Source: Lysinibacillus irui (GTDB taxonomy: Bacteria > Bacillota > Bacilli > Bacillales_A > Planococcaceae). From it: a stretch of DNA of 64,000 nucleotides. Below the pieces are notes generated by a model. That model did no database searches, was not told the origin of the DNA, and was given only the letters and a program-made list of their open reading frames with translations. This document shows, one piece after another, positions 1 to 64,000 of this stretch (its first letter is position 1; each line of letters opens with the position of its first letter). Location: positions 1,419,501 through 1,483,500 of the forward strand of contig NZ_CP113527.1 in the NCBI RefSeq assembly GCF_028877475.1, written 5' to 3'. Both the position numbers and the translations under genes were made by a program.

Positions 1-36
1 AACGGCCAATTTACGTTAATCATAGGTAAAATTTGA
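1..36 (+). CDS. Possible 3' end of an upstream gene (partial)
   Basis: Frame 1 is open from the window edge to a TGA at 34-36, giving about 11 codons. In B. subtilis ypiB lies directly upstream of ypiF, so this could be its last codons, but the fragment is too short to identify. The rest of the stretch up to 159 shows only an AT-rich spacer and the ypiF ribosome binding site. Confidence 0.25.
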   Translation, partial: NGQFTLIIGKI

Positions 37-159
37 ATGTCCTTTATCCACTTCAATATGGTAACATTACTAGTGAATGATTGTTTTCACTTTTAATTGG
101 GTATCCTATTGAAGAGTGGATAAGGGATTTTTATTTTGCAATAAAAGGAGGTTTGTTGG

Positions 160-609
160 ATGTATTTTAATGCAAACGATGTGACATCGTTTATGGCACA
201 GAAGGATTTCATTGATACTGCAATTGTTCCACTCGTATCCATTGATCTATCTTCTGAAAAAATGAAACAGAGTGGTGCGGAAGTAGATTTTGTTATGTCT
301 TTAACTTCATTTATAGAGCAACAGTTCAAAGGCCGTTTACTAGTCATGCCACCATTTTCTTATATGACAACTTTAAAAAACGAAGATTTACCACAGCAAT
401 TAGAAGCACAATTACATAATGCTGGATTTAAGCATGTGTTCTTCATTACTTGTGACCATTTTTGGACAAATAGTGGGGATATAGTAAATATTATTTGGTT
501 ACCAGCTATTCCATTAGAAAGTATGGATGCCAGTGTGAAAAAATCCATTCTGGAAGATCAACTACGACAAGTGATTCCGATGCTTTCGACCAAATGGGCA
601 CAGATTTAA
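160..609 (+). CDS. ypiF: YpiF family protein (DUF2487)
   Basis: A 149-residue soluble protein without signal peptide or membrane segment. Size, sequence character and position directly upstream of qcrA match B. subtilis YpiF, a DUF2487 protein of unknown function. The start is set by a strong AAAGGAGG at about 145-152. It is separated from qcrA by 154 bp, so it may not share the qcr promoter. Identification rests mostly on synteny. Confidence 0.75.
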   Translation: MYFNANDVTSFMAQKDFIDTAIVPLVSIDLSSEKMKQSGAEVDFVMSLTSFIEQQFKGRLLVMPPFSYMTTLKNEDLPQQLEAQLHNAGFKHVFFITCDHFWTNSGDIVNIIWLPAIPLESMDASVKKSILEDQLRQVIPMLSTKWAQI

Positions 610-763
610 CAATTAGTTTCAATAAATGTTCACATTCTCCAGCTTTCCACAGAATGCTATATTGACCAAGCTATGGACTTGATATATCATATATATGTCC
701 TAGTATTACTATTTGTAAAAGTATGTCCGTTGGACTGACCTTTAAGTTAGAGGGGGGAAAATA

Positions 764-1270
764 ATGAGTAATAATCGAGTTTCACGTCGTCAATTTCTTA
801 GCTATACACTAACTGGTGTAGGTGGATTTATGGCGGCAGGTATGCTAATGCCAATGCTTCGTTTTGCAATTGATCCAGTGTTACAAAAACATGATGGAGG
901 GAATTTCATAAAAACGGAGCATAAAATCGCTGATATTACTGAAGAACCTGTTAAAGTTGACTTTTCATTCGAACAAGTTGATGCATGGTACAAATCGGAT
1001 GTTACAAATGTAGCGTGGGTATACAAAAATGGCGACCAAATAGTAGCCTTATCTCCTGTTTGTAAGCATTTAGGATGTATGGTGAATTGGGGAGGAGATT
1101 CAGCACACCCAGAACAATTCTTCTGTCCTTGTCATGCTGGACGTTACGAGAAAAACGGTAAAAATGTACCAGGAACACCACCTACAGGTCCGTTGGATGA
1201 ATATGAAGTTAAAGAAGAAGATGGTTACTTATCAATTGGTCCAACTAAAGCAAACACTCTAGTTAAGTAA
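764..1270 (+). CDS. qcrA: Menaquinol:cytochrome c reductase Rieske iron-sulfur subunit
   Basis: Carries the [2Fe-2S] centre that takes electrons from menaquinol in the bc-type complex; membrane anchored with the cluster outside. In 168 residues there is a twin-arginine motif (SRRQFL, residues 7-12) followed by a hydrophobic anchor (about 15-35). Rieske ligands are C100 and H102 (CKHLGC) and C121 and H124 (CPCH); C105 and C123 form the expected disulfide. AGAGGGGGG precedes the ATG. First gene of qcrABC; the twin-arginine motif implies Tat export of the folded cluster domain. Confidence 0.96.
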   Translation: MSNNRVSRRQFLSYTLTGVGGFMAAGMLMPMLRFAIDPVLQKHDGGNFIKTEHKIADITEEPVKVDFSFEQVDAWYKSDVTNVAWVYKNGDQIVALSPVCKHLGCMVNWGGDSAHPEQFFCPCHAGRYEKNGKNVPGTPPTGPLDEYEVKEEDGYLSIGPTKANTLVK

Positions 1271-1284
1271 GGGGGTACAAAACA

Positions 1285-1959
1285 GTGCTAAATAAAATTT
1301 ATGATTGGGTCGATGAACGCTTAGATATTACACCGATTTGGCGTGATATTGCTGACCACGAAGTGCCTGAGCACGTAAACCCTGCACACCATTTTTCAGC
1401 ATTCGTTTACTGTTTTGGTGGATTAACGTTCTTCATTACAGTTATACAAATTCTATCTGGTATGTTCCTAACAATGTACTATGTACCAGACGTTGTGAAT
1501 GCCTGGAAATCAGTTTATTATTTACAAAACGAAGTAGCATTTGGTGAAATCGTCCGCGGTATGCACCACTGGGGAGCTTCATTAGTAATCGTAATGATGT
1601 TCTTACATACGCTTCGTGTATTCTTTACAGGTTCTTATAAGAAACCTCGTGAATTAAACTGGATGGTTGGTGTAGGTATTTTTGGTGTAATGATGGGTCT
1701 TGGCTTTACAGGATACTTATTACCTTGGGATATGAAAGCATTGTTCGCTACTAAAGTAGGTATCGAAATTGCTGCATCTGTACCGTTTATCGGTTCAATG
1801 ATTAAAGTATTATTAGCGGGTGACACAACGATTCTAGGTGCTCAAACGTTAACACGATTCTTTGCGATTCATGTATTCTTCTTACCTGCAGTATTGTTTG
1901 GGTTACTTGCAGCGCACTTTATCATGATTCGTCGCCAAGGAATTTCAGGACCGTTGTAA
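1285..1959 (+). CDS. qcrB: Menaquinol:cytochrome c reductase cytochrome b subunit
   Basis: A 224-residue cytochrome b6-type subunit with four membrane helices that binds the two b hemes and the quinol sites. Paired heme histidines are visible in MHHWGAS and FLHTLRVFF and again in the last two helices (FFAIHVFF, AAHFIM). C43 in FVYCFGG corresponds to the cysteine known to attach an additional heme covalently in B. subtilis QcrB. Starts with GTG after AAGGGGG, 14 bp after qcrA, so cotranscribed. Confidence 0.96.
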   Translation: MLNKIYDWVDERLDITPIWRDIADHEVPEHVNPAHHFSAFVYCFGGLTFFITVIQILSGMFLTMYYVPDVVNAWKSVYYLQNEVAFGEIVRGMHHWGASLVIVMMFLHTLRVFFTGSYKKPRELNWMVGVGIFGVMMGLGFTGYLLPWDMKALFATKVGIEIAASVPFIGSMIKVLLAGDTTILGAQTLTRFFAIHVFFLPAVLFGLLAAHFIMIRRQGISGPL

Positions 1960-2000
1960 TTGTCTTGACGGTTCGATGATCTTTAAAAGGAGGGGACACT

Positions 2001-2774
2001 ATGCATCGCGGAAAAGGAATGAAATTTGTTGGTGATTCTCGTATTAAAGCGAATCACAGAATGCCGAACGTTCCAAAGGATTATTCCGAATATCCAGGTA
2101 AGACGGAAGCTTTCTGGCCAAACTTCTTACTGAAGGAATGGATGGTTGGTGCTGTATTCTTAATTGCTTATTTATTATTAACAGTTGCTCATCCATCGCC
2201 ACTTGAAGGGCCGGCAGACCCAACTAGAGCATATACACCACTACCAGACTGGTACTTCTTATCTATGTATCAACTTTTAAAATACTCATTTGCTTCTGGT
2301 CCATACCAAATCATAGGGACTCTTGTAATTCCAGGTCTTGCATTTGGAGCGCTATTATTAATGCCATTTTTAGACAAGGGTCCAGAACGTCGTCCATCTA
2401 AACGTCCGTTACCGACTGCGTTTATGTTATTAACTTTGGCTGCTATGTTCTACCTAACTTGGGAGTCAGTTGTTAACCACGACTGGGAAGCTCAAAAAGC
2501 TATGGGTGCAATCGTTGAAACAGTAGAGTTCGATAAAGAATCAGAAGGTTATAAAATCTATGCTGGTTCTGCATGTATTACATGTCACGGTGAAGGCTTA
2601 GAAGGTGGAGCAGGTGCGCCATCTCTAATGAACACAGGTTTAACAGCTGATCAAATTAAGGACATTGCTCATAATGGTTCTGAAAGTGGTAAAATGCCAG
2701 CAGGATTATGGACAGGTTCAGATGAAGATCTTCAAAAACTTGCTGAATTCATCGAAAGCTTAAAAGCAGAGTAA
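2001..2774 (+). CDS. qcrC: Menaquinol:cytochrome c reductase cytochrome b/c subunit (subunit IV-cytochrome c fusion)
   Basis: A 257-residue fusion typical of Bacillus bc complexes. The N-terminal part resembles subunit IV, with three membrane helices and a PDWY quinol-site loop (82-85). The C-terminal part is a small cytochrome c with heme motif CITCH (192-196) and a candidate axial methionine in GKMPAG (M232). RBS AAAAGGAGG at about 1986-1994. Last gene of the operon, followed within 10 bp by an intrinsic terminator. Confidence 0.96.
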   Translation: MHRGKGMKFVGDSRIKANHRMPNVPKDYSEYPGKTEAFWPNFLLKEWMVGAVFLIAYLLLTVAHPSPLEGPADPTRAYTPLPDWYFLSMYQLLKYSFASGPYQIIGTLVIPGLAFGALLLMPFLDKGPERRPSKRPLPTAFMLLTLAAMFYLTWESVVNHDWEAQKAMGAIVETVEFDKESEGYKIYAGSACITCHGEGLEGGAGAPSLMNTGLTADQIKDIAHNGSESGKMPAGLWTGSDEDLQKLAEFIESLKAE

Positions 2775-2781
2775 TAGTAAA

Positions 2782-2807
2782 AGAGTCAGGAAACTGGCTC
2801 TTTTTTT
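2782..2807 (+). terminator. Intrinsic terminator after qcrABC
   Basis: Seven-bp stem (AGAGTCA with TGGCTCT, two G-U pairs) with a GGAAAC loop followed by seven T residues, directly after the qcrC stop. Confidence 0.85.
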
Positions 2808-2995
2808 CTACCTTGTTATAGTAATGGGACTGAAAGCCAAACTAAAAGGTTCCCGTGTGTAAAGAATTTTAGCGAAAAATGTCGAAAAGCCGTTTAATCT
2901 AGGAATTAATAAGCGAATTAAATCAAAAAAATAACATATCCTAGGTCTCAAAGCTATACATACTGAATGTTTTTAAAAAGAGGAAGGAGTTGATG

Positions 2996-3595
2996 ATGAT
3001 GCAATTAACAAGAGCAAATATTTGGTTTCTTCTTACTCATAAAACTTTTTTAATCGCGCTATTAATTATTAATTTACTAGGTACAATTTATGGCTATTAT
3101 TGGTATGGATGGCAGTTAGCCATTACAAAGCCTATTTTTTATATTTTTGTGCCAGATAGTCCGACAGCAAGTCTTTTCTTTTGTTTTGTGCTGATAGCTT
3201 GGATTATGGGTAAAAGCTGGCCACTCATGGAAGTGCTGGCACTCGTTACATTGGTAAAGTATGGCCTTTGGGCAGATGTCATGAATATTTGGTCATTAAT
3301 TGAAACAGGAACGATAGGCTGGCAAGGCTGGATGCTTGTAGGATCGCATTTTGCAATGGCTTTTCAAGCCATATTATATATGAAGAAATATGTTTTCTCT
3401 TATTGGCATGTAGCTATAGCTGCTGTATGGACGCTCCATAACGATGTTATTGACTATGTATTTGGTCAAATGCCTATGTATCGAGATTTAGCCGATTACA
3501 CAAGCTATATTGGCTACTTCACGTTTTGGTTATCAATTGCATGTATTTTTCTTGCAATTTTCTCAATTAGATGGCGCAAATATTTGCCGAATTAG
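2996..3595 (+). CDS. ypjA: YpjA family membrane protein (DUF1405)
   Basis: An integral membrane protein of about 200 residues with around six helices, matching DUF1405/YpjA by topology and by its place after qcrC in B. subtilis. Function unknown. The start is ambiguous: a TTG at 2990 is followed by three ATG codons (2993, 2996, 2999). AGGAAGGAG ends at 2989, so 2996 or 2999 gives the better spacing. The sporulation gene ypjB that follows ypjA in B. subtilis is not present; a protease gene takes its place. Confidence 0.75.
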   Translation: MMQLTRANIWFLLTHKTFLIALLIINLLGTIYGYYWYGWQLAITKPIFYIFVPDSPTASLFFCFVLIAWIMGKSWPLMEVLALVTLVKYGLWADVMNIWSLIETGTIGWQGWMLVGSHFAMAFQAILYMKKYVFSYWHVAIAAVWTLHNDVIDYVFGQMPMYRDLADYTSYIGYFTFWLSIACIFLAIFSIRWRKYLPN

Positions 3596-3643
3596 GGTAT
3601 AAATTATAGAATTATAGTATCGAGGTAGAAAGGGGTTAGGATA

Positions 3644-4330
3644 TTGTCAACAGGCATGTATATCGTTTATTTTGTTATTATTATGCTGCTGCCACTTTAC
3701 GCACAAATGAAGGTAAAAGGCACGTATAAAAAGTTTGCAAAACAACGTACAATGAAGGGACAGACTGGTGCAGAAGTAGCGCGTGCGATTCTAGATGCGA
3801 ACGGACTATATGATGTACGAGTTGTGCCAACGCAAGGTGTGTTGTCTGATCATTATAATCCGGCAACCAAAACAGTTGCTTTATCGGAAAGTAACTTTTA
3901 TGAAGCGAGTGTTGCAGGTGCTGCGGTAGCTGCCCATGAGGTAGGTCACGCCATCCAACATAAAGAAGCTTATTCTATGCTTACACTACGTAGTAAGCTC
4001 GTTCCAGTAGCAAACATTTCTTCCAATATGTCTTGGCTTTTTGTGATGGTTGGTATTTTTACGAGTATGTCGAATTTATTGCTGTTAGGTATCATATTAT
4101 TAGCAGCAGGTGTTGTTTTCCAATTAGTGACACTGCCAGTGGAATTCGATGCTTCGAAGCGTGCGTTAGTACAAATGAATTCATTAGGTATCATTACTAA
4201 CGAAGAAGAACGTCCAGCTCGAAAGGTGTTAAGTGCAGCCGCACTCACATATGTAGCAGCGGCAGCAGTAGCTGTACTTGAGTTATTACGTTTAATATTA
4301 ATTTTCACAAATATGCGTAGCGACGACTAA
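3644..4330 (+). CDS. Membrane zinc metallopeptidase, YugP family
   Basis: A 228-residue protein with an N-terminal helix (about 5-22), a HEVGH zinc motif (98-102, catalytic E99) and two or three C-terminal helices. This is the architecture of the neutral zinc metallopeptidase family that includes B. subtilis YugP. It starts at TTG after AGAAAGGGG. In B. subtilis this spot holds ypjB instead. Substrate unknown. It converges with the YitT gene and shares a terminator with it. Confidence 0.85.
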   Translation: MSTGMYIVYFVIIMLLPLYAQMKVKGTYKKFAKQRTMKGQTGAEVARAILDANGLYDVRVVPTQGVLSDHYNPATKTVALSESNFYEASVAGAAVAAHEVGHAIQHKEAYSMLTLRSKLVPVANISSNMSWLFVMVGIFTSMSNLLLLGIILLAAGVVFQLVTLPVEFDASKRALVQMNSLGIITNEEERPARKVLSAAALTYVAAAAVAVLELLRLILIFTNMRSDD

Positions 4331-4333
4331 GAA

Positions 4334-4373
4334 AAAACTTGTTATAGTGGTACACCACTATAGCAAGTTTTTT
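4334..4373. terminator. Bidirectional intrinsic terminator
   Basis: A long near-perfect hairpin (about 18 bp, one wobble) flanked by an A-run on the left and a T-run on the right. It serves the YugP-like gene on the plus strand and the YitT-like gene on the minus strand. Confidence 0.9.
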
Positions 4374-4385
4374 ATCTTCGTATGC

Positions 4386-5255
4386 TTAATGAAGTGGCTG
4401 CTTTTGGTCATCTAGCGTGAAGCCTTCACCCGCAACATCTCGAACTTCTATTATCGAAACAAATGCGTGAGGATCAACTTCATGGACAATTGATTTTAAA
4501 CGTACAACTTCATTGCGGCCAATTACACAGTATATTACCTCTTTAGGTTGCTTAGTAAAATGACCATGACCTTCTAAAATGGTGATACCTCGTTCCATTC
4601 TTAAGGCAATTGTTTCAGCAATCATACCCGACTTTTCAGAAATAATTAAAGCACCACGTGCAGCGTAGGCACCTTCTTGTACAAAATCAATGACACGTGC
4701 ACCGACAAATACAGCTACTAGTGTATACATCATAGAACGTGCATCTAAGAAAGTTAACCACGAAAGAATGATAACAATGGCATCGAAGACAAACATTGTC
4801 TTACCCATACTCCATCCAAAGTATTTATGTCCAAGTCGCGCCAAGATGTCGACACCACCTGTCGTGCCGCCAAATCGGAAAACAATACCAAGACCAAGAC
4901 CAACAAATACACCAGCAAAAAGGGCAACGAGTAGCATATCGTCCTCTAAATGAATGGTAAATTGATATTTTTGGAAAATTTTTAGAAAAAGAGATACAGA
5001 TAAAGTGCCTACAAGTGTATAAACAAATGATTTTTTTCCAAGCAATCGATAACCTATAATAAACATGGGAATATTTAATAACAGGTTCATTAAGGCGGGA
5101 TCCCAACCTAGTGTAAAATAAAGGATGAGAGTAATCCCACTTAGTCCACCTTCACCTAGCTGATTTTGAATGTTGAAGTGAACAAAGCCGAAGCTGAAAA
5201 TGGCAGCTCCGAGCATAATTGCGATAATATTGCGAATTTTAATCTGTTTTAGCAT
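4386..5255 (-). CDS. ypjC: YitT family membrane protein (YpjC-like, DUF2179 C-terminus)
   Basis: A 289-residue protein with five or six N-terminal membrane helices and a soluble C-terminal domain of the DUF2179 type (from about 215, containing VIGRNEVVRLK). Family members are presumed transporters of unknown substrate. The start at 5255 (MLKQIKIRN) has AGGAGG five bases upstream; the ORF can extend eight codons further but without RBS. Inverted relative to its neighbours, at the place of ypjC in B. subtilis, hence the symbol; orthology not proven. Confidence 0.8.
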   Translation of the reverse strand: MLKQIKIRNIIAIMLGAAIFSFGFVHFNIQNQLGEGGLSGITLILYFTLGWDPALMNLLLNIPMFIIGYRLLGKKSFVYTLVGTLSVSLFLKIFQKYQFTIHLEDDMLLVALFAGVFVGLGLGIVFRFGGTTGGVDILARLGHKYFGWSMGKTMFVFDAIVIILSWLTFLDARSMMYTLVAVFVGARVIDFVQEGAYAARGALIISEKSGMIAETIALRMERGITILEGHGHFTKQPKEVIYCVIGRNEVVRLKSIVHEVDPHAFVSIIEVRDVAGEGFTLDDQKQPLH

Positions 5256-5370
5256 TTGACCTCCTGAAGTTCCAAACAAATGAAGTTGTGTTATCTATTA
5301 TCTGACATTTTATTGGTTTTGACAACAATGGTGTAAATTTTATACGATGGTAAATAGGAGTGTGATTTTT

Positions 5371-5706
5371 ATGACAGAGCAACTATCAATGCAAGCATTG
5401 CAACAGCGTGTTGATGATTATATAGGACAATTCAAGGAAGGATATTTCCCACCATTCGAGCTACTTGCGCGTTTAACAGAGGAATTAGGTGAGCTGTCAC
5501 GCGAGGTTCAAGATGTTTACGGACAAAAAAAGAAAAAGAGTACAGAGGACACAAATAGTATCGAAGAAGAGCTAGGAGATTTTTTCTTTGTACTAGTATG
5601 CTTTGCAAATGCACAAGGTATTAAACTAGATGAAGCACTTTTACGCGTCATACATAAATTTGAAACTAGAGATAAGGATCGCTGGACTAGAAAGGATGAA
5701 GAATGA
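5371..5706 (+). CDS. ypjD: MazG-like nucleotide pyrophosphohydrolase YpjD
   Basis: A 111-residue all-alpha MazG-like protein expected to hydrolyse nucleoside triphosphates to monophosphates. The metal-binding EExxE...ExxD pattern is visible as LTEELGELSREV and IEEELGDFFFVL. The start at 5371 follows TAGGAG; an upstream in-frame ATG at 5347 has no RBS. Length equals B. subtilis YpjD. Its stop overlaps the dapB start (ATGA), indicating translational coupling. Confidence 0.9.
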   Translation: MTEQLSMQALQQRVDDYIGQFKEGYFPPFELLARLTEELGELSREVQDVYGQKKKKSTEDTNSIEEELGDFFFVLVCFANAQGIKLDEALLRVIHKFETRDKDRWTRKDEE

Positions 5707-6503
5707 TGTCGATTCGTGTAGCTATTGCGGGAGCTAGAGGAAAAATGGGAGCTGAGGCTGTACATACGGTCATGAAACATGACAAAATGGAATTAGTAGC
5801 TGTACTAGATTATAAGGAAGTAGGAAAAACATTAGCTGATTTAGATATGTTTCCAGCAAGCTATACGATACCTATTTTTACAGAAATGCATGATCTTGTA
5901 GAAGCAACTGCACCCGATGTGTTAGTCGATTTAACTAACCCTCATGCAGTATACAAGCATACTAAGGAAGCATTGCATTTAAATGTCCGACCTGTAATTG
6001 GTACAACAGGATTTACAGACGCACAACTAGAGGAATTATCAGCCATGGCTAAAGAAAAAGAGTTAGGCTGTATTATTGCACCTAACTTTGCGATTGGCGC
6101 TATCCTGATGATGAAATTTGCGAAAGAAGCGGCCAAATACTTGCCAGATGTAGAAATTATTGAAATGCACCATGATCAGAAGCTTGATGCACCATCAGGA
6201 ACAGCAGTAAAAACGGCACAATTAATACAAGAGGTTCGTACGCCTAAGACGCAAGGACATCCAGAAGAAAAAGAAACCATTGAAGGTGCAAGAGGTGGAG
6301 ACTTTGATGGCATGCGCATTCACTCCGTCCGTTTACCTGGTTTAGTGGCACACCAGCAAGTATTATTTGGAGGAGATGGGCAGCTACTAACGATTCGTCA
6401 TGATTCATTAAACAGAAACTCCTTTATGTCAGGTGTTGCCTTTTGCATAGAAGAGGTTATGAAAATGGATCAGCTTGTTTATGGTTTAGAAAACATCATC
6501 TAA
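5703..6503 (+). CDS. dapB: 4-hydroxy-tetrahydrodipicolinate reductase
   Basis: Reduces hydroxy-tetrahydrodipicolinate in the diaminopimelate/lysine pathway, feeding peptidoglycan and spore dipicolinate synthesis. In 266 residues: nucleotide-binding GARGKMG (10-16) and the family signature around [15 protein letters not shown], with catalytic H156/H157 and K160. Overlaps ypjD by four bases and is followed after 19 bp by mgsA, as in B. subtilis. Confidence 0.96.
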
Positions 6504-6522
6504 AGATTGGGATGGAAGCTAT

Positions 6523-6927
6523 ATGAAAATCGCATTGATTGCACATGATCGTAAAAAAGATAATTTAGTACAGTTTGCTATTGCTTACCAAGATATTTTA
6601 CATGAACATACGCTTTATGCTACCGGCACAACAGGACAACGTGTAATCGAGGCTACTGGCTTAGAGGTAACGCGTTTTCGCTCAGGGCCACTTGGTGGCG
6701 ACCAACAAATTGGCGCTATGATTGCCAATAATGATATGGACATGGTTATTTTTTTCCGTGATCCATTAACAGCACAACCACATGAGCCAGATGTTTCTGC
6801 ACTTATCCGTCTTTGTGATGTTTACCAAGTGCCACTGGCGACAAATATGGGAACAGCAGAAATATTACTAAAAGGCCTACAAGAGGGCTTTGTGGATTGG
6901 AGACTGATACAAGAAAGACGCAATTAA
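6523..6927 (+). CDS. mgsA: Methylglyoxal synthase
   Basis: Converts dihydroxyacetone phosphate to methylglyoxal and phosphate, a bypass relieving sugar-phosphate stress. In 134 residues: phosphate-binding TGTTG (34-38), catalytic D60 in [10 protein letters not shown], and H87 and D90 in AQPHEPD. In B. subtilis bshB1 (ypjG) lies next, before bshA; here bshA starts 33 bp downstream, so that gene is missing. Confidence 0.96.
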
Positions 6928-6960
6928 TAAAAGACGTGATTTAGAAAGGATGATCATCGA

Positions 6961-8106
6961 ATGAAAAAGCTAAAAATCGGCATTACCTGTTATCCTACAG
7001 TTGGTGGCTCTGGTGTCATTGCAACAGAATTAGGCAAAATGCTTGCAGAAAGAGGACATGAAATTCATTTCATTACCTCAAGCGTACCATTTCGATTGAA
7101 TAAAATTTATCCAACCGTCTTTTTCCATGAAGTCGAAGTTAATAATTATTCAGTGTTTCAATATTCTCCATACGATATTGCATTAGCGAGTAAAATGGCA
7201 GACGTCATAAAGGATGAAGAGTTGGATGTGTTGCATGTGCATTATGCCATTCCACATGCAGTATGTGCGGTATTAGCACGTGAAATGAGTGGTAGAGATA
7301 TTGGCATCGTCACAACCCTTCATGGCACAGATATTTCGGTGCTGGGGCAAGATTCTACGTTATCACAGGCCATTAAGTATGGAATTGATAAATCTGATAT
7401 TGTGACAACCGTGTCACAAGCATTAAAAGAACAAACCTATGAGTTAATTGATACAGTAAAACCAATTGAAACGATTTATAATTTCGTGGATGAACGTGAA
7501 TACTTCCCTCGTAATTCAGGAAACTTAAAAGAGCAATTTGGTATTCAAGAAGATGAAAAAGTCCTCATACATGTATCTAACTTCCGTAAAATTAAAAATC
7601 TTCCACATGTTGTAGATGCTTTTATGAAAATTCGTGCAAACATGAAGGCAAAGCTCCTACTAGTTGGAGATGGTCCTGAAAAGCATCGTGTTATGGACCA
7701 AGTAAAGGGAAGTCCCTATATGAAGGATGTTTTATTTTTAGGAAAACAAGAAAACTTGGCTGAATTATATGCGATTAGTGATTTGAAACTATTACTTTCA
7801 CAGCAGGAATCGTTTGGACTGGTTTTATTAGAAGCAATGGCTTGTGGTGTACCTTGTATTGGGTCCAATGTAGGTGGCATCCCAGAAGTCATTGAACATG
7901 GCGTAGATGGCTATATTGTTGAATTAGGGGATACAGATGCAGTAGCTGAGTATGCTACTCAATTATTGCAAGATGAAGAACAACTATTGCGTTTCCGAGA
8001 AGCGGCCATTCGTGCAGTAAGTGAAAAATTCCATTCAACAAAAATTGTTAAACAATATGAAAATTTGTATGAGAAGGTTGCGGAAAGAAATCATGCAAAA
8101 CAATAA
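6961..8106 (+). CDS. bshA: N-acetyl-alpha-D-glucosaminyl L-malate synthase
   Basis: GT4-family glycosyltransferase joining UDP-GlcNAc and L-malate in the first step of bacillithiol synthesis. In 381 residues: the N-terminal [14 protein letters not shown] loop, [12 protein letters not shown], and the C-terminal EX7E nucleotide-sugar motif in [14 protein letters not shown]. The neighbourhood mgsA-bshA-cca supports this over another GT4 role. The deacetylase for step two is not in the window, so a BshB2-type enzyme elsewhere is likely. Confidence 0.93.
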
Positions 8107-9262
8107 TGAATGGCAGGCAGCCTTTTTTGTAATCGAACAGCTAGAACAGGCAGGATTTGAGGCTGTTATTGTTGGTGGGGCTGTAAGAGATGCTTTACTC
8201 AATCGGCCTGCCCATGATGTAGATGTTGCAACAAATGCCTTGCCTGAAGAAGTAAAATCTGTCTTTCCACGGACAGTTGATATTGGGATTCAGCATGGGA
8301 CGGTACTTGTTATCGTGCCCGCTGGACCTGTTGAAGTGACTACCTACAGGACAGATGGGGAATATACGGACCACCGCCGTCCAGAAAAAGTACAGTTTGT
8401 GCGTTCCTTGCAAGAGGATTTACAACGTCGTGATTTTACGATGAATGCCATTGCTATGCGTCGTGACGGTTCTTTTGTAGATTATTACGGTGGGCTTCAA
8501 GATATCGACAAGCATATTATTCGAGCTGTTGGTGATGCACCAAATCGCTTTGCAGAAGATGCTTTACGGATGCTGAGAGCGATTCGCTTTTCCGCGCAGC
8601 TTGATTTTACAATCGAGGCAAATACATTGACAGCCATCCAACAAAAAGCCGCTGATCTGGCTTTTATTGCAAAAGAACGTATAAAAGCAGAGCTGGATAA
8701 GCTTTGGGTAGGACAAACAGTTTTTGGTGGTCTACAGAAATTAGAGGAAAGCGGTTTGACTGCCTATTTAATAGGAGATTTTCATGCTGCGCATTGGCTT
8801 GAATTTCATACACAGGACAAGCGCTTGGGCTGGGCCTATTTTGCTTTACTGCAAGGGACAGATTGGCGAGGGGTTTTGCGAGATTATCGACTATCAAATA
8901 AAGAAATGGCGTTTGTCAAATCGGTTTTAAGTGCCTATGATGCTCTAAAAGGTGGATGGACAAACACACATTATTTTATGTACACAGAGCAGGAGCTAGA
9001 GGCGGCACGCTATTTTGCCCAGCTGACTCAATTGGACGCTCCTATACCTCAGCTGTCTGTAAGAGAGTTACAGGCAATGCTACCCATTAAACAGAAGCAA
9101 GAATTAGTGGTGAATGGGGCAGATTTACTGAAATGGTCAGGAAAAAAAGGTGGACCTTGGGTAAAAGAAGCCTTGGAGGACATGCTGACAGCCATTCTTC
9201 ATCATGAGCTTCAAAATGATCGACAACAAATACGAAACTGGCTGGAGCTACACTATTTCTAG
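8093..9262 (+). CDS. cca: CCA tRNA nucleotidyltransferase
   Basis: Adds or repairs the 3' CCA end of tRNAs. The start at 8093 (MQNNNEW) gives 389 residues, close to the B. subtilis length, and overlaps bshA by 14 bases; the open frame runs further upstream inside bshA, but those codons are not homologous-looking. Class II signatures: GGAVRD (28-33), DVD metal ligands (42-44), the [13 protein letters not shown] loop and RRDFTMNA. Terminated by a hairpin at 9305. Confidence 0.95.
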
Positions 9263-9304
9263 AAAGGCTTCACTTACTTTAAGCCATATTATATACAGCA
9301 AATT

Positions 9305-9336
9305 GCCGTCTCAAAAATGTGGGACGGCTTTTTTCT
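9305..9336 (+). terminator. Intrinsic terminator after cca
   Basis: GCCGTC...GACGGC stem followed by a T-rich run, 43 bp after the cca stop. Confidence 0.8.
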
Positions 9337-9419
9337 TTGGTAGTCATTTACGTTAATTTACAGTATGATAAAGACAAAATAGGTACATAAAAAATAGCAC
9401 AGTTGACTAAAGGATTGAT

Positions 9420-10409
9420 GTGAAGATGACAATTTCGATGAAGGATGAAATTTTAAAAAGAATACTAGCTGCAGATGGTGAAGCTGTTTCAGGTCAGGAA
9501 CTAGCAGATTCTCTTGGTGTCTCAAGGACGGCAATCTGGAAGCACATGCAGACATTACAGGAGGAAGGCTATACATTTGAAACAATTAAGAAAAAGGGGT
9601 ATGTTTTGACAGGCGTACCAAATAGCTTGAATCCAACACAAATCGAGCTTTTTTTAAAGACCGAGCATTTTGGTCGTGAAATTCATTATTTCGATGTAGT
9701 GGATTCTACACAAACTATTGCACATAAGCTTGCCCAAGAAGGGGCTCCACATGGAACGATTATCATTGGGGAGGAGCAAACAGCAGGTCGTGGTCGAATG
9801 GCTCGTCCTTGGGAATCGGCACATGGCACAGGAATTTGGATGACGATTATCGTACGTCCAGATGTGACACCCCAGCAGGCATCCTCTTATACACTTGTAG
9901 TGGCAGTAGCGGTAACGATGGCCATCAAAACATTATATGAGCATGTAGAACCATTAATTAAATGGCCAAATGATTTGTTGATTAATGGCAAAAAGTGTAC
10001 TGGAATATTAACAGAGATGCAGGCAGAGGCAGATCTTGTTCAGGCTTTACTTGTTGGCATTGGCATAAATGCAAATCAACAGGCTACTGATTTCTCACCT
10101 GATATTGCAGATATTGCTACTTCTCTACGTCTAGAAGCTGGCGAAGAAATCAATCGGGCAGCATTGGTGGCCTCCATTTTACACTATTTAGAACAATTTA
10201 CAGAGCTCTATGTAAATGAAGGTTTTGCAAGTATTAAAACACTGTGGCAGCAATTGTCCTGTACCATTGGTCAACGTATTGAGGTGACAACATTACGAGA
10301 ACGTTTTGAAGGGGTTGCTAGTGGAATTACAGACGATGGCGTCCTCCAGCTTACCCAAGATGATGGGACAATACGAACGATTTATGCAGGTGACATCAAA
10401 ATTATATAA
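9420..10409 (+). CDS. birA: Bifunctional biotin-[acetyl-CoA-carboxylase] ligase/biotin operon repressor
   Basis: Activates biotin to biotinyl-AMP, biotinylates carboxylase carrier proteins and represses biotin genes. Residues about 5-60 form a winged helix (SGQELADSLGVSRTAIWKH). The catalytic domain has GRGRMARPW for the adenylate and KWPNDLLINGKK. A C-terminal SH3-like domain ends the 329 residues. The start is GTG 9420 or ATG 9426 after AAAGGA. It sits between cca and panB as in B. subtilis, although a three-gene operon now separates it from pan. Confidence 0.95.
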   Translation: MKMTISMKDEILKRILAADGEAVSGQELADSLGVSRTAIWKHMQTLQEEGYTFETIKKKGYVLTGVPNSLNPTQIELFLKTEHFGREIHYFDVVDSTQTIAHKLAQEGAPHGTIIIGEEQTAGRGRMARPWESAHGTGIWMTIIVRPDVTPQQASSYTLVVAVAVTMAIKTLYEHVEPLIKWPNDLLINGKKCTGILTEMQAEADLVQALLVGIGINANQQATDFSPDIADIATSLRLEAGEEINRAALVASILHYLEQFTELYVNEGFASIKTLWQQLSCTIGQRIEVTTLRERFEGVASGITDDGVLQLTQDDGTIRTIYAGDIKII

Positions 10410-10410
10410 A

Positions 10411-10452
10411 AAAGAAGCTGCAATGAACGTCTTGTTCTTGCAGCTTCTTCAT
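10411..10452. terminator. Bidirectional intrinsic terminator
   Basis: Twelve-bp perfect stem (AAGAAGCTGCAA with its complement) between the convergent birA and DUF4097 genes, flanked by A- and T-rich runs. Confidence 0.88.
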
Positions 10453-11289
10453 TTACTTGAAAGTTACATCTAAATCACCTTGTGATAAAGATATATGTAG
10501 CTGATCATTACCATTGTTTACTTGAGTAACTGTACTACTTTGTTCTTCGTCATTAATTGTGAGATCACCGAAGCTTGTTATGAAGTTATAGCCTAGGTCA
10601 GATTGTTTGTTTTGTAAGCGAAGGGTCGTATCACCAAAGCTTGACGTAATGGTTGATTGACCATTTAATGTCCCATCTATACTGATATCTCCATGTTCAC
10701 TTTTAATACTAATACCGTTACTAGCAAGGCGTTGGAGCGTCAAATCACCAAAGGACTGAGTAATCTCTGTGTTGTTACCAATTATGTTGGTAAAGGTAGC
10801 ATCTCCGTAATCTTGCACTAGGTTAAGCTGCTGATAATGTAGCTCGTGAATGGCTATATCACCGAAGTCGCTATCTATAGTAACAGCATCTATATTTGCA
10901 TCCTTTGGTACATAGAGCTTGATCGAAGGAGATGAAAAGCTTCCAAAGCCAATTTGGAAATCACTCTTTTTCTTCGCTACGGTTTCAATCGTTAAAGTCC
11001 CATCTTCAATATGATAGGTCACATCCTGCTGCTTAAGGACCTTTGTGTCTAATTTATAGTCGTTATCACTAGCAACAATATCAATATCGCCATATTCATT
11101 TACGATCTTGATATTTGTAAATGCATCTAATTTGTGAGAATGACTTACTAATTTAGTAGAGCTTGGTACGTGAAGACCCTCTGCATCTTTTTCAATAAAC
11201 CAGCGACCACCTGAAAAATAGCCGACCAGTGCAAGTAAAATACCTAAAGCAATCATGGTCATAGCAATTAGCGTATTTTTTGATGTCAT
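10453..11289 (-). CDS. DUF4097 family membrane-anchored beta-repeat protein
   Basis: A 278-residue protein with one N-terminal membrane helix (about 8-28) and an extracellular right-handed beta-helix-like domain. The domain is a regular ladder of short strands with recurring GD(I/L) turns (YGDIDI, FGDIAI, YGDATF, FGDLTL, HGDISI). This is the DUF4097 (adhesin-like, LiaX-related) pattern. It overlaps the DUF1700 gene by four bases and is the last gene of the padR operon. Such triads occur in envelope-stress settings, which is inference here. Confidence 0.85.
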   Translation of the reverse strand: MTSKNTLIAMTMIALGILLALVGYFSGGRWFIEKDAEGLHVPSSTKLVSHSHKLDAFTNIKIVNEYGDIDIVASDNDYKLDTKVLKQQDVTYHIEDGTLTIETVAKKKSDFQIGFGSFSSPSIKLYVPKDANIDAVTIDSDFGDIAIHELHYQQLNLVQDYGDATFTNIIGNNTEITQSFGDLTLQRLASNGISIKSEHGDISIDGTLNGQSTITSSFGDTTLRLQNKQSDLGYNFITSFGDLTINDEEQSSTVTQVNNGNDQLHISLSQGDLDVTFK

Positions 11290-11891
11290 TTAGAAGCCCC
11301 CTTTCCCTTTTTTGTTATTTTGTGAAATAGTCTCCCTAATGTTTCAACTGAGACAAGAACCGTTTTCTTGATAAAACGAGCGACAATAGGAAAGAGTAGG
11401 ACACCTAAGCCCGTTACAATCAATCCGACACCCATAAAGAGCAGAGCGGTAGGCCAATGCTCTGTTAAAATCAGGAGGCCAGATATAAGCGCCACAAAAC
11501 CACCGACAAAGATACTAATGACTGTAGCGATAATAGCGAAGATTAAACTGACAATGACTGCGCCAAATGAAAAAATAAGTGCGATTGCAGTAGCAAGTAA
11601 TGGCAATGAAAGAGGCGCAGATAGGATGGCTAAAATAATAAGCCAAATAGCCGATATATTCTTTTTTGTCGATTTTGCCGAGGAGGTATCCAAATCCTTC
11701 AATGCGAAATCAGCTAATATTTGTGAGGCGACATGTGAAGGAGAGCCAAGTTGTGAAATAACTTGTTGCTCATTTTCTTCTCCTGCTTCCTCGAAGTATT
11801 CCTCATAATAGGCAATTGCAGAGTCAAACTCATGCGCAGGAAGCCGACGCAATTTGCCTCGTAGCTGTTTCAAATAGCTAGCTCTATCCAT
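11286..11891 (-). CDS. DUF1700 (HAAS domain) membrane protein
   Basis: A 201-residue protein. The N-terminal 70 residues form the helical HAAS/DUF1700 domain (FDSAIAYYEEYFEEAGEENEQQVISQLGSP). It is followed by four hydrophobic segments (about 80-175) and a basic tail. Proteins of this type pair with PadR regulators and DUF4097 proteins, probably forming a membrane signalling module. Start and stop overlap both neighbours (8 and 4 bases), so the three are translationally coupled. Confidence 0.85.
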   Translation of the reverse strand: MDRASYLKQLRGKLRRLPAHEFDSAIAYYEEYFEEAGEENEQQVISQLGSPSHVASQILADFALKDLDTSSAKSTKKNISAIWLIILAILSAPLSLPLLATAIALIFSFGAVIVSLIFAIIATVISIFVGGFVALISGLLILTEHWPTALLFMGVGLIVTGLGVLLFPIVARFIKKTVLVSVETLGRLFHKITKKGKGASK

Positions 11892-12204
11892 CTAATTTCC
11901 CTCCTAAAAGTACACAATCAACCTTTTCCTTATACACTTGCCATTCTTTTAATAGCTCTAATAACCGAATACGTCCTTGCTCTGTAATTTGATAATAGCG
12001 TCTATTTCTGCCTTGATAGGGCTGATCGTAGGTTGTTAAGTAATGCGCTTTTTGTAAGCGACGTAAAACGGGGTACAGTGTAGATTCCGAAATCTCCATG
12101 ACGGATTGTACTTGCTGTGTTAGTGAGTAACCATAGGCGTCCTCTTTGTCGACAATAGCGAGTACACAAGCGTCAAGTAAAGCTGAACCAAGCTGAAATG
12201 TCAT
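11884..12204 (-). CDS. PadR family transcriptional regulator
   Basis: A 106-residue winged-helix protein with the PadR signature: LDACVLAIVDKEDAYGYSLTQQV, then SESTLYPVLRRLQKAHYLTTY and RRYYQITEQGRIRL. First gene of the operon with DUF1700 and DUF4097. Short PadR proteins are usually autorepressors, so it probably controls its own operon from the repeat-rich region upstream (12205-12290). Inducer unknown. Confidence 0.9.
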   Translation of the reverse strand: MTFQLGSALLDACVLAIVDKEDAYGYSLTQQVQSVMEISESTLYPVLRRLQKAHYLTTYDQPYQGRNRRYYQITEQGRIRLLELLKEWQVYKEKVDCVLLGGKLDG

Positions 12205-12251
12205 CTTTCCACCTCACATGTAATACTTATATTTCATTTTATATTATATAT

Positions 12252-12286
12252 CGTATAGTATGTGGATAGTATATGACGTATAGTAT
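12252..12286. promoter_or_regulatory. Candidate PadR operator: repeated CGTATAGTAT
   Basis: The decamer CGTATAGTAT occurs at 12252-12261 and again at 12277-12286, 25 bp apart, with a related GATAGTATAT between them. They lie in the spacer between padR (leftward) and the panB leader (rightward). This repeat spacing fits a dimeric repressor bound on one face of the helix. No binding evidence. Confidence 0.4.
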
Positions 12287-12375
12287 TAATTGTCAATTAG
12301 TTAAAATAAATTCTGTTATTATAAGAAAATAATATTTGAAGATTACGAGGATTATTGTTATAGTATGTGCTGAAG

Positions 12376-12582
12376 GGCAGTATCCATTGTGAACGGCACC
12401 TTCACAAGCGCAAGATCCAATACAACAAATATCTGCCTTGATCTTTTCAGACAGGGACGGAAGAAAACACGCGTTCAACATAGCTGCTAGCTATCGCCTC
12501 TTGTCAACACTTCATCAAGAGGTATTTTGTGACGAACGAAACACTACCCTTCTGTCTATTTTCGAAAACAGAAGGGTTTTTC
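12376..12582 (+). ncRNA. Structured 5' leader with terminator upstream of panB
   Basis: An approximately 200-nt stretch without a credible ORF precedes panB. It contains an outer stem GGCAGTAT (12376-12383) with ATATCTGCC (12429-12437, one bulge). Within it is a TGTGAA/TTCACA hairpin (12388-12406). Further on is a perfect CCTCTTG/CAAGAGG hairpin (12497-12522), and finally an intrinsic terminator (ACCCTTCTGT with ACAGAAGGGT plus T-run, 12546-12582) that ends only about 30 nt before the panB start. A terminator this close inside the leader implies premature termination control of panBCD. A 'pan' RNA motif is known upstream of panB in Firmicutes, but I cannot confirm that this is one. Confidence 0.55.
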
Positions 12583-12614
12583 TGTTTTCTTCCCTTAAAA
12601 AGGAGGACTACAAA

Positions 12615-13454
12615 TTGAAAACGACTACAGATTTTTTAAAGATGAAAGCGGCCGGTGAAAAAATTGTCATGGTGACAGCCTATGATTATCCCGCTGCTAG
12701 ATTTGCTGAAGACGCTGGTGTAGATATGGTACTAGTCGGTGATTCACTTGGGATGGTCGTGCTTGGCTATGATTCTACAATGCCAGTGACTGTAGCGGAT
12801 ATGGTGCATCACGCTAAGGCGGTTCGACGTGGTGCGAAGAATACGTTTATTGTCGTTGATATGCCATTTGGTTCTTATCATGGCGATGTCAATGAAGCAT
12901 TAAAAACGGCTGTTGACATGATGCAACAAACAGGAGCCGATGCTTTAAAGGTTGAGGGTGCAGGAGAGGTCATTTCGGTCATACGTAAACTTACATCAGC
13001 CGGTATTCCAGTAGTAGCGCATTTAGGTTTATTACCACAATCAGCAGGTGTGCTTGGTGGTTATAAAGTACAGGGAAAAACGGCAGAACAGGCTGCTACC
13101 CTTATAGAGGATGCAAAGAAATGTGAAGAAGCAGGAGCTTGTGCTGTCGTGTTAGAATGTATCCCACATCAGCTAACAAAAATTGTTTCAGCTAGCCTTG
13201 TGATCCCGACGATTGGTATAGGTGCAGGAGTAGAAGCTGATGGACAAGTGTTGGTTTATCATGACATGTTAAGTTATGGCTCACACCATGTGCCTAAGTT
13301 TGTTCAGCAATTTGCTAATATGGGGAAAGAAGCAAGTACTGGTATGGTTCACTATGTTGAAGCAGTCAAAGCGGGTACATTCCCTGCACCTAAGCATTTC
13401 TTCACAATGAAAGAGGAAGCGTTAGATCAGCTATATGGGGGCGTCAAAGCATGA
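12615..13454 (+). CDS. panB: 3-methyl-2-oxobutanoate hydroxymethyltransferase
   Basis: First committed step of pantothenate synthesis: methylene-THF plus ketoisovalerate to ketopantoate. The start is a TTG at 12615 (residues [10 protein letters not shown] follow) after AAGGAGG, giving 279 residues, the family length; the frame is open further upstream but only through the leader hairpins. Metal and substrate motifs are visible ([35 protein letters not shown]). Overlaps panC by four bases. Confidence 0.95.
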
Positions 13455-14305
13455 AAGTAGTCACTACCATACAAGCATTAAGAGTAGAAATTGATGCAGC
13501 AAAGCAGGCTCATAAAACGATAGGTCTTGTCCCAACGATGGGCTATTTACATGAAGGTCATTTGACATTGGCAAAAACAGCACGTGCAGAAAATGATCTA
13601 GTTATTATGAGCATTTTCGTCAATCCAACACAATTTGGACCGAACGAGGATTTTGAAAGCTATCCTCGGGATTTACCTAGAGATACCGCTTTAGCACAAT
13701 CTGTAGGTGTTGATATTGTGTTCGCTCCAAGTGCGGAAGAAATGTATCCGCATGATGGTGGTATTCGAATACATGCTGGTGAACAGGCAACAATTCTTTG
13801 TGGTGCGAGTCGACCAGGTCATTTTGATGGTGTGCTACAGGTTGTCTCAAAATTATTCCACTTAACACAACCAACTCGGGCTTATTTCGGACAAAAGGAT
13901 GCACAGCAGGTTGCGATTATTGCCACAATGGTACGTGATTTTAACTTCCCATTGGAATTGCGAGTAGTCCCAATAGTGCGTGAGGAGGACGGTTTAGCCA
14001 AATCTTCTCGCAATATCTATTTAAGTGAATCAGAGCGACAGGAGGCTCCTGCGATTAATGAAGCTTTGCAATTGGCACGTGATAGCTTTTTAGCGAATGG
14101 TGATGCTGAGCGCGCACTGGTTAAAGCGAAAGCGCATATTCATGCACGAACGCATGGCCGAATTGACTATATTGAGTTATTAGCGTACCCCGATCTAACA
14201 CCAGTAACTGCAACGACACAGCAAGTCCTGTTGGCAGCAGCCGTCTATATTGGCAAAACACGCTTAATTGATAATTGTATTTTTACTGTGAAAGAAGGAC
14301 TGTAA
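13451..14305 (+). CDS. panC: Pantothenate synthetase (pantoate-beta-alanine ligase)
   Basis: Condenses pantoate and beta-alanine with ATP. In 284 residues: [10 protein letters not shown] with the nucleotide-binding H34 and H37, [13 protein letters not shown], and the KSSRN loop near 187. ATGA overlap with panB and a 2-bp gap to panD show an intact operon. Confidence 0.96.
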
Positions 14306-14307
14306 AG

Positions 14308-14691
14308 ATGTTACGAATGATGATGAATAGTAAAATCCACCGTGCAACAGTGACACAGGCCGATCTAAATTATGTCGGCTCCATAACAATTGATGAAGAT
14401 ATTTTAGATGCGGTAGGTATGCTGGCGAATGAAAAGGTACATGTCGTTAACAATAATAATGGAGCCCGCTTTGAAACATATATTATTGCTGGTGAGCGAG
14501 GTTCCGGTGTAATTTGCGTTAATGGCGCAGCTGCACGACTTGTACAACGTGGCGATATTGTAATTATTATTTCCTATGTATATGTGGATAATCATGAGGC
14601 AAAAGAGCATAAACCAACCGTTGCTATTATGGGTGAGGGTAATAGGATTAAAGAAATGATTACACATGAGCAAGAGGCAACAGTAATGTAA
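14308..14691 (+). CDS. panD: Aspartate 1-decarboxylase
   Basis: Pyruvoyl enzyme making beta-alanine from aspartate for PanC. The start at 14308 ([12 protein letters not shown]) gives 127 residues, the family length. Self-processing Gly24-Ser25 is present in YVGSITID, along with K9 and the [16 protein letters not shown] core. The last 201 bp (14491-14691) recur at 19001-19201 with about 11 substitutions, so this gene may be a hybrid whose 3' end came with the inserted cluster. It appears fully functional. Confidence 0.96.
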
Positions 14692-15103
14692 TTTCAGTGT
14701 AGCTTTACATGATGATTAAGAGGTAAAAGTAGTAAGATGTATTTCCTAAAGACTTATAGTAGATTTTTTTTGAAATATATAATTTTTATTAGTCATTTTG
14801 AAGAAGATGTTGTCTGTATTTATATAGGCAGCATCTTTTTTATTACCATTTTATATTAGAATAAACACTTATATATTTATATTTATACTTTTTTAAAAAA
14901 AAATTATAAATTCATAATTTATAGTAGAAGATTTATGTAAATAAGTTCAACTAATTATTCTATCTTAAAAGTATTAAAGAAATTAGTTTTGATTACAAAA
15001 TTTATATTAAAATGGAATTTTTTTATATTTATTGTTGACAATTGGAATGTTTTATAATTAAATGTAAATATAAGTTAATAAAAAAAGGAAGGTGTTAAAT
15101 AAT
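14692..15103 (+). other. Non-coding left flank of the inserted cluster
   Basis: About 410 bp with no credible gene. It holds one intrinsic terminator (14804-14842) and then very AT-rich DNA leading to the first cluster gene. A perfect TTGACA (15035-15040) and a perfect TATAAT (15053-15058) occur but are only 12 bp apart, too close to belong to one promoter. TTGACA with TTAAAT at 15058 (17-bp spacing) is a better but weaker pairing. Confidence 0.5.
14804..14842 (+). terminator. Intrinsic terminator downstream of panD
   Basis: Eleven-bp stem with two wobbles (AGATGTTGTCT with AGGCAGCATCT) and a T-run, 113 bp after the panD stop. Ends pan transcription before the inserted cluster. Confidence 0.8.
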
Positions 15104-15661
15104 TTGTCATATATAGAAAAAATATCCATTATTATTATATTAGGTTGTTTAACAACATTATTAATAAAAATGTTTTTACTAATAAAAAATAATAATACAA
15201 ACAATATAGTTGATTACGGTATTGAAAAAAATGATGAATTAATGACACCACTCCAATTTGGAAAGCTTATAATGAGTAGTCATTTTGAAAAATCATTAGA
15301 TATATATAAACCGAAGATTTTAATACTAATTAGTAAAGATTGCCCGTATTGCAAAGAGATTTTCGAGATATATTGGAATGAATTCCATAGTGAAATAAAT
15401 AATTATAGAGATATTTTTATATTAGTAGAAGATATTGATGAAAATTCAGAATCTTTTCTAAAACTATATGATTATAATTTCAATATACTTAAATATGATA
15501 GGCAATTTCTTGCTGAAAATTCAATTGATACTGCCCCTTCATTCATTTATTTAAATGAAATAAATGAAATAATATTAAAAACACCAAATGTATATAGCTT
15601 TTTTAATTTAGTTTATAATTCTAATTCTACATTCAAAAAAAAGGAGGAAGTATTATTATGA
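15104..15661 (+). CDS. Membrane-anchored thioredoxin-fold protein
   Basis: A 185-residue protein with an N-terminal membrane helix (about 5-28) and an outward thioredoxin-like domain carrying a CPYC active site (C80, C83, in ISKDCPYCKEI). Later DTAPSFIYLNE gives the expected cis-proline region. The TTG at 15104 is favoured because AAGGAAGG lies 11 bases upstream; a GTG at 15092 overlaps the RBS. Its stop overlaps the start of the Cys-rich peptide (ATGA), so the two are coupled. Likely forms or isomerises disulfides in that peptide. Strongly AT-rich, unlike pan genes. Confidence 0.75.
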   Translation: MSYIEKISIIIILGCLTTLLIKMFLLIKNNNTNNIVDYGIEKNDELMTPLQFGKLIMSSHFEKSLDIYKPKILILISKDCPYCKEIFEIYWNEFHSEINNYRDIFILVEDIDENSESFLKLYDYNFNILKYDRQFLAENSIDTAPSFIYLNEINEIILKTPNVYSFFNLVYNSNSTFKKKEEVLL

Positions 15662-15858
15662 GTAACTTTCTAAATAATTTGATTCAACCAGCAGCAGCAG
15701 CTTGTTCACAAAAAACTTTTTACAAATGGTGTCAAAGTCACGCAAATTGTGCTAGAGATGGAATGATAGGAACTTTGGGAAGATGGGTTGACAAGAACAA
15801 TCCGCAATGGTACTGCGATGGCACTATACAGTTTTGCAATTGTGGTTGCACTAAATAA
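15658..15858 (+). CDS. Cys-rich small peptide, probable secreted bacteriocin-like precursor
   Basis: A 66-residue peptide with a strong AAGGAGG RBS, coupled to the thioredoxin gene. The first 15 residues (SNFLNNLIQPAAAA) look like a short leader without double-glycine motif or Sec-type hydrophobic core. The rest has seven cysteines (16, 25, 31, 53, 60, 62, 64), three tryptophans (24, 43, 51) and a C-terminal FCNCGC cluster. No lanthipeptide, radical-SAM or glycosyltransferase gene is nearby, but two thioredoxins, a MauE-like protein and an ABC exporter are. I infer a disulfide-stabilised exported peptide. I do not recognise a known bacteriocin. Confidence 0.6.
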   Translation: MSNFLNNLIQPAAAACSQKTFYKWCQSHANCARDGMIGTLGRWVDKNNPQWYCDGTIQFCNCGCTK

Positions 15859-15951
15859 AAAAATAGTAGTTTAATATAAAAATTAAATAAAAAATAGTCT
15901 AATATTGTAGAATTAGAATTTATAATAAAGGTTGGACTTTAAAGGTTCAGC

Positions 15952-15988
15952 AAACCGTAGACAGTTTTCCTTTGTCTACGGTTTTTTT
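15952..15988 (+). terminator. Strong terminator between peptide and exporter genes
   Basis: Perfect 12-bp stem (AAACCGTAGACA with its complement), 9-nt loop, then a T-run. Placed about 95 bp after the peptide gene, it should make the peptide mRNA more abundant than the exporter mRNA, as is common for bacteriocin structural genes. Confidence 0.88.
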
Positions 15989-16065
15989 AGAACATTACAG
16001 CAAATTCTTCCATGGGATAGTTTCATTAAAATATAGTTTCAATAAATTATTAGGGAGAACTAAAA

Positions 16066-17835
16066 ATGTTATTTTATATAATAAATTTTTATATTAAAAA
16101 CTGTTTAAAATTATCAATTTTTAATATAATTTTAAAAATAATAAATGGATTTTCTCCAGTAGTTTCCATATATTTTTTCCAATTGTTAATTAATGAAATA
16201 ATAAATTACATAAAAGGGGAATCTGAGCTAAATAAATTAATATTTCTTTTTTTGCTTCAAATTTTACTATTAATTATTCCTTATTCTATAAATCACTTAC
16301 TTTCAATAAATGAACAAATACTTACAAATAAAGTAACCAAAATACTTACAAATGAAATTTTTTTTAAAACCTCTCAAACAGAATTTTTGAATTTTGAAAA
16401 CCCAGAATTTTATGATTCTTACCAAAGAGTCATTTCAAATAAAGAAAATTTAAATAATGCTTTTAATGCTTTGACTTATCTTGTTAGTGCTTTAATAAGT
16501 TTAATATCTTCACTGGCTTTGCTAACGATTATTGATAATTTAGTTGTAATAATAGTAATTTTGGGAGTTATTCCTTATTTCATTATTCAGCTTAAATTCT
16601 CTAAAAAGAATTTCCTATTTTTATCAAAGTTAATACCTATACATAGGAAGGAACAGTATATCTCATTTGTACTTAGCCAACGCGATATGTTAAAGGAGAC
16701 CATTATTTTTAATAGCTTTGATTTTTTTGTAAATAGATGGAATAACTATTTTCATGAATATACAGATTCCGAAATAAATTTCATGAAAATTAAAACTAAA
16801 TATCTTTTTTTATCAGAGATAATTCTAGTTCTAACATATGCTTTTTCCGGAATTATTGTAATTTTGAATTTAAAAACAAGTACTACAGCTGGGGGGGTAT
16901 TAGCAACTTTACAAGCAATACAGTTATTACAAAGCAATTTAAGCCTTTCTACTAAATATTTTTCAGATTATAAAAATTCATCTTACTTTATTAAAGATTT
17001 TCTGGAATTTGTAAAAACTCCAGGAAAATCAGAAAAGGAGTATTCTTTATCTATTAAAGAAGAATTTAGAATAAAAAATATTCAAATTAAAGATCTTTCT
17101 TTTAAATATCCAAATATGAGTGAAAATACGTTAAAAAATATAAATTTGGAAATAAATTATGGCGAAAAGGTTGCTATTGTCGGTCAGAACGGTAGTGGCA
17201 AAACAACCTTAATGAAAACTATTTTAGGCTTATATTCTAACAAAAGTGAAAATATAAAAATAAACAATATTAAATTTAATGATTTGGAAATTAAGAAATA
17301 TCAAGAAAAAATTTCTGTTTTATTTCAAGACTTTGTTCATTATGAACTTACAGTTAAAGAAAATATTTCATTTGAAATTGATGAGAATTGCGATAATTTT
17401 CGCATTAAGAATGCTATCAATAAGGTTGGCCTAACAGAATTTGTTGAGAACTTACCTCATAAGTATGACTCGGTATTGGGACGACAGTTTGAGGGAGGGA
17501 ATGAATTATCAGGAGGGCAATGGCAAAAAATTGCATTAGCAAGAGCAATATATCGTGATAGTGATTTAATTGTGTTGGATGAACCGTCTTCTGCGCTTGA
17601 TCCGATTGCAGAAAAAGAAATTATGAATAACCTTTTAAATATTTACGAAGGTTCAATTTTATTTGTTACTCATCGATTAAAAATAGCCGCCTTAGCAGAT
17701 AGAATTATAGTTTTAAAAAATGGTGTAATTATAGAAGAAGGTACTCATCAAGAATTAATAAATAAAAAAGGATATTATAACGAAATGTATAATGCCCAAA
17801 ATAACATTCATAATATTGAATTTTTAGTTCACTAA
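16066..17835 (+). CDS. ABC transporter, fused permease-ATPase (peptide exporter-like)
   Basis: A 589-residue half-transporter: about six membrane helices (1-310), then an ATPase domain with Walker A GQNGSGKTT (373-381), Q-loop FQDF, signature LSGGQ (481-485) and Walker B with D505/E506. There is no N-terminal C39 peptidase domain, so it would export but not cleave a leader. RBS AGGGAG. Placed between the Cys-rich peptide and the redox genes; export of that peptide (or self-protection) is inferred. AT-rich codon use throughout. Confidence 0.88.
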   Translation: MLFYIINFYIKNCLKLSIFNIILKIINGFSPVVSIYFFQLLINEIINYIKGESELNKLIFLFLLQILLLIIPYSINHLLSINEQILTNKVTKILTNEIFFKTSQTEFLNFENPEFYDSYQRVISNKENLNNAFNALTYLVSALISLISSLALLTIIDNLVVIIVILGVIPYFIIQLKFSKKNFLFLSKLIPIHRKEQYISFVLSQRDMLKETIIFNSFDFFVNRWNNYFHEYTDSEINFMKIKTKYLFLSEIILVLTYAFSGIIVILNLKTSTTAGGVLATLQAIQLLQSNLSLSTKYFSDYKNSSYFIKDFLEFVKTPGKSEKEYSLSIKEEFRIKNIQIKDLSFKYPNMSENTLKNINLEINYGEKVAIVGQNGSGKTTLMKTILGLYSNKSENIKINNIKFNDLEIKKYQEKISVLFQDFVHYELTVKENISFEIDENCDNFRIKNAINKVGLTEFVENLPHKYDSVLGRQFEGGNELSGGQWQKIALARAIYRDSDLIVLDEPSSALDPIAEKEIMNNLLNIYEGSILFVTHRLKIAALADRIIVLKNGVIIEEGTHQELINKKGYYNEMYNAQNNIHNIEFLVH

Positions 17836-17866
17836 ACTTTTTAAGAATAATTAGGAGGGAAGGGTT

Positions 17867-18403
17867 TTGTATTCTATTTATTGGATAAGTAATTTTCTTT
17901 TAATTTTTTTAATATTCATTTTTAGTACTTCTGCTTTGGATAAAGCAATTAACTTTAAGAAAAGTATTGTAACTTTCTCTAATTTTGGTATTAAGAAAAA
18001 ATATGCTCAAATTGCTTTAATATTTTTATTAGTCGTAGAATTTTATATTGCTATATCTTTGAAAATAATTGGCATAACTTCAATTAATTTACTTTTTATC
18101 ACTATTTTTTTTAGCACTGTATCAGTAGTAATATTCATAAATATCAAGAACGGGAAAAAAAATATTTCTTGTGGATGTGGTGGGATTTTAGAAAGTGAAA
18201 ATCTATCATATTTGATTATCTTTAGGAATATAATTTTTATTCTAATAAGCTTATGTTTATACAATAAGGAATTAGATATTTCTAATGCACATTTAATTAT
18301 TATTTTTATTGTAATAGCTTCAATAGGATTTATTAACTTATCAATAAAAAATCTTAGAATTTTCAAAAACAATATGATTAACATTATTGAAAAATTACAA
18401 TAA
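17867..18403 (+). CDS. MauE/DoxX-like redox membrane protein
   Basis: A 178-residue protein with four membrane helices and a conserved SCGCGG motif (C102, C104), as in the MauE family. In methylamine dehydrogenase clusters MauE works with MauD to form the many disulfides of the small subunit. Starts at TTG after AGGAGGG. Together with the MauD-like gene downstream it should oxidise a cysteine-rich exported substrate, here most plausibly the 66-residue peptide. Confidence 0.75.
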   Translation: MYSIYWISNFLLIFLIFIFSTSALDKAINFKKSIVTFSNFGIKKKYAQIALIFLLVVEFYIAISLKIIGITSINLLFITIFFSTVSVVIFINIKNGKKNISCGCGGILESENLSYLIIFRNIIFILISLCLYNKELDISNAHLIIIFIVIASIGFINLSIKNLRIFKNNMINIIEKLQ

Positions 18404-18434
18404 AATCTTATAAACCTATTATTAAGAGAGGAAG

Positions 18435-18971
18435 ATGAAGATGTTTATTAATTTTATTATTGGAATAATTTCAGTAGTTTTACTTGTGGAAACATATGTA
18501 ATTTATAGTTTAATTAAACTTATAAAGAATTTCTTAACTGAAATACATTCAATAAAAGGTATTCAATTTGGTACAATTGCACAGGGAGATTCAGCGCCAT
18601 TATTTAGAGCAGAAAATCAAAATAAGTCTAGAATAGTTTTAAAAGATATATTAAAAAATAATGAAGTGACTTTATTATTTTTAAGTAATAGTTGTTCTCA
18701 ATGTCAAGACGTATTAAAGAATAGTAATGAAATCTTTAATGATTCTACAAGATATACCATTATTATTATGCAAGACCAATTAAAAGAAGATATGTTCTTA
18801 AATAATGAAAAAATCAGTTTGATAGTTGCACCAGATTTATTTAAAAATTATAAAGTAACAAAAACACCATACCTTTATTTTGTAGATAAGAACGGTCTAG
18901 TGAATTTTTCTACAGAAATTTCAAATCCCAAGCATCTTAAGAAGTTATTATTATTAGAAGATGCTTCTTAA
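18435..18971 (+). CDS. MauD/TlpA-like membrane-anchored thiol-disulfide protein
   Basis: A 178-residue protein with one N-terminal helix (about 4-30), a redoxin-type entry (GDSAPLFRAENQNK, 51-64) and a CSQC active site (C87, C90) in FLSNSCSQC. KTPYLYFVD provides the cis-proline segment. This architecture matches MauD/TlpA-family proteins. Start at 18435 or the ATG at 18441 after GAGAGGAAG. Last gene of the cluster; 29 bp beyond its stop the truncated panD copy begins. Confidence 0.78.
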   Translation: MKMFINFIIGIISVVLLVETYVIYSLIKLIKNFLTEIHSIKGIQFGTIAQGDSAPLFRAENQNKSRIVLKDILKNNEVTLLFLSNSCSQCQDVLKNSNEIFNDSTRYTIIIMQDQLKEDMFLNNEKISLIVAPDLFKNYKVTKTPYLYFVDKNGLVNFSTEISNPKHLKKLLLLEDAS

Positions 18972-19000
18972 TATATAATATTGTTTTTAACAAAACGTAA

Positions 19001-19201
19001 GGTGAGCGAGGTTCCGGTGTAATTTGTGTTAATGGCGCAGCCGCACGACTTGTACAACGTGGCGATATTGTAATTATTATTTCCTATGTATATGTGGATA
19101 ATCATGAGGCAAAAGAACATAAACCAACCGTTGCTATTATGGGTGAGGGTAATACGATTAAAGAAATGATTACACATGAGCCTGAAGCCACTGTGATGTG
19201 A
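19001..19201 (+). pseudogene. panD: Truncated second copy of panD 3' end
   Basis: Aligns without gaps to 14491-14691 (panD codons 62 to stop) at constant offset 4510, with about 11 substitutions, most in the last 21 bases (PEATVM versus QEATVM). An in-frame TAA immediately precedes the homology and no start exists, so it is not translated as PanD. It marks the right border of the inserted cluster; the terminator at 19226 behind it is probably the original pan terminator. Confidence 0.92.
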
Positions 19202-19225
19202 TCAGACCATAGATAGAAGAAAGGG

Positions 19226-19259
19226 GAGGATTGGCAATGTTTTGTCAATCCTCTTTTTT
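19226..19259 (+). terminator. Intrinsic terminator after the panD remnant
   Basis: GAGGATTG...CAATCCTC perfect 8-bp stem followed by six T residues, 25 bp after the remnant's stop. Confidence 0.85.
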
Positions 19260-19419
19260 GATTGCATCTATTACAAAAGTAACTGGTAAAATTTTGTTTT
19301 TCTTACTATTAAACTAGTTTTTAAAATTATAATTTTACAAATGTTCTAGTATTTTGGGTCATATTTATGTAGAATTTAGTTGTAAGTACATCAATTTACT
19401 AGTGGAGGTATCATTTGTA

Positions 19420-21570
19420 ATGGAAAATAAACGTAACAAATTTTTAACAGCAACTGCTGCAGCATTGGCTGTAACTGCGGTGGCAGTAGCCCCGGCATCA
19501 GCTGCAAGTCCTTTTTCAGATGTAAAAGAAAGCCATGCAGACTTTGAAGCAATTTCTACACTTTATGCAGCAGGGATTATCAGCGGGTATCCAGATGGTA
19601 CATTCAAACCAGATACAAATGTCACACGTGGACAAGCTGCAAAAATGATTGCAGGCGCATTAAAGCTAGATACAAAAGATGTAGAGAATCCAAACTATAA
19701 AGATATTGATGTTTCTAATCCATATTACGGTCCAATCGCAGTACTTGCAGGATTAGAAGTGATTACAGGCTATGGTGATAATACTTTCCGTCCCAATCAA
19801 ACAATTACACATGGTGATTTAGCTAAAATTTTAGCGTCTATTCCAACATTACCAGAGCTAGAAAGTGCTAAAAACCACGCGGCAACTGATAAAGTTACAC
19901 GTGGACAGCTTGCAACATTGATTGCAGAAGCTTTAACAAAATCTAGCACAGAAACACCAGAAACTCCTGAAACACCAGAAACACCAGAAACGCCTGAAGG
20001 TGCATTTTCTCTATCTGTTTTACATGTGAACGATACACATGCTCGTGCGGATAAGTTACCTCAATTAGCAACAGCGGTTAAAGAGCAACGTGAAACGAAG
20101 AAAAATGTCTTAACTTTACACGCTGGTGATGCATTTAGTGGAACACTATACTTTAACGAATTCCAAGGGAAAGCAGACCTAGCGCTTTTAAATGAAATTG
20201 GCTTTGATGCGATGGTATTCGGTAACCATGAATTTGATTTAGGTTCTTCACCAGAAGGTCATCAGGCATTAGCGGATTTTGTTAAGGCTGCTAAATTCCC
20301 ATTTGTGGATGCTAATACAGATTTCTCAGCAGATGATAAATTCACAGGTTTATTTACAGACTTAGTTTCAAGTGAACCTGAAAATGGTAAAATTTATTCA
20401 GGTATTGTGAAAGAAATTGATGGCGAAAAAGTAGGTATTTTCGGCTTAACAACAGAAGAAACAATGGATATTGCTTCTCCTGATAAAGTGACTTTTACAA
20501 ATTACATCGATGAAGCGAAAAAAGCAGTAGCTGCCTTTGAAGGAATGGGTGTTAACAAAATTATTGCTTTAACACATATTGGCTACAATGATAATCCAAA
20601 TGTTGATAATGATATTTTACTAGCGAAAAACGTACCAGGAATTGATGTCATCGTTGGTGGACATGACCATACAAAATTAGAAGAGCCAGTTGTTGTTGAT
20701 ACAAACACAGTGGGTGAAGCAAAAGAGGCAACATTAATCGTACAAGCTAATGAATATGTAAATTATTTAGGTACACTTGACGTAACATTTGATGGAAATG
20801 GTGTTGTTACAGAGTATGGTGGCGAATTAATCGACCTTGGTAAAGTTGCACAAGACGAGGCTTTAGTGAAGTTACTTGAACCATTTAAAGCTAAAGTAAA
20901 TGAAGTGAGCAACAAGGAAATTGGTGTGAAAATTGCTGAGGAGTTAGCAAATCCACGTGCAACTGAAGAAAATCTAGAAAGTGTTCGTAGTAATGAAACA
21001 GCTCTAGGTAATATCATTACTGACGGTATGTTGGCAAAGGCACAAAAATATACAGATAAAACTGTTGTGATGGCATTACAAAATGGCGGTGGTATTCGTG
21101 CGGCGATTCCAGCTGGTAATATTACAGTTGGTCAAGTGATTACGGTATTACCATTTGGTAACACATTAGCATTAATGGATGTTACAGGTGCAGAGTTAAA
21201 GGCTGCATTTGAAGTATCTCTGAAAAGTGCACCAAAAGAAAATGGTGGTTTCCTACACATTGGTGGAGCGAAATTACAATATGATTCTTCAAAAGAAATT
21301 GGCTCACGTGTAGTATCTATCGAATATTTAGATAAAGCAACTGGAAAGTATGTTGCTTTAGAAGATACGAAAACATATACAGTAGCAACAAATGCTTTCA
21401 CTGCTAAAGGTGGGGACGGCTTTGATATGTTTGCTAAAGCATATGAAGAAGGTCGCGTTACAGACTTAGGTTTATCTGATTGGGAAAACCTACAAGAACA
21501 ATTACTTTCATTAAAAGAAGTAAAAACAACAACAGAAGGTCGTATTGTTGATCTTGCTAAAAAACAATAA
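19420..21570 (+). CDS. S-layer-anchored 5'-nucleotidase/2',3'-cyclic phosphodiesterase-like protein
   Basis: A 716-residue exported enzyme. A signal peptide (about 1-29, ending ASA) is followed by two full SLH repeats (about 31-80 and 90-140) and a shortened third, then a TPE repeat linker. The metallophosphatase domain shows LHVNDTHAR, GNHEFD and GGHDH. The C-terminal 5'-nucleotidase domain has GNIITDGMLAK and NGGGIRA. The start at 19420 follows GGAGG; the ORF could begin at 19354 but without RBS or signal peptide. Likely releases phosphate and nucleosides at the cell surface. Not present at this locus in B. subtilis. Confidence 0.92.
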   Translation: MENKRNKFLTATAAALAVTAVAVAPASAASPFSDVKESHADFEAISTLYAAGIISGYPDGTFKPDTNVTRGQAAKMIAGALKLDTKDVENPNYKDIDVSNPYYGPIAVLAGLEVITGYGDNTFRPNQTITHGDLAKILASIPTLPELESAKNHAATDKVTRGQLATLIAEALTKSSTETPETPETPETPETPEGAFSLSVLHVNDTHARADKLPQLATAVKEQRETKKNVLTLHAGDAFSGTLYFNEFQGKADLALLNEIGFDAMVFGNHEFDLGSSPEGHQALADFVKAAKFPFVDANTDFSADDKFTGLFTDLVSSEPENGKIYSGIVKEIDGEKVGIFGLTTEETMDIASPDKVTFTNYIDEAKKAVAAFEGMGVNKIIALTHIGYNDNPNVDNDILLAKNVPGIDVIVGGHDHTKLEEPVVVDTNTVGEAKEATLIVQANEYVNYLGTLDVTFDGNGVVTEYGGELIDLGKVAQDEALVKLLEPFKAKVNEVSNKEIGVKIAEELANPRATEENLESVRSNETALGNIITDGMLAKAQKYTDKTVVMALQNGGGIRAAIPAGNITVGQVITVLPFGNTLALMDVTGAELKAAFEVSLKSAPKENGGFLHIGGAKLQYDSSKEIGSRVVSIEYLDKATGKYVALEDTKTYTVATNAFTAKGGDGFDMFAKAYEEGRVTDLGLSDWENLQEQLLSLKEVKTTTEGRIVDLAKKQ

Positions 21571-21613
21571 TCGAATAGCTTGAATTACTATTTTATTTAA
21601 CTACTATTCATTT

Positions 21614-21652
21614 ACGCAACCTTAGGGGCTTCCTCTAAGGTTGTGTTTTTTT
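21614..21652 (+). terminator. Intrinsic terminator after the 5'-nucleotidase gene
   Basis: Twelve-bp stem (ACGCAACCTTAG with CTAAGGTTGTGT) plus a T-run, 44 bp after the stop. Confidence 0.88.
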
Positions 21653-21687
21653 GTATAGATTAAGTGATTTTACAAGGAGGAGAAAGG

Positions 21688-21729
21688 ATGCTGCAAAGCC
21701 AAATCTATGATAAAATTCAACTTATCTAA
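21688..21729 (+). CDS. Mini-ORF with strong RBS upstream of dinG
   Basis: AAGGAGGAGAAAGG directly precedes ATG 21688, which opens 13 codons (MLQSQIYDKIQLI) ending at TAA 21727-21729. The dinG start 23 bp later has only a weak RBS. The mini-ORF may couple ribosomes onto dinG or be a chance frame. Confidence 0.35.
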   Translation: MLQSQIYDKIQLI

Positions 21730-21751
21730 TGTGAACTGTGAGTTGAGATGT

Positions 21752-24523
21752 ATGATGGAAAGTCAAAAATATGCCATTGTCGATTTGGAGACAACGGGTC
21801 ATTCACCAGCCAATGGGGACCGGATGATTCAAATAGCAATTGTTATTATGAAGGATTGGAAAATTGAGCGTACTTATACGAAGTTCATTAATCCAGGAAA
21901 AACCATTCCATCTTTCATTCAAGATTTAACGCATATAACGGATGAAGATGTAAAGGATGCCTTGCCATTTGAGGCACATGCGGATTACATATATGAGCTA
22001 TTAGCAGACTGTGTGTTTGTCGCACATAATGCAGATTTTGACTTATCCTTTTTACAAGCAGAGTTTAAGCGAGCAGGACTTCCGAAGTGGCAAGGTAAAA
22101 AAATGGACACGGTGGAGCTTGCTAAAATTTTATTTCCTATGTCCCTTGGCTTTAAGCTAGGCGATTTAGCGGCAGATTTAAATATTGAGCTAGCCAATGC
22201 GCATCGGGCAGATGATGATGCACTGGCAACAGCAGAATTATTCAGATATTGCTGGAGGGAGCTTTTAAACCTTCCTCAGCTAACGTTGGAACAGATGCAT
22301 AAACGTTCTTTCCGTTTGAAATCAAATGTTTCCCAGCTCTTTTTTGAGGCTTTGCAAATTAAACGACAGCATGTGACAGGTCATGAGAATGTACATTATT
22401 ACCGCAATTTTGCCATTTGCAATGGTCGCAATAAGCATGAAAATGCATCAGAACCACTAGCCTATCCGCAAACAGTAACTGAAAAGGTAGCTTTAATGTC
22501 AAAGGCCCTTGCGAATTTTGAGGAACGTCCAGCACAATTTGAGATGATGGACACGATCTGGCAGGCATTACATGAACAAAAGGAATGTGTGATTGAAGCC
22601 TCCACTGGTATTGGCAAAACGGCTGGCTATTTATTGCCTGCGATTTTGTACGCCCGTACTGTCGATAAAAAGATTGCCATTAGTACGTATACATCGTATC
22701 TACAGGAGCAGCTTGTAGAGGAGGAACTACCTAAGATTGAAAAAATCCTAGGAACAAAAGTAAATGTATGCGTATTAAAGGGAATGCAACATTATATTGA
22801 TCTTGAACGCTTTGAGCAATGTATGGCCCATGCAGATGAGTCCTATGATGAAACATTTACTATTCTACAAATACTTGTGTGGCTTACTAAAACAGAGACA
22901 GGTGTGTTAAGTGAATTAAATGTTTCAGGTGGCGGACAACTATTTTTAGAGAAAATCCGAAAAATACCAAGTGACAAGCCTTCAAAGGGCTTTGATTTCT
23001 ATGAACAAGCTTTAAAAAATAGTGCCGTTGCGGATTGTATTGTGACGAATCATGCTATGGTATTAAGCGATTTAGTTCGCCAAACACCACTCTTTACTCA
23101 AATCGATGGATGGATTATTGATGAAGCACATCAATTTATTCAGGCAGCCATGCAGCAGGATGAAATTGCCTTCTCCTATACACAATGGAAGTATATCTTT
23201 GGACAAATTGGTACGATGGAGGAGACCGCCCTTTTTCACCAGTTTTGTGAAGCAGCGAAGAAAAAACAGCGCGTAGCCATGCAAAATTTGCAACGTCTGG
23301 ATGCCCAATTTATACGCTTGCAGCGGTCATTTGATGAAACCATTCAGTTAGTTATTCAAAAAATACAGCAACAAGTTAAAGGGAAGCAAGTAGGTAGTAA
23401 ATGTACCCTATTTTTAGAGGATCTATCATTTGCGAAAGAATCATTCGTGCAAGTTAGTAAGCAGACACAACAATGGCTAGACCTTGCAACTGCAATTACG
23501 CAGACATTCGAAAATAATATTGAGCAATTAGATAAAAATGATCTTTATGTTTTATCTGAATGGCAGTATTGGATACGAGAAGTGAAAATAAAAATTGCTG
23601 AATGGGAAGATATTTTTCTATCACCACATGAAGGTAATTCAATATGGCTAGAACTGGATCTCCGTAGTGTTCCTGGCAGTCTTCATGTCTTTAAGAAACC
23701 AGTCAATGTCACACCGATTATTGAACAAGTATTAGCACCGCTTCGTAAAGAGGCAAGCATTGTTTGGACATCAGGTACATTAACCGTACCAGGCAATGAG
23801 CGCTTTGTCACACGCCAGTTAGGAATCTCTGATGATGTTGAGATCATAAAACTCCAAGCACCTCCAGCCTATTACGCTGGTGCCAAGGCTTTTATTGTAA
23901 CTGATATGCCAGATATTCAGCATGTTAGCCAGGAAGAATACATTGAGGCTGTTGCACATGCAATTACTCGGACAGTCCGCATGACGGAGGGACGCTGTTT
24001 TGTGCTCTTTACAGCACAGGATATGCTTCGGAAAACCGTCGAGCTCATTCAAGAAAGTGAACTTTTAGATGACTACATGCTTTTTGCACAAGGTGTTACT
24101 GGTGGAAGCCGTATGCGCATTCTAAAATCATTCCAAAAATTTAGCCATGCTGTTCTGTTTGGGACAAATAGCTTTTGGGAGGGTGTTGATGTACCAGGAG
24201 ATGCTCTCGCTTCTGTCATTGTGGTACGATTACCATTCTCTTCACCAGAAGAGCCAGTATTTAAGGCAAGAGCCAAGCATCTGACAGCTCTAGGTGGCAA
24301 TTCATTCACGGAGCTTTCCTTACCAGAGGCCATTATGCGCTTTAAACAAGGCTTTGGTCGATTAATTCGTTCTTCCCAAGATAAAGGAGCCTTTATCGTC
24401 CTCGACCGACGTATCACTAATAAGTCTTATGGGAAAGAATTTATTAAGGCATTACCGCCTATCGATGTGAGGAAAGTTCAGCTACCTGAATTATTAAAAG
24501 AGTTGAACCGTTGGCAAAAATAA
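21752..24523 (+). CDS. dinG: DinG-type 3'-5' exonuclease/helicase
   Basis: A 923-residue protein combining an N-terminal DEDDh exonuclease (DLETTGHSPANGDRMIQIA, then HNADFDLSFL and HRADDDALAT) with an XPD/DinG-like superfamily 2 helicase. The helicase has Walker A EASTGIGKTAGYLLP, Walker B DEAH in IIDEAHQF and motif VI GFGRLIRSSQDKG. The cysteines of the E. coli iron-sulfur cluster are not evident, as usual for the Bacillus exonuclease form. Start at 21752 (MMESQKYAIVDLETTG) by homology. Follows the pan region as in B. subtilis. Confidence 0.92.
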   Translation: MMESQKYAIVDLETTGHSPANGDRMIQIAIVIMKDWKIERTYTKFINPGKTIPSFIQDLTHITDEDVKDALPFEAHADYIYELLADCVFVAHNADFDLSFLQAEFKRAGLPKWQGKKMDTVELAKILFPMSLGFKLGDLAADLNIELANAHRADDDALATAELFRYCWRELLNLPQLTLEQMHKRSFRLKSNVSQLFFEALQIKRQHVTGHENVHYYRNFAICNGRNKHENASEPLAYPQTVTEKVALMSKALANFEERPAQFEMMDTIWQALHEQKECVIEASTGIGKTAGYLLPAILYARTVDKKIAISTYTSYLQEQLVEEELPKIEKILGTKVNVCVLKGMQHYIDLERFEQCMAHADESYDETFTILQILVWLTKTETGVLSELNVSGGGQLFLEKIRKIPSDKPSKGFDFYEQALKNSAVADCIVTNHAMVLSDLVRQTPLFTQIDGWIIDEAHQFIQAAMQQDEIAFSYTQWKYIFGQIGTMEETALFHQFCEAAKKKQRVAMQNLQRLDAQFIRLQRSFDETIQLVIQKIQQQVKGKQVGSKCTLFLEDLSFAKESFVQVSKQTQQWLDLATAITQTFENNIEQLDKNDLYVLSEWQYWIREVKIKIAEWEDIFLSPHEGNSIWLELDLRSVPGSLHVFKKPVNVTPIIEQVLAPLRKEASIVWTSGTLTVPGNERFVTRQLGISDDVEIIKLQAPPAYYAGAKAFIVTDMPDIQHVSQEEYIEAVAHAITRTVRMTEGRCFVLFTAQDMLRKTVELIQESELLDDYMLFAQGVTGGSRMRILKSFQKFSHAVLFGTNSFWEGVDVPGDALASVIVVRLPFSSPEEPVFKARAKHLTALGGNSFTELSLPEAIMRFKQGFGRLIRSSQDKGAFIVLDRRITNKSYGKEFIKALPPIDVRKVQLPELLKELNRWQK

Positions 24524-24525
24524 CA

Positions 24526-24572
24526 TGAAAAGGCGTCAGGACAAGGCTATTGTCTTAGGCGTCTTTTTTTTG
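24526..24572 (+). terminator. Intrinsic terminator after dinG
   Basis: Imperfect hairpin (AAAGGCGTCAGGACAA with TTGTCTTAGGCGTCTTT, wobble pairs and one bulge) followed by a T-run. Confidence 0.7.
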
Positions 24573-24676
24573 TAAAACAATCCGCTTCGCTAGACCATAA
24601 CAGCAAGATTGAGGACGAAGTGAAGAAATCATTCCTGATAAAATGAGGTCTATCAAATAGTATGGAGGCTTTCGAT

Positions 24677-25444
24677 ATGTCTAAAATTCAGGAATTCAAT
24701 GATTTACATTCTTCACAAGAGCTCTTATTTTTAGGGAATGCTTGGGATTTATTATCGGCATTAATGTTAGAAAAGGCAGGTTTTCAAGCGATTGGCACAA
24801 CAAGCTGGGGTATTGCTAATTCACTTGGCTATGCAGATGGTGAATTAATAGATTTTCAACGACATCTTAATATTATCCAAACCATTGCAGAGAATGTGAG
24901 CATACCTGTATCTGCTGATATTGAAGCAGGGTATGGATCTGATGAGCAGAGTATTATCGACAATGTATTAAGAACGGCCGATGTCGGTGTAGCTGGGATT
25001 AATATTGAGGATTCTCTCAAAAACCAAACAGGGTTAAAAAGTGTAACAGAACATTGTCGTCTACTAACAAACCTAAGGGCAGCGTTAGATTACCACGGTT
25101 TTAAAGATTTTTTTATCAACGCTAGAACGGATACGTATTTTCAGCTGGAGCAACCATTTGAAGAAACCATGGTGAGAGCGAAGGCTTATGTAGAGAGTGG
25201 GGCTAGTGGTATATTTATTCCTGGATTAACGGAAATCAACGACATAAAAGCCATGACAAGTAACATAGAAGCACCCATCAATCTGCTTTCATTACCCGGC
25301 TTAACCAATTGTCAGCAGCTAAAAGAATTAGGGGTAAGGCGTTTTAGTTTTGGTAATGCACTATCAGATAAAATCATTGCATATATAACGCTACATGCTG
25401 CACAATTATTAGAAGACCAAAATACTTCTTCTTTATATGTTTAA
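24677..25444 (+). CDS. Isocitrate lyase/phosphoenolpyruvate mutase family enzyme
   Basis: A 255-residue TIM-barrel protein: GNAWDLLSALMLEKAGFQAIGTTS near the N-terminus, metal-binding DIEAGYG (about 82-88), GINIEDS and NARTDTYF. It lacks the KKCGH motif of true isocitrate lyase, so it is one of the PEP-mutase-like C-C or P-C lyases; substrate undetermined. The start at 24677 follows TGGAGG. Located 25 bp before adaA, perhaps cotranscribed, but no functional link to alkylation repair is evident. Confidence 0.75.
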   Translation: MSKIQEFNDLHSSQELLFLGNAWDLLSALMLEKAGFQAIGTTSWGIANSLGYADGELIDFQRHLNIIQTIAENVSIPVSADIEAGYGSDEQSIIDNVLRTADVGVAGINIEDSLKNQTGLKSVTEHCRLLTNLRAALDYHGFKDFFINARTDTYFQLEQPFEETMVRAKAYVESGASGIFIPGLTEINDIKAMTSNIEAPINLLSLPGLTNCQQLKELGVRRFSFGNALSDKIIAYITLHAAQLLEDQNTSSLYV

Positions 25445-25469
25445 TCAATGAAAATGAGGTGAGGTATAC

Positions 25470-26027
25470 GTGGACCATCCAATCAATTTATCCTTTGAGG
25501 AGAAGTGGGAAAAGATTATAGCTTGTGATCAAACCTATGATGGGCTTTTTTATACAGCGGTTAAAACGACTAGGATTTATTGCCGTCCTTCCTGTAAATC
25601 CAGAAAACCGAAAAAGATGAATGTTGAATTTTATGAGGATTTACAAGAAGTAGAGGCTGCTGGCTATCGTGCATGTAAACGATGTCAGCCAGAGATTGAA
25701 CATTCACCACATACACAATTGATTAAAAATGTAACAGCCTTTATTATCAACGAATATAAACAAAAGATGACATTACAAGATATGGCGGAGCATGTCGGCA
25801 TCAGTCCATTTCATCTAGAACGGCTTTTTAAACAAGAAACAGCAGTGACACCCCGAACATATTTAGAAAAAATAAGAATTGATAAGGCTGCCCACTTATT
25901 AAAACATACAGATTTTACAAATTTAGAAATTTGCTATGAAGCAGGATTTCAAAGTCCCTCTAATTTTTATAAGGTGTTTCGACGATTGAAAAATTGCTCA
26001 CCTACAGAATATCGAGGCCTTTCCTAA
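25470..26027 (+). CDS. adaA: AdaA-type methylphosphotriester-DNA methyltransferase/activator
   Basis: A 185-residue protein: N-terminal Ada zinc domain with four cysteines (C38, C42, C69, C72), C38 being the expected methyl acceptor in YCRPSCKSRKPKK. It is followed by an AraC-type double helix-turn-helix (about 87-183, ending FKRL...PTEYR). Methylation of C38 converts it to a transcriptional activator of alkylation repair genes. GTG start after GAGGTGAGG. Heads an operon with alkA and ogt, matching the Bacillus ada system. Confidence 0.92.
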   Translation: MDHPINLSFEEKWEKIIACDQTYDGLFYTAVKTTRIYCRPSCKSRKPKKMNVEFYEDLQEVEAAGYRACKRCQPEIEHSPHTQLIKNVTAFIINEYKQKMTLQDMAEHVGISPFHLERLFKQETAVTPRTYLEKIRIDKAAHLLKHTDFTNLEICYEAGFQSPSNFYKVFRRLKNCSPTEYRGLS

Positions 26028-26040
26028 AAGGAGTCAGGAT

Positions 26041-26955
26041 ATGCACTGGATTAATGACGAAACTTATTTAGAAATCGTGCAGCCAAAAGAATTTAATTTT
26101 AAAGAGTGTTTGCTGTTTTTAAATAGATCCAATCAAGAAATTCTTCATTCAATAAAAGGGGATGTGCTTTACAAATTACTGAATATTGATGAACAGCTTA
26201 TTTTATGTAAAATCAGTGAGCAAGACAATAACATAAAAGTGGAATTTCCAATGGATCAACCAATAGCCAATGTAAGAGAAAAAATCGTCCAGTATCTAAT
26301 GGAATGGTTTGAAGTAAAGCAAGATTTGGCTTGTTTTTATAAGATGGCTAACCGAGATAAAATCCTACAGCCACTTGTTGAAAAATATAGTGGTCTACGA
26401 TTAATCGGTATACCTGATTTATTTGAAGCGCTAGTTTGGGCTATTATTGGTCAACAAATCAATTTAACATTTGCCTATACACTAAAAAAACGATTTGTCG
26501 AGCAATTTGGAGAGTATGTAAGCTTCGAGGGGCAAAGCTACTGGCTATTTCCACCGCCAGAAAAGATCGCTGCCATTCAGGTGGAAGATTTAAGAAGTCT
26601 CCAATTTACCTTAAGAAAGTCGGAGTACATTATTGATATTGCAAAAAGTATGGCAAGTGGTCAATTGACAAAAGAGTTGTTGAAGCAAAAAGATAACTAC
26701 GAGGACAAGAAAAAAAGTTTAATGGCTATTAGGGGCATTGGTGCATGGACCGCAGACTATGTGCTGATGAAATGTTTACAAGAGCCGTCTGCCTTTCCAA
26801 TCGCAGATGTTGGTTTGCACAATGCGTTAAAAACTCAATTAGCGTTAGAACGAAAACCAACGATAGAGGAAATCAACCACTATGCGATACATTGGCAAGG
26901 TTGGCATGCTTATGCCACCTTTTATTTATGGAGGTCTCTATATGAAAAAGTATAA
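26041..26955 (+). CDS. alkA: DNA-3-methyladenine glycosylase II
   Basis: A 304-residue helix-hairpin-helix glycosylase that excises alkylated purines. HhH motif IRGIGAWTADYV (230-241) and a candidate catalytic aspartate D256 in PIADVGL; the FEALVWAIIGQQINL helix typical of AlkA is at 128-142. RBS AAAGGAG before the ATG. Its end overlaps ogt by 14 bases. Regulated presumably by AdaA. Confidence 0.93.
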   Translation: MHWINDETYLEIVQPKEFNFKECLLFLNRSNQEILHSIKGDVLYKLLNIDEQLILCKISEQDNNIKVEFPMDQPIANVREKIVQYLMEWFEVKQDLACFYKMANRDKILQPLVEKYSGLRLIGIPDLFEALVWAIIGQQINLTFAYTLKKRFVEQFGEYVSFEGQSYWLFPPPEKIAAIQVEDLRSLQFTLRKSEYIIDIAKSMASGQLTKELLKQKDNYEDKKKSLMAIRGIGAWTADYVLMKCLQEPSAFPIADVGLHNALKTQLALERKPTIEEINHYAIHWQGWHAYATFYLWRSLYEKV

Positions 26956-27427
26956 AGTAGATTACAAATCACCAATTGGAGTAATTGAAATAGAGGGTAG
27001 TGATAGCGCTATTTATGGAATTAATTTTGCGGAGCGGGATGAAATTATCCATATTCCTCAACAAGATACACCGAAAGTTCTGATGGAGTGTGCCAAACAG
27101 TTGCAAGAGTATTTTATAGGTGAACGTCATGACTTTTCATTTCCCTACGTAGTTGAAGGAACAGACTTTCAACAAGCGGTTTGGCAAGCTTTACCGACTG
27201 TAAGCTATGGTGAAACGGCTTCCTATAAGGATATTGCGGTAGCTATTAACAATGAAAAAGCTGTAAGAGCTGTTGGTAGTGCAAATGGCAAAAATAATAT
27301 TAGTATCGTTGTTCCCTGTCATCGCATTATTGGCTCTAATGGAACGTTGACAGGGTATGGCGGCGGGATGTGGCGCAAAGAATGGCTTCTTCAGCATGAA
27401 CAAACCTATAAAAATCCATCAGAGTAA
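26942..27427 (+). CDS. ogt: Methylated-DNA-[protein]-cysteine S-methyltransferase
   Basis: A 161-residue suicide enzyme that repairs O6-methylguanine. Acceptor C126 lies in VVPCHRIIG; the recognition helix region TVSYGETASYKDIA and the asparagine hinge precede it. The start at 26942 has TGGAGG upstream inside alkA; a longer frame from 26882 lacks support. Corresponds to AdaB in the B. subtilis ada operon. Confidence 0.94.
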   Translation: MKKYKVDYKSPIGVIEIEGSDSAIYGINFAERDEIIHIPQQDTPKVLMECAKQLQEYFIGERHDFSFPYVVEGTDFQQAVWQALPTVSYGETASYKDIAVAINNEKAVRAVGSANGKNNISIVVPCHRIIGSNGTLTGYGGGMWRKEWLLQHEQTYKNPSE

Positions 27428-27627
27428 TATTTGTTTGAGTACCCTTCTTTGGTGGCAATATCACTGTGCAGCCATTTCTTAGGACTGTATAAAAAAGTGG
27501 TTATTGCAAAAAATAAGACCGTCAAAATGGCGGTTTTAATGACTAGTCTTTGTCATTTTATCGCTTCTTATGACACCTCTCTGCTAAGAAATTAGCTTGG
27601 AGTATAGACGATAAAGGAGGTGTACTC

Positions 27628-27957
27628 ATGAGCGTACTTTATAGAATTGCCTTAATATTAGTCATTATAGGTGCAATCAACTGGGGACTCATTGGATTCT
27701 TTAGATTTGATTTAGTGGCTTATTTATTTGGTGGACAAACTGCGGTCTTATCTCGATGGATATATGCCCTTGTTGGGCTTGCGGGACTGATCACGATTCC
27801 AATTCTGATGAAGCGATTTGAAGATGAGGAGGATGTAGATACATTCTCTCGTATGGACAGAAATCCTAGCTATGGTATGGAGGCTGGGGAAGAAGCAGAT
27901 TTTACTGAAGTAACAAAAAAAGAAGTAAAAACTGTAGAGAAAAAAGACAAAAAATAA
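27628..27957 (+). CDS. DUF378 family small membrane protein
   Basis: A 109-residue protein with two membrane helices (about 6-28 and 38-60) containing the family motif GAINWGLIGFFRFDLVAYLFG, then a charged tail rich in Glu and Lys. Related to B. subtilis YuzA-type proteins; function unknown. RBS AAAGGAGG. The tail is longer than in minimal DUF378 members. Confidence 0.8.
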   Translation: MSVLYRIALILVIIGAINWGLIGFFRFDLVAYLFGGQTAVLSRWIYALVGLAGLITIPILMKRFEDEEDVDTFSRMDRNPSYGMEAGEEADFTEVTKKEVKTVEKKDKK

Positions 27958-27964
27958 TGTATGT

Positions 27965-28032
27965 AAAAACGGGGTCCACCCGTTTTTGAGAAACATTCGT
28001 CTAGTTCCTTCAAGGGAGCTAGGCGAATGTTT
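27965..28032. terminator. Two adjacent hairpins between convergent genes
   Basis: A short hairpin (AAAACGGG...CCCGTTTT with T-run, 27965-27987) ends the DUF378 gene. A second long stem (AAACATTCG with CGAATGTTT, 27991-28032) lies toward the aminotransferase end. Confidence 0.75.
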
Positions 28033-28107
28033 ACTTTTAGAATTATTTATTTAGAAAAGGTTCAGCCATGGCCATGTTCCGAACAGCAAGTCAGCGATTT
28101 ATTCATG

Positions 28108-29469
28108 CTATTGTTTAATGGAATGTAATGCTTGTACAAAATTTTTAACGATGAAATCTTTCTCATCAGAGGAAATAATCAATGGGGGAGATAATGTCAG
28201 AACATTATTAAACCCAGCAACGGTTACGCCATTTTTCCCAATGATTAACCCCAGTTCCTTACACTGTGCAATCACTTTGTTTACAAGTGTGACATCGAGT
28301 GGTGTTTTGCTGTCTTTATCTTGTACAAGCTCTACGCCAATTAATAAGCCCTTACCGCGAATATCCCCAACATGTGGGTGCTCCTTTAATTGCTCCTGTA
28401 AGGCCGTAAGAAGCGTAGCACCAAGTGTAGCAGAGTGAGTAAATAAATTTTCCTGCTCCATTATTTCAATATTTTTCAATGCTACAGCACAAGCTGCTGG
28501 TGATCCACCGAACGTATTGACATGGCGGAAAAAGTCATATTCCTCACTACCTGCAAAAGCCTCGTAAATTTCACGTCGAACGGCAGTTGCTGATAGTGGC
28601 ATATAAGCGCTTGTCAAACCCTTTGCCATTGTAACAATGTCAGGCTGAATGCCGTAATTTTGGAACCCGAAAGCTTTGCCTGTACGTCCAAAACCACAAA
28701 TTACTTCATCGACAATGAGCAGTGCGCCATGCTTCTCACAAATAGCTTTGACTCCTTGTAGGTAGTTGTCGTGAGGCATAATCACACCACCACCTGTAAT
28801 GATAGGCTCCATAATGACTGCAGCAATTGAATCTGACATTTCCCATGTCATTACATGATCGATCGCTTGCACAGATGGCAGTGCACAAGGATCTTTACTT
28901 TTAATATGGTCTTCATTTGCACGATACGAGTCAGGTGGTGTGACATGTAAAAAACCAGGTGCTAATGGCTCGTATTTATATTTACGTTGAGCTTGTCCTG
29001 TAGCGGCTAATGCACCCATCGAACTACCATGATATGCACGGTAACGAGAAATGATTTTTGTTCGATTGACGTGTCCTTTTTGTTGATGATATTGTCGAGC
29101 AATTTTAAAAGCAGCCTCATTTGCTTCAGAGCCGCTATTAGAGAAAAAGACGACATAGTCATCCCCTAATAGCTCACTTATCTTTTCACTTAGCTGGATG
29201 GCGGGAATATGGCCAACAGATAAAGGTGTATACGTATTTTCAAGTAACTGCTCATAGGCAACTTTCGCAATGTCTTCTCGGCCATAGCCAACATTTACGC
29301 ACCATAAACCAGCCATAGCATCTAAATAACGTTTTCCTTCAATGTCGGTAATCCATGCTCCTTTAGAAGATTGGACAATCATCGTAGCATTCGGATTATA
29401 TGGTTTCATTGAATGCCATACATATTGTTCATCCTTCACTTGCCAATTTGGACTTGTTACATTTGTCAC
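28108..29469 (-). CDS. Class III (omega-amino acid) aminotransferase, probable beta-alanine transaminase
   Basis: A 453-residue PLP enzyme of the class III family: FFSNSGSEANEAAFKIAR for cofactor phosphate, LLIVDEVICGFGRTGK with the PLP-binding aspartate, and the Schiff-base lysine in TMAKGLTSAYMP. Its place in a reductive pyrimidine degradation locus suggests that it removes the amino group of beta-alanine or 3-aminoisobutyrate, the pathway's end products. GTG start at 29469 with AAGGAG nine bases upstream. Substrate inferred from context only. Confidence 0.82.
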   Translation of the reverse strand: MTNVTSPNWQVKDEQYVWHSMKPYNPNATMIVQSSKGAWITDIEGKRYLDAMAGLWCVNVGYGREDIAKVAYEQLLENTYTPLSVGHIPAIQLSEKISELLGDDYVVFFSNSGSEANEAAFKIARQYHQQKGHVNRTKIISRYRAYHGSSMGALAATGQAQRKYKYEPLAPGFLHVTPPDSYRANEDHIKSKDPCALPSVQAIDHVMTWEMSDSIAAVIMEPIITGGGVIMPHDNYLQGVKAICEKHGALLIVDEVICGFGRTGKAFGFQNYGIQPDIVTMAKGLTSAYMPLSATAVRREIYEAFAGSEEYDFFRHVNTFGGSPAACAVALKNIEIMEQENLFTHSATLGATLLTALQEQLKEHPHVGDIRGKGLLIGVELVQDKDSKTPLDVTLVNKVIAQCKELGLIIGKNGVTVAGFNNVLTLSPPLIISSDEKDFIVKNFVQALHSIKQ

Positions 29470-29639
29470 AAAGCTTCACTCCTTCTTAACAGGTAGATGA
29501 TTAGCATGCATACGTTTTAGTCGGATGTGGACAATAAAATGCACAGTAGTCCCCATTTATACTTTATATGTATGCAGCCAAAATTTTAGAAGGAGGATTT
29601 ATAAATAGAAAATCCAGATAATTAAACAACCTGCTAATT

Positions 29640-30809
29640 CTATTGATGTGTTAAAACATCCTCTATTAAAAAGGCAATATATAAGTTTGTCTTTGTAAAG
29701 GAGTTGCTTAAGTCAATATCCAATAGCATTTCGATTTTTTTTATTTTATAAAGGACCGTATTGCGATGAATAAATTGTCGTTCACTAATCCGACTTGTAC
29801 TGCCATTCTCTTCAACAAATACACGTAAAAAAGGGACATAATCAGTATTGTGCATTTCATCATAGCGATAGAGCTGGCCTAAAATATCCTGACTAAAGGA
29901 CTTCATCAATCGTTGGTTTTGCACCGCCATCAGAATTTTATAGGCACCAATTTCTTTATAGCTATATAAGTAACGGTTGTTATGGAGCTGTGCTAAATGA
30001 AGGACCATTAAAGATTCATCATAGCTTTTGCGAACATTTTCGAGCTCTTTATGGTAGTTGCCTTTTCCAATAATAATATCCAAGTAACCATTTTTTAATG
30101 TGATTTTATCGTAGATTTCTTCAACGATTTTTGAGAAGGGTGTATTTGGTGTAATGATTTGTGCTTTATCAATTAAAAAAATGAGGTAATTTTTATGCTT
30201 TAATTTTAAGAAGCGTTGATAGCGATTTTGAAAAGCAAATTGTATCATCACTTCATAACGATCGATGGTGGCTTGCGTGCCAGTCGTTGTGCAAGTAATG
30301 ATCGCTAATTCTCTTCCTTGAGGAAATCCTAGCTGTGCTAATTGATCTTTTATAGAGTTAGCGTTTGCTTTGTAATGAAAAAGTAGATTGAACAGAACCT
30401 TTTCTTCGATGGAAAGCTCTTGATGGTGGTTGGCAATAAACTGAAAGGTAGTTTTTAATAGATCAGCAATACGGTAACTCCATGGCATTTGAAAAATAGG
30501 GAAATCATGTTGGTTTGCAAAAGAGATGACGGCTTCAGGAATAGTAGGAATGAATGGCCCTATGTTGATAATAAAGCCCGCTACTTTTTTCGCGTACGCT
30601 TGTTTGACAAGCTGTTCTAGAGAATCTTCCTGTGCATCTAAATTAATGCCTGTTGTGACGACTAATTCATTGGGTCTACAAAACATAATTAGATCATTGC
30701 TTTCCACAACATTAATACCAGTAACTCTGCGATACGTACCACTATGTCCAGCGACTAATGTAAGCATTGGGAATTGAATTCCCTCAACAATTTTACGAAT
30801 CGTCCCCAT
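29640..30809 (-). CDS. PucR family transcriptional regulator
   Basis: A 389-residue regulator: N-terminal PucR ligand domain (about 5-125), central GGDEF-like/CdaR linker and C-terminal PucR helix-turn-helix (about 330-385, SRISERQFIHRNTVLYKIKKIE). Divergent from the pyrimidine catabolic operon, which it most likely activates in response to a pathway intermediate. ATG after a G-rich RBS (GGGGGGG). The shared intergenic region contains a perfect inverted repeat at 30851-30866. Confidence 0.88.
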   Translation of the reverse strand: MGTIRKIVEGIQFPMLTLVAGHSGTYRRVTGINVVESNDLIMFCRPNELVVTTGINLDAQEDSLEQLVKQAYAKKVAGFIINIGPFIPTIPEAVISFANQHDFPIFQMPWSYRIADLLKTTFQFIANHHQELSIEEKVLFNLLFHYKANANSIKDQLAQLGFPQGRELAIITCTTTGTQATIDRYEVMIQFAFQNRYQRFLKLKHKNYLIFLIDKAQIITPNTPFSKIVEEIYDKITLKNGYLDIIIGKGNYHKELENVRKSYDESLMVLHLAQLHNNRYLYSYKEIGAYKILMAVQNQRLMKSFSQDILGQLYRYDEMHNTDYVPFLRVFVEENGSTSRISERQFIHRNTVLYKIKKIEMLLDIDLSNSFTKTNLYIAFLIEDVLTHQ

Positions 30810-30850
30810 ATTTTCCCCCCCTTAATTATGAACATAACTTACCATATATA

Positions 30851-30866
30851 ATGTGCAGTTGCACAT
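30851..30866. promoter_or_regulatory. Perfect inverted repeat, candidate PucR operator
   Basis: ATGTGCA GT TGCACAT: seven-base perfect arms with a two-base centre in the divergent promoter region between the PucR gene and the pyrimidine operon. Its position 42 bp before the regulator's start and 85 bp before the first catabolic gene suits control of both directions. Assignment to PucR is inference. Confidence 0.55.
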
Positions 30867-30950
30867 ATTTTTTTAGTTTACTTTCCATATCTCACAAATT
30901 TTATCTATTTTAGAATGTTTAATAACTACTGTGAAAGAGAGGACTTGCAT

Positions 30951-32195
30951 ATGTATAAATGTAATAGTAGACGATTGCAAGAGTTAATTGAACAGTTCAG
31001 TCAATTTGGAGCCACTGACAATGGTGGCGTTACACGTTTATCTCTTTCGGATGAGGATGTTTTAGCTAGAAACTATTTTTGTGAATGTTGTAAAGCGTTA
31101 GGTATGGATATACAGGTGGATGATATGGGAAATATTTATGCCACTCTTCCTGGCAAAAAGGATATGCCACCTATCGTCATGGGTTCCCATATAGATTCAG
31201 TTGAAAAAGGTGGGAGATTTGATGGCGTGTTAGGTGTACTTACAGCTATCGAGGCCATTCGAACAATTAAGGAAAATGAAATTGAGATGGATATCCCACT
31301 TATGATTGTGAATTTTACCAATGAAGAGGGCGCACGTTTTGACCCGGCCATGATGAGTTCAGGGGTAATTACCTCAAAATTCGACAAAGAAAAAATGCTG
31401 CAATCTACAGATAAAAATGGTATTCGCTTTCACGAAGCATTACAGGCAAGTGGCTATGAGGGAGAGCAAGAAAATCGACTAAAAGAAGCACTTGCTTATA
31501 TTGAATTGCACATTGAACAAGGACCCGTTTTAGAGGCAAAACAACGTGAAATCGGTGTTGTCGAAGGTGTGCTCGGCATGGTCTGCTATGAAATTACGAT
31601 TACTGGACAATCAAATCATGCGGGTACAACACCGATGTCGATGCGTAAAGACCCGATGATTGTAGCATCGACGATTATTACAGAGCTCCATGAGCAATTA
31701 GGGAAAATTGACGAACAACTTGTTTTTACCTTTGGTCGCATGAATGTTTCGCCAAATATTCATACAGTCATCCCGAATAAGGTGACATTTACCATCGATT
31801 CACGCCATCAAGATCCAGAGGTGATGCAACAGGTTGAGGATATTCTTAATGCGCTTCCAGAGACAGCAGGAGGTTGCAGCATTCATCCTACTAAACTATG
31901 GGGGAGAGAGACAGTGTATTTTGATGCAGCCATTTGCGATGAAGTAGAAAGAGCATGTCAGAGCTTCGGCTATTCTGCACATCGTATGTTTAGTGGGGCT
32001 GGACATGATGCCCAGTATATGGCGAGTATGGTTCCGTCCGCCATGATTTTTGTCCCAAGTATTGAAGGCAAGAGTCATTGTGAGGAGGAGGAAACAACAT
32101 ATGAAGATTGTGCAAAAGGTGCAGATATTTTGCTCGAAACAGTTTTAACGCTGCAAACAAAGTTTAGTATAGGTGAAACATATACATTGCATTAA
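30951..32195 (+). CDS. M20-family N-carbamoyl amidohydrolase (probable beta-ureidopropionase)
   Basis: A 414-residue zinc-dependent hydrolase of the hydantoinase/carbamoylase family. Metal motifs: GSHIDSVEKGGRFDG, NEEGARF and ELHIEQGPVLE; dimerisation lid with SNHAGTTPMSMRKD; GAGHDAQYMA near the end. In this locus it should hydrolyse N-carbamoyl-beta-alanine to beta-alanine, CO2 and ammonia; allantoate or L-carbamoyl amino acids are alternatives in this family. Start at 30951 with GAGAGGA; the longer frame from 30915 lacks an RBS. Confidence 0.85.
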   Translation: MYKCNSRRLQELIEQFSQFGATDNGGVTRLSLSDEDVLARNYFCECCKALGMDIQVDDMGNIYATLPGKKDMPPIVMGSHIDSVEKGGRFDGVLGVLTAIEAIRTIKENEIEMDIPLMIVNFTNEEGARFDPAMMSSGVITSKFDKEKMLQSTDKNGIRFHEALQASGYEGEQENRLKEALAYIELHIEQGPVLEAKQREIGVVEGVLGMVCYEITITGQSNHAGTTPMSMRKDPMIVASTIITELHEQLGKIDEQLVFTFGRMNVSPNIHTVIPNKVTFTIDSRHQDPEVMQQVEDILNALPETAGGCSIHPTKLWGRETVYFDAAICDEVERACQSFGYSAHRMFSGAGHDAQYMASMVPSAMIFVPSIEGKSHCEEEETTYEDCAKGADILLETVLTLQTKFSIGETYTLH

Positions 32196-32239
32196 ACATC
32201 AAGCATTCTCTAATTTTGTAATGAAGGGTGAGGGGCACA

Positions 32240-33643
32240 ATGAAAAAAATCATTAAAGGTGGACGAGTAGCAACAGCTGCTGATGTATTTGAGGCAGATA
32301 TTCTAATTGACAACGGTAAAATTGTTCAAATTGGCCAGAACTTAACGGATGCTGGCGCTGAAATCATTGATGCGACAGGTAAGTACGTATTGCCTGGTGG
32401 CATTGATCCTCATACGCATTTAGATATGCCATTCAATAATACAGTGACAGATGACGATTGGAAATCAGGTACGATAGCCGCAGCTTTTGGTGGGACAACT
32501 ACTATTTTAGATTTTTGTTTAACAGCGGGAGAAGAAAAATTATCGACAGCAGTGGAGAAATGGCATGAAAAGGCGAAAGGAAAGTCTGCTATTGACTATG
32601 GTTTCCATCTGATGATTGGTGATTTAACACCTGAAACAGAAGCTGAATTACCCCAACTATTAGAGCAGGAGGGCATTACTTCTGTAAAAGTCTTTATGGC
32701 TTATGCAAAAGAATTCCAAGCGACAGATCGTACACTATTTAAAGCCTTTAAAATCGCCAAAGATCTTGGCGCAGTGGTCATGGTGCATTGTGAAAATGGC
32801 TCTGTCATTGATGAGCTTGTCGAGGAAGCAAGACGTGCGGGACATAAAGAACCGATTTATCATGCACTGACTCGACCAGCCGAATTAGAGGGTGAGGCGA
32901 CAAAGCGTGCCATCGAATTAGCTCATATAGCAGGAGCGAAGCTATATGTGGTTCATGTAACATGTAAAGAAGCAGTAGATGAAATTATTGCAGCTCGTGA
33001 AAAAGGGTATGACGTCTATGGTGAAACATGTCCACCATATTTAACACTCGATCAATCAGCTTTAGCGCAGCCAGGCTTTGAGGGAGCAAAATATGTCTGG
33101 TCACCACCACTTCGTCCGAAATATCATCAAGAACATTTATGGAATGCATTAAAGGCCAAGCAGCTACAGACAATTGGCTCTGACCAATGCTCTTTTAGCT
33201 TTAAGGGTAAAAAACAGCTTGGCCTAAATGATTTCTCAAAAATTCCAAACGGTGGGCCATTCATTGAGGATCGCTTTAGTATTTTATATTCGGAAGGTGT
33301 TGCAAAAGGTAGAATTACAATCCATGAATTTGTTGATATGATTTCTACAAGTGCAGCCAAAATATTTGGGCTATTCCCGCAAAAAGGAACGATTGCTATC
33401 GGTTCAGATGCGGATATCGTAATTTTTGATCCAGAGGCAAAACGCCAAATTTCTGCTAAAACACATCACATGAATGTGGACTATAACCCTTATGAAGGCT
33501 GGGACGTTACAGGTGAGCCGGTTAGCGTACTGGTTCGTGGGGAATATGTCATTAAAAATAAAGAATTTGTAGGGGTACTTGGTAGTGGACAATATATTAA
33601 ACGTCCATTAAAAACAGTGGCTGCGGAAGCACTAAATATTTAG
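32240..33643 (+). CDS. Dihydropyrimidinase
   Basis: A 467-residue amidohydrolase of the D-hydantoinase/dihydropyrimidinase type that opens dihydrouracil to N-carbamoyl-beta-alanine. Metal residues in GGIDPHTHLDMPF, the carboxylated lysine in SVKVFMAYAK, MVHCENG, VVHVTCKEA and catalytic Asp in IGSDQCSF. RBS GGGTGAGGGG, ATG at 32240. Second enzyme of the reductive pyrimidine pathway; lies between the carbamoylase and the dehydrogenase genes. Confidence 0.92.
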   Translation: MKKIIKGGRVATAADVFEADILIDNGKIVQIGQNLTDAGAEIIDATGKYVLPGGIDPHTHLDMPFNNTVTDDDWKSGTIAAAFGGTTTILDFCLTAGEEKLSTAVEKWHEKAKGKSAIDYGFHLMIGDLTPETEAELPQLLEQEGITSVKVFMAYAKEFQATDRTLFKAFKIAKDLGAVVMVHCENGSVIDELVEEARRAGHKEPIYHALTRPAELEGEATKRAIELAHIAGAKLYVVHVTCKEAVDEIIAAREKGYDVYGETCPPYLTLDQSALAQPGFEGAKYVWSPPLRPKYHQEHLWNALKAKQLQTIGSDQCSFSFKGKKQLGLNDFSKIPNGGPFIEDRFSILYSEGVAKGRITIHEFVDMISTSAAKIFGLFPQKGTIAIGSDADIVIFDPEAKRQISAKTHHMNVDYNPYEGWDVTGEPVSVLVRGEYVIKNKEFVGVLGSGQYIKRPLKTVAAEALNI

Positions 33644-33741
33644 CTTCCTTCAGTATAGGACCGATTGTTTTGATGGAGAGCAAAGCAATCGGTCTAGTAA
33701 TTGATGTACGGAAAAAATGCTCACATGAGGGGGATGTGGAA

Positions 33742-35109
33742 ATGGTTCCGATTCAAGAAAATGAAATGACCATACAGCTTAGACGTAATTTTATGGAATT
33801 AAAAAGCAAAATGACAAAGAATGAGGCTATTGAGGAAGCCAACCGTTGTCTGTATTGCTATGATGCACCATGTATTAAAGCTTGTCCAACAAGCATTCAA
33901 ATCCCAAATTTCATAAAAAAAATTGCATCTGGTAATATGAAGGGTTCTGCTACGACTATATTAGAAGCAAATCCTATTGGTGCAAGCTGTGCAAGGGTTT
34001 GTCCTACGGAAGAATTATGTGAAGGGGCGTGTGTCTTAAATTCTTCTACAAAGCCAATTAAAATTGGTGAGTTACAGCGTTATGCAACAGATTGGGCAAT
34101 GGAAACCAATACACAGCTATTTAAGCCAGGACAAAATAACGGACAAAAAGTAGCAATCATCGGGGCGGGTCCTGCTGGCTTATCAGCAGCACGAGAGCTT
34201 GGCCGTTTAGGCTACCAGGTAACAATCTATGAGGCAGAAGAGAAGGCTGGCGGACTAGGAAGCTATGGAATTGTGGCATTCCGTTTACCCAATGAAGTAG
34301 TGGATTGGGAAGTGGAGCAAATTGAACAGCTTGGCGTGAACATTCAAACGAATACAGCGGTCGGTGTGGATATTTCTGCTGATGAAATTTTGGCGCAATA
34401 TGACAGTGTAATTTTAGCTGTCGGTATGGGGGCTGTACCGAATCTGGGCATTGAAGGGGAAGATTTAGAAGGTGTGCATGATGCCATTGAGTTTGTTCGA
34501 AAAACAAAAATGGGACCGCTTACAAATGACATCGTTGGAAAAAAAGTAGCTGTTATTGGTGCTGGAAATACAGCAATTGATGGAGCTACAAGTGCGGTGC
34601 GATTAGGGGCAGAAAATGTACAAATTCTTTATCGCAGAACACAAAAAGAAATGACTGCTTACAAATTTGAATATGAATTTGCGAAGCAGGATGGTGTGGA
34701 ATTTAAATGGCTGACTGCGCCGAAGAAAATTATTGGCGATGAAGCTGGCAAGGTGACAGGTATTGAGTGTGTAAAAATGAAGCTTGGTGAGACAGGTCCT
34801 GATGGTCGACAAAGACCAGAAGAGGTCCAAGACTCTAATTTTATTATTGAAGTGGATGCTGTCATTAAAGCGATTGGGCAAACTCGTTTTGTTTCATTAA
34901 TCGAAGCCTTTGGATTGGCTCATACAAACGGTGTTGTCGATATTGATGAGGCGACAATGCAAACGTCTAATGACAAAGTATTTGCCTGTGGAGATGTTGT
35001 CTTTGGCAATGGACAGGGTGAAGCGATGGTGGTGACCGCTGTGCAGCAAGGGAAAGATGCAGCATATAAGATTCATGAACGTTTAAGAAAACCAAGTGAG
35101 ATTGCATAA
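33742..35109 (+). CDS. preT: NAD-dependent dihydropyrimidine dehydrogenase subunit PreT
   Basis: A 455-residue flavoprotein with N-terminal iron-sulfur cysteines (CLYCYDAPCIKACP and CARVCPTEELCEGAC), then FAD-binding GAGPAGLSAARELG and NAD-binding GAGNTAIDGA. It passes electrons between NADH and PreA for uracil/thymine reduction. The start at 33742 follows GAGGGGG; the frame is open from 33670, but those codons show no family similarity. Next to preA, separated by 81 bp. Confidence 0.9.
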   Translation: MVPIQENEMTIQLRRNFMELKSKMTKNEAIEEANRCLYCYDAPCIKACPTSIQIPNFIKKIASGNMKGSATTILEANPIGASCARVCPTEELCEGACVLNSSTKPIKIGELQRYATDWAMETNTQLFKPGQNNGQKVAIIGAGPAGLSAARELGRLGYQVTIYEAEEKAGGLGSYGIVAFRLPNEVVDWEVEQIEQLGVNIQTNTAVGVDISADEILAQYDSVILAVGMGAVPNLGIEGEDLEGVHDAIEFVRKTKMGPLTNDIVGKKVAVIGAGNTAIDGATSAVRLGAENVQILYRRTQKEMTAYKFEYEFAKQDGVEFKWLTAPKKIIGDEAGKVTGIECVKMKLGETGPDGRQRPEEVQDSNFIIEVDAVIKAIGQTRFVSLIEAFGLAHTNGVVDIDEATMQTSNDKVFACGDVVFGNGQGEAMVVTAVQQGKDAAYKIHERLRKPSEIA

Positions 35110-35190
35110 AGTGAACCTTCAAACAGTGGGGGTTTTCTACATCCTTCACTGATTGTTAGTTTCACCAATCAGGATAAAGGGGGAACTTAC

Positions 35191-36453
35191 ATGGCAGACT
35201 TACGCATTAATTTAGCGGGCATCAAATCGCCGAATCCATTTTGGCTAGCATCCGCACCACCGACAAATTCGGGTTATCAAGTACAGCGTGCATTTGAAGC
35301 AGGCTGGGGTGGCGCTGTTTGGAAAACGTTAGGAGAACCGATTTTAAATGTGTCCTCCCGTTTTGCCGCTGTGAGTTTTAATGGTCAACGTGTGGCAGGC
35401 TTTAATAATATCGAATTAATTACGGATCGACCATTAGAAGTAAATTTACAAGAAATTTATGACACGAAAAAGAAATTTCCTAATCACGCAATTATTGCCT
35501 CCCTAATGGTGGAGCCGAAGCAGGAAAAGTGGCATGAAATTGTGAAGCGAGTAGAAGATGTGGGGGTTGATGGTCTTGAGCTTAACTTTGGTTGTCCACA
35601 TGGGATGGCAGAACGAGGCATGGGTTCTGCCTCTGGTCAAGTCCCTGAATTGGTGGAAAAACAAACGTACTGGGTAAAGGAAGCGGCACGTACACCTGTG
35701 ATTGTTAAGCTAACGCCAAACATTACGGATATTACAGTAACGGCGGAAGCAGCGACAAGAGGTGGAGCAGATGCAGTTAGTATGATTAATACAATTAATA
35801 GTTTAGCCGGTGTCGATTTAGATTCTTGGAACACTATACCGCATGTTGCAGGAAAAGGGGCGCACGGTGGCTATTGTGGTCCAGCTGTTAAACCGATTGC
35901 CCTCAATATGGTGGCCGAATGTGCGCGTAATCCATTAGTGAATGTACCGATTTCAGGTATTGGCGGCATCTCGAATTGGCAGGATGCAGCAGAATTTATT
36001 TTAATGGGTGCGACAGGCGTTCAGGTTTGTACAGCTGCAATGCACCATGGCTTTAGTATTGTAGAAGATATGATTGATGGTCTAAATAATTATTTGGACG
36101 ATAAAGGCCTAGCTTCAGTTATGGATTTAGTTGGTCGCTCTGTACAAAGGTATTCAAACTGGGGTGATTTAGATTTAAATTATAAAATTGTCGCAGAAAT
36201 TAATAACGATGTGTGTATTAATTGTAATAAGTGCCATATTGCCTGTGAGGATACATCTCATCAATGTATCGATCTGTATACAGAGGATGGCCGTCCAATG
36301 TTAAAAGTGCGAGAGGAAGATTGTGTCGGCTGTAATTTATGTTCCATTGTTTGTCCAGTCGAGGGTGCCATTTCAATGGTTGAACGTAAATCAACAATTC
36401 CACCAATGACTTGGAATGAACGCCAATCACTGCTTAGCAGTCTTTCCAAATAA
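35191..36453 (+). CDS. preA: NAD-dependent dihydropyrimidine dehydrogenase subunit PreA
   Basis: A 420-residue catalytic subunit: a dihydroorotate-dehydrogenase-like FMN barrel (1-330; NFGCPHGMAERGMG, KLTPNITDI, GIGGISNW) reduces uracil and thymine. The C-terminal ferredoxin domain has two 4Fe-4S sets (CINCNKCHIAC and CVGCNLCSIVCP). RBS AAGGGGG. First step of the reductive pathway. Confidence 0.93.
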   Translation: MADLRINLAGIKSPNPFWLASAPPTNSGYQVQRAFEAGWGGAVWKTLGEPILNVSSRFAAVSFNGQRVAGFNNIELITDRPLEVNLQEIYDTKKKFPNHAIIASLMVEPKQEKWHEIVKRVEDVGVDGLELNFGCPHGMAERGMGSASGQVPELVEKQTYWVKEAARTPVIVKLTPNITDITVTAEAATRGGADAVSMINTINSLAGVDLDSWNTIPHVAGKGAHGGYCGPAVKPIALNMVAECARNPLVNVPISGIGGISNWQDAAEFILMGATGVQVCTAAMHHGFSIVEDMIDGLNNYLDDKGLASVMDLVGRSVQRYSNWGDLDLNYKIVAEINNDVCINCNKCHIACEDTSHQCIDLYTEDGRPMLKVREEDCVGCNLCSIVCPVEGAISMVERKSTIPPMTWNERQSLLSSLSK

Positions 36454-36587
36454 AGAACCTTTTATCGTGAATGAAGATTAAAGATAAATAAAATCGAAAT
36501 TCCACCTTCCTTCAGCCATTTTTAGTGAGGGAAGGCTTAACTTCAAGTAGGTTGTCACGGAAATTTAAGAAAAAGGAGAGAAATAGG

Positions 36588-38093
36588 ATGGAACGTGAAG
36601 GGAATTATTTAAAATCCCCAGATTTACTTCCAGTGACACATCAACAAAGAAATATTGGAACATTTGGTTTTGCGGTAATTTGGGTAGGAATGGCGATTGT
36701 ATTAGCGGCTTTTGCTATCGGTGGTTCAGCAATAATGAACTTATCATTGCCAATGGTCATATTTGCAACATTGGTAGGTTCCTGTTTAATCGGTGTCTTT
36801 ATGACGTTAATTGGTGATATTGGGATAGAGCATGGGCTTTCTTTCCCTGTCTATATGCGCGCACCATTCGGTACATTTGGTACCCATATACCATCCCTTG
36901 TACGTGGTGTTACTGCTGCATGTTGGTTCGGTCTTAATACCTATTTCGGTGCGTTAGCAATAAACGGTATTTTAAACTTATTATTTGGTTTTGATAATTG
37001 GTTTATCTGTTTCCTTGTTTTTGCAGCACTTCAACTCTTTAATACATCACTAGGCATTAAATCCATTGAACGCTTTGCTGATTTAGCAGCACCTGTCATT
37101 ATTTTAATTTCTTGCTGGATGTATTACACATTGGCAGATAATGCTACATCTCAAGGGAAAAATGTTTGGACATGGGTGGAAACTCCAACAACTGGCTTTG
37201 CCGCCTTTACCGCGTTTATGGTAGTGGTAATGGCAAATATGGGCTTCTGGGCAACACTGGCAGCTGACATGCCGTCCTTGTCTCGGTTTTTTAAAGCACC
37301 TAAAAATGAGCGTAACTGGTTCAAACGTAATAAAACACAGCTCGTTGGGTCATTGATCGTTATGCCGATTACCAACACATTCATTGTAACAATTGGCGCT
37401 GTTTGTTATATGGCTGTAGCTTCTGCTGATCCAATCAATGCTTTACAGCAAAGTGCAAGCGGCTTTATTTTAGGGATTTTATTGTTGATGATTGTGTTAG
37501 CGCAATGGTCAACTAATACATCAGCCAATGTTGTACCTGCGGCTACTATTTTCTCTAATATTGGTGGACCAAAAGTACCGTTTTGGGTAGGGGTTGTTAT
37601 TGCAGGTATAATTGGAATTCTGGCACAGCCATGGAGTCTATTTGATGTCATGGTCAATGTCCTATTAATAATTGGTGGTATTTTAACGGCCATCGTCGGT
37701 ATTTTATTTGCTGATTATTACCTACTCCGTAAGCGTCGTGTACACGTTAAAGACCTTTATGAATTAAACGGACAATTTAAATATTATAAGGGCTTTAATA
37801 TGGCTGGATTAATTGCCTGGGTAATTGGGGGCGCTATTGCGAATATATTTGCAACCTATTCCTCGCTAGTAGGGTTTGTTGTTGGAGCGGCTGTATATTA
37901 TGTATTGGCGAAGTATTGGTGGTTTAAAAAGTATCCTCAGGCAGAGCTAGATGATCCAAGCGATGATAAATATTTAGGCATTACGGTTGGGCATAATTTG
38001 GATGAAATATTTGGCCAACCAGCAGCTGCTCCAGAGGAAGATGAACTGGTGGAGCAAGCAGATCCTCTGTTAGAAATGAAGGGTGCCGAGTAA
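36588..38093 (+). CDS. NCS1 family cytosine/uracil/allantoin permease
   Basis: A 501-residue transporter with about twelve membrane helices and NCS1-like features (LPVTHQQRNIGTFGFAVIWVGMA at the start, an FADYYLLRKRRV cytoplasmic loop). The context points to uracil, thymine or dihydropyrimidine uptake for the adjacent catabolic enzymes. Start at 36588 after AAAAGGAGAG; the upstream extension from 36525 is unsupported. Acidic C-terminal tail of about 45 residues. Confidence 0.88.
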   Translation: MEREGNYLKSPDLLPVTHQQRNIGTFGFAVIWVGMAIVLAAFAIGGSAIMNLSLPMVIFATLVGSCLIGVFMTLIGDIGIEHGLSFPVYMRAPFGTFGTHIPSLVRGVTAACWFGLNTYFGALAINGILNLLFGFDNWFICFLVFAALQLFNTSLGIKSIERFADLAAPVIILISCWMYYTLADNATSQGKNVWTWVETPTTGFAAFTAFMVVVMANMGFWATLAADMPSLSRFFKAPKNERNWFKRNKTQLVGSLIVMPITNTFIVTIGAVCYMAVASADPINALQQSASGFILGILLLMIVLAQWSTNTSANVVPAATIFSNIGGPKVPFWVGVVIAGIIGILAQPWSLFDVMVNVLLIIGGILTAIVGILFADYYLLRKRRVHVKDLYELNGQFKYYKGFNMAGLIAWVIGGAIANIFATYSSLVGFVVGAAVYYVLAKYWWFKKYPQAELDDPSDDKYLGITVGHNLDEIFGQPAAAPEEDELVEQADPLLEMKGAE

Positions 38094-38138
38094 GAAAGAC
38101 AACATCTTGACATTTTCAAAAGAAGGTGAGGTGATGGC

Positions 38139-38348
38139 ATGTCTGAATTCCAACAAAGCACAGAGGAAATCCAAAAAGTGGATCATTATTTAGATAGTGG
38201 CTTCAAAATCAAATATGTCTACGAAAACTTAAGTGGGATGTTTGTCGAATTTGCTCGCCAAGATGAAGTAACATTACTGCAAATTTTAACAGCAGATGCA
38301 CGGAAATACTTCTCTGCTAAATTACAAGAACAAACTTTATTACAATAA
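38139..38348 (+). CDS. Small unknown protein at the end of the pyrimidine operon
   Basis: A 69-residue soluble protein with RBS GAAGGTGAGG, 45 bp after the permease and directly followed by a strong terminator, so it belongs to the operon. The sequence alternates short helical and strand-like segments (YLDSGFKIKYVYENLSGMFVEF) with no cysteines or membrane segment. I do not recognise a family. Position suggests a role linked to the pathway or transporter. Confidence 0.65.
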   Translation: MSEFQQSTEEIQKVDHYLDSGFKIKYVYENLSGMFVEFARQDEVTLLQILTADARKYFSAKLQEQTLLQ

Positions 38349-38659
38349 CGAAGTAAACTCTATTCCTTTCATCGTGATCGGAATAGAGTTTTTTGAATTT
38401 TCGGATTATAGTAGGGCTATATATGACAGGAATCAGCGGATGGATTCCGGGTTCTTAGAAAATGGATAAATAATTAAACAAAGAGGTGTCTCTACTGATG
38501 AGTAAAGGCATCTTTTTATTTCTATGAGCATAGCTATTCTATAAAAATAGCCATATTTTTTGTTTTTCCTAAAAATACATTTGTCTTTTTTAGAAAAATT
38601 GATTATTATTTTAAAGTAAAAACATCGTAGAAAGAACAACAGAAAAGAGGCGTAACAGA
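38349..38659 (+). other. Intergenic region before the amino acid permease
   Basis: About 310 bp without a gene. Contains the operon terminator at 38356-38394, a weak hairpin with wobble pairs followed by T at about 38480-38518, and an AT-rich stretch that presumably holds the permease promoter. No riboswitch motif recognised. Confidence 0.5.
38356..38394 (+). terminator. Intrinsic terminator of the pyrimidine operon
   Basis: Perfect stem AACTCTATTCC/GGAATAGAGTT followed by six T residues. Confidence 0.9.
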
Positions 38660-40027
38660 GTGGCCAATAAAGAATTAAAACGAGGATTAGAAGCACGTCA
38701 TATCCAAATGATTGCGCTTGGCGGGACAATTGGAGTTGGCCTATTTATGGGCTCAGCAAGTGCTATTCAATGGACGGGTCCTTCCGTACTCCTTGCCTAT
38801 GGGATTGCAGGTATTTTTATATTTTTCATTATGAGGGCAATGGGTGAGATGCTTTATATGGAGCCGAGTACTGGCTCTTTTGCGACATTTGGTTACAAAT
38901 ATATTCATCCGTTGGCGGGTTATTTAACTGCGTGGAGTAACTGGTTTCAATGGGTAATTGTTGGGATGTCGGAAATTATAGCAGTGGGAACGTATATGCA
39001 ATATTGGTACCCTGAGTTACCAGCTTGGATACCGGGTCTTATTGCTATGGTGATATTAGGGGTTGCGAACTTTATCTCTGTCAAATCATTTGGTGAGTTT
39101 GAGTTTTGGTTTGCTATGATTAAAATCGTCACGATTATTTTGATGATTATCGCAGGGGTTGGACTAATTTTCTTTGGCTTTGGCAATGATGGTATTGCGA
39201 TTGGCTTATCCAACTTATGGAGTCATGGTGGCTTCTTTACTGGTGGCTGGACAGGTTTCTTCTTTGCATTATCCTTAGTAGTCGCTGCCTATCAAGGGGT
39301 AGAGCTAATTGGGATTACGGCGGGAGAAGCAAAAAATCCGCAGAAAACAATTACCAATGCGATTCAAAGTATTATTTGGCGTATTTTAATATTCTATATC
39401 GGAGCTATTTTTGTGATTGTTACAGTCTATCCATGGGATGAACTTGGCACAATCGGTAGCCCGTTTGTTGCAACATTTGCTAAGGTTGGTATTACAGCTG
39501 CTGCAGGTATTATTAATTTTGTTGTCATCACAGCGGCTATGTCAGGCTGTAACAGTGGGATTTATAGTGCTGGACGTATGTTATATACGCTTGCTATGAA
39601 TGGACAAGCACCCAAATTTTTCGCCAAGCTTTCGAGTAATGGTGTACCTTTATTTGGTACAGCTGGTGTGTTAGTTGGACTAGTTATTGGCGTTATTCTT
39701 AGCTATATTGCACCTGAAAATTTATTTGTCTATGTGTATAGTGCGAGTGTTTTACCAGGGATGATTCCATGGTTTATTATTTTAATTAGTCAAATTCGAT
39801 TTAGAAAGGTGAAGGGAGCCCAACTTGCAGAGCATCCTTTCAAAATGCCTTTCGCGCCATTAACAAACTATGTAACGATTATCTTTTTAATTATGGTACT
39901 AATTGGCATGTGGTTTAATGATGATACGCGTATATCATTAATTGTTGGCATCGTTTTTTTAGTACTTGTCACAGTCAGCTACTATGTATTTGGTATTGGC
40001 AAAAACCGATACGGTAAGATTCAATAG
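38660..40027 (+). CDS. APC-family amino acid permease
   Basis: A 455-residue transporter with about twelve helices and the amino acid permease signature near the N-terminus ([21 protein letters not shown]). Later it has [13 protein letters not shown] after helix 6. Resembles Bacillus amino acid/GABA-type permeases; substrate not predictable. GTG start after AAAAGAGG. Single-gene unit with its own terminator. Confidence 0.88.
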
Positions 40028-40038
40028 AATAGTTTAAG

Positions 40039-40074
40039 AGGATGCATCTCAAAAATGGGATGCATCCTTTTTTT
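40039..40074 (+). terminator. Intrinsic terminator after the permease gene
   Basis: Twelve-bp stem around GGATGCATC with AAAAAT loop and a T-run. Confidence 0.9.
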
Positions 40075-40170
40075 GCTAGCACAATTTTTACATAATTCAA
40101 CTGTAAAAAGCCAAACTACTAAAAAGTTTATACGATGGACATGTCTTGGGAAATCAAGGAGTTGATATGG

Positions 40171-41568
40171 ATGCGTGGGATACCTGAACAAATCGTTGCA
40201 CATTTAAAGCAGGAATTAAATGAAATAGATGATGTAAAACTGAAAATGATGGCAACGGAAGAAGGGGACGTCACGGTCATTTATTTCTCCTCTCTTATTG
40301 AAAAAATGACCTTACAAACCATGGTAATAATACCGTTGGCCAATAATTTAAAACAGATACATCAAATGTCTCAATATATAGATGCAAAGGACGTAAAGGA
40401 TGTCATTAAACGATTGAATGCTGGTCAAACCTTGCTATTCTTTCATGAAACAAATGCACTTGTAAGTATGGATACATTTAGTGCACCAATCAGAGCTATA
40501 ACCAATACTGAAACAGAATCAACCGTGATTGGGCCACAGGATGCATTCACAGAATCATTGGAAACCAATATTTCTTTAGTAAGAAGACGTATTCAAAGTT
40601 CTATGCTAAAAAATGAAAACCGGATTGTAGGTTCTGAGGCTAATATTAAAATATCGATCGTGTATATGGACAATATTGTGAATGACGAAAACTTGAAAAA
40701 TTTAAGAAATCGAATTGATCAAGTGAATTATCCATTATTTACGGATATTTCAGTTTTAAAGCAATTAATAGAAGATAATCCGTTATCACCCTTTCCACAA
40801 TATTATATGACCGTACGTCCAGATAGTGTTTGTCGGTACCTTCTAGATGGTAGAATTGTTGTGTTTATGGATAACAGTCAATTAGCGATTGTCTGCCCTA
40901 CATCCTTTTTTGAGATGTTCGTTTCGATTGAGGATTATTACAACCGCTGGACAACGGCATCTTTATTAAGGATGCTGCGCTTTTTTGGTTTTTTCATAAC
41001 GATCATGATTACACCAATGTATATTTCAGCTTTAACCTTCCATCCAGAAATTTTGCCTTATGAATTATTGTTAAGCCTTCAAGAGTCGAGGAGTAAGGTA
41101 CCATTTCCACCTTTGATTGAAGTGTTATTTATCGAGCTAATTATTGAAGTCTTACGAGAAGCGGGCTCTCGAATGCCTGCAAAAGTCGGCCAAACAATTG
41201 GTATCGTAGGAGGTATTGTAATAGGTACGGCGGCTGTAGAAGCAGGATTACTCAGCAATATTCTAATCGTCCTGGTCGCAACATCTGCCTTATTATCGTT
41301 CCTACCACCAATCTTTTTAATGAGTAATACGAGCCGCTTTATACGATATATTTTTATTTTATCCGCAGGGCTCTTTGGTTTATTTGGCCAGATGCTCGCC
41401 TTTGCATGGTTAATCCATCATTTACTAAGTCTAAAATCTTTAGGAACAAATTATATGACACCAGGGATACCAAGAAAGCCGACAGATTTATTAGATAATG
41501 TCATCAGATTTCCATTGAAATATTTAACGAAAAAGACGGGAATTTCAAGAACTCAGACAAAAAAGTAG
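40171..41568 (+). CDS. Spore germination protein GerA family (A subunit)
   Basis: A-subunit of a nutrient germinant receptor in the spore inner membrane. About 465 residues: N-terminal soluble domain (1-260) with the family motif IVYMDNIVN and RPDSVCRYLLDGRIVVFMDNS, then four or five membrane helices including LPPIFLMSNTSRFIRY. The start at 40171 follows AAGGAG; a frame from 40135 is possible. First gene of a complete A-B-C receptor operon, normally expressed in the forespore. Confidence 0.9.
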   Translation: MRGIPEQIVAHLKQELNEIDDVKLKMMATEEGDVTVIYFSSLIEKMTLQTMVIIPLANNLKQIHQMSQYIDAKDVKDVIKRLNAGQTLLFFHETNALVSMDTFSAPIRAITNTETESTVIGPQDAFTESLETNISLVRRRIQSSMLKNENRIVGSEANIKISIVYMDNIVNDENLKNLRNRIDQVNYPLFTDISVLKQLIEDNPLSPFPQYYMTVRPDSVCRYLLDGRIVVFMDNSQLAIVCPTSFFEMFVSIEDYYNRWTTASLLRMLRFFGFFITIMITPMYISALTFHPEILPYELLLSLQESRSKVPFPPLIEVLFIELIIEVLREAGSRMPAKVGQTIGIVGGIVIGTAAVEAGLLSNILIVLVATSALLSFLPPIFLMSNTSRFIRYIFILSAGLFGLFGQMLAFAWLIHHLLSLKSLGTNYMTPGIPRKPTDLLDNVIRFPLKYLTKKTGISRTQTKK

Positions 41569-41581
41569 GAAGAGAAATTAG

Positions 41582-42670
41582 GTGAAGACGTTGAGCACAG
41601 CTAAATTAAAGGTTTTGAACCGCTATCATGTCATCTTTTTGGCTCAAAGCATTATGATTGGTACAGGTATACTTTCGTTGCCGCAAAAAATGAGTTCGAT
41701 GGGGTATACTCAGTGGCTTGTGCCGATTATATTTGGAATAACTGCTACGTTAACTCTTTGGCCAATGGTTTGGCTTTGCTCTAAATATCCTACTGAGCAT
41801 TTATTTCGTATCAACGAAATATTATTAGGAAAAATCATAGGAAAGGCCATTAACCTATTTTTTGTCTTGCAATTTATTGTCTTTAGTGCAGGTATCATTA
41901 GTAATTATATGCATCTCATTCAAAGTACAGCGCTGCCTGAACAAACGATCACATTGCCTGTTATTTGTTTATTACTTTTACTTATTTACATTGTAAGTGG
42001 GGGCATAAAATCAATAGCTAGATTTTGCATGATGACTTTTTTTATAACAATCCCCATGGTCTACTTTACACGGTGGGCAATTGAAAAAGGGGAGTTTAGC
42101 CATTTACTTCCGTTATTTAATTTTAATGCGAAACAATTTTTTGATGCGTTCAAAGATGGCTATTTATCAATCCTTGGTTATGAATTAATCATGATTTATT
42201 TTCCTTATATTATGGATCAGAAAAAGGCATTTCGCCATTCGCTAATCGGGATTTGGATTAGTATTTTTCTTTGTTTTTTCACAACAGTCGTAAGTGTCAT
42301 CTATTATTCTGAATGGCAATTGAAAAATGTGGAGTTTTCTGTATTGAATTTATTTAAAGCTGGTGAATTTACGTTTGTTGAACGAATAGATATTATTGGG
42401 ATCACGCTATGGGTATTTTTAATATTATCATCCGTAACTGCCTATGTATGGTGTGCCAAAATAGGAATTGACTCAGTATTTAAAAAGAAAAAAATTTATA
42501 TACTCTATTTAATTGCAGCTATCATATTTGTGATTGTCAAGATGCCTTTTTCCCGCGAGGTTCAAGAAAAGCTATTTGCAGCAAGTAATTATATAGGCTA
42601 TATGCTAATTATTTGGCCAGTCATATTAATGCTCGTATATGCAGTTAGAAAAAAGAAGGTGGAGCAATGA
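41582..42670 (+). CDS. Spore germination protein GerB family (B subunit)
   Basis: A 362-residue ten-helix APC-type membrane protein, the presumed ligand-binding subunit of the receptor (QSIMIGTGILSLPQKMSSMGYTQ at the start; DGYLSILGYELIMIYFPYI in the middle). Start GTG 41582 or TTG 41591. Overlaps the C-subunit gene by four bases. Confidence 0.9.
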   Translation: MKTLSTAKLKVLNRYHVIFLAQSIMIGTGILSLPQKMSSMGYTQWLVPIIFGITATLTLWPMVWLCSKYPTEHLFRINEILLGKIIGKAINLFFVLQFIVFSAGIISNYMHLIQSTALPEQTITLPVICLLLLLIYIVSGGIKSIARFCMMTFFITIPMVYFTRWAIEKGEFSHLLPLFNFNAKQFFDAFKDGYLSILGYELIMIYFPYIMDQKKAFRHSLIGIWISIFLCFFTTVVSVIYYSEWQLKNVEFSVLNLFKAGEFTFVERIDIIGITLWVFLILSSVTAYVWCAKIGIDSVFKKKKIYILYLIAAIIFVIVKMPFSREVQEKLFAASNYIGYMLIIWPVILMLVYAVRKKKVEQ

Positions 42671-43776
42671 ATAAAAAGCTTCTATGCATCATCCTTTCCT
42701 TGTTATTGTTACTAGTTGGTTGTGCAAGAAAGGAACAAAAGGTTCCACTAGAGGATATAGGTATGGTTGGTACAATGGCTTTTGATTATATAGATGATAA
42801 GCAAATGAAATTAACCGTAGCCATTCCGCAGTATTCGCCCGAAGCACAAAAAAACACACAAATTTTCTCTGTTGCTACTGACCTTGTTTCAAATGGAATA
42901 GTAGAAATTGAAAAGCTATCAGATAAAAAGATTGTCTTTAACCAATTACGTGTTGTCTTAGTCAATGAAGAGTTTGCACGAAAAGGGCAGGTGCGAAAGG
43001 TTATTCAGCATTTATACAGAAATGCAGAGGTAGGCAATAAGGTACTTATTGCTATTGCAAAGGACAATGCAGAAACTATTTTAAAGGGAGATTATCCTGA
43101 TAAACCAAACATTAATTTTTATATTAATGATCTTTTAGAGCCAAGTATTAATACGGCGTTTAATCCCAATACAAATGTCCATGATTTCATTTACACCATT
43201 TCAAATCCAGTGATAGACACAATTCTTCCTTATATTGAAAAGCTTGATGATAAGTTAGAAATAAAGGGTGTTGCTATTTTTAAAGGGAGCCATATGCATG
43301 AACTGATAAAGCCAGAGGAAGCGCTCATTATTCAAGCTTTACAGGGACGAAAAAATCTGGCGCCGCTCCATTTAGATTTGCATGAGGGACATGGTGAAGA
43401 GAAGCTGATGATTGATTTAATTGAGAGTACGGTCAATATACAAAGCAATAAGGATATTGAGTCACCTAAGATAACCATTAACCTTAACATTAAAGGGACA
43501 TTAAGCGAATATAAAGGCGCAAGAGAGTATGAGCTAAAAACCGCTGAGAGCATTAGTCATTTGGAGAAAGATGTTAATAAGCAGCTGAAAGAGGATATCA
43601 CTAAATTTCTAGATAAATTAAAAACGATGGATGTGGATCCTAGTGGATTAAGTGAGAAATTTAGAATGTATTATCACGGAAAATGGACGACTAAAAAAAC
43701 AAGGGAACTAATTAGAAAGCTAAATACAGAAGTACATGTTAAGACATCCATTATTAGTACAGGAACCTTAAAATAA
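42667..43776 (+). CDS. Spore germination lipoprotein GerC family (C subunit)
   Basis: A 369-residue lipoprotein: signal peptide with lipobox LLVGC (C19) and the GerC-type domain containing DIGMVGTMAFDY and the C-terminal EFRMYYHGKW-like segment. Completes the germinant receptor with the two genes upstream. Ends at a bidirectional terminator. Confidence 0.92.
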   Translation: MNKKLLCIILSLLLLLVGCARKEQKVPLEDIGMVGTMAFDYIDDKQMKLTVAIPQYSPEAQKNTQIFSVATDLVSNGIVEIEKLSDKKIVFNQLRVVLVNEEFARKGQVRKVIQHLYRNAEVGNKVLIAIAKDNAETILKGDYPDKPNINFYINDLLEPSINTAFNPNTNVHDFIYTISNPVIDTILPYIEKLDDKLEIKGVAIFKGSHMHELIKPEEALIIQALQGRKNLAPLHLDLHEGHGEEKLMIDLIESTVNIQSNKDIESPKITINLNIKGTLSEYKGAREYELKTAESISHLEKDVNKQLKEDITKFLDKLKTMDVDPSGLSEKFRMYYHGKWTTKKTRELIRKLNTEVHVKTSIISTGTLK

Positions 43777-43831
43777 AAGGACAATCAAATCTGCAATCCA
43801 TTAGAGCGCAGATCTGTTCGTCCTTTTTTAT
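43776..43831. terminator. Bidirectional terminator between gerC and the laccase-domain gene
   Basis: Long hairpin (AAAGGAC outer and AAATCTGC/GCAGAT inner stems) flanked by A-rich and T-rich runs, between convergent genes. Confidence 0.8.
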
Positions 43832-43833
43832 GT

Positions 43834-44595
43834 TTATGATTTGCGCATAATAAAGCTTAAATGTCTGCCTGCTTTTTTGTCCTGACGGTAAGAGAAGCCA
43901 TCAGGGCTAAGGAATGTGCAGGTTGCATCAATTTGTATGTGCTCTGCTGGAATACCTGCAAGCTCACATTGTTTTTTGACGGTTTGTTGATTATCAATAT
44001 GATATTTATTGGTTTCAGCATTAAAATACATGAATTGTTCAGCATAGCCCAGGCTATGGAATTTTTCGTAGACATCTGCGTCAACCTCAAACTTTTGCTG
44101 ACTTAGAGCCATGCCGATTTGAACATGAAAATCCTCAGGTCGGCATTGTTCTTCATGTACTAGATGTTGGAATAACTTTAGGGTTATTTCTTTGACTGTT
44201 CCTTGCCAGCCTGAATGGATAACACCAACTAGTCCATTCACTGCATTATAAAAAATAACGGGAACGCAATCTGCGGTAAAGCTACATACTAATAAATTGG
44301 GCTCTGTGGTATAAAGAGCATCCGTATTTTTAACTGCTGTATCCATTTGCTCAGCTCCACGTCCTTTATCGGCCAATGTAACCTTGTGGAAATTAGCACT
44401 ATGGGTTTGCTCTGTACAAATAAATTGTTGTAAATCACAGTTCAACGTAGCAGCTAATTGTTGACGATTTTCAATCACATCTTGAACATTGTCGCATATG
44501 TGCAACGCCATATTATTTTGCTCCAATTCCAATGGGTCTTTTAAGGTAGTACCCGCAATAAATTGTTCATTATCTACATAAATTTTTGTTTTCAT
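43834..44595 (-). CDS. Laccase-domain purine/polyphenol enzyme, PgeF (YlmD) family
   Basis: A 253-residue protein of the multicopper polyphenol oxidase/YlmD family, whose members act on peptidoglycan intermediates or purine nucleosides. Metal-ligand motifs: CTEQTHSANF, FTADCVPVIFY and VIHSGWQGTVKEI. Start at 44595 (MKTKIYVDN) with GAGGTG upstream; an in-frame GTG at 44604 is part of that RBS. Monocistronic. A true ylmD usually lies in the division cluster, so this may be a second copy. Confidence 0.82.
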   Translation of the reverse strand: MKTKIYVDNEQFIAGTTLKDPLELEQNNMALHICDNVQDVIENRQQLAATLNCDLQQFICTEQTHSANFHKVTLADKGRGAEQMDTAVKNTDALYTTEPNLLVCSFTADCVPVIFYNAVNGLVGVIHSGWQGTVKEITLKLFQHLVHEEQCRPEDFHVQIGMALSQQKFEVDADVYEKFHSLGYAEQFMYFNAETNKYHIDNQQTVKKQCELAGIPAEHIQIDATCTFLSPDGFSYRQDKKAGRHLSFIMRKS

Positions 44596-44763
44596 TCTAA
44601 TCACCTCGTTTTACTATATAGGATTACTTATGGAAAGTATAGGTTGCAGTTATTTGTTATTTAGCTCTCTTTTACCCGACTATCAATCTTTTAGACATAA
44701 TGAACCAATTTCCCTACATATAGTGGAAGGAATGATATTGATAGCTAGAGGAGAGGGCAAATT

Positions 44764-45390
44764 TTGAGTGAACTAAACATATTATTGATTTGCCAATTAG
44801 GTATGGGCCTTTTTTGGATTATTACATATATACTCGTTATTTATAAAGGATGGCGAGATAAACAATATGGCATGCCCATGGCGGCAATTTGTGCCAATAT
44901 TTCATGGGAGTTTATCTTTGCTTTTATCTACCCGCAAAATGATCTCCAACGATTCATTACGCTCATTTGGTTCCTATTAGACATCTTTATTTTAATGCAA
45001 TTTTTACGCTATGCTCCAAATGAATACCGTAGAATGCTTTCAAAAAAATTATTGTATTTCTCCTTTTTGCTGACTTTAGTTTTCAGCATGTTGACGATTT
45101 TAGGCTTAGTCCATGAGTTTCATGATTACGAAGGGAAGTACGCGGCCTTTTTTCAAAATCTCATGATGTCCGGTTTATTTATCGCTCTATTGTTGCAAAG
45201 GGGGAATTTGGCGGGCCAGTCGATGGCAATTGCTATCTGTAAAATGTTAGGTACATTGTTTGCCTCAGTTGGCTTTTATCTCTACTTCCGCACGCCACTG
45301 ATTACCATTATTTCTGTGGCAACGCTCTTTTATGATTGGCTTTATATTCTCTTAATCTATCGTTGGCAGAAGCAAAAACCAAAATTATAA
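44764..45390 (+). CDS. Seven-helix membrane protein, possible Pyr4-type terpene cyclase-like
   Basis: A 208-residue protein with seven predicted helices and very short loops. E49 in NISWEFIFAFIYP (second helix) and D191 in LFYDWLYILLIYRW (last helix) are spaced like the two acidic residues considered catalytic in Pyr4-family membrane terpene cyclases; bacterial relatives of this size exist. No terpenoid genes are adjacent, so the substrate is unknown. TTG start after GAGGAGAGGG. The assignment is a motif-based guess. Confidence 0.45.
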   Translation: MSELNILLICQLGMGLFWIITYILVIYKGWRDKQYGMPMAAICANISWEFIFAFIYPQNDLQRFITLIWFLLDIFILMQFLRYAPNEYRRMLSKKLLYFSFLLTLVFSMLTILGLVHEFHDYEGKYAAFFQNLMMSGLFIALLLQRGNLAGQSMAIAICKMLGTLFASVGFYLYFRTPLITIISVATLFYDWLYILLIYRWQKQKPKL

Positions 45391-45599
45391 CAGATGTACC
45401 TATTGGTAATGTATGCTAATTACAAATAGATTGCAACTTGATGACAAGTGAAAGGATAAAGAGGGCGTCAAAATGGGCTTTGTCTGTTAATGTTGGGGGC
45501 ATGTCATACAATTGTAAAAATCCTTCCAAATATTTTGTGATGATTATCGCACTAAAACTATTTACGATAGTAGTAGAGCAAAGAGGAAGGATGATTAAC

Positions 45600-46208
45600 A
45601 TGTTGAACAAAATCAAAAAAGCAGCATTTTCTTCAGTAATAGCAGCTTCTTTATTAGTACCAGTAGGAGCAATGGCAGCTGAATCCTATACTGTAGCATC
45701 TGGAGATACTCTATGGAAAATAGCGTTGAAAACAGGAACTGGAGTACAAGAATTAATTGATGCCAATCCACAGCTTACGAATCCAAATCAAATTTCCCCT
45801 GGACAAAAAATCACTGTTTCTGTAAAGGAACAAGCAAGTGTTGAACAAGAGGTAGTTAAACTTGTCAATGCAGAGCGCGCAAAAGCAGGTCTACCAGCAT
45901 TACATGAAGATTTAGAGCTATCAAAAGTAGCAAAAAACAAATCTCAAGATATGCATGATAAAAATTACTTTGACCACACTAGTCCAACATATGGCTCACC
46001 TTTTACTATGATGAAAAACTTCGGCATCACCTATAAATCGGCTGGCGAAAATATCGCGAAGGGCCAACGTTCAGCTCAAGAGGTTGTCACAGCTTGGATG
46101 AATAGTGAAGGACACCGAGCTAATATTCTCAACAAAAGCTACACACATATTGGGATAGGCTATGTACAGGATGGGAACTACTGGACACAAATGTTTATTC
46201 AAAAATAA
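45600..46208 (+). CDS. Secreted LysM-CAP domain protein (YkwD-like)
   Basis: A 202-residue secreted protein: signal peptide (1-27, ending AMAA), one LysM domain (about 29-73, YTVASGDTLWKIALKTG) binding peptidoglycan, and a CAP/SCP domain (about 80-202). The CAP domain shows VNAERAKAGLPAL, YFDHTSPTYGSPF, GENIAKG and WMNSEGHRANIL. The start at 45600 lies ten bases after AGAGGAAGG; longer frames lose the signal peptide. Role unknown; such proteins occur in envelopes and spores. Confidence 0.9.
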   Translation: MLNKIKKAAFSSVIAASLLVPVGAMAAESYTVASGDTLWKIALKTGTGVQELIDANPQLTNPNQISPGQKITVSVKEQASVEQEVVKLVNAERAKAGLPALHEDLELSKVAKNKSQDMHDKNYFDHTSPTYGSPFTMMKNFGITYKSAGENIAKGQRSAQEVVTAWMNSEGHRANILNKSYTHIGIGYVQDGNYWTQMFIQK

Positions 46209-46215
46209 TTATACA

Positions 46216-46258
46216 GAACTGCCCGAATTCAGTTGTCACTGATGAGGACAGTTCTTTT
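46216..46258 (+). terminator. Probable terminator after the LysM-CAP gene
   Basis: AGAACTG...CAGTTCT outer stem enclosing a TCAG/CTGA hairpin, then a short T-run. Confidence 0.6.
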
Positions 46259-46408
46259 TATGTAGATAAATAAAATCAAATCAATCCATTTAAAGTATAT
46301 TAAACATCCCTTAATACTTTTCAGAAACAATATGTTTGGGTAAAACGCACAAGAAATTACAATTTTTTCGGCATATTGTATCCATATATGATAGAAAGGG
46401 CGTTTATT

Positions 46409-47452
46409 GTGGGAAAAGAACAAAAATTTTTTAGGTTTAAGTTTAAATCCAATCCTGCTTGTCATTGTCATTGTTGTGGTTTTTGTTGCCCTTGCCGTTG
46501 TAAGCCACCATTTTTACCAGAACCACCAATACCAGTCTGTGATTATTTAGTATATGTGACGGATGCTGGGCAGTTAGAAACCCCTGATAATAGGGTATCA
46601 GTGATTGATACAGCGACAAATACTATTGTTGCTTCCATTCCAGTAGGAACGGCTCCTTTAGAGGTAGCGATCACACCAAACGGAGCATTTGGTTATGTTC
46701 CAGCACTCTTCTCCGATAATGTCACAGTTTTTAATACTGCAACAAATACGGTAGTCACTACGATTCCTGTAGGAGATGAGCCGCTTGGTATAGCGATTTC
46801 ACCAAATGGTGCCCTTGCTTATGTCTCAAATCATGGACCAGCAGCTAACTCTGTATCCGTCATTGATACAGCGACAAATACCGTAACAGCTACCATTCCA
46901 GTTGGGCTCCAACCTCAAGGTATCGCTTTTACGCCGAATAGTGCGTTTGCCTACGTGGCAAACGAAAATTCAGGTACTGTATCGGTTATTAACACAGCTA
47001 CTAATACGGTGGTTGCTACAATCCCTGTTGGAATTCGCCCAAGATCCATTGTTTTTACTCCAAGTGGACAATTTGCTTACGTTACAAATGAAAATAGCAA
47101 CAATGTATCTGTCATTAATGTTGCAACAAATACAGTAATCAATACAATTCCTGTGGGAACAGGGCCTGTAGGAACAGCCATTACGCCTGATGGCACACTT
47201 TTGTATATTGTCAATAAAGGTAGTAATACTGTTTCTGTCATCAGTACAGCAACAAATATGGTGATAGCTACAATTCCTGTAGGATCATCTCCTGATCAAG
47301 TAACCATTTTGCCAAATGGAATGTTGGCATATGTCACAAATCAAACGGACAACACAGTATCTGTTATAGATATTGCAACCAATATGGTAGTGGATACAAT
47401 TCCAGGATTTAATGGTCCGACTGGTATAGATACTGGAACAATCTGCCTATAG
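46409..47452 (+). CDS. YVTN beta-propeller protein with Cys-rich N-terminus
   Basis: A 347-residue protein made of seven near-identical repeats of about 42 residues (VSVIDTATNTVVATIPVG...AYVTN), i.e. one seven-bladed propeller from about residue 45 to the end. Residues 17-32 form a dense cysteine/histidine cluster (ACHCHCCGFCCPCRC), and a proline-rich hinge follows. No signal peptide. GTG start at 46409 with AGAAAGGG eight bases upstream. A metal-binding or crosslinked surface/spore-coat protein is plausible but unproven. Confidence 0.8.
   Translation: MGKEQKFFRFKFKSNPACHCHCCGFCCPCRCKPPFLPEPPIPVCDYLVYVTDAGQLETPDNRVSVIDTATNTIVASIPVGTAPLEVAITPNGAFGYVPALFSDNVTVFNTATNTVVTTIPVGDEPLGIAISPNGALAYVSNHGPAANSVSVIDTATNTVTATIPVGLQPQGIAFTPNSAFAYVANENSGTVSVINTATNTVVATIPVGIRPRSIVFTPSGQFAYVTNENSNNVSVINVATNTVINTIPVGTGPVGTAITPDGTLLYIVNKGSNTVSVISTATNMVIATIPVGSSPDQVTILPNGMLAYVTNQTDNTVSVIDIATNMVVDTIPGFNGPTGIDTGTICL
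46593..47420 (+). repeat. Seven tandem coding repeats (about 120-130 bp) within the YVTN gene
   Basis: Recurrent DNA blocks around GCAACAAATA / ATTCCTGTAGGA correspond to the propeller blades. They are diverged at synonymous sites, so the expansion is not very recent. Confidence 0.8.
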
Positions 47453-47814
47453 TAAATGAGCTAATTTTTTGAAGTACTCAAAGATTGCAAACAAAATTAA
47501 AGTAGTAGCCTCCTAAAAATCAACACCACTAAAATTCAAGACGTCATATTGGGGTGTTAAAGAAAGTAATGGCCAAAAGATGTTCTGATAGAAAGTTACG
47601 AATGAATTGTATAGCCTGATTTTGGATAGCTCTCTCATTTTAAATTTTAGTATGGCTATCCTAGCACTACATAATTTTATTAAATGTTGATTTCAAAGGT
47701 CGTTATGATTTATGTTTCCCATTAACAGATAAATAAATTTCCATAAAAACCACACACTATTAGCAATATACGAATAAGATGTCTCTGTAGTATGAAGATA
47801 GAGGTAGGTGTACA
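47453..47814. other. Intergenic region without recognised feature
   Basis: About 360 bp between the YVTN and VanW genes. AT-rich; I see no convincing ORF with RBS, no RNA motif and no strong terminator. It presumably contains the VanW promoter. Confidence 0.5.
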
Positions 47815-48813
47815 TTGTTGAGAAAGAAGTGGATGGCTGCATTTTGCGTATTAAGTATGATAGGACTAGTGGGATGTCAAAAAAATGCCGCAAATGAGCA
47901 TAGGCTAGAGCAAGAAAATCAGCAATTAAAGCAACAAATCGAAGAATTACAAAAGCCTGTTAACTCCGAGCAAATAACGCAAAATGAGCCGGCTATTGTA
48001 GAGATAGTGGATCCTACGACAAACACGATTATTGAAACGATTTCACCAAAGGAAAGTGGCTATGAGACAAATCCGCAAGCCTATCAGCAGTTTATCGAGC
48101 AAGTCGCTAAGGAATTAGCGAGAGGAACGAAAACAACCAATGGCTATGATCAGCGGATGGTGCTTGATCGATTGGATGAAACAGGGAATATAATTAAGGG
48201 AAGACCACAAACGATTTTAAAAGAAAGTGAATTAGTGGAGAGAGTTTTAGAAGCCTCAGCGACTGGTGGTCAAGTGGAAGTGCCACTTTATACCACTCAA
48301 AGTGGCTATTCGCTTGAGGATATTCCTTATTTAGAGGAGGTTGTTGTCGCATCCTTTACAACCTATTTTAATAGCGCTGATGTGGGGAGAAATAAAAACA
48401 TTGAGCTTTCTGCCAAGGCCATTGATAATGTGATCGTTGGCAGTGGAGACCAATTTTCGTTTAATACGGTTGTGGGACCACGAGATGAAGCTCATGGCTA
48501 TCAGCCTGCACCAGAAATTATTAATAAAAAAGTTGTCATGGGCATCGGCGGGGGGATCTGTCAAACATCTTCAACCCTATTTAATGCAGTGGATCAAATT
48601 CCAGTTAAATATGTGGAGCGCCATCACCATTCCTTAGACGTAGGGTATGTACCAAAGGGGAGGGACGCAACGGTGTCCTATGGTAGTTTAGATTTTAGAT
48701 TTCAAAACACTAATGATGTACCATTTTTAATAAAGACTAGCTATGGCAAAGATTTTCTAACAATCGAAATACGAACAGCAGAGAAATATGTAGAATTATT
48801 GACAAAGCAATAA
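47815..48813 (+). CDS. VanW family lipoprotein
   Basis: A 332-residue lipoprotein: lipobox GLVGC (C21), a short coiled coil (about 28-48, EQENQQLKQQIEELQ), a linker, and a C-terminal VanW domain (about 185-325) with GDQFSFNTVVGPRDEAHGY and GGGICQTSSTLFNA. VanW domains occur in envelope proteins of unknown mechanism, some near peptidoglycan genes. TTG start (47815 or 47818) after GAGGTAGG. Confidence 0.87.
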   Translation: MLRKKWMAAFCVLSMIGLVGCQKNAANEHRLEQENQQLKQQIEELQKPVNSEQITQNEPAIVEIVDPTTNTIIETISPKESGYETNPQAYQQFIEQVAKELARGTKTTNGYDQRMVLDRLDETGNIIKGRPQTILKESELVERVLEASATGGQVEVPLYTTQSGYSLEDIPYLEEVVVASFTTYFNSADVGRNKNIELSAKAIDNVIVGSGDQFSFNTVVGPRDEAHGYQPAPEIINKKVVMGIGGGICQTSSTLFNAVDQIPVKYVERHHHSLDVGYVPKGRDATVSYGSLDFRFQNTNDVPFLIKTSYGKDFLTIEIRTAEKYVELLTKQ

Positions 48814-48820
48814 TATAGTG

Positions 48821-48853
48821 AAAAGACACTAATAGACATTGGTGTCTTTTTTT
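48821..48853 (+). terminator. Intrinsic terminator after the VanW gene
   Basis: AAAAGACAC/GTGTCTTTT stem with T-run. Confidence 0.85.
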
Positions 48854-48900
48854 AGGTGCCATGATATAGTTAATTTGAAAAGCTCTGGGAGGGGAAAACC

Positions 48901-49725
48901 ATGCATCCAAAAATACAGGCAGTAATTGATTCTATTGATTTATACCAAGCGACATATCCAGAAGATGCTTGTGTCATAGTGGCAGATACAGAAAGGGTTC
49001 TTGCCTACAAACCAGGTAAACATGTTGACCTGAAAGTAGGGATAGGTGAATCCGTCCATACATATAGAGGAACCGCAACGGAAATAGCATTAAGTTCAGG
49101 TCGATTTGTGAAGGAAGAACGAAGTGCAGAAGGATTTGGTATGGCCTATATCGCCTCTGCACAGCCTATTTTTGATGGTGGACAAGTTATAGGCGTATTA
49201 AGTGCCATTATTTCGAATGAAAAAATGGATAATATGCGTTTATTAGCTACAGAACTTTCAAGTACTGTGGAAGAAATGACTACTACAAATGAAGGGTTAG
49301 CCACTGCTAGTATGGATGTTTCAAAACGTTTGGAAGAGCTATCTAATTTCTCTGAATCGATGGCTGGCGACATTGAACAAATCAATGTCATTGTTAATTT
49401 AGTAAAAGATTTGGCAATGAAATCAAAAATTCTTGGCTTAAATGCTTCGATTGAAGCTGCACGTTCAGGTGAGCATGGGCGTGGCTTCGCGGTTGTCGCT
49501 TCAGAAATTCAAAAAATGTCCCAAAGCAGTACTGATAGTGCCGATAGTATTACAAGACAATTAGAAAGCATTAAGCAATCTATTGATCAAGTGAATGCTT
49601 CTGCTAATCAAATTGCTGCCTTTACCCAGCAATTTGCAGAAAGTATGCACGAATTAACGGATGCCTATAAAGGGGTTAATAATACAGCAGAAAAGCTCAT
49701 GCATATTAGCGAGATTAAAGGATAG
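48901..49725 (+). CDS. Soluble methyl-accepting chemotaxis-type sensory protein
   Basis: A 274-residue cytosolic protein with no membrane helix. An N-terminal sensor of about 115 residues (VIVADTERVLAYKPGKHVDLKVG; AQPIFDGGQVIGVLSAIIS, PAS/Cache-like) is joined to a short signalling coiled coil. The coiled coil contains the receptor tip KILGLNASIEAARSGEHGRGFAVVASEIQKM. It is much shorter than a normal chemoreceptor. RBS GGGAGGGG. It may interact with CheA/CheW or act independently. Confidence 0.85.
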   Translation: MHPKIQAVIDSIDLYQATYPEDACVIVADTERVLAYKPGKHVDLKVGIGESVHTYRGTATEIALSSGRFVKEERSAEGFGMAYIASAQPIFDGGQVIGVLSAIISNEKMDNMRLLATELSSTVEEMTTTNEGLATASMDVSKRLEELSNFSESMAGDIEQINVIVNLVKDLAMKSKILGLNASIEAARSGEHGRGFAVVASEIQKMSQSSTDSADSITRQLESIKQSIDQVNASANQIAAFTQQFAESMHELTDAYKGVNNTAEKLMHISEIKG

Positions 49726-49730
49726 CATAG

Positions 49731-49768
49731 AAAAAAGGATAATAGCCAAGTAGATTGCTATTATCCTA
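49731..49768 (-). terminator. Intrinsic terminator of the HAD gene (minus strand)
   Basis: Perfect 11-bp stem (AGGATAATAGC and complement) with an A-run on the left, which is a U-run for minus-strand transcription; only weakly T-rich on the plus side. Confidence 0.85.
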
Positions 49769-49776
49769 CTCTATAA

Positions 49777-50394
49777 TTAAATAATTTCTAAAATTTCTTG
49801 AGGAGTTGCTACCCTGTATTCAGGCTCTTCATTTTTAACCACTTCCTTGGCATCATAGCCCCATTCCACCCAAGCAATGGGCACACCTGCTTTTTTACAA
49901 GCCACAATATCCCGTTGTTCATCCCCGATATATAGCACATCGGATGAGTGAACATTCGATTCCTTTAAAAACTTTTTCATCACTTTATCCTTGCCGAAAA
50001 TTCGGTTTGAGCAAAGAACATCGGCTACACAATGAATACCGTTCATTTTTAGAAATTCTAAAATATTGTCCTTAGAATTTGAGGAAATAATGAGGATTTT
50101 ATAGCCTCTTTTATCAATTTCCAGCAGTACTTCTTTCATTCCATCAAAAAGATGAACATCATTTAACGATTGGCGATACAATTTATAAAATTGCGGTAAA
50201 ATCATCGGCAATTTATACATTGGAAAATCAAATAATTTACTCCGTTCAGAAATCGATAATTTTTTCAAGGCATCAATTTCCTTTAATTCGATGCCTTTAA
50301 ATTTATATTTTTGAGCTAATGTATTCCATGCTGATGCAAACACGGCAGTTGAATCTGCCAATGTTCCATCAAAATCAAAGATAATATGCTTCAT
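49777..50394 (-). CDS. HAD superfamily phosphatase
   Basis: A 205-residue haloacid dehalogenase hydrolase: motif I DFDGTLADS (7-15), motif II IISSN (about 100-104), conserved Lys region and motif III YIGDEQRDIVACKKAGV. A helical cap lies between motifs I and II (subfamily IA). Likely a small-molecule phosphatase of the phosphoglycolate type; substrate unknown. RBS AAAGGAG before the ATG. Confidence 0.88.
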   Translation of the reverse strand: MKHIIFDFDGTLADSTAVFASAWNTLAQKYKFKGIELKEIDALKKLSISERSKLFDFPMYKLPMILPQFYKLYRQSLNDVHLFDGMKEVLLEIDKRGYKILIISSNSKDNILEFLKMNGIHCVADVLCSNRIFGKDKVMKKFLKESNVHSSDVLYIGDEQRDIVACKKAGVPIAWVEWGYDAKEVVKNEEPEYRVATPQEILEII

Positions 50395-50742
50395 TGCAAA
50401 CTTTCTCCTTTACCATCTAGTTGTATTGACGTTTTATGCTTAAAAATGTTACATGGAATGGGCTAACAACTGCCTCATGAAACAACAACCATTTTGAGCG
50501 TACGTAAACATCTTATGGTAAATATTATCAAAAAATACTGCGATTGCAACGGAAATGGTCGTACAAAAAAGCGCTCTCTCAAAAGAAATTGGGCTTTCAA
50601 ACGATAGACGCCAACTCAAAAAAATAAGTGTTTGCCTATTGTTTATGCATTAAAATGAAAAAAGCCAGTATTTAAAAACAATTGTAATCTCTAAAAATTT
50701 GTGTTAGATTAATTGATACTATTATTCGAAAGGAGGTAAAAA
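50395..50742. other. Intergenic region upstream of the ABC-F leader
   Basis: About 350 bp with no credible gene. The right end should hold the leader promoter (AT-rich sequence around 50690-50730) and the strong RBS AAAGGAGG at 50730-50737. Confidence 0.5.
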
Positions 50743-50745
50743 GTG

Positions 50746-50910
50746 ATGGAAGCTAAATTCGCAAAAGGTTTGATTGAGATAGAGGTGAAATCTTACAATT
50801 TCTGTGGGGACTTGCTGGCAAAGGGAGAGGTCTGCCCTTTTTTAAGCAAATTTCATATGGAAACAGGTTCCGGAAGCTTTTTACCTTCAAATTATCATAA
50901 TTATTTTTAG
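50746..50910 (+). CDS. 54-codon upstream ORF (candidate leader peptide) of the ABC-F gene
   Basis: AAAGGAGG at 50730-50737 serves ATG 50746 (or GTG 50743). The ORF encodes 54 residues, beginning MEAKFAKGLIEIEVKSY and ending SNYHNYF, with two cysteines. A terminator-like hairpin (AAAGGG/CCCTTT plus T-run, 50820-50843) lies inside the coding sequence, and three further terminators follow the stop. This arrangement suggests a regulatory leader peptide whose translation state governs readthrough into the ABC-F gene. Too short for ordinary gene calling. Confidence 0.6.
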   Translation: MEAKFAKGLIEIEVKSYNFCGDLLAKGEVCPFLSKFHMETGSGSFLPSNYHNYF

Positions 50911-50939
50911 TAGTATTACTGTAAAATAGAAAGCAGGGT

Positions 50940-50967
50940 AAGCGCCGGTTCTTGATCGGCGCTTTTT
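50940..50967 (+). terminator. Leader terminator 1 upstream of ABC-F
   Basis: Perfect AGCGCCG/CGGCGCT stem with 9-nt loop and T-run, 30 bp after the 54-codon uORF. Confidence 0.88.
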
Positions 50968-50988
50968 GTGTTTTATTGTGAAATATAG

Positions 50989-51022
50989 AATAAAGCCTCT
51001 TCATTACAGAGGTTTATTTTTT
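50989..51022 (+). terminator. Leader terminator 2 upstream of ABC-F
   Basis: AATAAAGCCTCT pairs with AGAGGTTTATT across a TCATTAC loop (one wobble), followed by T residues. Confidence 0.8.
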
Positions 51023-51023
51023 C

Positions 51024-51055
51024 AAAGGTGCCGTTTATTACGGTGCCTTTTTTTT
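51024..51055 (+). terminator. Leader terminator 3 upstream of ABC-F
   Basis: AAAGGTGCCG pairs with CGGTGCCTTT (two wobbles), then a run of eight T. Third terminator in about 115 bp. Confidence 0.85.
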
Positions 51056-51077
51056 ATTGGGGGAGGAGAGAGAAGTG

Positions 51078-51110
51078 ATGTGTAACCTTATACGTCCATT
51101 TATTTCTTAA
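51078..51110 (+). CDS. 10-codon leader peptide ORF upstream of ABC-F
   Basis: A strong GGGAGGAGAG (51061-51070) precedes ATG 51078, which encodes MCNLIRPFIS and stops at TAA 51108-51110. Codons in it (CCTT, 51086-51089) are complementary to the AAGG of the ABC-F Shine-Dalgarno (51147-51150). An adjacent ATTTATTT (51098-51105) pairs perfectly with AAATAAAT (51139-51146). A ribosome stalled on this ORF could free the downstream RBS, as in erm/cat translational attenuators. Confidence 0.5.
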   Translation: MCNLIRPFIS

Positions 51111-51161
51111 GTGCTAACGCTTGGTGAAATGATGGCCAAAATAAATAAGGAGATTGAAAAA

Positions 51162-52790
51162 ATGATACTTCAATTAAATGGAATTAGTAAAAGCTATTTA
51201 GGAGATCCTATTCTCTCAAACATTACCTTAAAACTGGAACGTGGGGATCGCATGGGCCTTATTGGGGTAAATGGAGCTGGAAAATCAACGTTACTGAAAA
51301 TAATTGCAGGAGATCTTCCATACGATCAGGGGGAGATTTTCATGGGGAAAGGGGTTAAAGTAGGCTATTTAAAACAGGACAGTGGATTGCAGATGGAACA
51401 AACGATTTGGTCTGAAATGCTCGGGGTATTTACGGAGCTACTAAAGGTTGAACAGGAACTTCGAGAACTGGAGGCGCAAATGAGTGAGCCATCTTTAGTC
51501 CATAATCCGGATAAATTTGAGCAAATAATGACACGCTATGCTGGCAAGGCGGATTGGTTTACGCAACAAGGTGGCTATGATATTGAGCCAAAAATTAAAA
51601 GTATGTTAAATGGTATGGGTTTTGGCGACATCCCCAACGATACACTGATTAAGAAGCTCAGTGGTGGCCAAAAAACAAGGCTTGCTCTTGCCAAAATCCT
51701 GTTAGCACAACCAGATTTATTACTTTTGGATGAGCCGACAAATCACCTGGATTTCGAGACATTAAATTGGCTTGAAAATTATTTACGTGTCTATCAAGGG
51801 GCCATTTTAATTATTTCTCATGATCGTTATTTTTTAGATGCCCTTGTCCATGAAATTTATGAGATTGAGCGTACAAAAGGCACAAAATATAGCGGTAATT
51901 ATTCTCAATATGTAGAAAGTAAAGCTAAGAATCGTCAGTTGCTAGAGAAAAAATATTCGATGCAACAACAACAAATAGCTAAAATGGAGGATTATATTCA
52001 AAGGAATATTGCCATGGCAACTTCTTCGAGAAGCGCTAAAAATAAACGGAAGCAACTTGAACGAGTTGAACGGATTGATCAACCACAAAAAGATTTAAAG
52101 CATGCACAAATGGCATTTGCTATGGATAAGAAATCGCATAAAGAAGTATTGAAGGTAAGAGACTTAGAGATATCGTTTAAGGTAGAAAATATCCAAAAAA
52201 CGCTGTTGCGAAATATTTCCTTTGACTTATACAGAGGCGATAGGGTTGCTTTAATTGGGCCGAATGGTGTTGGAAAATCAACATTAATTAAAGCACTGCT
52301 TAAAGAGATTGAGCCAGATAGTGGGGTAGTGGCTTGGGGGCATGGTGTTACGATTGGCTATTACGATCAAGAACAGGCAACATTAGACCCCGATAATTCG
52401 GTACTACATGAGGTTTGGAGTGCATTTCCAACGATTGAAGAAGCAAGAGTACGAACGGTGCTAGGTAATTTTTTATTCACAGGAGAGGATGTTTTTAAAA
52501 AGGTTTCCTCTCTAAGCGGTGGGGAAAAGGCTCGTGTTGCCTTAGCGAAGCTGATTTTACAGAAAGCGAATGTCCTTATCTTGGATGAACCGACCAATCA
52601 TCTCGACTTATTTAGTAAAGAAGTATTAGAGGAAGCACTTTTAAAATTTGAGGGGACATTATTGAGCATTTCACACGATCGCTATTTCTTAAATAAATTA
52701 GCAGGTAAAATGCTTGAACTTACTCCTTCGAATGTGACTGTTTTTCAAGGGAATTATGATGATTATGTTCTTCGAAATATAAGAAATTAA
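51162..52790 (+). CDS. ABC-F family ATPase (ribosome-associated; possible antibiotic resistance)
   Basis: A 542-residue protein with two ABC ATPase domains and no membrane segment. Walker A GVNGAGKST and GPNGVGKST; signatures LSGGQKTRLALAK and LSGGEKARVALAK; both Walker B with DEPTNHLD. A linker (about 240-320) carries the basic coiled coil typical of ribosome-binding ABC-F factors. Start at 51162 after AAGGAG; the frame extends upstream to 51132 or 51111 with poorer RBS. The leader with uORFs and terminators favours an inducible ribosome-protection factor over a housekeeping translation factor. Confidence 0.85.
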   Translation: MILQLNGISKSYLGDPILSNITLKLERGDRMGLIGVNGAGKSTLLKIIAGDLPYDQGEIFMGKGVKVGYLKQDSGLQMEQTIWSEMLGVFTELLKVEQELRELEAQMSEPSLVHNPDKFEQIMTRYAGKADWFTQQGGYDIEPKIKSMLNGMGFGDIPNDTLIKKLSGGQKTRLALAKILLAQPDLLLLDEPTNHLDFETLNWLENYLRVYQGAILIISHDRYFLDALVHEIYEIERTKGTKYSGNYSQYVESKAKNRQLLEKKYSMQQQQIAKMEDYIQRNIAMATSSRSAKNKRKQLERVERIDQPQKDLKHAQMAFAMDKKSHKEVLKVRDLEISFKVENIQKTLLRNISFDLYRGDRVALIGPNGVGKSTLIKALLKEIEPDSGVVAWGHGVTIGYYDQEQATLDPDNSVLHEVWSAFPTIEEARVRTVLGNFLFTGEDVFKKVSSLSGGEKARVALAKLILQKANVLILDEPTNHLDLFSKEVLEEALLKFEGTLLSISHDRYFLNKLAGKMLELTPSNVTVFQGNYDDYVLRNIRN

Positions 52791-52801
52791 CAGTACTACT
52801 C

Positions 52802-52834
52802 GCCACCTCTTAAGCAAGGGGTGGCCCTTTTTTT
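52802..52834 (+). terminator. Intrinsic terminator after the ABC-F gene
   Basis: GCCACC/GGTGGC-based stem followed by a T-run. Confidence 0.75.
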
Positions 52835-52904
52835 GAAAAATTTAAGATAGAAGGATGGATAATATAATAAAATAGTGTTATTGTTAGAACTAGCTAAATA
52901 AAAA

Positions 52905-53026
52905 TATCCTTCAGGGTAGGGTGAAATTCCCGATCGGCGGTGATGAAGTCATTCAAAGTCCGTGAGCGCAAGCTGATTTGGTGCAAATCCAAAACCGACA
53001 GTTATAGTCTGGATGGGAGAAGGGTA
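52905..53026 (+). ncRNA. FMN riboswitch (RFN element), copy 1
   Basis: Contains the conserved RFN blocks in order: GGGTAGGGTGAAATTCCC, CGGCGGTGAT, AGTCCGTGAGCG, TGGTGCAAATCC, AACCGACAGT and TGGATGGGAGAAG. P1 is closed by TATCCTTC/GAAGGGTA. It senses FMN to repress riboflavin genes. It is followed by a complete terminator at 53088 but by no gene before the second copy. Confidence 0.97.
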
Positions 53027-53087
53027 TAAATGCAAACTTTTTAAATTTAAAATAATTTAGAGGGTTTATTTGACTATGCATTTATTA

Positions 53088-53122
53088 CAAACTTCCCATT
53101 CATTATGCGGGAAGTTTTTTTG
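53088..53122 (+). terminator. Expression-platform terminator of riboswitch copy 1
   Basis: AAACTTCCC...GGGAAGTTT type stem with a seven-T run, about 60 nt after the aptamer. Confidence 0.88.
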
Positions 53123-53220
53123 TTTTCGTTTAATAACAAGTACGCAATACAACCACCTCAAGGATAGAGATGCATAGTAGATCTCACTGATTTAGCGAAC
53201 AAACTAATTGAATAGAAGAT

Positions 53221-53340
53221 GTTCTTCGGGGTAGGGTGAAATTCCCAATCGGCGGTGATGAAGTCATTCAAAGTCCGTGAGCGCAAGCTGATTTGGTGCA
53301 AATCCAAAACCGACAGTTATAGTCTGGATGGGAGAAGAAC
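53221..53340 (+). ncRNA. FMN riboswitch (RFN element), copy 2
   Basis: Over about 105 bases identical to copy 1 except one base (CCCAATC instead of CCCGATC), at a constant offset of 315. P1 differs (GTTCTTC/GAAGAAC) but is equally complementary, so both fold. Followed by its own terminator and then ribE. Confidence 0.97.
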
Positions 53341-53408
53341 AAATGAGATAGTAGTCTATGGAAAAAAAGTTAATCCAAATAGGCTTATTTGTTGATGTCT
53401 TATACTCC

Positions 53409-53436
53409 CAAAACCCCTTTGTCAAAGGGGTTTTTT
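53409..53436 (+). terminator. Expression-platform terminator of riboswitch copy 2
   Basis: AAAACCCCTTTG/CAAAGGGGTTTT hairpin with T-run, about 125 nt before the ribE start. Confidence 0.9.
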
Positions 53437-53564
53437 CTTTTTTTGTTAGCTAGGAAGGGAGACGGATACAACGTTTAAAATGACGGATAGAAAACTAAAA
53501 TTAACGGAAACACTCCGAAAAGTGACGGATAAAAACTGTCAAAAAAAAGAAAGAAGGTGGAGAA

Positions 53565-54203
53565 ATGTTTACGGGGCTTGTAGAGGATATTGGCACAATT
53601 AAAGCCGTGCAAAGCGATAAGTACAGTATGAAAATTACTGTTCAATCACCCAAAATAGTGGAGGATGTAAAGCTTGGCGATAGTATAGCAGTCAATGGTG
53701 TTTGTTTAACGGTGACACATTTTACGCAGCAGGAACTTACCATGGATGTTATGCCTGAGACAGTCAAAGCAACTAATTTACAGCAGCTAGCGATAGGAGA
53801 TCCCGTTAATTTGGAGCGCGCTATGCCTGCAAATGGGCGATTTGGTGGTCATTTTGTAGCTGGACATGTGGATGGAATCGGGAAAATTTTACGAAAGCGT
53901 CCGGTTGCTAATGCAGTCTATATCGATATCGAGTTATCAGAGGAACTCACAAGCTTTTGTATTCCAAAGGGTTCCATCACAATTGATGGCACGAGTTTAA
54001 CCATTTTTCATGTTGAATCGAACAGTGTCACTATTTCATTGATTCCGCATACGTATAAGGAAACTGTTTTAGGTATGAAGAAGGTTGGAGCAATCGTAAA
54101 TATCGAAACAGATTTGGTTGGTAAGTATATTTTGCAGCAACTGAAAAAAGGACAAGTTACGTCAACCATTACAAGAGATTACTTAGCCCAACATGGTTTT
54201 TAA
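53565..54203 (+). CDS. ribE: Riboflavin synthase alpha chain
   Basis: A 212-residue enzyme with two lumazine-binding barrels that dismutates two lumazines into riboflavin. N-terminal [12 protein letters not shown], first-domain [13 protein letters not shown] and second-domain [12 protein letters not shown] are diagnostic. RBS GAAGGTGG. First gene after the tandem riboswitches; in B. subtilis ribD precedes it, but here it is absent. Confidence 0.96.
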
Positions 54204-54228
54204 TATAAAAAATGAGGAGATGACACTA

Positions 54229-54858
54229 GTGCTGCATGCAATTGAAGAAGCCCTAGAAGATTTAAAGCAAGGCAAAATAATTGTGGTAGTTGATGATGAA
54301 GATCGAGAAAATGAGGGGGACCTTCTAGCGCTTGCTGAATTCATCACACCGGAAACAATTAACTTTATGGCAACCTATGGTAGAGGTCTTATTTGTACGC
54401 CTATTTCACAGCAGCTAGCACAAAAGCTAGATCTACATCCAATGGTTCAGAACAATACAGATAACCATCAAACAGCATTTACGGTCAGTATCGACCATGA
54501 AGAAACAACGACAGGAATTAGTGCCTTTGAACGCGCGTTGACAATTCAAAAGATGATTGAAGATCAAGCAAGGCCAACTGATTTTCGTCGACCTGGCCAT
54601 GTTTTTCCTCTAATTGCAAAGGATAACGGTGTCTTAGAGCGTAGAGGACATACTGAGGCAACTGTTGATTTAGCAAAGCTTTGCCAGAGTGTGCCTGCGG
54701 GTGTTATTTGCGAAATCATGGGTGATGATGGACAGATGCTACGTTTTGAAGAGCTGACAAAGTACGCAGCTCAACATGGCTTAAAAATGATATCGATAGA
54801 AGCATTGGTTGCCTATCGCAATCGGTTATTCACAACAGAAAATACAATATCTATTTAA
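54229..54858 (+). CDS. ribB: 3,4-dihydroxy-2-butanone 4-phosphate synthase (single domain)
   Basis: Makes the four-carbon lumazine precursor from ribulose 5-phosphate. [13 protein letters not shown] (metal site), [23 protein letters not shown] and [12 protein letters not shown] are visible. The GTG at 54229 ([11 protein letters not shown]) with GAGGAG nine bases upstream gives 209 residues; the frame extends to 54193 inside ribE. In most Bacilli this domain is fused to GTP cyclohydrolase II (ribBA, about 400 residues); here the protein ends after the first domain and no ribA is in the window. Confidence 0.95.
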
Positions 54859-54873
54859 AAAGGAGAAAGAACA

Positions 54874-55341
54874 ATGGGTAAAAAATTTGAAGCACAATTA
54901 ATTGGAACAGATTTAAAAATAGCGGTAGTAGTAGGACGTTTTAATGAGTTTATTACAAGCAAATTATTGGATGGAGCAATGGATGGTTTAACACGACATG
55001 GAGTAGATGAAGCATCTATTGACGTAGCGTGGGTTCCTGGAGCTTTTGAAGTTCCATTTATTGCTAAGCAATTAGCAGAAACAAAGAAATATGATGCCAT
55101 TATTGGATTAGGAACTGTTATTCGTGGATCAACAACACATTATGACTATGTGTGCAATGAGTCGGCAAAAGGTATTGCCAATGTGTCCTTAACAACAAAT
55201 GTCCCTGTTATTTTCGGTATTGTCACAACAGAAAATATTGAACAGGCAATTGAACGTGCTGGCACGAAGTCTGGTAATAAAGGCTATGATGCTGCAATGT
55301 CAGCAATTGAAATGGCAAATCTGAAAAAAATGATTGGATAA
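54874..55341 (+). CDS. ribH: 6,7-dimethyl-8-ribityllumazine synthase
   Basis: A 155-residue lumazine synthase forming icosahedral shells. Motifs: [41 protein letters not shown] (catalytic H) and [35 protein letters not shown], 15 bp after ribB. Last gene of the operon. Confidence 0.97.
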
Positions 55342-55475
55342 GAACATGTTCTAATAGCCATCACATCATTTGTTTTCTTGAATATTTTTAATATCCATGG
55401 GAAAAATATGCTTAAGTGTATTTATTGAAAGTTGTTTATCATAAATGTACTAATCTTGAGCTGGCTCAGTAGGAG

Positions 55476-56939
55476 ATGAGAAGTATTTCATCAATGGAAC
55501 AAATGATTAATTTGAAAATGCTGAAATCACTATTTCAACGCTCTGCTGATGTGATATTCCAACAGTATAAATTTCAGCAATATACGGTACATTTTATAAC
55601 TTGTGATGCGATGGTAGACGAGCAAATACTTCAAACAGTGATTGTTCAACGGGTTCAAGACTTATTAAATAATAGCTCTGACGAAATGCTAGCAGAACAA
55701 ATAGAACAGCATTTACAAATTCCTTATCTTCAAAAGGTACTAACGAAAGAGGATATACTGACAAGAGTTTATAAGGGCCACGTATTATTGTATTTTGAGG
55801 AAAATCAATTATTATATTCGAGCAATATTTCAAAACGACCTAACCGAGAGCCTGGAGAAACAACACTTGAATTAGTAGTTAAAGGACCTAGAGATGACTT
55901 TATTGAAGATATATTCATTAATATTGCTTTGTTAAGAAAACGATTACCAACCAATTCATTTAGTGTCGAGACATTAGAAATTGGTAAACGTTCTAAAACT
56001 ACAGTAGCGATCCTTTTTATGGAAGATATTGTGAACCTCAATATGCTGGAGCAAATTCGATTACAATTACAAAAGATTGATACGGATATCGTTGTCAATG
56101 GTGATTTATTAATGGAAGCAATCGAGAAAACTGCCACGATTCTTCCAAGACATGACTATACCGGAAGACCAGATTTTGCAGTCCAGGCATTGATTAGGGG
56201 AAGAATACTTCTCATGATTGATGGTGTTTCGTATGCCATGATTACACCAACAAATATTATGTTGCTTTTTAAATCGGCAGAAGATAATGAATATCCTATT
56301 ATTGTCAGTTCAATGGAACGAGTGCTACGAATTGTAGGCATAATGATTAGTATGTTATTACCCGGCTTTTGGCTTGCATTAACAACTTTCCATCAAGAAC
56401 AGCTACCTTTTCTACTTCTTGCAACGGTTGTAGAGTCAAGAACGGGTTTACCATTTCCAACGATTTTAGAAATACTACTAATGCTATTTATGTTTGAACT
56501 GTTTCGTGAAGCGAACTTACGTCTACCCAGTGCTGTCAGTGGCTCCGTTAGTGTGGTAGGTGGCTTAATTATCGGCGATGCTGCGATAAAAGCTGGTGTT
56601 ACAAGCCCTTCGATGATTGTGGTGATTGCCATTTCAAGTATTGCTGCTTTTACACTTGTTAATCAATCATTCGTGACAGCTATGAGTATTTTCCGATTAA
56701 TCATCATTATTGCATCTGCATTTTTGGGTTTATTTGGGTTTTTTATTTCAGTCTTCTTCATTCTACTGTATACAGCAAATATGCAAGTACTAGGTGTACC
56801 ATATATTAACTTTAGTGCAGATTTTGAAAAAGGCAATATTAGAAAATCTTTATTACGTGTTTCTCCAAAGGGCTATAGCAAGCGACCTTCCTTTTTAAAG
56901 CCACAAGATCGAACACGTACTTCAAGTAAAAATAAATAA
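55476..56939 (+). CDS. Orphan GerA family spore germination protein
   Basis: A 487-residue GerA-type A subunit with N-terminal soluble domain (ILFMEDIVNLN; RPDFAVQALIRGRILLMIDG) and C-terminal helices (FHQEQLPFLLLATVVESRTGLPFP). Unlike the set at 40-43.8 kb, no B or C subunit gene is adjacent; a terminator follows at once. ATG 55476 is very close to AGGAG, and ATG 55494 is an alternative. It may join another receptor or act like SpoVAF, a GerA homologue without partners. Confidence 0.85.
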   Translation: MRSISSMEQMINLKMLKSLFQRSADVIFQQYKFQQYTVHFITCDAMVDEQILQTVIVQRVQDLLNNSSDEMLAEQIEQHLQIPYLQKVLTKEDILTRVYKGHVLLYFEENQLLYSSNISKRPNREPGETTLELVVKGPRDDFIEDIFINIALLRKRLPTNSFSVETLEIGKRSKTTVAILFMEDIVNLNMLEQIRLQLQKIDTDIVVNGDLLMEAIEKTATILPRHDYTGRPDFAVQALIRGRILLMIDGVSYAMITPTNIMLLFKSAEDNEYPIIVSSMERVLRIVGIMISMLLPGFWLALTTFHQEQLPFLLLATVVESRTGLPFPTILEILLMLFMFELFREANLRLPSAVSGSVSVVGGLIIGDAAIKAGVTSPSMIVVIAISSIAAFTLVNQSFVTAMSIFRLIIIIASAFLGLFGFFISVFFILLYTANMQVLGVPYINFSADFEKGNIRKSLLRVSPKGYSKRPSFLKPQDRTRTSSKNK

Positions 56940-56949
56940 CTTTTCAAAG

Positions 56950-56982
56950 AAGATCAGGTATTGTTAGTACCTGGTCTTTTTC
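56950..56982 (+). terminator. Intrinsic terminator after orphan gerA
   Basis: Eleven-bp AAGATCAGGTA/TACCTGGTCTT stem (one wobble) and T-run. Confidence 0.88.
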
Positions 56983-57228
56983 TTTGTTTTATTTTAGTGA
57001 AAAGAGACATAAAACGTTACTATTTACCTTTTTAGTTTACTTTCTTGTTAAGGATTATTAAACTATTTGTTAAGTGTATAATTTTAGTAATGGAAAAATA
57101 AAATTTGATTTTATGTTTTAATTTATGTAGGATATACAAGCAATGTTCGCAATACAAACGATACAATAGAGTTAATTATAATATAATAATATTCTAGAAT
57201 ATTTATAGATGAGGAAGTCCCGTTTTAT

Positions 57229-58536
57229 ATGAAAAATCGAAAAGTAAAACTAATATTAATTCTATCAACGTTTTTATTATGTTTGTTTACAAGTTTAAAC
57301 ATCTTTACATCCTATGTAAAAATTAAAAAGACCGTTGAGGAGTCGATTGCCAATCAAAGTTTAGAGGCTGCCCGTTCCATTGCTTCATCTATTGATACGG
57401 ATGCTTATCAGCAATTTTTGAATAATCCACAGGAAAATGCGTATTATTGGAAAGTAAGAAGCTACTTAAACGATGCAAGAATAAAACTGGGTGCACTATT
57501 TGTTTACACCCTAAAGGTGGATAATCCAGAAGTATCGACAGCCATGATTACAGGGATGCCAAAAGAAATGAGAGAGGGCTTCGAAATTGGGGTAGTTTGT
57601 ACCGTTCCCGCGAAGGAAGTTGAAAAAGCTTATAACGGTGAAACCTATGTTACAGAGGTCATACATGACTCTATACATGGTTCCTACTTATCAGTTGGCG
57701 CACCCATCAAAGATGACAATGGGAAAATTATTGGGTTTTTAGGTATTGATATTAGCGCAGATACTTTAAATGGTATTAAAGGTAAAGTCATTGAAGACAA
57801 TCTATTTATTTTTATCTTTAATGGAGTCTTTATTTTAATTGTCATTGGTTCTTTTTTATTTTTACAGAGATGGTATCAAAAGGAAGTAGCGAAAGAAGTT
57901 GGTGCTACTGAAGACACATATCAAGCAGAAATCAAAGCATTGATTACGTCGGTGTCATCATTACGTCATGATTTTACGAATCATATTCAAGTATTACACG
58001 GTCTTCTTCAATTAGAAAAGACTGAGCAAGCCAAACAATATTTGTCTTCACTATCCAAAGAGGTTCAAGCAATTAAATCATTAAAGTTAAATATTGATCA
58101 TCCAGGTTTATCCATATTATTGCAAACGAAAAAGTTAACGGCACAGAATCATAACATCGATATGGATTTTACTATCTCTCAAGATGACTTTAATAAGATT
58201 AAAACGACAGATTTAATCAAGATTCTATCGAACTTAATTGATAATGCCATAGATGCTGCAGTAGAGTTACCGGAGGGACAACGTAAAATAATGATTTGCT
58301 GTCGAGCAGATGAAGCACAATATGAATTTAAAATTACCAATACAGGTCCAAATATTGCTCATCCTGACCAAATATTTAAACAAGGTTTCTCAACGAAAAA
58401 ACTTGAGAATGGTAGACTAAGAGGACAAGGATTATTTATAGTTAAAGAAATTGTTTCAAAATATAATGGTCATATTTCGATCGATTCATCAACACATTTA
58501 GAAACGACTGCCATTGTTAATATACCAATAAAATAA
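57229..58536 (+). CDS. Orphan sensor histidine kinase, SpoB/DcuS-CitA type
   Basis: A 435-residue membrane kinase: helices at 8-28 and 192-213 enclose an extracellular PAS/Cache-like sensor of about 160 residues. The SpoB-type dimerisation helix has H247 in LRHDFTNHIQVLHGLLQ, followed by a GHKL ATPase domain with NLIDNAIDAA (N box) and GRLRGQGLFIV (G box). No response regulator or transporter is adjacent, which is unusual for this class. ATG after GAGGAAG. Confidence 0.88.
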   Translation: MKNRKVKLILILSTFLLCLFTSLNIFTSYVKIKKTVEESIANQSLEAARSIASSIDTDAYQQFLNNPQENAYYWKVRSYLNDARIKLGALFVYTLKVDNPEVSTAMITGMPKEMREGFEIGVVCTVPAKEVEKAYNGETYVTEVIHDSIHGSYLSVGAPIKDDNGKIIGFLGIDISADTLNGIKGKVIEDNLFIFIFNGVFILIVIGSFLFLQRWYQKEVAKEVGATEDTYQAEIKALITSVSSLRHDFTNHIQVLHGLLQLEKTEQAKQYLSSLSKEVQAIKSLKLNIDHPGLSILLQTKKLTAQNHNIDMDFTISQDDFNKIKTTDLIKILSNLIDNAIDAAVELPEGQRKIMICCRADEAQYEFKITNTGPNIAHPDQIFKQGFSTKKLENGRLRGQGLFIVKEIVSKYNGHISIDSSTHLETTAIVNIPIK

Positions 58537-58540
58537 CAGG

Positions 58541-58580
58541 AAAAAAGCTTTCTACAAAACAATTGTGGGGAGCTTTTTTT
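58541..58580 (+). terminator. Intrinsic terminator after the kinase gene
   Basis: AAAAAAGCTTTCTAC pairs with GTGGGGAGCTTTTTT (wobbles), ending in T-run. Confidence 0.8.
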
Positions 58581-58637
58581 AATATGTAGGACATACATTA
58601 CAAAGTATAAAGTGATATGATGGAGGAGATGAAGAAA

Positions 58638-59186
58638 ATGGAAAAGAGCCTCCTGGCATTAATGAAAAAGGGCGGGCTTATTTTGTATGGAAGGCATGGG
58701 GCAGCAACGGTTGGTGTAGATCAACCCTATGGTACATTTCATAGTTGTCAAAATCAGAGAAACTTATCAGAACAAGGGCGTAGGGAAGCTGTTTATTTTG
58801 GTCAAATGCTACGTTATTGGCAAATCCCTATCCTTTCTCCTATTGCAACAAGTCCATTTTGTCGAACAATTGAAACCGCTCGGCTGGCATTTCCAAATTA
58901 CGATGTACAAATTGTGCCCTTTTTGTATGACATCTATAAGTTAGGTGGCGATCTTCCTAGCAGTGAGCAAACTAGAATATTAATAGCCCTTTCATCTATG
59001 CTGGAAATAATTCCGCCACAGGGCATGAACAGTGTAATCATTGGCCATAGCTTTCCTAGAGATGTGGGACTTGGCATCCTCCCCGATATGGGAACGGTAG
59101 TAATACGGCCAAAAGGTCCAGGTCAAGGATATGATATTGTGAAGAAATTAACTTTAGAAGATTTAGCAAAAATAGATTCCATTTGA
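58638..59186 (+). CDS. Histidine phosphatase family protein
   Basis: A 182-residue phosphatase with the RHG catalytic motif (YGRHGAA), second arginine/histidine elements SPFCRTIETARLAF and VIIGHSFP. Substrate unknown. Start at 58638 has GGAGG 11 bases upstream; upstream in-frame ATGs overlap that RBS. It is 13 bp from the GNAT gene, likely cotranscribed. Confidence 0.85.
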   Translation: MEKSLLALMKKGGLILYGRHGAATVGVDQPYGTFHSCQNQRNLSEQGRREAVYFGQMLRYWQIPILSPIATSPFCRTIETARLAFPNYDVQIVPFLYDIYKLGGDLPSSEQTRILIALSSMLEIIPPQGMNSVIIGHSFPRDVGLGILPDMGTVVIRPKGPGQGYDIVKKLTLEDLAKIDSI

Positions 59187-59199
59187 GAAGAGGGACAAT

Positions 59200-60045
59200 A
59201 TGAAGATCAAAACTGTTTCACAGTGCACGTTAGAGGAAGTATTGAAAGCATGGAATAAAGGCTTTGAAGGATATTTTGTTGAAATCAACATGACGGCAGA
59301 AATGTTTTTGCATCGATTAGTTGGGGAGGGGCTGTCTCCAACGCATTCTATTGTTATTTTTGACCAGGATGAACCAATTGCAATCGTTCTAAACGGTTTC
59401 CGTATCGTCAATGGCAAGAAAACTGCTTGGAATGGTGGCACAGGTATTTCACCAGACTATCGTGGTAAAGGAGTTTCCCATTTATTAATGGAAGAAGCCC
59501 TAGCTATCTACGAGCGAGAACAGGTGGAGATCGCTACGTTGGAAGCGATCAAAGAAAATAAGGTAGCCATTGCGGTATATGAGAAATATGGCTATGCTAT
59601 TTCCAATCAGTTGCTATTTTTAAGTGGGGAATATGAAGGGGAATTTGAACATACAGCTCGCATTCATATAGAAACTATTCGCCCTGAGCAACTACCCCAT
59701 TTCCCGTTCTATCAGGAAGATGTGCCGTGGCAATGTAGCTGGCAGAGTGTGAAACAGGGAGAAGCCAAGATTTTTTATAACGACGATAATAAAGCACTGG
59801 GCTATATGCTATACAAAACCGTTTGGAATGATAGTGGTGAAGTGGAGCGAATACTACTCTACCAATTAGAGATACTTGAAGATCGACATCAAAATTTACT
59901 ACCCAACTTTCTCGAAAGCGTCACAACATGTCCAGTCCAAATGACGGCTGTTAACTTTTTAGCTAATAATCCCGCAACTAGCTTTTTATTAAAGAATGGC
60001 CTAAAGGTGACGACAGAGCAGGTACAGATGAAAAAGCAATTCTAA
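59200..60045 (+). CDS. GNAT family N-acetyltransferase
   Basis: A 281-residue acetyltransferase: acetyl-CoA binding motif A at GGTGISPDYRGKGVSHLLMEEAL (about 81-103) and NKVAIAVYEKYGY after it. The C-terminal 130 residues look like a second, degenerate GNAT half. Substrate unknown. RBS GAAGAGGG. Confidence 0.85.
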   Translation: MKIKTVSQCTLEEVLKAWNKGFEGYFVEINMTAEMFLHRLVGEGLSPTHSIVIFDQDEPIAIVLNGFRIVNGKKTAWNGGTGISPDYRGKGVSHLLMEEALAIYEREQVEIATLEAIKENKVAIAVYEKYGYAISNQLLFLSGEYEGEFEHTARIHIETIRPEQLPHFPFYQEDVPWQCSWQSVKQGEAKIFYNDDNKALGYMLYKTVWNDSGEVERILLYQLEILEDRHQNLLPNFLESVTTCPVQMTAVNFLANNPATSFLLKNGLKVTTEQVQMKKQF

Positions 60046-60101
60046 GCAAACTATTGTAATAAAGAACCCGGAATAAAAAATGGAGAACATGTCTTTTATT
60101 G

Positions 60102-60136
60102 AAATAGCGAGCCTCCGGAAGTATGGATGGCTCGCT
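60102..60136. terminator. Hairpin between GNAT and tldE genes
   Basis: Perfect AGCGAGCC/GGCTCGCT stem between convergent genes; flanking T-runs are short, so efficiency is uncertain. Confidence 0.55.
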
Positions 60137-60142
60137 CTTCTA

Positions 60143-61486
60143 TTATTCTACTGTTACTGCTAGTTCTTTAACAATGAAAGAGGGCGAACCATGGCCACTT
60201 GGTAAGAAGTACAGATCTGAGCTAATGGCTTGTATATCTTTTAATAATGTGAAGAAATTACCTGCAATGGTCATTTGTTTGACTGGTGAGGCAATTTGAC
60301 CATCTTGAATATGGAATCCTCTAGCTGCCACTGAAAAATCACCAGAAATACTATTTGTTCCTGAATGAAGTCCTGATAGATCCGTAATAAGCACACCTTC
60401 AGTTAAAGAGTGGATTAATGAGTCCTGTGTCTCTTGGCCGGGTGCAATATAAAAGTTTTGTGGGGCGACAGACAAAGTGTCCTTATAAGATTCTCTTTGT
60501 GCATGACCTGTTGACTCACAGCCGTCTTTTTTGGCTGTTTTTCGATTGTGCAAGAGTGTTTGTAATGTGCCATCGGTAATTATGGCTTGTTGTTTAGTGG
60601 CAACACCTTCACCATCAAAATTGCCTCCTGATAACGCTTCAGGATGATACGGTACAGTGATGAGTGACAATATGTCAGAAGCCACTTGCTGTCCTTCTTT
60701 GCCTTTTAGCAATGACTGATTTTTTTGTGCCTTCTCAGCGGAGAAAATCGGCATAAAGGTACTTAGTAATTCCGCTGCGGCATCATGACGGAGAATGATG
60801 GGATATTTGCTTGAAGGGATGGATTGCTCACCTAAATGGGCGAGAGCCTCCTCAGCAGCAGCCTTGGCAATAGCATCTACATCAAGGGAATGAAAATCTC
60901 TTGTCATTTTCAAATAACTACCAGCTTTTAATTCGTCACCTTGCTTGACAACTGTGGACAGGAAGAGGACTAAGCCGTTTTCCTTATGTGATAAAGATAA
61001 ATTATTACTATTCGCTAAAGCACGTTCAGTTGAATAGTATTGAAGTATACAATAATCGAGCGTTATAATGCGGGGATCATACGCTCTGATTTTTTGCTCT
61101 ATAGCCTTTAAACATTCAATCTTTTCTGGAATACTCACTGCTTCTAGTTCTTCATTATAAAAAGAATGTTGAGCATATTCCTCGCTACCCTCAAAAATAG
61201 AGAGATCTTCAGGCTCATCGAGTACATCCGCATTGGCTTTCACCTGATCAATTAAAAAAGCGATAGAATCATCATCTACTTTTTCTGTATATGCATAGCC
61301 CATCTTTCCATTATAGAGTCCTCGAAGACTGAGACCGCCATCGTCTGATGTTTCATAGCTATCCAATTCACCTTCATAAAGTGTGCACTGAAATGAAGTT
61401 TTCTGTTCATAATAGACTTCTGCTTCTGTTAATCCAGCTTCTACTGCTTGTTGTAAAAGATTTTTTTGGTATTGTGTAATGCTCAT
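60143..61486 (-). CDS. TldE/PmbA family metalloprotease-like subunit
   Basis: A 447-residue partner of TldD, without the metal motif. Typical features are VEAGLTEAEVYYEQKTSFQC near the start, the central GEGVATKQQAII and ALSGGNFDGEG region, and SFIVKELAVTVE at the end. TldD/E complexes degrade unstructured peptides and in some bacteria mature peptide antibiotics. It lies 3 bp after tldD, so they are cotranscribed. Confidence 0.88.
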   Translation of the reverse strand: MSITQYQKNLLQQAVEAGLTEAEVYYEQKTSFQCTLYEGELDSYETSDDGGLSLRGLYNGKMGYAYTEKVDDDSIAFLIDQVKANADVLDEPEDLSIFEGSEEYAQHSFYNEELEAVSIPEKIECLKAIEQKIRAYDPRIITLDYCILQYYSTERALANSNNLSLSHKENGLVLFLSTVVKQGDELKAGSYLKMTRDFHSLDVDAIAKAAAEEALAHLGEQSIPSSKYPIILRHDAAAELLSTFMPIFSAEKAQKNQSLLKGKEGQQVASDILSLITVPYHPEALSGGNFDGEGVATKQQAIITDGTLQTLLHNRKTAKKDGCESTGHAQRESYKDTLSVAPQNFYIAPGQETQDSLIHSLTEGVLITDLSGLHSGTNSISGDFSVAARGFHIQDGQIASPVKQMTIAGNFFTLLKDIQAISSDLYFLPSGHGSPSFIVKELAVTVE

Positions 61487-61489
61487 AGT

Positions 61490-62878
61490 TTATTCCCCCT
61501 TTGTTCCACCAACAGTTATTTCACTCACGCGAATCATCGGCTGACCAACATTGACAGGAAGGCTACCACTAAGTGATCCACACATGCCGGCTCCGTGTGC
61601 AAGATTATTGCCAACTCGATCAACTAGCTGCAATGTTTTAGCTCCATTGCCAATAAGGGTTGCCCCTCGCACAGGTCGTTCAATTTTGCCATCTTTGACG
61701 ATATAAGCTTCCATTACCGCAAAATTATAATCACCAGTGGAAGGGGAAACTTGTCCACCACCCATATATTTTGCATAAATTCCGTATTCTGTAGAAGCGA
61801 TAATATCGGCTGGCGTAGATGTGCCAGGTGCGATAAAGGTATTCGTCATGCGTGATGTTGGGTTAAATCGGTAGGATTGTCGGCGTGAAGAGCCTGTTGG
61901 CTGCGCATTCATGCGTCGAGCATTAAATTTATCAATTAGGTAGCCCTTTAAAATACCATTTTCAATTAAAACATTTCTCCTTGTTTTTTCTCCCTCATCA
62001 TCAATATTAAGCGAACCCCATTCATTCGGAAGTGTGCCGTCATCAATATATGTAACAATTTCAGGAGCCACTCTTTCCCCAATACGATTCGCAAAGACAG
62101 AATTATTTTTAGCAACAGCTGTTGCTTCTAAGCCATGGCCACAAGCCTCATGGAAAATAACGCCACCGAATTCATTATCAATGATGACAGGGAATTTTCC
62201 GCTTGGACATTCATCTGCATGAAGCATCGTTACAGCAATACGTGCAGCTTCTCCTGCGTAATGATTAAGATCCAGTCTTTCAATAAATTCAAAGCCTGCA
62301 TGGGCACCAGGACCATAGAAACCTGTTTGCACTTCAGTACCTTCTTCAGCAGTTGCTCGCATGCTCAGCCTACTATAAATACGTGTGTCCTCTACAAATT
62401 TACCTTCAGAATTAGCGATTAGTACGTTCTGCTGTTCGTCTAAATAACGGACAAATACTTGACTAATACGGGGGTCATAATTTCTAGCGATTGAATCTGC
62501 TTGTCGCATGATAGCGGTTTTCCTGCTGTGCTCCACAGTATTAGGCATACGCAGGATTTGATGAATAGGTGTCACCATCTCCTTATGAAGAGGGTGAATA
62601 GTACCTGACGCACCACCTTTGATAGCTAGTGCTGCTCGTTTGGCTGCTGCCAATAAGCCTTCCTCTGAAAAATCATTAGTGTAGGTATAGATACTTTGAA
62701 GGCCTGAAAAAATTCGAATGCCAATACCAAAATCACGTCCAGCAATACTTTGATCGATTTGTCCGCTTTGTAAAACGAATTCATTAGCATACTTATCTTC
62801 AATGAAGATTTCAGAAAAATCACCACCTGTAGCGAGAGCTGCTTCAAGCACATTTTCTATAATGGATTGTTTAATCAT
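61490..62878 (-). CDS. tldD: TldD family metalloprotease catalytic subunit
   Basis: A 462-residue protease with the HExxxH zinc motif HEACGH (243-248) and the conserved C-terminal metal-ligand region (MCGSLSGSLPVNVGQP). Other family stretches: GRDFGIGIRIF and NARRMNAQPTGSSRRQSYR. AAGGAGG precedes the ATG. Heads a two-gene operon with tldE. A cellular substrate cannot be named. Confidence 0.92.
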   Translation of the reverse strand: MIKQSIIENVLEAALATGGDFSEIFIEDKYANEFVLQSGQIDQSIAGRDFGIGIRIFSGLQSIYTYTNDFSEEGLLAAAKRAALAIKGGASGTIHPLHKEMVTPIHQILRMPNTVEHSRKTAIMRQADSIARNYDPRISQVFVRYLDEQQNVLIANSEGKFVEDTRIYSRLSMRATAEEGTEVQTGFYGPGAHAGFEFIERLDLNHYAGEAARIAVTMLHADECPSGKFPVIIDNEFGGVIFHEACGHGLEATAVAKNNSVFANRIGERVAPEIVTYIDDGTLPNEWGSLNIDDEGEKTRRNVLIENGILKGYLIDKFNARRMNAQPTGSSRRQSYRFNPTSRMTNTFIAPGTSTPADIIASTEYGIYAKYMGGGQVSPSTGDYNFAVMEAYIVKDGKIERPVRGATLIGNGAKTLQLVDRVGNNLAHGAGMCGSLSGSLPVNVGQPMIRVSEITVGGTKGE

Positions 62879-63047
62879 ATAAATTCCTCCTTTTCTTGAT
62901 TATACCAAATTTTTAAAAAGTTCTGTATTATTCTATATTTCTAGATTGGTGATATACAAATTTATGTATATTGCCAATAAAATTTTTTATGACATAATTT
63001 TTATGCAATTTCACCAAACTAATGGAAAGACAGAGGAAGGTGAAGAG

Positions 63048-63272
63048 ATGCAACAACCATATAATGCTGGTGATATAGTTTATATTTTTTATCGCAATCC
63101 ACATATTCAGGATGTAGCGAATATACAGGAAGCGGCGGTAGTCAATCATCCAGAGCAACCAGAGGAGCTAGCTCTATTTTTATTCGAAACCTATTATCCG
63201 ATCACGAATGATATGTTAATTTTTTCAAGTGAGATGGCAGCTGAACAAGCCTATCATCAGTATTTTCACTAG
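63048..63272 (+). CDS. splA: SplA, TRAP-like regulator of spore photoproduct lyase
   Basis: A 74-residue protein resembling B. subtilis SplA (PYNAGDIVYIFYRNPHIQ; EAAVVNHPEQPEELALF), a small TRAP-family-like protein that negatively regulates splB expression. The start at 63048 follows GGAAGGTGAAGAG; the longer frame from 62946 is unlikely. The splB start is 9 bp downstream, so the two form an operon expected to be forespore-specific. Confidence 0.88.
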   Translation: MQQPYNAGDIVYIFYRNPHIQDVANIQEAAVVNHPEQPEELALFLFETYYPITNDMLIFSSEMAAEQAYHQYFH

Positions 63273-63281
63273 GAGGTGGAC

Positions 63282-64000
63282 ATGATAAAGCCTTTTACAC
63301 CTCAGCTTGTCTATTTTGAACCCGATGCACTTCAGTATCCATTAGGGCAGGAGCTCAAAGAGAAGTTTGAGAAAATGGGGATTGAAATTCGCTATACGAC
63401 GTCGCACAATCAAGTAAGAAATCTGCCAGGAGACAATGATTTTCAAAAGTATCGCGTAGCTAAATCCACCTTAGTGGTTGGGATTAGAAAGACGTTAAAG
63501 TTTGATACATCGAAGCCTTCAGCAGAATATGCCATTCCATTTGCAACAGGCTGTATGGGCCATTGTCATTATTGTTATTTACAAACGACAATGGGCAACA
63601 AACCTTATATTCGTACGTATGTAAATGTCGATGAAATTCTAGAGCAAGCTGATCATTACATGGCCGAAAGAGCTCCTGAAATCACACGCTTCGAGGCATC
63701 TTGTACCTCTGATATTGTAGGGATTGATCATTTAACACATACATTGAAACGTGCTATTGAGCATTTTGGGCAAAGCGAGCTTGGCCAATTGCGGTTTGTT
63801 ACGAAATTCCATCATGTAGACCACCTATTGGATGCCAATCATAATGGCAAGACAAGGTTTCGTTTTAGCGTTAATGCAGATTATGTCATCAAACATTTTG
63901 AGCCAGGTACATCCCCACTTGCGAAGCGCATAGAGGCGGCAGGTAAAGTGGCAAGAGCTGGATATCCACTTGGATTTATTGTGGCCCCTATTTATCTCCA
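63282..64000 (+). CDS. splB: Spore photoproduct lyase (partial, runs off window)
   Basis: Radical-SAM enzyme that reverts spore photoproduct (5-thyminyl-dihydrothymine) in UV-damaged spore DNA during germination. The cluster-binding CMGHCHYC gives C91, C95 and C98, and the hydrogen-donor cysteine C141 is in FEASCTSD; positions equal those of B. subtilis SplB. RBS AGGAGGTGG. About 239 of the expected ~340 codons are inside the window. Confidence 0.96.
   Translation, partial: MIKPFTPQLVYFEPDALQYPLGQELKEKFEKMGIEIRYTTSHNQVRNLPGDNDFQKYRVAKSTLVVGIRKTLKFDTSKPSAEYAIPFATGCMGHCHYCYLQTTMGNKPYIRTYVNVDEILEQADHYMAERAPEITRFEASCTSDIVGIDHLTHTLKRAIEHFGQSELGQLRFVTKFHHVDHLLDANHNGKTRFRFSVNADYVIKHFEPGTSPLAKRIEAAGKVARAGYPLGFIVAPIYL

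Follow-up and report, generated by a model that had tools for sequence, protein, structure and literature searches.

The five-gene island described here, found in a 64,000-nucleotide stretch of Lysinibacillus DNA (the window; the source genome has 4.70 Mb), probably makes a ribosomally synthesised, disulfide-rich secreted peptide, itself likely to be a bacteriocin, that would be exported by an ABC transporter and folded by a redox trio of the island's own. All five genes are present on the forward strand, 3' of panD (14308-14691), and span 15104-18971, as the initial annotation of this DNA had proposed; on the other side lies an SLH-domain 5'-nucleotidase-like gene that begins at 19354 (identified by eye). 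The GC content of the island is 22-27% (0.22-0.27 over 15-19 kb) compared with 0.34-0.43 in the 3 kb on each side, which agrees with the AT-rich composition that had been noted for it. A pan motif RNA (RF01749, 59.7 bits) is located at 12374-12464, 5' of the panBCD genes.

The island and its gene products

An AT-rich left flank (14692-15034) separates panD from the island and resembles the flank downstream of panD in two other carriers of the module, from 14692 to about 14860 in one (G057) and from 14692 to about 14809 in the other (G047). It is followed by a putative promoter on the forward strand (TTGACA-17 nt-TTAAAT, 15035-15063), which was read from the sequence by consensus and is found in G057 too. 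The first gene (15104-15661) encodes a membrane-anchored protein of 185 aa with a CPYC motif; we preferred the TTG start at 15104 over the GTG at 15092 because of the ribosome-binding site and the 185-aa gene call in the genome (P0004). This product had been called a membrane thioredoxin. The motif is there and a thioredoxin-like assignment is plausible because of it, with a match to the thioredoxin profile PF13098 that falls below the cut-off (18.2 bits, cut-off 27) and with ResA as the best solved relative (E 0.019).

The precursor peptide gene (15658-15858, forward strand) has a start that overlaps the stop of gene 1 and encodes the 66 residues and seven cysteines originally reported. Between this gene and the transporter gene lies an intrinsic terminator (15952-15988, forward strand) with a 13-bp stem and a T run, whose hairpin folds at -26.1 kcal/mol for 63 nt (z -6.26) and is the same in G057 and G047. 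The transporter (16066-17835, forward strand) is an MsbA/ABCB-like ABC half-transporter exporter of 589 aa that matches PF00005 and, as first described, has no C39 peptidase; across the genome there is a single C39 match, about 630 kb from the island. The C39 domain on the exporter by which a double-glycine class II bacteriocin would be recognised is absent from the island's ABC protein.

The last two genes complete the redox set. The MauE-like membrane protein (17867-18403, forward strand, 178 aa) carries CGCGG, and its earlier assignment is upheld by the match to PF07291 (54.0 bits, gathering cut-off 27). Its CGCGG loop is predicted to be cytoplasmic by the positive-inside rule, using the charge pattern over 34 sequences, and its predicted fold is a confident one, with matches that do not discriminate between the two roles proposed for MauE. 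The fifth protein (18435-18971, forward strand, 178 aa) is membrane-anchored and has a CSQC motif; it scored 25.4 bits with the MauD model TIGR02661, below the cut-off of 188.6, and is therefore named TlpA-like here, so that the TlpA-like part of the former MauD/TlpA-like label stands and the MauD part does not. The profile matches support the idea of an export and thiol-redox set dedicated to the adjacent cysteine-rich peptide, and the five island genes include no modification enzyme and no evident immunity gene, as had been stated.

A search for homologues of the peptide returned three among 5.8 billion proteins, with 54-88% identity, and among 261 genomes of the family the peptide was found in three, each of them a Lysinibacillus. 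In six aligned copies residues 1-12 are invariant, all seven cysteines are kept and residues at about 13-15 vary, with the cysteine-rich core starting at about residue 13-16; we infer a putative leader from this conservation. No named family matched the peptide, and a match to a characterised bacteriocin, which the initial annotation had given as a refuting result, did not turn up in the searches of proteins and solved chains. The comparison with PDB chains gave no match at a meaningful E, in a set that may lack laterosporulin and defensin-like chains. The fold prediction that had been recommended was run and produced a poor model (pLDDT 54.7), too weak for a fold search.

A cassette that has moved between species

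The island is a recent arrival, a cassette that has passed from species to species. Each of the 32 Lysinibacillus genomes searched contains panD, and in all three carriers the module sits between this gene and dinG. An empty site was recognised among 29 loci returned from other genomes and compared: in seven of these (L094-L098, L100 and L102, without L099) the sequence 14000 to about 14690 is contiguous with 19001 to about 20600-20700, the remaining loci diverging further downstream. The synonymous distances between the window and G057 are 1.59 for panC, 1.57 for panD and 1.69 for dinG, values near saturation for the method, compared with 0.15-0.18 for the transporter and redox genes and 0.37 for the peptide, and the contrast with G047 is alike. 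Taking both carriers together, dS from the window is 0.12-0.18 for the module, 0.32-0.37 for the peptide and 1.1-2.2 for panC, panD and dinG. Low values in the module beside high values in its flanks indicate that the cassette crossed species lines and its neighbors did not. The peptide is the fastest-evolving gene of the module in comparison with the window (dN 0.18-0.20 versus 0.02-0.08 for the other four), with dN/dS of 0.50-0.63.

The insertion adjoins an intact panD and has left a scar, a second copy of the last 202 bp of that gene's 3' end (19001-19202, forward strand), 95% identical to 14491-14692. Neither this copy nor the terminator behind the peptide gene is mentioned in the initial annotation. 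The two copies differ at 11 of the 202 positions, and relatives are split between the two states. The right border passes through GGTGAG, which is found in panD and in the G047 flank; together with the similar left flank, this leads us to offer homology-assisted illegitimate recombination as a suggestion only, because six bases may match by chance. In G047 (L005:4700-11300) two transposase-like ORFs separate panD from the module; the peptide gene there is intact, whereas the ABC frame is interrupted.

Recurrence of the gene set, the leader and the cysteine framework

Three distant MauE sequences from other genera of the family led to three more loci, each with very different cysteine-rich small ORFs; since the five-gene set recurs in other genera, its association is not a matter of chance, and the expectation that it would occur as a unit in other genomes was confirmed. 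An alignment of six MauE sequences was then searched in 398 genomes of the class (E 1e-6) and matched 42 genomes at 57 places, of which 39 were taken; the 18 left out were the weakest, except G615 (contig end), and three more loci were added from another search. Among the 46 loci examined, 35 have a CGCGG MauE and 11 have CGCYG, CNCFG or similar. The CGCGG loci come from 24 genomes of the class sample, in nine families, and from four genomes of the family searches. These loci are not independent, seven of them in one family (f22) being of one type.

An exporter-sized ABC protein (250 aa or more, no further than 4.5 kb away) is present at 33 of the 35 CGCGG loci by a count in which L015, with only a small ATPase, does not qualify. 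Besides MauE, at least one CxxC protein is encoded at 34 of the 35 loci and at least two at 22, with fewer than two at the other 13, so the view that three thiol proteins for one peptide are unusual does not hold within this kind of locus. We called a small ORF cysteine-rich under a strict rule (30-90 aa, at least four cysteines and 5%, with a ribosome-binding site and clear of any longer gene). Such an ORF was found within 3.5 kb of MauE at 26 of the 35 CGCGG loci and at none of the other nine, and the whole set of exporter, two CxxC proteins and strict-rule peptide at 18 of the 35. The same rule gave an ORF at six of the seven other loci with MauE and ABC and at none of the four MauE loci without ABC; near MauE there were 36 such ORFs in about 345 kb, whereas the periphery of these loci yielded 1 in 235 kb. 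Among the ORFs counted, at least that of L062 looks spurious.

Several side observations were made in this survey. One genome (G409) has four CGCGG-MauE loci (L066, L074, L077, L079) and another (G428) has three, which suggests a repertoire of peptides. The annotation table of an Exiguobacterium acetylicum plasmid, which is incomplete, gives names to the ABC and MauE genes, labels the TlpA-like one traF and has no entry for a peptide gene. The second kind of MauE (CNCFG and the like; L083, L085, L086, L088, L089, L091) is accompanied by ABC and leaderless cysteine-rich ORFs, several of which start MGCP or MSCP.

We picked 25 precursors by hand from the CGCGG loci, leaving out the close copies at L056, L057, L063 and L072 and the second ORF of L061; they form 21 clusters at 45% identity, and the related precursors have 32-81 aa and four to eight cysteines. 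Comparison of residues 2-11 shows that precursors at these loci share what is read as a short amphipathic leader before very different cores. For 21 precursors, the test omitting three that start MKYI/VPC and one near-duplicate, the mean pairwise BLOSUM score was 2.68; the corresponding means were -8.65 (sd 0.88) for random N-termini from the same loci and -9.84 (sd 0.69) for small ORFs, and none of 2000 draws from either set reached 2.68. When compared with the others, the leader of the window's peptide scores -0.55, a value equalled by 9 of 281 random N-termini, and is a loose member of the group. At the other loci with MauE and ABC the leader is absent (7 of 7 ORFs score -7 to -19), and it is thus a feature of the CGCGG kind. 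The three ORFs that start MKYI/VPC do so about where the leader of the other precursors ends, as though they lacked one, and so suggest that cleavage may occur immediately ahead of the first cysteine.

The cores show a framework of their own. Eleven of the 25 precursors, the window's included, fit C-x(8-12)-C-x(3-8)-C-x(17-23)-C-x(5-8)-C-x(0-1)-C. Within the last eight residues, CC or CxC occurs in 24 of the 25. The closest related precursor (L053), which comes from another family, is 42% identical to the window's and has CNCGC in common with it. With kits in nine families of the Bacilli sample and precursors in seven, we propose tentatively, and with a little less than even confidence, that there is a Bacilli-wide class of disulfide-rich ribosomal peptides, made with a portable, self-contained kit of exporter, oxidase, isomerase and a MauE electron conduit joining the last two, and carrying varied cores behind one kind of leader.

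Proposed function, alternative readings and known systems

The island would work as follows, its secreted product probably killing or inhibiting related bacteria. The precursor begins with some 12 leader residues that are similar in sequence to the related leaders, and this leader may steer the reduced precursor through a dimer of the ABC half-transporter. Outside the cell the tethered CPYC and CSQC thioredoxin-fold proteins would oxidise and reshuffle the cysteines, with MauE as their membrane partner, passing electrons to or from the membrane. A protease from outside the island would then cut the leader just before the first cysteine, and six cysteines, with the spacing common to ten related precursors, would form three disulfides with one cysteine extra. 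The terminator 3' of the peptide gene may keep the peptide transcript in excess of the transporter transcript. The seventh cysteine is odd and speaks against a three-disulfide product, and the predicted position of the MauE loop speaks against a simple DsbB-like oxidase. Also weighing against the proposed reading are the lack of an immunity gene in the island, the CGCGG loci with no strict-rule ORF or with fewer than two CxxC proteins, the absence of the leader at the other loci with MauE and ABC, the loose membership of the window's leader and the poor peptide model. Because a DsbB-like MauE would need its cysteines outside and the CGCGG loop is predicted to be inside, we favor a conduit feeding the isomerase, which is the role of DsbD/CcdA.

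A permease-peptidase fusion of 1283-1400 aa lies beside the module at four loci (L015, L060, L076, L078), with a length of 1363-1400 aa and a small ABC ATPase next to it at the first three and no ATPase called at L078; L087 has a 446-aa relative of the peptidase part and L081 an ATPase and permease pair. The L015 fusion, the one protein of this group that was run, matched Pfam FtsX and Peptidase_M1. These proteins would be candidates for the immunity protein or the leader protease. None of them is in the window's island; elsewhere in the source genome there are matches to the peptidase part and two weak ones to the permease.

The peptide could instead be a signal (pheromone) that is exported, folded and sensed by its own population, which we consider unlikely. 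Two loci (L013 and L014) have, next to the peptide gene, a divergent HTH+TPR regulator, with Opp-like permease genes nearby (identified by eye), but these regulators, used as queries in the 46 loci, matched only themselves, and the window's island contains no HTH+TPR regulator. Such regulators sense short linear peptides, which precursors of 32-81 aa with several cysteines do not resemble. A divergent HTH+TPR regulator was also considered as a general part of the kit and was dropped, being seen only at L013 and L014.

We judge it improbable that the peptide binds metal, with CNCGC as a Cu or Zn site, and acts as a metallophore or metal-tolerance factor whose thiols the redox proteins hold reduced. 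The CNCGC end, the odd number of cysteines and the predicted cytoplasmic Cys loop of MauE would suit such a role, and TlpA-like proteins often act on the reducing side; the related precursors, however, have mostly even cysteine counts, CC or CxC ends and no conserved His, and the five island genes include no metal regulator or transporter gene. It is very improbable that the five genes serve the maturation of some larger redox enzyme and that the small ORF is incidental: the PF07291 match fits, and MauE and MauD act in the maturation of methylamine dehydrogenase according to the accessible part of PMC7794033, but the peptide gene is conserved, has a strong ribosome-binding site and overlaps gene 1, similar ORFs recur at related loci, and a search of the genome for MauE at E up to 1 gave only the island copy. 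A search for the dehydrogenase light chain had no match, in a test whose control matched nowhere either.

If the bacteriocin reading and the wider class are true, they would point to a source of many disulfide-stabilised candidate antibacterial peptides in Gram-positive bacteria, encoded by tiny genes that annotation easily misses, and to a convenient experimental system in which to settle what MauE does. The production of disulfide-rich peptides could likewise profit from a kit able to fold many different cores behind a single leader.

Sublancin and other glycocins combine a cysteine-rich peptide with thiol oxidoreductases in one cluster, and also have a glycosyltransferase and a C39 transporter, neither of which is found among the five island genes. 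The mau genes share with the island a MauE-family membrane protein and a MauD/TlpA-like partner; the island differs in that its partner fails the MauD model and in that a small peptide and an ABC exporter take the place of the dehydrogenase subunits. Laterosporulin, a Brevibacillus bacteriocin, is like the island in belonging to Bacilli and in its small peptide, its ABC protein without a protease domain and its low-GC cluster (PMC3293901). As described in the accessible part of that paper, it has no leader beyond Met, MauE is not listed among its neighbors, which encode a regulator, a hypothetical protein, an ABC transporter and a dehydrogenase, and the word thioredoxin is absent from that text (PMC3293901). 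TMcin (PMC13252029) was set aside as a parallel, being in the accessible text a transmembrane peptide with a DsbA-type oxidase and a different transporter.

The island had been called undescribed. This stands insofar as the peptide falls in no named family and no account of the gene set in Bacilli was found in the open-licence literature, with subscription journals mostly outside that coverage; it does not stand in view of decRiPPter, which, in the accessible part of the paper, gave three candidate RiPP families from Streptomyces that contain mauE, one of them also mauD, each with a precursor of at least eight cysteines (PMC7794033). There MauE is suggested to take part in forming disulfides and in modifying the precursor (PMC7794033). 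As in those families, mauE adjoins a cysteine-rich precursor gene in the island; unlike theirs, the island precursor has seven cysteines, and 3 of the 25 related precursors have eight. For the Streptomyces families, that part of the text names no ABC half-transporter, leader or cysteine spacing (PMC7794033). MauE and MauD beside cysteine-rich precursors have thus already been proposed in Streptomyces, and the Bacilli set is a variant of that arrangement.
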